NCBI GenBank assembly: GCA_028683835.1
Contig: JAQUHB010000027.1
Location: 1 to 34,744 of the forward strand
Direction of reading: 5' to 3'
Source: Sulfurimonadaceae bacterium
GTDB lineage: Bacteria > Campylobacterota > Campylobacteria > Campylobacterales > Sulfurimonadaceae
Length of the DNA stretch: 34,744 bases
Shown: positions 1-34,744 of the stretch, in pieces
How positions within the stretch are numbered: the first letter of the stretch is position 1
Layout: every line of letters begins with the position of its first letter
The notes under the pieces: model-generated
Databases searched by the model: none
What the model was told of the DNA's origin: nothing
The model's input: the letters and a program-made list of their open reading frames with translations, nothing else
Translations under genes and position numbers: made by a program

Positions 1-77
1 TGGTGGGTTCTCAGGGACTCGAACCCTGGACCGCCCGGTTATGAGCCGGGAGCTCTAACCAGCTGAGCTAAAAACCC
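1..77 (-). tRNA. tRNA-Met (anticodon CAU)
   Basis: Read on the minus strand this is a complete 77-nt cloverleaf with an encoded 3' CCA (plus positions 1-3). The acceptor stem GGGTTTT pairs with AGAACCC, with one G-U pair. The D stem is GCTC/GAGC, the anticodon stem CCCGG/CCGGG with loop CTCATAA, and the T stem CAGGG/CCCTG with loop TTCGAGT. The first acceptor pair is G-C, and the anticodon stem lacks the three G-C pairs next to the loop that mark initiators. It is therefore an elongator Met tRNA rather than fMet. A lysidine-modified Ile2 tRNA also has a CAU anticodon and cannot be strictly excluded from sequence alone. Confidence 0.92.
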
Positions 78-112
78 TCCATACAAACATACGAAGTACG
101 TTTGAGGCTGAA

Positions 113-118
113 ATTATA
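113..118 (-). promoter_or_regulatory. -10 box for tRNA-Met
   Basis: A perfect TATAAT on the minus strand lies about 35 nt upstream of the mature tRNA 5' end, in an AT-rich tract. No good -35 box is visible, which is normal for sigma-70 promoters in Campylobacterota. A short imperfect hairpin (85-103) lies between this box and the tRNA and would be in the leader transcript. Confidence 0.5.
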
Positions 119-155
119 CTTAATATTTATTAAATAAAATTGAAAGTGGGTAATT

Positions 156-1268
156 TTACACAAAACTCTTCGTACCACGCCCGTCATAGGAGTCTTTGAA
201 TCTAAAAGCTATCAAATTTTCCATAACGGCAAAGAGAATAATAAAGTTTAAAAAGCTACTTCCTCCGTAACTAAACATGGGCAGAGGAACCCCAACAACT
301 GGGGCAAGTCCCATTGTCATGGCGATATTCACGCTCATATAAACAAAGACCATCAAGCCAATAGCAGATGCAACGACTTTTATATAATAATCATTATGAT
401 AGATACTTAAAGTAACTAGATGCAAGATTAAAATTACATAAATAGTGATCAAAAACAAAGCTCCCAAAAAGCCTGTTCTTTCAACTACATAAGCAAAAAT
501 AAAATCGCTCGTCGCAATAGGTAAAAACTTCATTTGTGTCTGCGTAGCATCATCTTTTTGTTTTCCACTCCAACCACCAGAGCCTATAGCAATGATGGAC
601 TGTTGAACGTGATAAGATGGTTTTTCACTCACAAAGTCCAAAAGTCTCTGTTTTTGATAATCATGCAGTACTTGAGTGTATGCTAAAGGAAATATAATCA
701 ACGCTGCCCCAAGCATACTCACCCAAATTTTCCAATGCACACCCACAAGAAATAAAACTCCATAACCTATCAGCACCAGTACAAGAGCCGTGCCAAGATC
801 TGGTTCTTTGACAATAAGAAGAAACGGAAGCATAATGTACATCGATATCTTTAAAAAATCTTTGATTCTATAACCATCCGGAGGTGGCGGGGTCCTGCTG
901 ATAAGATATGCAAGCATTAAAATAAGTGCAGGCTTTACAAACTCTGAGGGCTGGATCGTCGCATTGATAAAAGGAATATCGATCCATCGTTTTGCACCAA
1001 GACGTGAATGCCCTACAAATTCAACCCCAAGCAGTAAAATAATATTGATCCAATAAATAAGAGGAATAAGCCAATTCATACGTCTAATAGGAAGAAAAAA
1101 CACTCCTATAAAAGCAAGGAAAGAGAAAAAAACATAGGCAGTATGCTTTTGTGCAAGTGCAGGGACGACTTCACCTATAAGCCAGTGGGAAACAAATATG
1201 AGAGGCATAATAAAGATAATGGTAATAAAATCAAATTGTGCTAAAATTCGCTTATCAAATCTCCACAA
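156..1268 (-). CDS. rodA: RodA, SEDS-family peptidoglycan glycosyltransferase of the elongasome
   Basis: Polytopic SEDS protein, the lipid II polymerase that works with PBP2 in lateral wall synthesis. The reading frame is about 370 aa, the usual RodA length, with about ten hydrophobic segments. Family motifs are visible (numbered from the TTG at 1277): RWIDIPF at 97-103 followed by QPSEFVKP, the catalytic-Asp loop KEPDLGTA at 157-164, GSGGWSGK at 232-239, and the C-terminal PLPMFSYGGSS at 331-341. RWID with PSEF and the LP-TSDFIF loop favour RodA over FtsW. No ATG is available. A TTG at 1268 sits 9 nt after AGGAG (plus 1278-1282), whereas the TTG at 1277 abuts the same Shine-Dalgarno, so 1268 is preferred. 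It is divergent from the rluD operon. Confidence 0.93.
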   Translation of the reverse strand: MWRFDKRILAQFDFITIIFIMPLIFVSHWLIGEVVPALAQKHTAYVFFSFLAFIGVFFLPIRRMNWLIPLIYWINIILLLGVEFVGHSRLGAKRWIDIPFINATIQPSEFVKPALILMLAYLISRTPPPPDGYRIKDFLKISMYIMLPFLLIVKEPDLGTALVLVLIGYGVLFLVGVHWKIWVSMLGAALIIFPLAYTQVLHDYQKQRLLDFVSEKPSYHVQQSIIAIGSGGWSGKQKDDATQTQMKFLPIATSDFIFAYVVERTGFLGALFLITIYVILILHLVTLSIYHNDYYIKVVASAIGLMVFVYMSVNIAMTMGLAPVVGVPLPMFSYGGSSFLNFIILFAVMENLIAFRFKDSYDGRGTKSFV

Positions 1269-1296
1269 ACTACACAACTCCTAAAAAAACTATGAG

Positions 1297-1305
1297 ATTG
1301 TAACA
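1297..1305 (-). promoter_or_regulatory. Extended -10 promoter for rodA
   Basis: On the minus strand TG-T-TACAAT forms an extended -10 box about 30 nt upstream of the proposed rodA TTG start, in the short divergent gap shared with rluD. No convincing -35 is seen. The assignment rests on motif and position only. Confidence 0.35.
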
Positions 1306-1327
1306 TAACAAAGGTCGTAATTAACTA

Positions 1328-2305
1328 ATGAACACTCAAACCTATACAATCCAAAATGAACAAAGATTAGACAGTTTTTTGACAGAGCAGATCGGTCAAA
1401 CTCGTTCTCAAATAGTACAACTCATCAAACAAAATGCCGTTAGCGTTGATGGAAAGGTCCTTTCAAGGCCAGGGGTCAAGTTAAAAGCTGGTCAACAAGT
1501 AATTGTTATTTTTCCAGAAGCGAAAGAAACTCGTCCTCAAAAAATAGATTTTGATGTAGAAATTCTTTATGAAGATAACGACTTGCTCGTTATTAATAAA
1601 CCCTCTGGACTCACCGTTCACCCTGCCCCAAGCGTGAAAGAACCGACACTTGTAGACTGGCTTAAACACAGAGGTATCAGACTCTCAACTATAAGTGGTG
1701 AAGAGCGTCACGGAATTGTTCATAGACTTGACAAAGGCACTAGCGGAGCCATGGTTATCGCAAAGACAAACGAAGCTCACGAAGCTCTCTCTTTACAGCT
1801 TCAAGACAAAACAATGGGAAGATATTATCTTGCTATCTCAACGCCACCACTTAAAGATGATATTACAGTTGTTGAGGGATCTATTGCTAGAAGTTCTCAC
1901 AACCGCCTTAAAATGGCAATACTTTCACATGGAAAATCTGCAAAAACAGAGTTCAAAAAGACACTTTTAAGTCTTGATGAGAGCTGTGAATTATTAACAT
2001 GTAAGCTTTTTACAGGCCGAACTCATCAGATACGTGTTCACTTAGAAAAACTCAACCGTCATATTATCGGCGATCATTTGTATGGTACGAAAGAGAAAAA
2101 AGAGAAATCGGAACATATTTTGCTACATGCTTACTTACTGTACTTTATCCATCCAACTACGAAAAATACGGAGTCTTTCATTGCTCCATTAGATAAAGAT
2201 ATGTTACAATTTATAGAAAAAAACTTTGATATGGAGAATTTTAATGAAACTATTAAACCTGATAACATTAAGCTCGGTTTTAGCGCTTCTTTTGAGCGGA
2301 TGTAA
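1328..2305 (+). CDS. rluD: RluA/RluD-family 23S rRNA pseudouridine synthase
   Basis: Converts specific uridines of large-subunit rRNA to pseudouridine. An S4 RNA-binding domain covers about residues 10-70. The catalytic domain follows, with HRLDKGTSG at 132-140 (catalytic Asp135), the conserved GRTHQIRVHL at 230-239 and GDHLYG at 248-253. The 325 aa length is normal for RluD. The Shine-Dalgarno is weak (AAAGG about 13 nt upstream of the ATG). The gene opens a six-gene operon, and its last 62 nt overlap the next gene. In C. jejuni the homologue also precedes flpA and trmB. RluD rather than RluB/RluC is inferred from the S4 domain plus overall layout, so the exact target uridines are not certain. 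Confidence 0.85.
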   Translation: MNTQTYTIQNEQRLDSFLTEQIGQTRSQIVQLIKQNAVSVDGKVLSRPGVKLKAGQQVIVIFPEAKETRPQKIDFDVEILYEDNDLLVINKPSGLTVHPAPSVKEPTLVDWLKHRGIRLSTISGEERHGIVHRLDKGTSGAMVIAKTNEAHEALSLQLQDKTMGRYYLAISTPPLKDDITVVEGSIARSSHNRLKMAILSHGKSAKTEFKKTLLSLDESCELLTCKLFTGRTHQIRVHLEKLNRHIIGDHLYGTKEKKEKSEHILLHAYLLYFIHPTTKNTESFIAPLDKDMLQFIEKNFDMENFNETIKPDNIKLGFSASFERM

Positions 2306-3638
2306 CGGCTCAACACCAACACCGCCGGAAGACGCTATAGACACAACTTTACCTGTAATCTCCCTCAACGGGCATATGGAAGACATGAAGTCTATTGCAT
2401 TTGAGTGGAAAGATGTTAAAGATCCGAGAGTAGCGGGAATATATGTTTATAGAAATGATCCGCAAAAAGATGATACACAGATCAGCAGATATGCAACCGT
2501 TGATAACCGTTTTGCAACACATTATGAAGATAATAGTGTCGTTCCAAACACAAAATATCAATATTTTTTCACAACATTTTCAGATAAAGCTCAAAGCCAA
2601 AAATCAGAAACTCTCACAGTCAGTACACTGCCAATACTTCCATCTGTTGCGTGGATAGACAGCATACAAAATATGCCAAGAAGTGTAAAAATACTTTGGA
2701 GACCGCATACAAACCCGAGAGTAAGCGGCTATATTTTAGAAAGAAAATCTCTTAAAGATGATGATTTCAAAGAGGTTTCTCATATTAACGGAAGGCTAAA
2801 TGCTGAGTATATCGATAAAAATTTGGCTGATGGTCAGATATACAAGTATAGAATTCGAGCGGTAACATATGACAATATCGAATCTACACCAAGTCAAGTT
2901 GTCCAAGCCGTGACAAAACAACTTCCGCCGGATATTCAGGGACTTACGGTTACAAACAATCTTCCAAAAAAGATCAAGCTCTCTTGGCAACCCTCAACTC
3001 TAAGTGATTTTGCTTATTACAAACTTTACAGAGGTGAAAGCGCGACTGGGGTTTTGGAATATCATGGAAAACTTATCACGAATAATTTTACTGATGATGT
3101 CCAAGAGGATGGAAAACAGTATTTTTACCGTGTAACTGCCGTTGATAAAGATGGATTAGAAAGTGATATGACTACACCTGCGCTACAGGGAATCACACTT
3201 CAAAAACCAAAAACACCTGACATGATGGAAGCAAAAATTGTAAATAATAAAGCTGAACTCAGATGGATCAGCAGTGATCGAAGAATTAAAAGTTATACAC
3301 TTATCAAAACAGCAAGACAAGGTTGGTTCAACTCCCAAGTAGATGAGATAAGAGGGATTACAGATACAAGATTTACAGATCCTAATATCTATGCAGGAAC
3401 AGTTTACAAATACCAAGTTATGGGTGTAGATGAATATAATATTTCTTCAGAACCAAGTATTGAAGCAACTATCTCATCAGACGCACTTCCTCTTCAAGGG
3501 GAACAAAAAAGAGTGTTACAAAATGATTTGCAAAATACTCAAGTTAAGAAGTCAGTTGTAACAGCTCCAACACATGCACCAGAGCCCGTAAAAAGCACAA
3601 TAGAGGCAGCACCAGATCTAGATACGGGCTCTCTCTAA
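2244..3638 (+). CDS. flpA: FlpA-like lipoprotein with four fibronectin type III domains
   Basis: The 464 aa precursor begins with a lipoprotein signal whose lipobox is LLSGC (Cys20), so the mature protein is probably anchored in the outer membrane facing outwards or into the periplasm. Four FN3-like repeats of about 95 residues follow (roughly 35-130, 131-228, 229-322, 323-412). Each carries a Trp near the first third and a YxYxxxxxD-type strand near its end ([36 protein letters not shown]). A Pro/Ala/Lys tail without domains ends the protein. The start is the ATG at 2244 with GGAG 7 nt upstream; an upstream in-frame TTG at 2226 would destroy the signal peptide. Position between rluD and trmB matches C. 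jejuni Cj1279c (FlpA), a fibronectin-binding adhesin. Host-adhesion function should not be assumed here. Confidence 0.82.
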
Positions 3639-3639
3639 T

Positions 3640-4818
3640 ATGCCTCACTTACATATAAACAGTTTTAAGAAGATAGATTTCCCTTTACATGAAGGGAATG
3701 TTACATTTGATTTTTTAGCTAAAAATATCAAACATACGGAAGAACAGCTTGTAAGCGTCAATATAGAAGGAACAGAGTTTTTCCTCCTTTCAATCGAGGA
3801 GGAAGGAAGAAGTCTTCTTAAAGCCGATAAACTTTCGCGCCCCTCGTCTACTTATTTGGTACACCAAGCGCTTTTATCTTATGCAAAAATTTCTCAAATG
3901 GAAATTCTCTCCTCCAATGTAGTAAATGGCAAACAAAATATGCATCTTGAGAGTATCACAGCACTCAAAGATATAGAATACTTTGCTACAAATTTCCCAA
4001 CTGACAAAGAAGTGTATATAGAAGTTGGATTTGGCTCGGGAAGACATATCCTTCACCAAGCTAAAAATAATCCTGACATTCTTTTTATCGGTATCGAGAT
4101 TCATCGTCCATCGATAGAACAGGTTTTAAAGCAGATCAGTATCCAAAATATTGAAAATTTACTCATCCTAGATTATGATGCAAGACTCTTTTTAGAACAA
4201 GTTCCATCAAATATCGTCGGAAAGATCTATGTGCATTTTCCAGTACCTTGGGATAAAAAACCGCATCGCCGCGTTATCTCTAAAAAGTTTCTTGATGAAG
4301 CTGCAAGAGTTTTAAAAGTGGGCGGACAGCTAGAACTCAGAACCGACAGTGAAAACTATTATGCTTTTTCTTATGAAACTTTTATCTCAAGGACTAAAGT
4401 CAAACTTCAGATAAATAAAAACCAAGATATCGCAATAGTGAGTAAATACGAAGACAGATGGCGTAAGATGGAAAAAAATATCTATGATATCACGATGATT
4501 AATGATGAAGAAAGTGAACTCCTACATGTGAGTGATAATTTTGATTTTATAGAGATATCAGCAACGCCACAAATGCTTGTAGAACTCAACGGTGTCATAA
4601 AAAAATTCGATGATGGATTTATTCATATCGAAAGAGTATATAATGTCGAAAATAAAGACGCAATGGTTTTTAGAATATCGATGGGAAGCTTTGATAGACC
4701 TGAACATTTATATGTTATTATCAATGGCAAACAAACAAGATATTTTCCAAAAATGCCTTTAAAATCGTCTGCAAATTTAGCAGCCCACAAAATTTTAAAT
4801 GAGATGTTACATGGATAA
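3640..4818 (+). CDS. trmB: tRNA (guanine-N7-)-methyltransferase TrmB, long epsilon form
   Basis: SAM-dependent methylation of G46 in the tRNA variable loop. The 392 aa protein is far longer than the roughly 240 aa enterobacterial TrmB. The methyltransferase core spans about 120-240, with the SAM loop [12 protein letters not shown] (125-136), an acidic GIEIH strand (151-155), and the TrmB signature [15 protein letters not shown] (198-212) leading into [11 protein letters not shown]. About 115 extra residues precede the core and about 150 follow it, as in the Campylobacter homologue. The ATG lies one nucleotide after the flpA stop, and the gene end overlaps ftsE by 8 nt. The terminal extensions have no motif I can name. 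Confidence 0.88.
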
Positions 4819-5482
4819 AGTGATCATAGCAGAAGAGTTAACACTCTCGTACAACAAAGATGAAACGATTATCAATCAGGCAAATTTTTCTGTTGACTCT
4901 GGCAGTTTTACCTTTATCACAGGGGCTAGCGGAAGTGGAAAATCTACACTTTTAAAGTCTCTCTACGGTGCAATCAAACCAAAACAAGGAAGTCTCGTTG
5001 TCGGCGGAGCACAAATTAAAAATATAAGCTCTAAAAAACTCAACTTTCTAAGACAACACATAGGTATTGTTTTTCAAGATTATAAACTCATCAAAGAGTG
5101 GACAATCGAAAAAAATGTGATGTTGCCTCTCATTATCGGCGGTTTTCAAAAAAGTGTCAGCGAGCAACAAGTTCACAAACTTTTAAGTCATGTAAAGCTC
5201 AACCACCAATCTGGAAAATATCCGCTTGAGCTCAGCGGTGGCGAACAGCAACGCGTTGCGATGGCAAGAGCACTCTCTCACAACCCTATCTTGATTTTAG
5301 CAGATGAACCGACTGGAAATCTTGATGATTATTCAGCAGAGCTTATCTGGAATCTTCTAGAGGGCGCAAATACTCAGTTAAAAACAACCATTATAGTAGT
5401 CACACACCATATTCCTGAAAATATGAAAATACCGTACAAACATCTCCACATCGAATTTGGAACAATCTATGAAGTCACTTAA
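4811..5482 (+). CDS. ftsE: FtsE, cell-division ABC transporter ATPase
   Basis: ATPase of the FtsEX complex, which couples septation to activation of murein hydrolases. All ABC motifs are present in the 223 aa protein: Walker [10 protein letters not shown] (38-46), Q-loop VFQD (87-90), signature LSGGEQQR (141-148), Walker [11 protein letters not shown] (160-169) and an H-loop in VVTHH. I chose the ATG at 4811, which shares ATGGATAA with the trmB stop, over an in-frame ATG four codons earlier that has no better ribosome-binding site. It overlaps ftsX by 14 nt. Synteny with ftsX and an EnvC-like gene separates it from LolD or other ABC proteins. Confidence 0.93.
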
Positions 5483-6281
5483 AAACCATTTTTCTCTTAT
5501 CTTAGCACTCTTTTCAATTCTGTTTGCCGTTCAGATTTTTATTATCAATGATAGAGCACTCGAAGCGTATGAACAAAAACTTTCATCTTCATACTCGATG
5601 ATTGTCGTTTCAAATGCCGCTATTTCTAGTGATACATTTAAAACATATAGTTCAAACATTGAGAAGATTGACATTCTGTCTGCTGATGAAATCATCACGA
5701 AACTACAAGAAAATATCAGTAAAAAAAATATTGAGCTGCTAAAACTTTCATTGCCAAAGTTTTATCGTATTCATCTTAAAACATTTCCATCAAGTTATGA
5801 AGTACAAAGCCTGACTAAGACTTTGAAAAAAAATAGTTCCATAACGAGAGTTGAAGATTTTTCAAATAATCATGACACTGTTTATAAATTACTGTTATTG
5901 TTTAAACAGATCACACAACTCTTCACAATTGTTATATTGATAGTAACAGTATTACTTATCGCTAAAGAGCTTAGAATTTGGCAATTTAAACATAGTGAAC
6001 GCATGAATATTATGGGACTCTTTGGTGCACCAGTTTGGCTAAGGTCTGCTGTATTGTTCAGACTTGCACTCATTGATGCATTTATTGCATCTTTTATGGC
6101 AATTTTCTTTTTTTATGGTATTTCTGTGAGTACATGGACGGCTGATCAATTAAACGTCATCGGTATAGATATCACAATTTTTGAATGGTTAAGCGATGGC
6201 TCTATTTTACTGGGTGTTGCAGTTCTTATCTCTATCTTGCTAGCAAGTTTAATAGTTGTGGGATATAAAGAAGAGGCATGA
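5469..6281 (+). CDS. ftsX: FtsX, cell-division ABC transporter permease
   Basis: Membrane partner of FtsE, 270 aa. One membrane helix lies near the N-terminus (about 8-26), followed by a periplasmic domain of about 110 residues rich in Ser, Lys and Asn. Three helices then sit in the C-terminal half, around TIVILIVTVLLIA, LIDAFIASFMAIFFFY and LLGVAVLISILLASLIV. This is the FtsX topology. The periplasmic loop of FtsX recruits EnvC-type activators, and such a gene follows with an ATGA overlap. The start is the ATG at 5469, inside the end of ftsE; a TTG four codons earlier is unlikely. Sequence divergence from E. coli FtsX is high, so identification rests on topology and synteny. Confidence 0.88.
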   Translation: MKSLKNHFSLILALFSILFAVQIFIINDRALEAYEQKLSSSYSMIVVSNAAISSDTFKTYSSNIEKIDILSADEIITKLQENISKKNIELLKLSLPKFYRIHLKTFPSSYEVQSLTKTLKKNSSITRVEDFSNNHDTVYKLLLLFKQITQLFTIVILIVTVLLIAKELRIWQFKHSERMNIMGLFGAPVWLRSAVLFRLALIDAFIASFMAIFFFYGISVSTWTADQLNVIGIDITIFEWLSDGSILLGVAVLISILLASLIVVGYKEEA

Positions 6282-7540
6282 TGAGATTTTTATTTATTGC
6301 ACTTCTTTTTTCTCTTTTTGCCAACGCTTCTACCGTTGATAAAAAGATAAAAAGTACAACGTCTGCCATTAACAGCACAAAAAGTGAGTACTCATCCATC
6401 TATTCCAAAATGGAACAAAATGCAAAAGAGATTCTTGATCAAACACTAACTATACAAAAACAACAAGCAAGACTACAAGAACTCGAGCAAGCTCTTGGAC
6501 TTAAAGCAACTATATATAAGAGCAATATTAACGAACTCAACGGTCTTTCAAAGACACAGGCTAAACTCAAAAAAGATCAAGAAGATACGGAACAAAAGCT
6601 CATATTTAATATTGCCAGAATGGCATCTTTGACAATACTTATAGATAAACAAGACGGTGCAAATCTTGATTCTATCATGAGTGAAGAGATTATTAGAGTC
6701 TTAGCAAAACAGACAAAAAGTGATATCCAAGAGCTTAATACAAAGTTTTTTGAGACTGGAGAACAAATGAGCACCTTGCAGCAAAGAAGTGTTCAGATCA
6801 AAGATGAAATTTCATCTATAGATCAAAAGCGAAAAGAACTGAAAGTTGCAAAAGAGGATAATGAAAAAGAGTTGGCAAAACTCAAAATCAACAAACAAAA
6901 CTATAAAGTAGCTCTTGAAAAAATATTACAACAACAAGATTCACTCAAACAGACACTTGCAAGTCTCAATATTATCAAAATAGATGAAAAAAGAAGAGCT
7001 CAAGAAAAAGAACGTCAAAAGCAAGCCATGAGCAATGCACCTCAACCTCAAAGTACATCTCAAACTACACCTCAAGAAAAACTTGGAAAAGGTGTAAATA
7101 CGGCAGCAGACAAAGTGAAAAAAGTTGGCAGCAGTTATCAAAGTCTAGAAACTGTACATTATTCAGGTGAAAAAACAATCGCTCCACTTGAAGGGTATAG
7201 GGTTACAAAAAAATACGGAAATTACACAGATCCAATCTATAATATCAAGATTTTTAACGAATCAGTCTCTTTAGCACCAAATCAAAAAGGTGAAAAAGTA
7301 CGAAATGTCTTTAACGGAAAGGTTATATTTGCAAAAAATACACCTCTTTTGGACAATGTCGTGATTGTTGAACATGACAACGGTTTACACACGATCTATG
7401 CAAATCTTACACAAATAGCACCTGGTATTCAAAAAGGTTCAAAAATTGTTAAGGGTTCTGTCATTGGGCGTGTGAATGATGAGCTTGTATTTGAAGTAAC
7501 ACAAAGAGATTCTCATATAGATCCATTAGAACTTTTCTAA
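6278..7540 (+). CDS. EnvC-like murein hydrolase activator (coiled coil + degenerate LytM/M23 domain)
   Basis: Exported 420 aa protein with an N-terminal signal peptide (about 1-17, FANA cleavage region) and long Lys/Glu/Gln-rich coiled coils (about 20-240). A Gln/Ser/Thr/Pro linker precedes a C-terminal M23-fold domain (306-420). The zinc ligands of active LytM enzymes are missing. Where HxxxD is expected the sequence reads NIKIFNESV, and the C-terminal HxHFEV is ELVFEV (Glu402, Val404). The protein is therefore predicted to be non-catalytic, like EnvC, acting in the periplasm by binding FtsX through the coiled coil and switching on an AmiA-type amidase. It overlaps ftsX by ATGA, and its stop overlaps the convergent gene by 3 nt, leaving no room for a terminator. 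Confidence 0.85.
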   Translation: MMRFLFIALLFSLFANASTVDKKIKSTTSAINSTKSEYSSIYSKMEQNAKEILDQTLTIQKQQARLQELEQALGLKATIYKSNINELNGLSKTQAKLKKDQEDTEQKLIFNIARMASLTILIDKQDGANLDSIMSEEIIRVLAKQTKSDIQELNTKFFETGEQMSTLQQRSVQIKDEISSIDQKRKELKVAKEDNEKELAKLKINKQNYKVALEKILQQQDSLKQTLASLNIIKIDEKRRAQEKERQKQAMSNAPQPQSTSQTTPQEKLGKGVNTAADKVKKVGSSYQSLETVHYSGEKTIAPLEGYRVTKKYGNYTDPIYNIKIFNESVSLAPNQKGEKVRNVFNGKVIFAKNTPLLDNVVIVEHDNGLHTIYANLTQIAPGIQKGSKIVKGSVIGRVNDELVFEVTQRDSHIDPLELF

Positions 7541-7821
7541 CGTTTCTGTGCTTTTACAAACTCATCTACTCTTCGCATCTCCAAAAAGAGCTCATCTTTT
7601 GTAGCAAATGTGAGCTCTACCCTACTTTTGACAACTTCACCAAGCGGATCAAAATCAAAAACTAAAATATAAGAATCCAATTTTACTTTATCACCATTTA
7701 ATTCAGCCCACTCCAGAGAGACTTGTGCGAATTCTCCGTGAACATCAACAGTTACTGCAGGATAAAGTCTTGTTATCCTACTCAAATCTAAATCATATCC
7801 ATGAGATTTATAGATCATCAT
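7537..7821 (-). CDS. Conserved small protein of unknown function
   Basis: A soluble, acidic protein of about 94 aa with no signal or membrane segment and many alternating hydrophobic residues (for example YILVFDFDPLGEVVKSRVELTF), suggesting a beta-rich fold. I do not recognise a family. Three in-frame ATGs exist (7827, 7821, 7818). TAAGG at 7828-7832 is correctly spaced for 7821 (6 nt) or 7818 (9 nt) and too close for 7827, so 7821 is given. It is the last gene of a minus-strand set (MFS transporter, small membrane protein, this gene), overlaps its upstream neighbour, and its stop overlaps that of the EnvC-like gene. Confidence 0.7.
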   Translation of the reverse strand: MMIYKSHGYDLDLSRITRLYPAVTVDVHGEFAQVSLEWAELNGDKVKLDSYILVFDFDPLGEVVKSRVELTFATKDELFLEMRRVDEFVKAQKR

Positions 7822-8068
7822 TGTCATCCTTAGTTAAATTTTTTTGCATTTTACCGCTTTGCATCTTTTTAAAAGCCAAAAAGCCAAAAATAACACCCAT
7901 GAGAATAAAAAATAGACCCCAATAATCATTTTTCTGATAAGCCATGATAATCCAACAAAGATCAGCGAAGAGATAAATAATCACCGATTCATAGATCTTG
8001 CCTTTGTAAGTTAAAAAGGCTCCAAAGTTAAGTAGAATTCCACCAATAACTGCAAAAGATATTATCAT
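7808..8068 (-). CDS. Small membrane protein of unknown function
   Basis: 86 aa with three predicted membrane segments (about 2-19, 27-43, 48-66) and a short charged cytoplasmic tail ending KDDNDDL. GVIFGFLAFKKMQSGKM is a typical membrane-exit sequence. Small proteins of this shape occur widely in Sulfurimonas-type genomes without assigned function. The ATG overlaps the MFS stop as ATGA and the end overlaps the next gene, so translational coupling with the transporter is likely. A role as an accessory subunit of the transporter is possible but is inference from position only. Confidence 0.7.
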   Translation of the reverse strand: MIISFAVIGGILLNFGAFLTYKGKIYESVIIYLFADLCWIIMAYQKNDYWGLFFILMGVIFGFLAFKKMQSGKMQKNLTKDDNDDL

Positions 8069-9264
8069 TGAAACTCCATATATTTTTTATATATCCACAG
8101 ATAATAAAGAGAACTGAGAAAAAATGCACCTGAGAGATAAACAACTATCCATTCAAGCGAAAGACCGATTTTTGCCAGCTCTCCTGTGATTAAAGCTGTC
8201 AAAGCGGCAACTAAAAGAAAGATCATATCATTATATGCGACGATCCTTCCATAATAATTTTTATCTGTTTTATGCTGAATAAGTGTATAACTATAAGACC
8301 AAAGTGTTGTTGTAAAAAAACCAACTAAGATAGAAGCCACAAGAGAAAGATAAAAATATTTCATTACTGCTGCCCAGATAAGTAAAGCAATACCCTGAAA
8401 AATAAAAATATAAAAAAGTCGCTTATCATTTATCCATTTTGCCAAAAACATCGGACCAATAACAAGCCCAACTGCGCGAGATGCATGAATTAATCCCAAA
8501 GCAAGAGCTGTTGCAATAACACTAGAATAATATTTATCAACCATCAGTGCGACAAGTGCATCATAAGAGGTAAGCCCCACAAGGGAATGGATTAACATAA
8601 AATGCAATATATGTTTATTCTCTTTGAGATATATAAACGTTTTTTGTATCATTTTCATGATAGATTCACCTGACTTACTAATACTTACATGTAAAGGTGT
8701 TCCAACTAAAAGAAACCAACCAATCAAAAAAAGTGACCCATCTAAAATAAAAGCCACTTTGACCCCGAGAAGATATACAACAAAACCGCTAATCGCCATA
8801 CCAACTGTGTATGAAAAAGACCAGATAATCGAGTGGATCTCATTTGCTTGTCTGAGTACACTATGATTAAGAATTTTCGGTAGAAGTGACATTTCTGCTG
8901 TAAAATAAAAACTCGCTGCACCCATTCTGATAAAAATAAGAAGATATAAAATCCACAAGTAAGAATGGTCATTTACTAAAAGTAGAGAGAAGGTAGAAAA
9001 AATTTCAATTGACAACAAAAAAAGCATCAACTTTTTTGGATCAAGCCTATCTATGAGTGTTCCACTTATAGGAGCTTGAATCACTCCGGGAATAAAATAA
9101 AGTGCTGCGACAAACGCAATAACACCTGCTGAGACATGCATCTCAATTAAAAGAGTATAGATGGCAACATTGCTAAACCAAGCACCAAAGTAGGAAATAA
9201 GCTGAATTAAAGTGAGGCGTCTGAGAACCTCTTCATTTTTTAATAACTGTATATACTGTTTCAT
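8065..9264 (-). CDS. MFS transporter, 12-helix exporter type
   Basis: A 399 aa major facilitator with about twelve hydrophobic helices. Motif A in the loop between helices 2 and 3 reads GTLIDRLDPKKLM (68-80), a DHA-type antiporter signature. The second half repeats a related loop (AKWINDKRLFY). Overall layout resembles the DHA3/EntS-like group that exports siderophores or drugs, but the substrate cannot be read from the sequence. The ATG at 9264 has no clear Shine-Dalgarno; a TGA-TACTAT extended -10 lies just upstream, so a very short leader is possible. It is first in a three-gene minus-strand unit divergent from flaG. Confidence 0.82.
   Translation of the reverse strand: MKQYIQLLKNEEVLRRLTLIQLISYFGAWFSNVAIYTLLIEMHVSAGVIAFVAALYFIPGVIQAPISGTLIDRLDPKKLMLFLLSIEIFSTFSLLLVNDHSYLWILYLLIFIRMGAASFYFTAEMSLLPKILNHSVLRQANEIHSIIWSFSYTVGMAISGFVVYLLGVKVAFILDGSLFLIGWFLLVGTPLHVSISKSGESIMKMIQKTFIYLKENKHILHFMLIHSLVGLTSYDALVALMVDKYYSSVIATALALGLIHASRAVGLVIGPMFLAKWINDKRLFYIFIFQGIALLIWAAVMKYFYLSLVASILVGFFTTTLWSYSYTLIQHKTDKNYYGRIVAYNDMIFLLVAALTALITGELAKIGLSLEWIVVYLSGAFFLSSLYYLWIYKKYMEFQ
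8684..8695 (-). repeat. TTTACATGTAAG repeat, copy 1
   Basis: Exact 12-base match on the minus strand, inside the MFS coding region. The palindromic core TTACATGTAA is at 8685-8694. Confidence 0.7.
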
Positions 9265-9347
9265 CGTGCAATAGTATCAAAAAAATACTCGAAACTCTTG
9301 TTAGTCTTGCAAAAAAAGATCTTGACAAAAAAACATCATATATTAAT

Positions 9348-9375
9348 TAAAGTTTTTTAATTAACTAGTCGATAT
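9348..9375 (+). promoter_or_regulatory. Sigma-28 (FliA) promoter of flaG
   Basis: TAAAGTTT at 9348-9355 and GTCGATAT ending at 9375, separated by 12 nt, match the FliA consensus (TAAAGTTT, N11, GCCGATAA; epsilon -10 CGATAT) almost perfectly. It sits 41 nt upstream of the flaG start, which has AAGGAG. FlaG is a known late flagellar gene, so the assignment is coherent. Confidence 0.85.
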
Positions 9376-9416
9376 CGTTTCCAGAGTAATATTCTTAAAT
9401 TGATAAGGAGTTTGCC

Positions 9417-9788
9417 ATGGACGGCTTACAAAATATTGCAAATCATCAAAATGCGCAATTGTCTCAACCGAGTGCTCAGGGAAGAGCTGATACACAACAA
9501 GTAAAACAGGCAACTGTCGTACAAGAGATGCAAAAAGAGGATCTAAGTCCTACTAAAAAGATAAATTCACAAAATGATGTAAATGAATTAGTAAAAAAGA
9601 TGAATGATGCACTCAGTCCTTTTAATACATCAATAAAATTTGGTGTAGACAATCATGATACATTTTATGTTTCTGTTATAGATACACAAACTGACAAAAT
9701 GCTTCGTCGTTTTCCGGCGGAACAAGCTACAACTATCTTACCTAAAATGCAAGAATTAACGGGAATCGTGTTTGACACAAAAGGATAA
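9417..9788 (+). CDS. flaG: FlaG family flagellar protein
   Basis: 123 aa. The first 55 residues are Gln/Ser/Lys-rich and probably disordered. The FlaG domain fills the rest (about 58-121), with IKFGVDNHDTFYVSVIDTQT, then LRRFPAEQATTILPKM and the closing TGIVFDTKG typical of the family. FlaG limits or modulates flagellar filament length in Campylobacter and Vibrio. The gene stands alone between its own sigma-28 promoter and a terminator hairpin that includes its stop codon. The ATG at 9417 follows AAGGAG with good spacing. Confidence 0.93.
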   Translation: MDGLQNIANHQNAQLSQPSAQGRADTQQVKQATVVQEMQKEDLSPTKKINSQNDVNELVKKMNDALSPFNTSIKFGVDNHDTFYVSVIDTQTDKMLRRFPAEQATTILPKMQELTGIVFDTKG

Positions 9789-9804
9789 GTTTACTTATCC
9801 TTTT
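9780..9804 (+). terminator. Rho-independent terminator of flaG
   Basis: Ten-base perfect stem AAAGGATAAG/CTTATCCTTT (9780-9789 and 9794-9803) with a TTTA loop, ending in a run of T. The flaG stop codon (9786-9788) lies inside the ascending arm. Confidence 0.8.
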
Positions 9805-9890
9805 GATATATCTTCTTATTACTAACTACTTTTTAATCTTTTTTGTTGTAACATCTCGGCTATTATTTTAACTATTACGAGGTTTTGTTT

Positions 9891-11126
9891 ATGAAAAAAG
9901 AGGTAAAAAAAGTAGTTTTAGCTTATTCTGGCGGACTTGATACTAGCGTAATCTTAAAATGGCTACAAGATGAATACAATGCTGAAGTTATCACTTTTAC
10001 AGCGGATCTTGGACAAGGTGAAGAAGTTGAACCTGCTCGTACAAAAGCGCTTGCGATGGGAATTAAACCAGAAAACATTTTTATTTTAGATATTCGTGAA
10101 GAGTTCGTTAAAGATTTCGTATTCCCAATGTTTAGAGCAAATACAATCTACGAAGGCGAATACCTTTTGGGAACATCAATTGCGAGACCGCTTATCGCTA
10201 AAAAACAAATTGAGATCGCAAATAAAATGGGTGCCGATGCAGTAAGTCACGGTGCAACAGGAAAAGGAAATGACCAAGTACGTTTTGAGCTTGGATACTT
10301 GGGACTCAATCCTGACATCACTGTTATTGCTCCTTGGAGAGAATGGGATCTCAACTCTCGTGAAAAACTTCTTGCATACGCAAAAGAGCATGGCATAGAG
10401 ATTGCTCAAAAACATATGGATGAAAATGGCAATCCTCAAGTGAGTCCATACTCAATGGATGCGAATCTTCTTCATATTTCATACGAAGGACTGCACCTAG
10501 AAGATCCAAATGCAGAGCCTGAAGATTCTATGTGGTTATGGACGACAGATCCCCTAAACGCTCCGGATGAAGCTGAATATATCACTATCGGCTATAAAAA
10601 TGGAGATCCAATCTCAGTTAATGGTGAAGAGATGAGCCCTGCGACTCTCCTAAAAAAACTAAACGATTATGGAAATAAACACGGTATCGGACGTCTTGAT
10701 ATTGTTGAAAACAGATATGTTGGGATGAAAGCACGTGGATGTTATGAAACTCCGGGTGGAACGATTATGTTAAAAGCTCACCGTGCCATCGAGTCTATTA
10801 CACTTGATCGTGAAGCTGCACATCTTAAAGATGAGATTATGCCTCGTTACGCAAAACTTATCTATAATGGTATGTGGTTCTCACCAGAACGCGAAGCACT
10901 TCAGGCACTCATCGACAATACACAAAAATTTGTTGAAGGTGATGTAAGACTCAAGCTTTACAAAGGAAATGTTATGGTTGTGGGTAGAACTTCACCAAAA
11001 ACACTTTTCTCTGAAGCTCACTCTACATTTGAAGCGGACACTGTTTATAATCAAAAAGATGCAGAAGGTTTCATTCGCCTAAATGCACTTCGTTTTATCA
11101 TCGCCGGTAAAGCTAGAGGAAACTAA
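9891..11126 (+). CDS. argG: Argininosuccinate synthase
   Basis: Joins citrulline and aspartate with ATP, the penultimate step of arginine synthesis. 411 aa, standard length. The N-terminal PP-loop AYSGGLDTS (11-19) binds [17 protein letters not shown] and the tetramer-forming C-terminal helix region are intact. The start is the ATG at 9891 with CGAGG 8 nt upstream; an in-frame TTG two codons earlier is less likely. It leads a plus-strand series with the FTR/rhodanese gene, rplI, hslV, hslU and era, the same order as C. jejuni except for the inserted second gene. Confidence 0.97.
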
Positions 11127-11139
11127 AAAGGAAATAATT

Positions 11140-11877
11140 ATGAGTATAATCAAGATAGATATGAATTCACCTGAGTTTCAAGCAGAGCTTGAAAAAACAG
11201 TTCGTTTCACAGACAAGGTTGTGAAGCAATTCAACTGGGAATATAATCCTGAAGATATGATCAATGAAGGTGTACAAATGGGTCTTGCTCGTAACAAGAT
11301 GATGTACAACAAAAGATTTTGTCCTTGTTATATGGTCGAAGTTGTAGATGGCACGCCAAGAAGTGTCGAAGACAGAACTTGTCCTTGTACTCCGGCAATC
11401 GAACATGAGATTCCAGAGGAAGGTGTTTGTCATTGTCAAATCTTCTGTACTCCAGAATATGCTGCTAAAAAAAGAGTAGAGATGGGGATGGAAGAGGTTG
11501 TACATCAACACTCTCGCGGATTAACAAAAGAGGAATGTGAACTTCTTGTAAACAATAGCGAACTTGACTCTGATGAACTTGTTTCACTTCTCGAAGCTCG
11601 TGAATTAGGTATGGTAAATTTTAAACTTGTTGATGTTCGTGAACATATGGAATGGCAAATGGGTCATATTAGCGGTGCAGATAAACTTATCCCGACAAGT
11701 AGCTTTTTCAATACTCTTAACGAATCACAACTTGATAAAAATGAAAATATCATAGTTTATTGTCACGTTGGTAGCAGAAGTGCACATGTCGCAAGAATCT
11801 TAAAAGACATGGGTTATACAAAGATAGGAAACCTCTCCCACGGTATCGTTTCTTACGGCGGAAAAATAGAACGCTAA
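11140..11877 (+). CDS. Ferredoxin-thioredoxin reductase catalytic-type domain fused to a rhodanese domain
   Basis: A 245 aa two-domain protein. Residues about 10-115 match the catalytic beta subunit of ferredoxin:thioredoxin reductase. The cysteine pattern is C61PC63, C81PC83, C97HC99, with an additional C103. By the plant/cyanobacterial enzyme, C61, C81, C83 and C97 should hold a 4Fe-4S cluster, while C63 and C99 form the redox disulfide. Residues about 145-243 are a rhodanese domain with a catalytic loop YCHVGSRS (Cys208). No alpha (variable) FTR subunit is encoded nearby. The ATG at 11140 has AAGGA 7 nt upstream; a longer in-frame TTG start inside argG is rejected. Likely a cytoplasmic sulfur- or thiol-relay protein; the real partners and substrate are unknown. 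Confidence 0.85.
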   Translation: MSIIKIDMNSPEFQAELEKTVRFTDKVVKQFNWEYNPEDMINEGVQMGLARNKMMYNKRFCPCYMVEVVDGTPRSVEDRTCPCTPAIEHEIPEEGVCHCQIFCTPEYAAKKRVEMGMEEVVHQHSRGLTKEECELLVNNSELDSDELVSLLEARELGMVNFKLVDVREHMEWQMGHISGADKLIPTSSFFNTLNESQLDKNENIIVYCHVGSRSAHVARILKDMGYTKIGNLSHGIVSYGGKIER

Positions 11878-11892
11878 AAAATTAGGATCACA

Positions 11893-12339
11893 ATGAAAGT
11901 ATTATTATTAAAAGATGTAAAAGATTTAGGTAAAGCCGGCGAAATCAAAGACGTAAAAGACGGTTATGGACAAAATTTTCTTATTGGTAAGGGTTTTGCA
12001 GTACATGCCACTCAAGATGTTTTAGCTAAACATGCAGCACAAGAAAGAAAGCGTAAAGAGATCGAAGCCAAAGAGATTGAAGATCTCAAAGCTTTAGCTT
12101 TAAAACTTGATAAATTAGAGATTGTCATAACAAAAAAACTGGGTCAAAACAAGCATCTCTTTGGTGCTGTTACAAAAGATGAGATTGCACACGCCCTGCT
12201 CGCTCAGCACAATATAGAGATCGATAAGAAACATATTGTTTCAAAAGAGAATATTAAAACTGTCGGCGAACATGATATTGATTTCAAACTTGGGCACGGT
12301 TTGCATGCAACTTTACATGTAGACGTTGTCGGTGAATAA
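11893..12339 (+). CDS. rplI: 50S ribosomal protein bL9
   Basis: 148 aa, normal for bL9. The N-terminal 23S-binding domain shows [16 protein letters not shown] and the signature [13 protein letters not shown], followed by the long connecting helix (about 45-75) and the C-terminal domain ending in LHVDVVGE. The Shine-Dalgarno is AGGA 5 nt before the ATG. The last base of the stop codon is the first base of the hslV ATG, indicating coupled translation. Confidence 0.97.
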
Positions 12340-12884
12340 TGTTCGACGCTACAACTATCCTTGCATACAAAGGTAAGAACAAAGCCGTCATCGGCGGTGA
12401 TGGCCAAGTTACCTTTGGAAATAGTGTATTAAAAGGCAATGCAACCAAAATCCGAACGCTCAATAACGGGAAGGTTTTGGCTGGTTTTGCCGGAAGCACT
12501 GCGGATGCATTTAACCTTTTTGAGATGTTTGAAGATTATCTTACAGACAAAAAAGGCGACCTTCTCAAAGCTGTTATCGATTTTTCAAAAGCTTGGAGAA
12601 AAGATAAAGTATTACGCCGTTTAGAAGCGATGATGATTGTTCTAAATACGGAACACATTTTTATTCTTACAGGTAACGGTGATGTCGTAGAACCAGAAGA
12701 TGGTCAAATTGCCTCCATAGGAAGTGGTGGAAATTTTGCAATCTCTGCAGCACGCGCACTCAAACGTCATGTTGCTGATATGGATGAAGAACTTCTTGTA
12801 AAAGAGAGTCTCACTATTGCTGCAGAACTCTGCATCTACACAAATCACAATATCAAAACGCTCATTTTAGAAGAAGATTCATAA
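12339..12884 (+). CDS. hslV: HslV, peptidase subunit of the HslUV protease
   Basis: 181 aa proteasome-like threonine peptidase that forms the double-hexamer core of HslUV (ClpYQ). The conserved TTI(L) motif containing the nucleophile, the [10 protein letters not shown] segment and the GFAGSTADA loop are all present. The catalytic threonine is Thr5, not Thr2, because MFDA precedes it; as I recall, other Campylobacterota HslV proteins share this short leader, which must be trimmed to free the threonine. One base overlaps rplI before and hslU after. Confidence 0.96.
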
Positions 12885-14212
12885 TGGATATGACTCCAAA
12901 AGAGATTGTTGCATACTTAGACAATTATGTCATAGGTCAAAAAGATGCAAAAAAAAGTATCGCCCTCGCCCTTCGTACAAGATATAGAAGAATGCAGCTT
13001 GACCAAACAATACAAGATGATATCATGCCAAAAAATATTTTGATGATAGGCTCGACAGGTGTCGGTAAAACAGAGATATCCCGACGTTTGGCAAAGATGA
13101 TGAAAGTTCCTTTTATTAAAGTTGAAGCGAGTAAATATACCGAGGTCGGCTTTGTAGGACGCGATGTTGAATCGATGATAAGAGACCTTGTAGTGGCTTC
13201 AATATCTATCGTCAAAGCTGAAAAAGAGGAAGAGAATGCCCAAAAAATAGAAGACTATATTCTCAATAAAATAGTCGAAAAACTTCTCCCTCCTATCGCT
13301 GGATATATATCAGAAGAGAAAAAGGCTGAGCGAGAAAAACTTATACTTGAAATGGAAGAAAAAATCTCCAATAAAGAGCTCGATGACACCATTATCAAAA
13401 TCGATATTGCTAAAGCATCTATTGAGTTTAATGATACAAATCTTCCTCCGGAAATGGTCAAAGTACAAGAGTCTTTTACAAAGATGTTTAGTTCACTTTC
13501 CAAAGAAAACAACTCTATGGAAGTTAGTATCAAAGAGGCAAAAGAACTATTGCGTCAAGAAGCAAGTGCTAAACTTCTAGATATGGCAAGCATCCACATA
13601 GAAGCACTACACCGCGCGGAAGATGGCGGTATCATCTTTTTAGATGAAATAGATAAAATAGCCGTTCATTCAAAAAGTGAAGGTAGAAATGATCCAAGCA
13701 AAGAGGGAGTCCAACGTGATCTGCTTCCCATTGTTGAAGGCAGCAGCGTCACTACAAAATATGGAGTTATCAAAACTGACCATATACTTTTTATCGCAGC
13801 AGGTGCATTTCATCTTTGTAAACCAAGCGACCTTATCCCCGAGCTTCAAGGACGTTTTCCTCTAAGAGTCGAATTGGAATCTTTAGATGAAGAATCACTC
13901 TATAAAATCATGATGCAAACAAAAAATTCCTTACTTCGTCAATATAAAGCACTCTTGCATGTAGAGGGTGTAGATCTAGAATTTAGCGAAGAAGCGATCC
14001 GTGCAATCGCCAAACTTGCACATAAAACTAATGAATTTACTGAAGATATAGGAGCAAGACGTTTACATACCGTTCTAGAAAAAGTTTTAGAAGAGATTAG
14101 CTTTCATGCTGATGAATTTCAAGGGCAAAAATATTTAGTTACGCCAGAACTTGTTCATGAAAAACTTGATCTGGTCGTCGAAAACCAAGATCTTTCAAGA
14201 TATATACTTTAA
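12884..14212 (+). CDS. hslU: HslU, AAA+ unfoldase of the HslUV protease
   Basis: 442 aa. Walker A GSTGVGKT (56-63), the pore loop GFVG (89-92, usually GYVG), an intermediate I-domain (about 105-235), Walker B IIFLDEID (250-257), sensor/arginine region GRFPLRVE (323-330). The C-terminal tail ends LSRYIL, the segment that docks into HslV to activate it. It unfolds substrates with ATP and feeds them to HslV in the cytoplasm. The start overlaps the hslV stop by one base. Confidence 0.97.
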   Translation: MDMTPKEIVAYLDNYVIGQKDAKKSIALALRTRYRRMQLDQTIQDDIMPKNILMIGSTGVGKTEISRRLAKMMKVPFIKVEASKYTEVGFVGRDVESMIRDLVVASISIVKAEKEEENAQKIEDYILNKIVEKLLPPIAGYISEEKKAEREKLILEMEEKISNKELDDTIIKIDIAKASIEFNDTNLPPEMVKVQESFTKMFSSLSKENNSMEVSIKEAKELLRQEASAKLLDMASIHIEALHRAEDGGIIFLDEIDKIAVHSKSEGRNDPSKEGVQRDLLPIVEGSSVTTKYGVIKTDHILFIAAGAFHLCKPSDLIPELQGRFPLRVELESLDEESLYKIMMQTKNSLLRQYKALLHVEGVDLEFSEEAIRAIAKLAHKTNEFTEDIGARRLHTVLEKVLEEISFHADEFQGQKYLVTPELVHEKLDLVVENQDLSRYIL

Positions 14213-14220
14213 GGAATAAT

Positions 14221-15096
14221 ATGAGTAAATGTGGTTTCGTAGCGCTTATCGGGCGTCCAAATGCAGGTAAAAGTACGCTGATGAACTCTCTTTTGGGTGA
14301 AAAAATAGCAATGGTCTCTCAAAAAGCAAATGCTACAAGAAAGCGCTCCAATGCGATTGTAATGCATAATGAGGATCAGATTATTTTCGTGGACACTCCA
14401 GGCTTACACCAAAAAGAGAAGATGCTGAACCAGTTTATGCTTGAAGAAGCACTCAAAGCGATTGGAGATTGTGATCTTATTGTCTATCTTGCACCTGTTA
14501 CAGACTCACTTGAACATTATGAAAAATTCTTAGAAATAAATAATGGTAGAAAAAAGCATATCATCGTCCTTAGCAAAATCGATCAGGTAAGCCAAGAAAA
14601 ACTGTTTAAAAGTATAGAGAACTATAGCAAATATGCAGACAAATTTGAAGCGCTAATTCCTGTAAGTATTGCAAGAAAAGTGGGACATGAAGATCTTCTC
14701 GATACTATCACAAAATATCTCGAAGAGTCGCCGTATCTTTATGATCCAGAAGATATTACAACAGAGATGATACGTGATATTTACAAAGAGTTTATCCGCG
14801 AAGCAATCTTCGAAAATGTAAGTGATGAAGTCCCATATGAATCAGACGTTCTTATCGATAAAATAGATGAGAAAAAAGGAGTCGATCATGTTAAAGCCAC
14901 TATTATCCTTGCAAAAGATAGCCAAAAAGGGATTATTATAGGGAGTGGTGGCAATACAATCAAAAGAATTGGAAAATCTGCAAGATTGAAGATTGAACAT
15001 CTTTCAGGGAAAAAAGCATTTTTGGAACTTTTTGTTTCTGTAAAAAAAGGCTGGACTACAGATAAAAAATTCTTAGAGGAGATAGGCTATAAATAA
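14221..15096 (+). CDS. era: Era, ribosome-assembly GTPase
   Basis: 291 aa, normal for Era. GTPase motifs: G1 GRPNAGKST (11-19), G2 ATRKRSNAI (38-46), G3 DTPG (58-61) and G4 SKID (118-121), where the usual Asn of NKxD is Ser. The C-terminal KH domain carries GSGG at 241-244 in place of the usual GKGG. Era binds the 3' end of 16S rRNA during 30S maturation. AAGGA precedes the ATG. It is the last intact gene of the argG-era series; the following 600 nt hold no intact gene. Confidence 0.95.
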   Translation: MSKCGFVALIGRPNAGKSTLMNSLLGEKIAMVSQKANATRKRSNAIVMHNEDQIIFVDTPGLHQKEKMLNQFMLEEALKAIGDCDLIVYLAPVTDSLEHYEKFLEINNGRKKHIIVLSKIDQVSQEKLFKSIENYSKYADKFEALIPVSIARKVGHEDLLDTITKYLEESPYLYDPEDITTEMIRDIYKEFIREAIFENVSDEVPYESDVLIDKIDEKKGVDHVKATIILAKDSQKGIIIGSGGNTIKRIGKSARLKIEHLSGKKAFLELFVSVKKGWTTDKKFLEEIGYK

Positions 15097-15160
15097 GAAA
15101 AATATCATTACTGAGAATAATAAAAACAAATAAATGAAACTTTGATTAAACTTCGTCGCC

Positions 15161-15670
15161 ATGCGGGTCTGTAAAAGGTTATCTAAAATAAATTTTACGT
15201 ATCTACTTGCATGCATTACGCAAAAAGTACTATAAGTTACCAAAGTGTCAAAATTTATTAATGACAGCAAAAATGTGACAATAAATAATGATATTTTATT
15301 CAATTTAAATAATATCAAAAAATCTTTAAGTTTTATTCCGCTACAATCACTTAATAATGACTTTATATTTTGAAGCTTTATAAGAGGTACAGAGCTAGAC
15401 ACTGGGTCTTTTGATTTATATGTTGAAAATAAAATAAGTTATGATAGTGCATTGACGAAAGTTTTATAGATGTACGGTTTGTGACATAAATATTTTTATT
15501 ATAGCAGATGAAAAAATATAACATTTGCTTCAGATATTTTTTTAGATGACGATTTGACTGTACCTAAATCTCAAGGGCTAAGGGTGAGTATCATAAGATT
15601 TACAGATGAAAGTAATTTAAAAATAAACTATAAATCTTTAGGTAAAATGCATTGTATGAGATGTTTGTAG
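15161..15670 (+). pseudogene. Decayed coding relic, possibly a pilin-like protein
   Basis: The interval between era and the transformation operon has no intact gene. From the ATG at 15161 to the TAG at 15668 one reading frame stays recognisable for about 170 codons. In-frame stops interrupt it at codon 25 (TAA), before the SFIRGTELDT segment (TGA), at 15467 (TAG) and twice shortly after (TGA). The translated blocks look protein-like: INDSKNVTINNDILFNLNNI, ELDTGSFDLYVENKISYDSA, and a C-terminal part with RFTDESNLKINYKSLGKMHC. The last block recalls the strand-rich ends of pseudopilins, and the locus borders pilus-type genes, so a lost minor pilin is my best guess. The relic could equally be an unrelated gene. 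No strong promoter for the downstream operon is evident here. Confidence 0.4.
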
Positions 15671-15692
15671 TTAATTTTAAGTAGGTGGAAAA

Positions 15693-17228
15693 ATGAATTT
15701 AAAGAACAAGCAGAGTTTTACTAGCGTTATATCTGTTGACCCGTATAAGAGAGAATATTTTAAAGGTATATCGAGTCATCTCGAAAGAGAACTAGATCCT
15801 ACGTATTCAAAAACTCAGTATGTGCTCTCTTATCTTGGTGCAAAAAGTTTTATTAGTTCTCTGATAAGCGTTAGTAAAAACATACCAGAAGACGATTTAC
15901 CTGACATTATAGAAAATAAGGTTTATGAAGATCTTGCTCTTGATATGGCAATATCTTATAAGATAAGCTATATAGAGGCATACAATAATATTGATGAAAC
16001 AAATCGCTTCTTTCATGTTTTTGTTGTAGACCCGCTTACGCTAGATGAAGATTTTCAATACGTTATAGAAGATATAAAATATATAGATCAGATTGTACCT
16101 GTTGCACTTTTGTTAAAAACTCTTTATACGAAAGAGATTCTTGATAATAATAGTGTAGACTGTTTTATATATTTACAAGAAAATGACGCTTTTTTAACTA
16201 TCTATAGTGACAGTGAATTTATATATACAAAATCTATAAAATTTTCTCTCACAGAACTGCATCAACGCTTTTGCGAACTACTTGGTGAACAGATTTCTCT
16301 TCAACTATTTTCACAGCTCTTATCTACCGAAGGTTTAGCCACTTCAAATAAAGAGTACCAACAGCATCTTATTAAACTGTTTTCTGAAACTTTTGTACAT
16401 ATCAATGATGTTTTGACGTATGTAAAAAGAGCATTTGAAATAGAAAAAATTGACCATATCTATATTGGAAGTGAACTTGGTAAGATTGCTGGTCTTGACG
16501 AATATTCACAAACGTATTTAGCTATAAAATCAAGTGAATTTGATTTTAACTATGGATACACCACTGAGCAAAATCATTTAAATCAACTCCATGCATTAAT
16601 GCATTTATATACGACTATGCCAAGTACCCAAAGATACGAATGTAATTTTTCTATATTTCATAGACCACCTCCTTTCACAAAAAGAGAAAGTGGTAAGTTT
16701 ATTTTACTGACTTCTGCTGCATTAGCGATCAGCTTACTTTATCCCATTGTAAATTGGTCACTCTCTTATGCTGAAACTATTAGATATTCCATGCTAAACC
16801 AAGATTATACTTCTGTACACCCTATTAAAATGACACGAGAAGCGACTATCAACTTAAAAGAAAAACAAAAACTGGAAGCTGATAATATTAAAAAAGCAGA
16901 AGAAAATGAATATAATAATAAGAAAAATACCCTTATTAAAATTCATGAAGTCAAAGTAAATTATCCTATGAAGGCAAAGCATTTAACATACTTGACTAAA
17001 GATCTTAATAAATACTCAGTTATGCTGACAAATATTGCCTATGACGAAAATGAAAGTAATAAAACATTTGTCTTTTCACTTAGTTCAACAAGTGATAAAA
17101 AGATCACGGAACTTCTTGAGTATCTAACGAAAACCAAAACTGATACATACAAATTTTCTCTCCAACATATTGATTTTGATGAAAAAGAGAAAAGTTATAT
17201 TAGTGAATTGAAGGTAAAATTATTATGA
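15693..17228 (+). CDS. PilM-PilN type fusion, first gene of the transformation (Cts) operon
   Basis: 511 aa. Residues 1-320 are soluble, with alternating strands and helices resembling the actin-like PilM/MshI fold (CFIYLQENDAFLTIYSDSEF, HIYIGSELGKIAGL). A single membrane helix lies at about 336-357. It is followed by a Lys/Glu-rich coiled coil (about 385-420) and a C-terminal alpha/beta domain of PilN/GspL type (430-511). In most type IV pilus systems PilM (cytoplasmic) and PilN (inner membrane) are separate; here one chain seems to cover both. The assignment is by layout and by the PilO-like gene that follows with an ATGA overlap, not by strong motifs. AGGTGG stands 4 nt before the ATG. The role would be inner-membrane alignment of the DNA-uptake machine. 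Confidence 0.68.
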   Translation: MNLKNKQSFTSVISVDPYKREYFKGISSHLERELDPTYSKTQYVLSYLGAKSFISSLISVSKNIPEDDLPDIIENKVYEDLALDMAISYKISYIEAYNNIDETNRFFHVFVVDPLTLDEDFQYVIEDIKYIDQIVPVALLLKTLYTKEILDNNSVDCFIYLQENDAFLTIYSDSEFIYTKSIKFSLTELHQRFCELLGEQISLQLFSQLLSTEGLATSNKEYQQHLIKLFSETFVHINDVLTYVKRAFEIEKIDHIYIGSELGKIAGLDEYSQTYLAIKSSEFDFNYGYTTEQNHLNQLHALMHLYTTMPSTQRYECNFSIFHRPPPFTKRESGKFILLTSAALAISLLYPIVNWSLSYAETIRYSMLNQDYTSVHPIKMTREATINLKEKQKLEADNIKKAEENEYNNKKNTLIKIHEVKVNYPMKAKHLTYLTKDLNKYSVMLTNIAYDENESNKTFVFSLSSTSDKKITELLEYLTKTKTDTYKFSLQHIDFDEKEKSYISELKVKLL

Positions 17229-17854
17229 AAACAAACATCGAAGACTACCTTTATAAAATAGACCATATAATGGGTCAAAAATCTAAAAAAGATCTGTACC
17301 TTATTTATGTAATGATATTTTGCTCTATTCTTGGAATGTCGTATAGCACGTTATTTGATCCTTCCAAAAAAGCATTTGACGATGAGCATGCTAAAGCCGA
17401 GCAAATGCAGGTGACACTCAATGTAGATAAAAATTATCTCACTGCAAATCCTGAAACAAAAATTGTTCAAATTGATCAAGATATCAAATCTCTGCAAGAT
17501 CAATATGGAATGTTCAAAGATGATAATAAGTATATTATAGAACAGATACAAAAGATATCTTCCTTATACTATAATGAAAAAGTTTGGGGACAGTATCTTA
17601 ATTCAATCTCCCAAAATGCAAAAAAATATAATTTAAAAGTGCTTAATTTTAGTAATAGTTATGAAACTAATAGTTCTGGATTCGGACATGTATTAGATAT
17701 TCATGTAAAAGTAGATGGAAGTTATAAAAACACTTTAAAATTCATCAACTCAATAGAACAAAGCTTTTTAGTTGTAGATTTACATGATTTTACTATGAAA
17801 GCAGACAAAAAACTATATACAGATCTCAATATATCAGTATGGGGGATTAACTAA
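17225..17854 (+). CDS. PilO-like inner-membrane alignment protein
   Basis: 209 aa: a short cytoplasmic N-terminus, one membrane helix (about 24-43), a coiled coil (about 50-115), and a C-terminal ferredoxin-like domain with a typical PilO stretch, DGSYKNTLKFINSIEQS, then strands ending in LNISVWGIN. PilO/GspM proteins pair with PilN to link the inner membrane to the secretin pilot. Overlaps the preceding gene by ATGA and is followed after one base by the next, so it is firmly within the operon. Confidence 0.72.
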   Translation: MKTNIEDYLYKIDHIMGQKSKKDLYLIYVMIFCSILGMSYSTLFDPSKKAFDDEHAKAEQMQVTLNVDKNYLTANPETKIVQIDQDIKSLQDQYGMFKDDNKYIIEQIQKISSLYYNEKVWGQYLNSISQNAKKYNLKVLNFSNSYETNSSGFGHVLDIHVKVDGSYKNTLKFINSIEQSFLVVDLHDFTMKADKKLYTDLNISVWGIN

Positions 17855-17855
17855 G

Positions 17856-18329
17856 ATGAAAAATATAATCTCAATACTTGGTTTAGTGGTTATCACCTCA
17901 GTTGTTTTGGCTGATGTGACACCAATGGATATAAATCAAGCACATACCAGCGAACTTGGCTGGGTTGATGAGCAAATAAAGGCTATTATTCCTTCAAGAA
18001 TAGGAATATCTGATCAAGAAATAAATTCACTCGCAGAACCATTCAAATTTAAGCGTGACATAAATGCGAGTGCAAGTGATCTTAGTAAATATTTTTCTTT
18101 AAAATCACATAAGGCTGCTATAGCAATACCAAAACCACCATTAACTGTTACTTTAATAATAAATAAAAAAGCGTTTATTAGTAAGAAATGGTATCAGGTT
18201 GGCGATACAGTAGATGGTTACACTGTAAAATCTGTTGAAAGTTCGTCTGTAACACTTGCTAATAAAAAAGGCGTAAAAGTTTTATCAATTAAATCTGATA
18301 ATTTAAATCTAAAAATTAAAACCAAGTAG
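17856..18329 (+). CDS. Periplasmic PilP/GspC-HR-like protein (position of CtsR)
   Basis: 157 aa with a cleavable signal peptide (about 1-19, VVLA). The C-terminal 55 residues form the compact all-beta pattern of PilP, MshK and GspC HR domains: LTVTLIINKKAFISKKWYQV, then GDTVDGYTVKSVESSSVTL, ending with a basic strand VLSIKSDNLNLKIKTK. Such proteins bind the N0 domain of the secretin. It lies directly before the secretin gene, as ctsR does before ctsD in C. jejuni; orthology with CtsR is positional inference. No strong Shine-Dalgarno is seen (GGGG 8 to 11 nt upstream). Confidence 0.68.
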   Translation: MKNIISILGLVVITSVVLADVTPMDINQAHTSELGWVDEQIKAIIPSRIGISDQEINSLAEPFKFKRDINASASDLSKYFSLKSHKAAIAIPKPPLTVTLIINKKAFISKKWYQVGDTVDGYTVKSVESSSVTLANKKGVKVLSIKSDNLNLKIKTK

Positions 18330-18339
18330 GAACAATAAT

Positions 18340-19989
18340 ATGAAAACACAATATCAAAATATATTAAAAACTTCAGTTGTAAGTACGGTGGCAGCACTTA
18401 TGTTATCTACTTCTGCTTGGGCAGATTGTACATATGAGTTATTTAATATAGGCTCAGCAAAAGGTACAAAAATTGCAGATTTTATTGATCAACTAAGTGA
18501 TGAGTGTGAATTTAGTGTTGTTGTCACTGATTCTCAGGCCGAACAAATACTTAACTCTGCTCTCAACAAAACACATATCAAGAATCTTACAATCAATGAA
18601 GTGCTTGACTTAATCTTGTCGCAGAACAATCTCAGTTATACTCTTGAAAACAATACGTTAAGAATATCTTATTTAGAGACTAAAGTTTTTAATATCGATT
18701 ATATTCTTTCACAAAGAAAAGGAGTTGGTAGTACCGATGTCACTTTAAGTTCTGCATCCACTACTACAACAAGCAGTACTGGTACAACAGGAAATACTGG
18801 TACAACAGGTAGTTCTACATCTGGTTCGACAGGAACTGGGACATCTCCTTCAACTGCAAATTCTGGAATTAAAATTGAATCAACTGATGAAGTTATATTT
18901 TGGTCACAACTTGATACTGAACTTGGAAGTATTTTAAATAGACCGGAAGATAAATATATAGCAAAGGCGCCGGTAATCAATAAAAATGCGGGACTTATCA
19001 CAGTAACTGGAACAAAAACACAAATAGATAGACTCGGCAATTACATCAAAAAACTTCAAGAAAAAGTAAAACTTCAAGTTCTTATGGATGTACAAATTTT
19101 AACTGTTACAATGAGTAAATCAAAAAGTACTGGTATAGATTGGTCACAACTTTATAAGTTACAAAATGGCTCATTGGGATTAAATTATGTAAGCTCTAAT
19201 AATGTTGTCGATGGAACATTTGCTGGTAAGGATTCAACTATAACAACTATAGGGGATGGAGCTAAAAAAGCTGCCAATTTGTTTACAGTACAAGCTGGAG
19301 GTAGCTTAGATCAAGTTATCAAGTTCTTAAAAACTCAAGGAAATGTAAGTTCTATCTCTAATCCAAAAGTACTAACACTCAACAATCAACCAGCACTTGT
19401 GACTGCCGGAACAGAGTATTTCTATACATTAAAATCATCTACGAGCACAACAGGTACTGCGACTACAACAGCAGAAAATGACACTATTAGTTCTGTTTTT
19501 GCTGGAGTACTTTTAGATATTACACCTGAAATTTCAGATAAAGATATGATTACACTCAAGATAAATCCATCTCTTTCAGAAACAACAACTGATATGTCAG
19601 CTACTACCTCAGCTAGTAGGACAACTCCGCCAGACTTAAATAGAAGACAACTTTCTTCTGTGGTAACTGTAAAAGATGGAAATAGAATTATCTTAGGTGG
19701 TCTAATCCAAACAAGTACAAATAAATCGGGTAATAAAATTCCTCTTTTAGGAGATATTCCAGGTCTTAGCTACCTCTTTGGACGTGATGAAGATTCTAAA
19801 CAGATTCAAGAGCTTGTTATTGTTATAGAGCCACATATTATACGTACAGGTAAATCAAATCCTTCACTTTCTGATTTAGGATATGAAGGGATAGGTGATG
19901 CTCTTCTCCAACACGGAGCTACTTCCGGCCAAATAGACAAAGACAATGAAATTGCTCAAAAAAAGATTAAAGCGAGGGATAATGAGTAA
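18340..19989 (+). CDS. ctsD: Secretin of the transformation system (MshL/PilQ type, CtsD-like)
   Basis: 549 aa outer-membrane pore for DNA entry. A signal peptide (1-28, ending in SAWA) is followed by an N0/STN-type domain (about 32-115). A low-complexity linker of Ser, Thr and Gly runs about 137-172. A second N domain (about 180-245) leads into the secretin domain (about 245-505), which contains SISNPKVLTLNNQPALVTAG and the hallmark GNKIPLLGDIPGLSYLFG followed by ELVIVIEPHII. The short N-terminal region and linker resemble MshL more than PilQ. The linker DNA contains a tandem 18-base repeat. AGGAAC precedes the ATG. In C. jejuni the equivalent gene is needed for transformation. Confidence 0.88.
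   Translation: MKTQYQNILKTSVVSTVAALMLSTSAWADCTYELFNIGSAKGTKIADFIDQLSDECEFSVVVTDSQAEQILNSALNKTHIKNLTINEVLDLILSQNNLSYTLENNTLRISYLETKVFNIDYILSQRKGVGSTDVTLSSASTTTTSSTGTTGNTGTTGSSTSGSTGTGTSPSTANSGIKIESTDEVIFWSQLDTELGSILNRPEDKYIAKAPVINKNAGLITVTGTKTQIDRLGNYIKKLQEKVKLQVLMDVQILTVTMSKSKSTGIDWSQLYKLQNGSLGLNYVSSNNVVDGTFAGKDSTITTIGDGAKKAANLFTVQAGGSLDQVIKFLKTQGNVSSISNPKVLTLNNQPALVTAGTEYFYTLKSSTSTTGTATTTAENDTISSVFAGVLLDITPEISDKDMITLKINPSLSETTTDMSATTSASRTTPPDLNRRQLSSVVTVKDGNRIILGGLIQTSTNKSGNKIPLLGDIPGLSYLFGRDEDSKQIQELVIVIEPHIIRTGKSNPSLSDLGYEGIGDALLQHGATSGQIDKDNEIAQKKIKARDNE
18778..18813 (+). repeat. Tandem 18-base repeat in the secretin linker
   Basis: Two adjacent 18-base units, each beginning ACTGGTACAACAGG and differing in the last four positions, encode TGTTGN and TGTTGS. 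Flanking DNA also encodes S/T/G runs. The unit is a multiple of three, so expansion or contraction would change linker length without shifting the frame. Confidence 0.75.
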
Positions 19990-20797
19990 TCACCTAAGTA
20001 TTTATGAAAAACCTAAAATGGTTTTTCTTGATACTGTGGACGTAAAAAATTATGTTCATATGGATCGCTCCTCTGCAATTTATCAGTCACTCAAAGAAAC
20101 TGTTCAAAAACCTTTAAAAATGATTCTCTTATTTGGAAGACCGGGAACAGGCAAAAGTATGCTTCTTTCAAAGCTTTATAATGACCTCCTAAAAAAACAA
20201 AAAATTCATCTTTATAGTACACCATTACTAGATGAGAGTGAATTTTTCAAATCTTTAGCAGCTGATCTTTTTAATGTAAGGTATAACGGAGAACTCAATC
20301 TTACTCAATTCACGAAGATAGCAAAAAATTATCTTCACAATGAAGTTCCACTTATTTTACTTGATGAAGCACAACTTTATCCTCCTGAACTTATGGAAAA
20401 AATACGATTACTCTCTGATTCTAGGATTGTCAAATTCGTTATTGTCTTACATAAAACAGAAAAAGAAGATCTCATTGCAAAAGAGCATTTTCAGACAAGA
20501 ATATGGGAAAGTATTGAATTAGAAAATGCGCAAAGCAGTGAAATAAAAGCTTATATACAAAAGAAATTAATGAAAGAGAACTGTTTTGATATTGCAAATA
20601 TGTTTAGTGATAGCAGTGCAAATCTTATACACAAAATTACGAATGGTAATTATAGAGATACCAATAAACTTTTACACTCTGTCTTTGAAATTTATGAATG
20701 GTATGAAATCAATCAGCCATACAAGCTTGATAAAACAATGATTTCAAACAAAATAATTGAAATGGCTGGAATTTCAACAGGACTTTTAGATGCTTAA
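19982..20797 (+). CDS. ctsP: AAA ATPase of ExeA/MshM type (CtsP-like)
   Basis: 271 aa cytoplasmic P-loop ATPase. Walker A is GRPGTGKS (52-59), Walker B PLILLDEAQ (123-131), then a sensor-like strand KFVIVLHKTEKED, an FQTR arginine (about 173) and a helical C-terminal lid with NGNYRDTNKLLH. It has the ATPase half of ExeA/MshM without a peptidoglycan-binding domain. In C. jejuni CtsP is a membrane-associated ATPase required for transformation. The ATG at 19982 overlaps the secretin end, preceded by GAGGG; an earlier in-frame ATG at 19946 would add 12 basic residues and lacks support. Confidence 0.83.
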   Translation: MSNHLSIYEKPKMVFLDTVDVKNYVHMDRSSAIYQSLKETVQKPLKMILLFGRPGTGKSMLLSKLYNDLLKKQKIHLYSTPLLDESEFFKSLAADLFNVRYNGELNLTQFTKIAKNYLHNEVPLILLDEAQLYPPELMEKIRLLSDSRIVKFVIVLHKTEKEDLIAKEHFQTRIWESIELENAQSSEIKAYIQKKLMKENCFDIANMFSDSSANLIHKITNGNYRDTNKLLHSVFEIYEWYEINQPYKLDKTMISNKIIEMAGISTGLLDA

Positions 20798-21599
20798 TGT
20801 CCAAGAACTAGAAAGAAAATGGATAAAATATAAAATAAAATCTTATAGCTTAGTTATTTTATTATCTACTCTCTTTGTTATATTAATGTTGATTACAATT
20901 ATTTTTTATCCTGTACTTTTACATGTAAATGATAAAAATACTACATTCACAGCTCTTGAAGGCAATAAAACTACAGACTTCAATACCCCATTAAAAACAG
21001 CAGAAGCCAATATCAGTGATACTAATCTCTCTGAGGATAAAATGGTGTTACGTCCTTCACTCAGCTTTGTGGATAATATGGGTAATTCTGTCAATACTTA
21101 TTATAATGAGAGTCCAAACAGTATTCCTGAAACCAAAATTGAAGATGTTGTAGAACCTGAAATCAAACGTGTTCCAGAAAAGAAAGTTGTAGCAATAAAA
21201 GAACCACCTTTTCCCCTTTTAACTTCAAATAATGCTAGTGTAAATGCACCTATAAAAGAGGTTAAAGCGAAAAAAATAAACATTGAAATTCATAGTGCTG
21301 ATGATGATTTACAAGATGTTATAAAAAGATTTAAAAAAACAAACAATCCTACTCTTGGTCTTTTTCTTGCTAAAAGATATTATGATATGAAGCAATATAA
21401 CCTTGCTTACAACTATGCCCTTTTAACAAATCAGATAGATAGTAAAATTGATATGAGTTGGATAATTTTCACTAAATCCCTTGTAAAGCTTGGGCAAAAA
21501 GATAAGGCTGTAAATACTCTACAAACATATATAAAAGATTCTAATTCCAAACAAGCGGTAACTCTTCTAGAAGAAATAGAATCTGGACGTTTTAAATGA
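20790..21599 (+). CDS. Inner-membrane protein with periplasmic TPR-like domain (MshN/Cj1472-like position)
   Basis: 269 aa. Short basic cytoplasmic N-terminus, one membrane helix (about 20-44), a disordered Thr/Asn/Pro/Glu/Val-rich linker (about 48-165), and C-terminal helical repeats (about 170-265) of TPR character: LGLFLAKRYYDMKQYNLAYN, then SWIIFTKSLVKLGQKDKAVN. This is the shape of MshN and of the protein encoded between ctsP and ctsE in C. jejuni. It overlaps ctsP by 8 nt and the next gene by ATGA. A scaffold role in the uptake complex is inference. One copy of the TTACATGTAA palindrome lies in the region encoding residues just after the membrane helix. Confidence 0.7.
   Translation: MLNVQELERKWIKYKIKSYSLVILLSTLFVILMLITIIFYPVLLHVNDKNTTFTALEGNKTTDFNTPLKTAEANISDTNLSEDKMVLRPSLSFVDNMGNSVNTYYNESPNSIPETKIEDVVEPEIKRVPEKKVVAIKEPPFPLLTSNNASVNAPIKEVKAKKINIEIHSADDDLQDVIKRFKKTNNPTLGLFLAKRYYDMKQYNLAYNYALLTNQIDSKIDMSWIIFTKSLVKLGQKDKAVNTLQTYIKDSNSKQAVTLLEEIESGRFK
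20919..20928 (+). repeat. TTACATGTAA palindrome, copy 2
   Basis: Exact 10-base palindrome inside the TPR-protein gene, flanked by T and A, so it matches 11 of 12 positions of the extended motif. Confidence 0.6.
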
Positions 21600-22141
21600 A
21601 ATTTCTAGTCATTTTTGTATCATTAGCCATACTTTTACTTGCAAACGAACGGCAAGATATATTTAGTTTATATCAGCTTAAGGAATATGATAAAGCATGT
21701 CAATTAGGTTTAATCAACTTAAATAAGAATAGAAAAGATGAAAATTTCGTATCTATTTATGCCTTTTCCTGCCTTAATGCAGATTATATTGATAGATTAA
21801 GCGTACCTATCACACTTTTAAAAAATACACCGGAATCTCGTTCAAATGCAGCATATTTATCTGTCATCCTTATGCAAAAAAAAATTTTAGAACACTCTTT
21901 AAATGATGAGTATTACCTTAAACCGTTAAAAATTCCGACAACTGACAATCTCCTTTCTAAGGTATTTGATCTTTATTCTAATCTCTCTATACTAAAAAAG
22001 ATTCCGGTATACGAATTTATTGATCCAAATAATGCTAAAATAAGATACAGGCTCTATCTGATCGGTGATAGGAACTCTAACAATATTGTTATTGAAGAAT
22101 TTTATGAGTCGGTCTTAGTCAAAAAGCATATTTATAGATAA
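21596..22141 (+). CDS. Small exported protein of the transformation operon, unknown function
   Basis: 181 aa with an N-terminal signal peptide (about 1-16), hence periplasmic or membrane-attached. The mature part begins with helical repeats (FSLYQLKEYDKACQLGLINL, a TPR-like pair, with two cysteines at about 36 and 59 that could form a disulfide) and ends in a beta-rich part with RYRLYLIGDRNSNNIVIEEF. I do not recognise a family. ATGA overlap with the preceding gene and a 19-nt gap to the PilB-type ATPase place it in the same transcript. Confidence 0.7.
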   Translation: MKFLVIFVSLAILLLANERQDIFSLYQLKEYDKACQLGLINLNKNRKDENFVSIYAFSCLNADYIDRLSVPITLLKNTPESRSNAAYLSVILMQKKILEHSLNDEYYLKPLKIPTTDNLLSKVFDLYSNLSILKKIPVYEFIDPNNAKIRYRLYLIGDRNSNNIVIEEFYESVLVKKHIYR

Positions 22142-22159
22142 GTTTAGGAAGTAGCGAAT

Positions 22160-23896
22160 ATGGATAGAATAACATTAGATTTATTGACACAAAACCATAT
22201 TACCCAGAGACAAATTGACAGACTTGTGTCACGTGGAGTAAATGAGGATACTGTTTTATATACACTCATAAAAGTGGGTGCTGTTTCAATTAATTTTATC
22301 AAAAGATTTATAGTAGAGCAAATTAGAACAGGAAAATATAGCCTCAGTATTTTAAAAAATTATCCATTTATCAAAGAATCTGAAGTTTTGCAAGCTCTTG
22401 CAGAAATTTTACATATTGGTTATTTGGATTTAGATTCTATTGATATGGATTATAAACTAGCTGAAAAAGTGCCTCTTAATCAATTGAAAAAATATAATGT
22501 TCTCCCTATTACACAGGATGAACTCAATATTATTGTAGTTTTTGAAGATCCATTCAATATAGAAGCTCAAGAAGCTATACAAAGAAGTTTCCCAAAAAAA
22601 TTGCTTAAAGTTCATCTTGCCACATCAAGACAGATACAAGAATATCTCTTTAAAATTGCTCTTAAAGACAGTGTAAAAGAACTTGTCACAAACATTAGAA
22701 CTGAATTACGAACCATTGGCAGTATAGAAGAACAGCAAGAAGCATCTTCAATCCTTCAGCTCATCGATGTCATACTCAATGCCTGTATCAAAAGTAGAGC
22801 TAGTGATGTCCATGTCGAACCAACTGAAAAAAACTGTGTGGTACGTACGCGTATAGATGGCAAACTAAGTGAAATTTTCATTTTTGACAAAGATATTTAT
22901 CCTCCTCTTGCTTCACGTCTCAAACTTTTGGCCAATTTGGATATTGCAGAGAAAAGAAAACCTCAAGATGGTCGTTTTTCTGCAACCTTGAATGCAAAAG
23001 AATTTGATTTTCGTATCTCAACTTTGCCAATACTCTACGGAGAATCTATCGTTATGCGTATCTTAGATAAAACTAAAGCGCTTGTAAAACTTGAAGATGC
23101 AGGAATGGATACTGTAAGTTATAATAAATTACTACAAGGTTTGTCTTCTCCCTTTGGAATTATTTTAGTCACTGGACCTACCGGTTCAGGAAAGACGACC
23201 ACACTCTATGGTGCTTTAAATGAACTCCGAAATGTTGAAGACAAAGTAATTACGGTCGAAGATCCTGTTGAGTATAGAATGAATCTTATTCAACAAGTTC
23301 AAGTTAATGCGCCTGTCGGACTCACTTTTGCAACAGCCTTGCGCTCTATTTTACGCCAAGATCCTGATAAAATCATGATCGGTGAGATTCGTGACCAGGA
23401 AACGCTCGAGATTGCAATAAAAGCTGCTTTGACGGGGCACCTTGTTATCTCTACACTACATACAAATGACTCTATCAGTGCAATTCCTCGTATGATAGAT
23501 ATGGGAATAGAACCTTACTTGATAAGTGGCGCACTTGTAACCGTTCAAGCACAAAGACTAGTGAGAAAGATTTGTCCAAACTGTAAAACTGCAGCTATCA
23601 TCCCAGAATCTTCTCTAGAACCATACCGACATATGGTTCCAAAAGATACGATCTTTTATGTTGGTGAAGGGTGTGCAGAGTGTAATGGAACTGGGTACAT
23701 GGGACGTGAAATGATTTGTGAAGTACTTCCTATCACTGAAAAATTATCAAGTATGATCGCAAAAGGTGCGTCAAAAGAGGATATACACAAACAAGCAGTG
23801 ACAGAGGGCTTTATGGGTATGTTTGAAAATGGAATGCAAAAAGCCATAAATGGTATAACAACATTCGAAGAGATATTAAGGGCGGCTAAAGGATGA
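22160..23896 (+). CDS. ctsE: PilB/GspE-type assembly ATPase (CtsE-like)
   Basis: 578 aa hexameric ATPase that drives pseudopilus assembly at the inner membrane. The N-terminal MshEN/T2SSE_N-type domain covers about 60-165. The core has SDVHVEPTE (215-223), Walker A GPTGSGKTT (339-347), Asp box TVEDPVEYR (365-373), Walker B IMIGEIRDQET (405-415) and the His box TGHLVISTLHTND (425-437). A tetracysteine zinc site is present (C472PNC475 and C505AEC508). Length and zinc site indicate an assembly ATPase, not the PilT retraction ATPase. The ATGA overlap couples it to the platform gene. Confidence 0.93.
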   Translation: MDRITLDLLTQNHITQRQIDRLVSRGVNEDTVLYTLIKVGAVSINFIKRFIVEQIRTGKYSLSILKNYPFIKESEVLQALAEILHIGYLDLDSIDMDYKLAEKVPLNQLKKYNVLPITQDELNIIVVFEDPFNIEAQEAIQRSFPKKLLKVHLATSRQIQEYLFKIALKDSVKELVTNIRTELRTIGSIEEQQEASSILQLIDVILNACIKSRASDVHVEPTEKNCVVRTRIDGKLSEIFIFDKDIYPPLASRLKLLANLDIAEKRKPQDGRFSATLNAKEFDFRISTLPILYGESIVMRILDKTKALVKLEDAGMDTVSYNKLLQGLSSPFGIILVTGPTGSGKTTTLYGALNELRNVEDKVITVEDPVEYRMNLIQQVQVNAPVGLTFATALRSILRQDPDKIMIGEIRDQETLEIAIKAALTGHLVISTLHTNDSISAIPRMIDMGIEPYLISGALVTVQAQRLVRKICPNCKTAAIIPESSLEPYRHMVPKDTIFYVGEGCAECNGTGYMGREMICEVLPITEKLSSMIAKGASKEDIHKQAVTEGFMGMFENGMQKAINGITTFEEILRAAKG

Positions 23897-25140
23897 CTTA
23901 TTTTATTGCAACAGTTCTTTCCAAAGGAAAGAAGGAAGATTATGGCTATTATGCGGAAACAAAAAAAGAAGCGCATTACCTTGCAAAAATTAAATTTTCT
24001 GGGATAATTATCAAGGTCGCTGAATCAGAGCCTCCTTTGGAGGAAAAATTTAAGCAATTTAAAGCAAGTTTGACTAAAAACATGCGAAAGAAAAAGATAA
24101 AACAAGATGCTCTCATCGCATCAACAAGACAACTTGCTGTAATGACAAATGCGGGAATCCCAATAAATGATTCAATAAAAGAAATTGCACGTTCTGCGAG
24201 TGATAATAGCTTAAAAGATATTTTTCTCTCTATTGCAGATGATATTAACTCTGGTCATAGTTTATCTCATGCAATGGGTAATTATCGCTTTGAACTTGGT
24301 AATCTAACACTTGCCATGATCGAACTTGGAGAAAAAACGGGAAATGTCGCAGATGCGCTATATTCACTTTCAAATATGCTTGAAGAGATACGTGCAAACG
24401 TTATCAAGTTTAAAAAAGCAATGGCATATCCAAGAAATGTTATGATAGCCATGGCAATTGCCTTTACAATACTTATCTCATATGTTGTACCAAAATTTAA
24501 AGCGATTTTTGAACAACTTCATGCAGAGCTACCTCTACCTACCATCATACTTTTAAAACTAGAATATATATTTAATAACTTTGGACCTTATGTTTTAGCT
24601 GCTCTTTTCATCTCTTTTATGATTTTTAGATTTATGATTAATAACTATAGAAACGTGAGATATAACTTTCACAAATTTTTACTTAAAATCTACCTGATTA
24701 AAAATATCATTATGTATGCTACTTTAAGTAGATTTACACTTGTATTTGCTGAACTAATACGTGCTGGTATCCCTATAGCAGAAGCTTTAGATACTTCTAT
24801 ATCTATGGTTGATAACCTCCCGCTTAAAGATAAACTTTCTAGTGTTAGAGCGACTGTAGAAAAAGGTGGAAATCTTCACAACGGACTTAAAGAAACCGAT
24901 CTTTTTGAAAATATGATTATTCAGATGGTTTCAGCAGGTGAATCAAGTGGACAGCTAGATTCAATGATGCAAAAAGTTGCAGAGTATTATAAAATGAAGT
25001 TTGATGCTATCATAGATGGACTAGCAGAAGCAGTAGAACCGATCATGCTAATTATCATCGCATCTATGGTACTTTTACTTGCTCTTGGTATTTTCTTACC
25101 GATGTGGAATCTGGGTCAAGCTGTCAACGGGAGTCATTAA
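23893..25140 (+). CDS. ctsF: PilC/GspF-type inner-membrane platform protein (CtsF-like)
   Basis: 415 aa with two GspF domains (about 75-195 and 278-400), each with the family pattern: LAVMTNAGIPINDSIKEIAR then MIELGEKTGNVADAL, and FAELIRAGIPIAEALDTSIS then MVSAGESSGQLDSMM. Three membrane helices are visible (about 182-200, 233-250, 382-404). It forms the rotor-like base on which the pilin fibre is assembled by the PilB-type ATPase. Last gene of the nine-gene operon, followed 11 nt after its stop by a hairpin terminator built from two uptake-like repeats. Confidence 0.93.
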   Translation: MTYFIATVLSKGKKEDYGYYAETKKEAHYLAKIKFSGIIIKVAESEPPLEEKFKQFKASLTKNMRKKKIKQDALIASTRQLAVMTNAGIPINDSIKEIARSASDNSLKDIFLSIADDINSGHSLSHAMGNYRFELGNLTLAMIELGEKTGNVADALYSLSNMLEEIRANVIKFKKAMAYPRNVMIAMAIAFTILISYVVPKFKAIFEQLHAELPLPTIILLKLEYIFNNFGPYVLAALFISFMIFRFMINNYRNVRYNFHKFLLKIYLIKNIIMYATLSRFTLVFAELIRAGIPIAEALDTSISMVDNLPLKDKLSSVRATVEKGGNLHNGLKETDLFENMIIQMVSAGESSGQLDSMMQKVAEYYKMKFDAIIDGLAEAVEPIMLIIIASMVLLLALGIFLPMWNLGQAVNGSH

Positions 25141-25150
25141 GAAAATTTTG

Positions 25151-25182
25151 TTTACATGTAAGAAAAAAAACTTACATGTAAT
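25151..25182. terminator. Bidirectional hairpin terminator made of two TTACATGTAA repeats
   Basis: Between the convergent ctsF and helicase genes an 11-base perfect stem, TTACATGTAAG (25152-25162) and CTTACATGTAA (25171-25181), encloses a loop of eight A. Each arm is itself a palindromic copy of the repeat; the left arm is the exact 12-mer TTTACATGTAAG. The gap is only 46 nt, so this is the terminator for both directions. It lacks a long T run, so efficiency is uncertain. Confidence 0.72.
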
Positions 25183-25186
25183 AAAC

Positions 25187-27271
25187 CTATGCTTCCTCCT
25201 CTTTTGAACCTTTTTTTACCAATTTTTTATAATTTTCGTCCATCTCAATAAGCCCAGCTTCATATAAAAACTGTGAAGCCACAAAATCTATTTTCTTGAT
25301 CTTGTCATATTTTGCAAAACTGAGATACAGCATATCTTTGGCTCTTGTTACAGAAACATAAAAAAGACGACGTTCTTCTTCAATATTGCCACCTCTTGCC
25401 ATCAATTTTCTATTTGGAAATCTTCCATCCATCAGATCAATAACATAAACCTCTTTGTATTCCAAACCTTTGGACGCATGGATACTCAAAAGATGAACAC
25501 CCTCACCTTGCGTTAGATCCTGCGAGCCTAAAATCATCGCATTTAAAAATCTTTCATGCTCTTTGTATGGCTTTGAAAGTTCTTCCAAAAGTGCAGCTTT
25601 TCTTGTAATTCTGATCTTTGCTTCACTCTCTTGCTTCTCATCTATAGAACCATCTTTTTGCTGTGCTCTTTTTTGCGCAAGATGGGTAATAATCATCTTA
25701 TAAAGTTCAGACTCACCCATTTTTTTCACTATTGTACGAGGCTGTTTTATCCCTTTTAAATCACGAAAAAGTTGATAAAAAAGATGTAAAAAAGTCGCAC
25801 CTTCTTTTGTCAATTTTGGATGTTTTAACACTGCATTTCTTAAAAACTTCTCTTCAAATCCGAGCTTTGCAAAGCGCCCTATTGCACCGAGTTCTAAAAA
25901 ATCATCAAATAATCCAAGCTGATGATTAAGCGTTCTTTTTTCAAAAGGATTTGAAATAGCACTATCAGGGGCATAGAGTCCATAAAACATTGAACCGTTG
26001 CCAAGGGTTTTGAGGGCTGTATAAATCTCTTTTGCCATTGAAGTTCCCACCCCTTTGGCATATTCAAAGAGATGGATAAAAGCCATCATATCAGACTCAT
26101 TGACAAGAAGTGTATAAAGATCAAGAAGCACTTTTATCTCTTTTGAATCAAAAAAACTTGTCCCTCCCTTACGTCTACATGCAATACCAAGCTCCTTTAA
26201 AGCCACTTCTATCCCATCTGCTGAGGAGTTATTTCTAAAGATAACAGCGATCTCTTCACGAGCAGTCATAGAATCACGAATCGATGCAGCGATCCCATGA
26301 TATTGATCAAAAAGTTCATCATAAGTAATAAGTTTTGGAAGCTGTGCACTTGGTGCCGTTCTTGTAAACTCCAAAGCTTTTGGATAAATACGTTCATTAT
26401 ATGAGATTACTTTATTTGCAAGGGAAAGAATAGGAACTGTTGAACGATAATTTTTATTGAGTGTAAAAACTTTTGCATCATTAAATTTTTTATCGAAATT
26501 TCCTATGATCGAAATATCTGCTCCATTAAATGCATAAATACTCTGATCGTAATCACCAACACAAAAAAGAGAATCAGGGTTCATCGCATCTATTAGCGTT
26601 CCTTGCAGGGCATTTGTATCTTGGTACTCATCAACAAGAACCTCTTTATATCCTAAATGCTTACTTTTACAAAGATCTCTCATCTTTATAAGCAAATCAT
26701 TGAAGTTTAAGAAACCATACTGGATTTTTAAGGACTCAAACTCGTCTACGATATCCGCATAAATCATTGAATATGTCTCATGTTCCCTTTGATTTTGCTT
26801 GATCCAAGTCTCAAAATCAAGAGCCATTTCCGTGTTTTGATAAAAAGAGTACAAATCATAGAGATAATTCGCTCCATAAGCGGAAGTCTCAGCGTCAATA
26901 TGAGTAAAACTACGCTTATCATGTACACTACGAAAAAGAGTTTTAAGCTCGCGTTGCTGTTTTAAGACCACTCTTTTATCCTCTTTTTTAAGCCATCGAT
27001 AACTAACGGCGTGAAAAGTTCCAGCGTCTATCTTTGTAGCAATCTCATTCCCAAAATATTGTGCGACACGCTCAACCATCTCCGCTGCAGCTTTATTTGT
27101 AAAGGTGAGCAGAAGGATCTCTTGAGGCTTAACGCCATTACTTAAAAGATGACCAATACGTCCTACAATAGTAGATGTTTTTCCCGTTCCTGCAGAGGCA
27201 ATAATAAGATTATGTCCAAATTCTGCTGTGGCTGCTGAGAGTTGCTGATCATTGAGGCGTGAAAGAGGCAA
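25187..27271 (-). CDS. UvrD/Rep/PcrA-type superfamily 1 DNA helicase
   Basis: 694 aa 3'-5' DNA helicase with all SF1 motifs in order: motif I ASAGTGKT (25-32), Ia TFTNKAAAEM, II VLVDEYQDTNALQ, III VGDYDQSIYAFNGAD, IV NKNYRST, V LLSIHASKGLEYKEV and VI YVSVTRAKDML. It probably acts in nucleotide excision or replication restart, or by clearing RecA. A short lysine-rich C-terminal tail replaces the Tudor domain seen in many UvrD/PcrA proteins. It lies 54 nt downstream of fliW on the same strand and may share its transcript; in C. jejuni a homologous helicase gene is also near valS. Confidence 0.92.
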   Translation of the reverse strand: MPLSRLNDQQLSAATAEFGHNLIIASAGTGKTSTIVGRIGHLLSNGVKPQEILLLTFTNKAAAEMVERVAQYFGNEIATKIDAGTFHAVSYRWLKKEDKRVVLKQQRELKTLFRSVHDKRSFTHIDAETSAYGANYLYDLYSFYQNTEMALDFETWIKQNQREHETYSMIYADIVDEFESLKIQYGFLNFNDLLIKMRDLCKSKHLGYKEVLVDEYQDTNALQGTLIDAMNPDSLFCVGDYDQSIYAFNGADISIIGNFDKKFNDAKVFTLNKNYRSTVPILSLANKVISYNERIYPKALEFTRTAPSAQLPKLITYDELFDQYHGIAASIRDSMTAREEIAVIFRNNSSADGIEVALKELGIACRRKGGTSFFDSKEIKVLLDLYTLLVNESDMMAFIHLFEYAKGVGTSMAKEIYTALKTLGNGSMFYGLYAPDSAISNPFEKRTLNHQLGLFDDFLELGAIGRFAKLGFEEKFLRNAVLKHPKLTKEGATFLHLFYQLFRDLKGIKQPRTIVKKMGESELYKMIITHLAQKRAQQKDGSIDEKQESEAKIRITRKAALLEELSKPYKEHERFLNAMILGSQDLTQGEGVHLLSIHASKGLEYKEVYVIDLMDGRFPNRKLMARGGNIEEERRLFYVSVTRAKDMLYLSFAKYDKIKKIDFVASQFLYEAGLIEMDENYKKLVKKGSKEEEA

Positions 27272-27325
27272 GAGGTATAATCCTTATTTAAAAAGCGGAT
27301 TATACCAGATTTATTTATTTGAAAA

Positions 27326-27715
27326 TTATGCGACTTTTTTGAAACTATTAATACTCTCGGCAAGTCCAAAATCAGGATTCTCAGATGCGCGTAGAACAAC
27401 TTGACCCATTAAGCCTTTATCTTGATTGAAGATCAATGGAGCTAAAAAGTTTACTTTTGACTCATCAAGAGGATTTTGAACAACCATAATGTTATAAATT
27501 AAAACATTTGAACTTTCATTGATTTCAAGCAATACTTTTGCCGATTTTGGAAGATCAAATGAATATTCTCTTAAAAGATATGGATTCACTAAAGAAAAAG
27601 AGATCGAACTGTTATCACTACTTTTAATCGTCGCAAAAAGCTCATCTATCTCATTAAACTCTACACTTTTGATATCTTCAAATCCCAATATCTCAGTTTT
27701 TACTTGATACGTCAT
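27326..27715 (-). CDS. fliW: FliW, flagellar assembly factor and CsrA antagonist
   Basis: 129 aa, normal length. Family features: TEILGFEDIKSVEFNEID at the N-terminus, FSLVNPYLLREYSFDLP in the middle, and NFLAPLIFNQDKGLMGQVV near the end. FliW binds CsrA and flagellin and couples flagellin translation to export. AAGGA lies 6 nt before the ATG and a consensus sigma-54 promoter lies 36 nt upstream. csrA is not beside it, unlike in many Firmicutes. Confidence 0.93.
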   Translation of the reverse strand: MTYQVKTEILGFEDIKSVEFNEIDELFATIKSSDNSSISFSLVNPYLLREYSFDLPKSAKVLLEINESSNVLIYNIMVVQNPLDESKVNFLAPLIFNQDKGLMGQVVLRASENPDFGLAESINSFKKVA

Positions 27716-27750
27716 TCTCTATCCTTCAATTCTATTGTTAGATATAAAAA

Positions 27751-27766
27751 GCAAAACTTATTCCAA
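27751..27766 (-). promoter_or_regulatory. Sigma-54 promoter of fliW
   Basis: On the minus strand TTGGAA, N6, TTGCTT is an exact match to the epsilon RpoN consensus. GG (plus 27763-27764) and GC (27751-27752) are separated by the obligatory 10 nt. The predicted start is about 24 nt before the fliW ATG. Confidence 0.88.
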
Positions 27767-27808
27767 AAATACAGAGCCTTGCATGTAAGGATAGTTTCAC
27801 ATCACTTT

Positions 27809-27817
27809 TGTTATAAT
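27809..27817 (+). promoter_or_regulatory. Extended -10 promoter of valS
   Basis: TG-T-TATAAT, a perfect extended -10 box, lies 33 nt upstream of the valS ATG. No matching -35 box is visible. It is divergent from and separate from the fliW sigma-54 promoter. Confidence 0.65.
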
Positions 27818-27850
27818 CGCGCAATTTTTATCCCAATTTTAAGGTATTTT

Positions 27851-30481
27851 ATGTCCGAAAACAAATATGAACCAAGCATAGTAGAAGAGAAATTTTATAA
27901 AATTTGGGAAAGCAGAAAATATTTTGAGGTCGATAGTAATAAGGCTATCCAACAAGAGGGCAAGAACTTTGCCATCATGATGCCTCCACCAAATGTTACA
28001 GGACGTTTACATATCGGTCACGCATTGACTTTTACTCTTCAAGATATCATCACCCGCTACAAACGTATGGATGGGTATAAAACACTTTGGCAACCAGGCA
28101 CCGATCATGCTGGAATCGCAACTCAAAACGTCGTTGAAAAACAGCTTTTAGCTGAGGGAATGACTAAAGAAGAGCTCGGACGCGAGAAGTTTTTAGAGCG
28201 CGTTTGGGCTTGGAAAGAAGAATCAGCTGGCATTATGACAAGTCAGCTTCGCAAGATGGGTGTTAGCCCCTCTTGGGAAAGAGAACGATTTACTATGGAT
28301 GCTGGTCTGCAAAAATCAGTCAAAGAGGCGTTTGTCCATCTTTATAACCAAGGTCTTATCGTTCGTGGAAACTATATGGTCAACTGGTGCACCCACGATG
28401 GCGCTCTTTCAGATATCGAAGTGGAACATGAAGATCATGATGGTAAATTTTATCATATCAAATATCCATTTGCTGATGGAGACGGATTTGTTGAAGTAGC
28501 TACGACAAGGCCAGAAACCTACTTTGGTGACAGTGCTGTAATGGTACATCCTAATGATGAGCGTTATAAAGCACTTGTAGGCAAAAAAATCAAACTTCCA
28601 CTCTTAGATCGTGAAGTAGCAATCATTGCTGATGAACATGTGGATATGGAGTTTGGAACGGGCGTAGTTAAAGTTACACCGGCACATGACCAAAATGACT
28701 ACGAAGTTGGAAAACGTCATGATTTAGAATTTATCACTGTGTTTGATGAAAAAGGTATTTTAAACGAATATGCTGGTGAGTTCCAAGGATTAGAGCGTCT
28801 CGAAGCACGTGATATCATCGTCAAACGTCTTGATGAAGAGGGATTTATGGTCAAGATAGAAGATCATAAACATCAAGTGGGACACTGTTACAGATGTAAA
28901 AATATCGTAGAGCCATATATCTCAAGACAATGGTTTGTTCGTAGTGAAGTGGCTCGTAAATCTATCGACAAAACAAATACTGGTGAAACAAAATTTTTCC
29001 CTTCAAACTGGATCAACTCTTACAACTCTTGGATGGGCGATCTTCGAGACTGGTGTATCTCTCGCCAGCTTTGGTGGGGACATCAGATTCCTGTGTTTTA
29101 TTGCGGCGATTGTGATCATGAATGGGCAAGTTTAAAAGAGGAAGAGCATGAGTGTCCAAAATGTGCTTCTAAAAATATTTCCCAAGATCCGGATGTTCTT
29201 GATACTTGGTTTAGTTCAGCTTTATGGCCATTTTCTACTTTAGGCTGGGGAAATGGCGATGTGGAAATGGATAAACTTTTCAAATCTGACGACTTAAAAG
29301 ATTTCTATCCAAATGCCCTTCTTATCACTGGTTTTGATATTCTTTTCTTCTGGGTTGCAAGAATGATGATGATGGGTGAAAATTTTATGGGTGAACTTCC
29401 GTTTAAGCATATCTATCTTCATGCACTTGTCCGAGATGAAAACGGCCAAAAAATGAGTAAATCAAAAGGCAATGTTATCGATCCTCTTGATATGGTCAAT
29501 GAGTTTAGTGCAGATATCTTACGTTTTACTCTTGCTATCTCAGCGGCTCAAGGGCGCGATATTAGAATGAGTGCGAAAAAACTTGAACTCAACCGTAACT
29601 TTACAAATAAACTTTACAACGCAAGTAAATATCTTCAGATGAACATAGAGACTTTCCCAGACCTGAACGGTTTTTGTATGGATACTGATCTTGGAAAGTA
29701 TATGGTCTCTCGTCTCAACCAAGCAACGAAAGAGATTCGCGCTGCTCTTGATGAGTACAAATTTAACGATGCCGCAACAGCGATTTATAGATTTCTTTGG
29801 AATGAGTTTTGTGACTGGGGTATAGAGCTCAGTAAAGCGGATAAATCTGCTATCATCGAGCTTGGCGCGATCTTTAAAGAAGCATTAAAACTTCTTCATC
29901 CATTTATGCCGTTTGTGACTGAGTATCTCTACCACGAGCTTTCTGGTACATCTCTGGAGTCAAGTGATTCCATCATGATTACACCATATCCGACAAAAAC
30001 GAAAAAACGTGAAAAAGAAGAGGTAAAATTTGAAATCATCATGGATGCAATCGTCTCTATCAGACGTGCAAAAGTCTTAGTCGATCTTGCAAACCAAAAA
30101 ATAGAAAAAGCGTATGTCAAAATCGACAATATCGATGAGTCTGCAAAAGCGATGATGATTCCATTTATCGCAAGACTTGCGAAAGTGGAAGTTGTTGAGT
30201 TTACGAACAGCAAAATAGAAAACTCGGTCAGCGATATCGCCGACAAATGTGAGACTTTTATCCCGACTGATTCGATCGATCTGAGTTCTATCATAGCAAA
30301 GCTCGAAAAACAGGATGAAAAACTTCAAAAAGAGATTGATAAACTCGCTGGAATGTTAAACAATGAGTGCTTCGTCGCAAATGCCCCAGAAGATGTTTTG
30401 GCTAAAAATCGTGAAGCTCTTGAAGATGCGTCATCCAAACAGATAAAAGTCAAAGAACAATTACACTCACTTCAGAACTAA
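27851..30481 (+). CDS. valS: Valyl-tRNA synthetase
   Basis: 876 aa class I synthetase charging tRNA-Val. HIGH motif HIGH (54-57) within PPPNVTGRLHIGHAL, KMSKS at 534-538, a CP1 editing domain between them, and a C-terminal coiled-coil arm (about 800-876). CxxC pairs (CYRC, CGDC, CPKC) around the catalytic domain suggest a zinc-binding insertion. The start is the ATG at 27851 with AAGG 6 nt upstream; the longer in-frame TTG extension would run into fliW and past the promoter. A terminator-like hairpin follows. Confidence 0.97.
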   Translation: MSENKYEPSIVEEKFYKIWESRKYFEVDSNKAIQQEGKNFAIMMPPPNVTGRLHIGHALTFTLQDIITRYKRMDGYKTLWQPGTDHAGIATQNVVEKQLLAEGMTKEELGREKFLERVWAWKEESAGIMTSQLRKMGVSPSWERERFTMDAGLQKSVKEAFVHLYNQGLIVRGNYMVNWCTHDGALSDIEVEHEDHDGKFYHIKYPFADGDGFVEVATTRPETYFGDSAVMVHPNDERYKALVGKKIKLPLLDREVAIIADEHVDMEFGTGVVKVTPAHDQNDYEVGKRHDLEFITVFDEKGILNEYAGEFQGLERLEARDIIVKRLDEEGFMVKIEDHKHQVGHCYRCKNIVEPYISRQWFVRSEVARKSIDKTNTGETKFFPSNWINSYNSWMGDLRDWCISRQLWWGHQIPVFYCGDCDHEWASLKEEEHECPKCASKNISQDPDVLDTWFSSALWPFSTLGWGNGDVEMDKLFKSDDLKDFYPNALLITGFDILFFWVARMMMMGENFMGELPFKHIYLHALVRDENGQKMSKSKGNVIDPLDMVNEFSADILRFTLAISAAQGRDIRMSAKKLELNRNFTNKLYNASKYLQMNIETFPDLNGFCMDTDLGKYMVSRLNQATKEIRAALDEYKFNDAATAIYRFLWNEFCDWGIELSKADKSAIIELGAIFKEALKLLHPFMPFVTEYLYHELSGTSLESSDSIMITPYPTKTKKREKEEVKFEIIMDAIVSIRRAKVLVDLANQKIEKAYVKIDNIDESAKAMMIPFIARLAKVEVVEFTNSKIENSVSDIADKCETFIPTDSIDLSSIIAKLEKQDEKLQKEIDKLAGMLNNECFVANAPEDVLAKNREALEDASSKQIKVKEQLHSLQN

Positions 30482-30500
30482 CTCCTTCACAATCTTCATC

Positions 30501-30534
30501 GTATGTAGGATAACCCTACATACCGACATTTTTT
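30501..30534 (+). terminator. Terminator after valS
   Basis: Nine-base perfect stem GTATGTAGG/CCTACATAC (30501-30509, 30515-30523) with a five-base loop; a run of six T starts five bases after the stem. It lies 20 nt behind the valS stop and before sulP. Confidence 0.65.
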
Positions 30535-30554
30535 AGTACATAAAGGTTAAAAAT

Positions 30555-32099
30555 TTGTTTGATATAAGAAAATACGACACTTCCAATCTCAAAAATGATC
30601 TACTGTCAGGACTTGTCGTGGCTGTCGCTTTAGTTCCTGAAGCAATTGCATTTGCTTTTATCGTCGATGTCAGTCCTATTGTCGGGCTTTATACCGCTTT
30701 TATCTTAGGTCTTATCACGGCTCTTTTTGGTGGAAAACCGGGGATGATAAGCGGTGCGACTGGTTCAGTTGCCGTTGTCTTGGTCGGTCTTGCTTTAGAA
30801 GCAAAAGCGCTTTTGATCTCTCAAGGTGCAAGCAATAACGCCCTCGCCTTTGGAATTATGCAGTACATCACACTTGCGGCTGTCATGACGGGAGTTTTTC
30901 AGATTTTAGCTGGTGTGCTTAAGCTTGGTAAATTTATCCGTTTAGTACCGCTTCCTGCCATTTACGGTTTTGTCAATGGTCTTGCAATCGTCATTGCAAT
31001 GGCGCAGTTCAAGTTTTTTCACTCAAACGACACAGCGATGTTTGTGCTTGTCCTTATCACGATGGCGATCATGTTTTTTCTTCCAAAACTCACAAAAGCT
31101 ATGCCCTCAGGACTCATCGCTATCATCACGCTTACTTTAGGCGTTTACTTCTTACATGTAAACACTATGCTTGTCGGCGATATGGCGAATCTGAGCGCAT
31201 TTAAAGGACAACTACCCACCTTTCATATTCCTGACACGATTTTGAGTCTTGAAGCGCTTCAAATGGTCTTGCCTTATGCCTTCATAGCCGCGATGGTCGG
31301 GCTTATAGAATCCCTTTTGACACTCTCAGTCCTTGATGAGATGAGCGATACAAGAGGCAGTGCGAACAAAGAGTGTATCGCTTTGGGTGCGGGCAATCTG
31401 ACATGTGGAATCTTCGGCGGAATGCCGGGATGCGCGATGATAGGTCAGTCTATCATCAACTTTACTTCCGGCGGTCTTGGGCGTCTTTCAGGTGTTACGG
31501 CGGCAATCGGGCTTATGATCCTTGTGACTTCTCTTACGGATACGCTCAATATCATCCCTATCGCTGTACTTGTTGGAATCATGTTTATGGTGAGTATCGG
31601 AACTTTTGAGTGGAGCAGTGTCTCTCGTTTGAAATATATGCCTAAAGAGGATGCTTTTATTGTCATCTCCGTCACTCTTATCACGGTTTTTTCAGATTTG
31701 GCAACTGCCGTTATCGCCGGAGTTATTATCTCAGCTCTTGTCTTTGCATGGAAACATGCACGTATCTCTGCAAAAGTCACTTTCACAGAAGATGGTACAA
31801 AGATCTACGAACTTGATGGTCCACTCTTCTTTGCTTCAACTGCCTCATTTATGGATATATTTGATGTCGAAAAAGATAGTGAAAGAGTGATCTTAGAGTT
31901 TAAAAATGCTCGTGTAATGGACTCTTCAGGTGTAGAAGCACTCAATGTGATTAGCAAAAAATATGAAGATGCCGGGAAGATTTTACAACTGCGTCATCTA
32001 AGCCGTGACTGTAAAGAATTACTTATGAAAGCTGGAAGACACTGCACATTTGTAGAAGCTGCCGATGATCCAAAATATAAAGTAGCTTACAACTATTAA
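30555..32099 (+). CDS. SulP (SLC26) family anion transporter with STAS domain
   Basis: 514 aa. About twelve to fourteen membrane segments (residues 15-405), beginning LLSGLVVAVALVPEAIAFAF and containing the SulP signature GLYTAFILGLITALFGGKPG and SGATGSVAVVLVG. The cytoplasmic STAS domain follows (about 415-500), with the conserved loop FKNARVMDSSGVEAL that carries the regulatory Ser. It probably carries sulfate, bicarbonate or another anion; the substrate is not readable. The start is a TTG at 30555 with AAAGG 8 nt upstream; no earlier ATG fits. G+C looks higher than in the neighbouring transformation operon. Confidence 0.9.
   Translation: MFDIRKYDTSNLKNDLLSGLVVAVALVPEAIAFAFIVDVSPIVGLYTAFILGLITALFGGKPGMISGATGSVAVVLVGLALEAKALLISQGASNNALAFGIMQYITLAAVMTGVFQILAGVLKLGKFIRLVPLPAIYGFVNGLAIVIAMAQFKFFHSNDTAMFVLVLITMAIMFFLPKLTKAMPSGLIAIITLTLGVYFLHVNTMLVGDMANLSAFKGQLPTFHIPDTILSLEALQMVLPYAFIAAMVGLIESLLTLSVLDEMSDTRGSANKECIALGAGNLTCGIFGGMPGCAMIGQSIINFTSGGLGRLSGVTAAIGLMILVTSLTDTLNIIPIAVLVGIMFMVSIGTFEWSSVSRLKYMPKEDAFIVISVTLITVFSDLATAVIAGVIISALVFAWKHARISAKVTFTEDGTKIYELDGPLFFASTASFMDIFDVEKDSERVILEFKNARVMDSSGVEALNVISKKYEDAGKILQLRHLSRDCKELLMKAGRHCTFVEAADDPKYKVAYNY
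31151..31162 (-). repeat. TTTACATGTAAG repeat, copy 5
   Basis: Exact 12-base match on the minus strand within the sulP coding region; palindromic core at 31152-31161. Copies 3 and 4 form the terminator at 25151-25182. Confidence 0.7.
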
Positions 32100-32106
32100 G
32101 TTCAAG

Positions 32107-32131
32107 GCTTTATGGATTTTATCCGTAAAGC
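32107..32131. terminator. Hairpin between convergent sulP and transglutaminase-like genes
   Basis: An 11-base stem (GCTTTATGGAT with ATCCGTAAAGC, one G-U pair) and a TTT loop lie 7 nt after the sulP stop. No T run follows, so it may act as a transcript end or processing site. A copy of the TTTACATGTAAG repeat starts two bases later. Confidence 0.5.
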
Positions 32132-32132
32132 T

Positions 32133-32144
32133 CTTACATGTAAA
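32133..32144 (-). repeat. TTTACATGTAAG repeat, copy 6
   Basis: Exact 12-base match on the minus strand in the 48-nt convergent gap between sulP and the transglutaminase-like gene; core at 32134-32143. Confidence 0.7.
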
Positions 32145-32147
32145 CTT

Positions 32148-33623
32148 TCAATGCGCCTTTACAATGATGAAATCCTCTGGAACAACAGTTCTATACTGTG
32201 GCATACTCTGCCCTATTGTCGCATTCATATAAGTCGGGTCAGCGATCACATATCGTCGATGTTCGAGATAAAAAGCATCTCCGGGCATCGGAACTTGAAT
32301 GGCCGTTGTCATATGATCTGCATATTTTACTCCGACCACATTTACATGAAAAAGTTTCTCCATCAGATAGGCATATAAAGTTGCTCTATCTTCACAGTCG
32401 CTTCCAGGGTAATAAAGTGTTTCCTGCGCAAACATAGACTTTTCTCGTCCAAACTGCTGCTGATCTGTTTCATAAACAAATGCGTGTTGTACAAAGGAAA
32501 GTACAAAGTTCATAGTATCACTTATGCGTTTGCCATCCATATACTTTTTAAGAGCCGTAGCCACCTGAACATAAGTCTCATTTTCCATTGGCGCATCAAA
32601 ATAGGTGTCATAATCAGCTTGCGGATAAGAGGCCATAAAATCGATGATATTTTGATTATAATCAAACGCTACTTTGATCTCTTTACCTTGATAATTAAAC
32701 GCTAATGTTTTTGATTTTTTAACAACTGGAAAATTTGGAAGAGTAAGAAGTGCCAAATCAAGTGGTCTCACAGATCCTGGATAATCCTGGTTATATGTAT
32801 AAATATTTCCCGCTCCACGTTTATTGTAATAGCTAAGCGCATAAAATTTCTTATTATCCAGCATATAACTTGGCGTAGAATAGATCATCTTTTTAGAATA
32901 AGTCAGTAAAACTACATGATTGTTCTCTGTCAAGCCTACTTTTACTGCATATCCAAGCTTATTAAACACAAACCAGCTGAAAAGTTTTGCATCATCTGTA
33001 TCTTCGAATATTTTTGCTGAAAGTTGATTGACCAAAAGATAAACACCCCAATCATTGAGATTTAACTGAGTAATTGTCGCTTGAAGATCTGCTACAAAAG
33101 CTTGATATTCACTAGAAGCGGCTTTATCAAAAAATGAAGCGATTCCCTCTTGAGTATTTGGATAAAATCTTGCTTGTTTGAGTCCATACGGCGTTTGAAA
33201 ACTAAGTGTTGAGCTGTAAAATGAGAAAGTGATATCTTTATGTAAAGATACAGGCTTTTGAATGATAAGTATTTTTTGCTCGATGTTAGATTTCGGTTCA
33301 GGCTTGACATCAACGATAATTTTTGGACCCAAACTCGGTGGTGTGACATAGATAGTTTTTGGTAAGATTTTTGGCTTTGGTTTTTCATACAGAGTTTCCC
33401 CTGTGTATTCTTGATACGCTTTCCACTGCTCTTTTAGATAAGTATTGAAAGCTTCGTCTCGTTCATCTTTATACCTCTGAAATGATTCATTCTGCGATGT
33501 TTTAAAATCTTCAAATGTACCTGCATGCAGTGTTAAAACAGTGAAAAAAAGAACACTGTTAAAACGGCCAAACAGCCTGCATGATTTTCGTTCCCCATCC
33601 CTGTTGCGTTGCACGGTCCACAT
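32148..33623 (-). CDS. Exported transglutaminase-like (papain-fold) protein, downstream of flgH
   Basis: About 491 aa. Numbering from the ATG at 33623: a basic N-terminus and hydrophobic segment (about 20-34, ending LHAG) look like a signal peptide. A charged helical region with Pro/Lys follows (36-90), then a long beta-rich middle of unknown type (95-345). The C-terminal transglutaminase-like domain has a Cys-His-Asp triad in order: SDCEDRA (Cys410), DHMTT (His437), VIADPTY (Asp462). Likely a periplasmic thiol peptidase or transglutaminase; substrate unknown. The start is uncertain: the ATG at 33623 abuts AAGGGG, and a GTG at 33614 is better spaced (9 nt). Either start lies within the end of flgH (overlap 56-65 nt), so translation is probably coupled to flgH. 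Confidence 0.75.
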   Translation of the reverse strand: MWTVQRNRDGERKSCRLFGRFNSVLFFTVLTLHAGTFEDFKTSQNESFQRYKDERDEAFNTYLKEQWKAYQEYTGETLYEKPKPKILPKTIYVTPPSLGPKIIVDVKPEPKSNIEQKILIIQKPVSLHKDITFSFYSSTLSFQTPYGLKQARFYPNTQEGIASFFDKAASSEYQAFVADLQATITQLNLNDWGVYLLVNQLSAKIFEDTDDAKLFSWFVFNKLGYAVKVGLTENNHVVLLTYSKKMIYSTPSYMLDNKKFYALSYYNKRGAGNIYTYNQDYPGSVRPLDLALLTLPNFPVVKKSKTLAFNYQGKEIKVAFDYNQNIIDFMASYPQADYDTYFDAPMENETYVQVATALKKYMDGKRISDTMNFVLSFVQHAFVYETDQQQFGREKSMFAQETLYYPGSDCEDRATLYAYLMEKLFHVNVVGVKYADHMTTAIQVPMPGDAFYLEHRRYVIADPTYMNATIGQSMPQYRTVVPEDFIIVKAH

Positions 33624-34269
33624 CCCCTTGAGTTTTATAAAGTATTTTTGCATCACTTATTTGTGAAGAGCTTATCTGATTACTTTGGCTGATATCGTAT
33701 GGTCGTATCACACCGCTTACCTGGATAATCTGTTTTTGCTCATCAATCAAAATTTCACGTTTTCCTGAGACAAAATAGTTTCCATTTTCCAGAACTTTAA
33801 TCACTCTCGCAGAAACAGTTGTCGTAAATGATGCATTATTGGTCGCCGCACCCTTACCTGCAAAAGTAGAAGTAGAATTTGTTGAAAAGCCGATATTGGT
33901 TAAACCATTAAGCTTACTTGCCATAGCCGAAACTGCTGGATTTCCATTTGCTGCAACAATACCGCCGCCTAAACTGCTCGTATCACTTTTTGAAAGTGCT
34001 TTTGTTCCGGTGTTACTACTGGTCGCTGCTTCAGAGATAACAATCGTAACTATATCATTTACATGCATCGCTTTATGATCTGAAAAAAGAGGATTATCTC
34101 CTTTTCCAAAGATACTTCCAGCAGAAGAAAAATCCTGTTGTTCTTGTTTAGCAGGCATCTCCTCAACATACTTAGGTGGCTCAAAATTAATCTCCGGATC
34201 TGCAAGATGTGCCGTACAGCCAGTGAATGTGAGTATAACATATAAACCAATAATCAAAATTTTTATCAT
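33559..34269 (-). CDS. flgH: FlgH, flagellar L-ring lipoprotein
   Basis: 236 aa outer-membrane ring subunit of the flagellar basal body. The lipoprotein signal ends LTFTGC (Cys18). Family features include GSIFGKGDNPLFSDHKAMHV, then NDIVTIVISEAATSSNTGTK, the Gly/Ser-rich middle, and NGNYFVSGKREILIDEQKQ with SGVIRPYDIS near the end. It is preceded by a consensus sigma-54 promoter and overlaps the transglutaminase-like gene at its 3' end. FlgI and FlgA are not in the window. Confidence 0.95.
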   Translation of the reverse strand: MIKILIIGLYVILTFTGCTAHLADPEINFEPPKYVEEMPAKQEQQDFSSAGSIFGKGDNPLFSDHKAMHVNDIVTIVISEAATSSNTGTKALSKSDTSSLGGGIVAANGNPAVSAMASKLNGLTNIGFSTNSTSTFAGKGAATNNASFTTTVSARVIKVLENGNYFVSGKREILIDEQKQIIQVSGVIRPYDISQSNQISSSQISDAKILYKTQGDVDRATQQGWGTKIMQAVWPF

Positions 34270-34314
34270 AAATCTCTTCTTTTAAACAATCTAAAGGGCA
34301 GCTTTACCCGCTCT

Positions 34315-34323
34315 TGCTATAAT
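34315..34323 (+). promoter_or_regulatory. Extended -10 promoter of the YqeY-family gene
   Basis: TG-C-TATAAT lies 29 nt before the ATG on the plus strand. It overlaps the transcription start region of the divergent flgH sigma-54 promoter. Confidence 0.65.
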
Positions 34324-34327
34324 ACTA

Positions 34328-34343
34328 GCAAAAAAAGTTCCAA
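34328..34343 (-). promoter_or_regulatory. Sigma-54 promoter of flgH
   Basis: Minus strand TTGGAA, N6, TTGCTA, with GG (plus 34340-34341) and GC (34328-34329) exactly 10 nt apart. This matches the RpoN -24/-12 consensus. The expected start is about 45 nt upstream of the flgH ATG. Confidence 0.87.
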
Positions 34344-34352
34344 GGAAGATTT

Positions 34353-34744
34353 ATGAGTTTAAAAGAACAGATCAATACTGAAATAAAAGAAGCTATGAAA
34401 GCAAAAGAAAATGCAAAACGCGATGCGCTGAGACTTTTAAGCAGTGCATTTAAGCAAATAGAAGTGGATGAAAGAAAAGAGCTCAGTGATGAAGATGTCA
34501 TCAAAATCATCCAAAAACAGATCAAGCAAAGAAACGATTCTATCACTCAATACCAAGCTGCGGGACGTGATGATCTGATAGAAAAAGAGATACTTGAAAT
34601 CTCATTTTATGAGCCATATCTGCCAAAACAGCTTGGCGATGAGGAGCTAAGTTCTGCCATAAAAGCAATCATCGCACAAGTCGGAGCCGAGTCTATGAAA
34701 GATATCGGAAAAGTGATGGGGATGGCGAGCAAAGAGCTTGCAGG
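34353..34744 (+). CDS. yqeY: YqeY/GatB-like domain protein, 5' part (cut by window end)
   Basis: The first 130 codons are in the window without a stop; the family is usually about 150 aa, so only a short tail is missing. Family features: SLKEQINTEIKEAMKAKENA, LRLLSSAFKQIEVDERKELS, then YQAAGRDDLIEKEI and YEPYLPKQL, ending in KDIGKVMGMASKEL. The fold resembles the GatB tail domain that contacts tRNA; the biological role is not settled. AAGGAAG lies 4 nt upstream of the ATG. Confidence 0.92.
   Translation, partial: MSLKEQINTEIKEAMKAKENAKRDALRLLSSAFKQIEVDERKELSDEDVIKIIQKQIKQRNDSITQYQAAGRDDLIEKEILEISFYEPYLPKQLGDEELSSAIKAIIAQVGAESMKDIGKVMGMASKELA

Follow-up and report, generated by a model that had tools for sequence, protein, structure and literature searches.

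The locus

The window analysed here, a stretch of 34,744 nucleotides, is contig C52 of a Sulfurimonadaceae genome of 2,511,249 bases in 88 contigs (G000, the 'own genome'). It harbours, as context only, a cts-type transformation operon (15693-25140, plus strand) with Pfam matches for a PilO-like protein, a secretin, an AAA ATPase, a TPR-like protein, T2SSE (CtsE) and T2SSF (CtsF). Between ctsF, which ends at 25140, and a gene for a UvrD-type helicase on the minus strand (25187-27271) is a convergent gap of 46 bases, in which two copies of the palindrome TTACATGTAA form an inverted pair (25151-25182): TTTACATGTAAG (25151-25162, plus strand) provides the left arm of a hairpin and ATTACATGTAAG (25171-25182, minus strand) the right arm. 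The hairpin (25147-25185, no strand assigned) folds at -12.4 kcal/mol (z -6.0) on the plus strand and at -12.9 kcal/mol (z -4.5) on the minus strand, in agreement with the initial annotation, which had read the pair as the terminator behind ctsF. Its equivalents in G013 and G018, two genomes of the same genus (g1), fold as well, and orthologous alignment places the motif behind ctsF in G013, G015 and G018, while it is gone in G019. Fold and alignment suggest that the hairpin is likely a bidirectional terminator.

All six exact copies of TTACATGTAA that had been listed for the window (8685, 20919, 25152, 25172, 31152 and 32134) were recovered. Apart from the hairpin arms, they are located within an MFS transporter gene (8684-8695, minus strand), within the TPR-like gene of the cts operon (TTTACATGTAAA, 20918-20929, no strand assigned; the orthologous site is conserved in G018), within a sulfate-permease-family gene (31151-31162, minus strand) and within the convergent gap 32100-32147 (32133-32144, minus strand). 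Both annotated near copies are likewise present, each with one mismatch: TTAACATGTAAG at 1994-2005 (plus strand) and CTTGCATGTAAG at 27778-27789 (no strand assigned), the orthologous position of the latter being a perfect TTACATGTAA in G015 and G018. A seventh core, the core-only copy TACATGTA, resides within the ribosomal protein L9 gene (12314-12321, no strand assigned). Individual sites are gained and lost among orthologous positions; the copy at 31152, for example, is missing from those of G013 and G019.

A symmetric motif spread over the genome

Six copies in the window compare with 0.07 expected from dinucleotide shuffles, none of 100 of which reached six. Across G000, TTACATGTAA occurs 321 times and its reversed control once, which is far from expectation, and the 12-mer TTTACATGTAAG occurs 123 times (59 on the plus and 64 on the minus strand), with a count of 0 for its reversed control. 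In 400 kb of G000, TTACATGTAA is the top over-represented 10-mer (61 sites versus 0.6 expected from a Markov model of 4-letter words), and it ranks first among over-represented 10-mers in all sampled carriers of the T dialect, G021 with its 50% GC among them. Proximity to the cts operon, which the initial annotation had pointed out, is incidental, the sites being spread genome-wide.

The same annotation had considered the motif directional. Four copies in the window (8684, 25151, 31151 and 32133) do share the 12-mer, but not in one orientation: 25151 lies on the plus strand and the other three on the minus strand. Among the 61 sites in 400 kb of G000, the outer base of a half-site is C in 60% and T in 29%, and the flank pairs CC, CT and TT were encountered 19, 25 and 3 times when independence of the half-sites predicts 21.8, 20.9 and 5.0; the mixed form is without excess in G018 and G021 as well. 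Because the flanks of its two halves vary independently, TTACATGTAA is a true palindrome, the T..G flanks are a chance pairing of two half-site preferences, and the directional 12-mer TTTACATGTAAG is ruled out as an entity, being a symmetric site with C on one flank and T on the other. No 12-mer is stronger than the complete palindrome CTTACATGTAAG. The half-site reads S-Y-T-T-A-C-A (consensus SYTTACATGTAARS, core TACATGTA), and A seldom occupies its two outermost positions, whether the site is genic or intergenic. The excess of ACATGT falls mostly within TACATGTA, and the eight inner bases therefore constitute the hard core of a symmetric footprint of about 14-16 bp. We make no claim for AT-rich outer flanks of the Haemophilus USS type: intergenic sites have them, whereas they are faint or lacking at genic ones and in G021. 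A literature search for TTACATGTAA or TACATGTA yielded no description in the papers covered. Taken together, the counts and the half-site statistics establish TTACATGTAA as a genome-wide palindromic DNA signal in some Campylobacterales lineages.

Placement in genes and in convergent gaps

As noted earlier for the window, copies reside both inside genes and in convergent gaps. About 70% of the G000 sites are genic, and the enrichment is thus not limited to promoters; per kb, however, sites are denser in intergenic DNA, most of all in convergent gaps, which carry 4.2 sites in G000, 5.5 in G018 and 7.1 in the other g1 genomes, versus 0.1-0.3 in genes. Hairpin pairs, defined as two cores with 4-18 bases between them, exceed expectation (in brackets) throughout the g1 genomes counted, with 18 (1.9) in G000, 32 (2.5) in G013, 37 (3.8) in G015 and 38 (8.3) in G018, and also outside Sulfurimonadaceae, with 48 (14.9) in G457, 50 (7.0) in G380 and 49 (13.1) in G526; controls in genomes with such an excess amount to 0-1. 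Inverted pairs at gene ends are present in g1, while families f10 and f3 are known from pair counts alone. Motif pairs have hence been re-used as terminator-like hairpins.

A different picture emerges for G085, G094 and G102 (Sulfurimonas, T dialect), in which 92 of the 96 sampled sites are genic, none was found across 6 kb of convergent gaps, and 2, 8 and 8 pairs compare with 2.6, 3.1 and 3.5 expected, that is, weak enrichment at most. In the S. autotrophica-like clade (samples L067-L070, L084-L096 and L192-L194) the motif is commoner in genes than between them, the opposite of the own genus. These observations bear on the suggestion that the motif serves a global transcription regulator as its operator, or acts as a terminator and nothing else. 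The terminator-like pairs in convergent gaps are clear, yet they represent a minor share next to hundreds of unpaired genic single copies, and the S. autotrophica-like clade has none in 6 kb of such gaps; among the explanations weighed here, we give this one the least credence.

A site for chromosome organisation or segregation, of the matS, Noc or parS type and bound by a dimeric nucleoid protein, would account for the symmetric footprint and for the spread of sites over the entire chromosome of G094. Known sites of these types number tens, however, whereas the motif reaches up to 1,700 copies that are mainly genic and without obvious regional clustering, and we consider such a role improbable. 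On contig C1 of G094, the mixed-flank 12-mer is mostly on the plus strand at 0.95-1.63 Mb, mostly on the minus strand beyond and mixed before, a pattern which is probably due to strand composition bias.

Distribution and dialects

With carriers called from the core count versus the reversed control, about 40 of the 228 Sulfurimonadaceae genomes carry the motif, namely g8, g10, g11, part of g16 and all eight genomes of the own genus g1, among which G019 is a weak carrier; the other genera of the family and most of g16 are at or near control. Probable identities are Sulfuricurvum for g15, Sulfurimonas for g16 and the Sulfurospirillum family for f10. Sampling across the class added most of the f10 genera g39, g55 and g59 (maximum 1,727 core copies) and two genera of f3 (1,480 copies in G526 and 246 in G515) as carriers, with hardly any beyond Sulfurimonadaceae, f10 and f3. 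Carriers possess roughly 100-1,700 copies per genome, versus 0-75 for reversed controls. The distribution is patchy, in that close relatives of carriers are without the motif. Within g1 itself, G018 has 1,151 core copies and G019 has 99, and this pair is a clean natural contrast for locating the responsible gene.

While the core is constant, the flanks vary by lineage (TTACATGTAA versus TCTACATGTAGA). G098 uses TCTACATGTAGA, G087 and G091 have C and T mixed at the dialect position, and the dialect of the f3 carriers is TTACATGTAA, which they also pair, for example as TACATGTAAGGATTTTTTCCTTACATGTA. That dialects differ between species of one genus argues, along with the palindrome being without direction, against a bidirectional Chi-like site for recombination or nuclease control, which we deem very improbable even though the frequency is within the Chi range and the location is genic. 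Known Chi sites are asymmetric. An example is GCTGGTGG (PMC1939737).

Other words are over-represented too. In non-carrier Sulfurimonas (G200, L218-L221; G092, L214-L217) these are the non-palindromic TAGATGCT and CAGATGCT, the former occurring 49 times versus 11.5 in G200, and they might constitute another signal that replaces the palindrome in non-carriers. Many family members, whether carriers or not, are enriched in CTCTTTTG and CAAAAGAG words, which could represent a Chi-like or codon-related signal; TCCTCTTTT is found 10 times in the window versus 1.1 expected.

A force acting on the DNA

Translated within genes, the core mostly yields Leu-His-Val or x-Thr-Cys, and the proteins concerned are unrelated. 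Carriers contain 3-6 times more LHV tripeptides than expected (74 versus 17.9 in G000, 32 versus 5.2 in G018, 23 versus 7.1 in G021 and 68 versus 15.2 in G085, G094 and G102), compared with 2-3 (5-8 expected) in non-carriers. Between 61 and 91% of the carrier tripeptides are spelled TTACATGTA, and the motif has therefore altered protein sequences. The motif is evidently held at high copy number by a force at the level of DNA that overrides protein sequence.

Copies with one inner mismatch are numerous and transition-rich in G000 (74 versus 18.5 expected, an excess of 0.83 per perfect copy), from which we infer mutational decay of the signal there, and are nearly nil in G018, G013, G015, G085, G094 and G102. 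We do not use this scarcity as proof of a special drive, because the one-mismatch ratios published for USS and HIP1 vary widely between reports (PMC1939737).

Both core-free 20-kb samples (L092 in G102 and L204 in G087) consist of polysaccharide biosynthesis genes, and a gap of 15.7 kb without cores in G000, defence-like in content, encodes a non-specific nuclease, an NA37-type nucleoid protein and an AAA_21/AbiEii-like protein. These site deserts are island-like, a pattern that would follow from new acquisitions arriving without the motif, although three stretches are a small sample; a shortage of sites in islands is compatible with any force that takes time to act.

Competence genes and methyltransferases

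A CtsF match was obtained for 219 of the 228 family genomes, every carrier of the family included, and ComEC for all 63 of the tested genomes that are at least 90% complete, carriers and non-carriers. The nine family genomes without a CtsF match are all non-carriers, but a single one reaches 90% completeness, which makes relatives lacking cts a weak test. With CtsF and ComEC nearly universal, also among non-carriers, competence genes were rejected as a discriminator; competence is compatible with the motif without discriminating carriers.

Methyltransferases were counted as three families, MethyltransfD12 (PF02086), N6_N4_Mtase (PF01555) and the C5 DNA_methylase (PF00145), with type I, gamma-class and EcoRI-type enzymes outside the count. 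The complete carriers G085 (611 cores) and G094 (694 cores) have no match to any of the three, and several further carriers are without one or two. Hence, an orphan methyltransferase from these families is rejected, none of them being universal among carriers. For restriction avoidance or protection of CATG, there was no signal specific to carriers: CATG is overall mildly avoided, in both carriers and non-carriers, while the motif is enriched.

These results bear directly on HIP1 (GCGATCGC) of cyanobacteria, which exhibits dyad-keeping extensions, lineage derivatives and patchy loss among relatives, and accompanies Dam-like and CGATCG methyltransferases (PMC4390886). Our motif resembles it as a genome-wide over-represented, perfect palindrome with symmetric extensions, derivatives and patchy loss of its own (PMC4390886), its density of copies reaches into the lower HIP1 range, and its sites are mostly genic. 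It is unlike HIP1 in sequence and phylum, in the hairpin pairs in convergent gaps of the own genus, and in that two complete carriers are devoid of Dam-type, N6/N4-type and C5-type methyltransferases; since G085 and G094 are without all three families, a HIP1-style partner of those kinds is unneeded. A highly iterated palindrome of this kind, serving DNA modification, repair or another intracellular process and not uptake, appears to us the main rival explanation, though a rather unlikely one. To our knowledge, HIP1, the best-known iterated palindrome, is still without an agreed function.

Discussion

Uptake signals that rely on sequence have been described chiefly in two bacterial families, and DUS and USS are over-represented in non-coding DNA. 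We know of no DUS or USS that is palindromic. Both have been described as non-palindromic (PMC1939737), and are often arranged as inverted repeats acting as terminators (PMC12616744). Our motif shares with the DUS of Neisseriaceae (PMC3630211) and the USS of Pasteurellaceae (PMC12616744) the hundreds to thousands of copies, the dialects around a constant core, the inverted terminator-like pairs, the competence genes in carriers and the absence of sites from some island-like DNA. The arrangement likened in the initial annotation to that of DUS and USS hence stands with respect to hairpin pairs, dialects, genic location and site-free stretches, and falls with respect to direction, the motif being a palindrome; moreover, the intergenic preference is missing in one clade. 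A further comparison is provided by C. jejuni, whose DNA uptake requires the methylated palindrome RAATTY (PMC10046745, PMC8468864): phylum, kind of uptake machine with ComEC, and palindromic nature of the recognition sequence agree, but RAATTY is short and methylation-dependent, whereas TTACATGTAA is long and strongly enriched. The motif thus comes closest to DUS/USS by its organisation and to HIP1 by its symmetry, and we file it under neither because one defining feature of each fails as tested.

As a single mechanism, we tentatively favour, with somewhat less than even confidence, that the motif is a palindromic self-DNA uptake signal. The maintaining force would then be the preferential acquisition of self DNA in natural transformation: the Cts machine would include a putative receptor for DNA, probably periplasmic or resembling a pilin, that binds the palindrome by recognising its dyad or, in whichever orientation, a single half-site, and DNA bearing the motif would be taken up and recombined more frequently, such that copies accumulate. 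A lineage in which this receptor changed or was lost might then move to another dialect, as with CTACATGTAG in G098, or be depleted of copies, as G019 and, in part, G000 would be. Besides the palindromic form, two observations speak against a role in uptake. Non-carriers share cts and comEC, so that competence genes fail to predict the motif, and the S. autotrophica-like clade has it almost only in genes, with pairs at most weakly enriched.

It is conceivable, and we say so with more reserve still, that TTACATGTAA gives Campylobacterota their first uptake signal for self DNA that is based on sequence, and that no palindromic DUS precedes it anywhere; it would have dialects and be independent of Dam-type, N6/N4-type and C5-type methyltransferases. 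The bacteria concerned are free-living and culturable, and the palindrome strongly enriched in them differs in presence between close relatives and is divided into dialects. The contrast between carriers and non-carriers makes the question of what maintains iterated palindromes testable.
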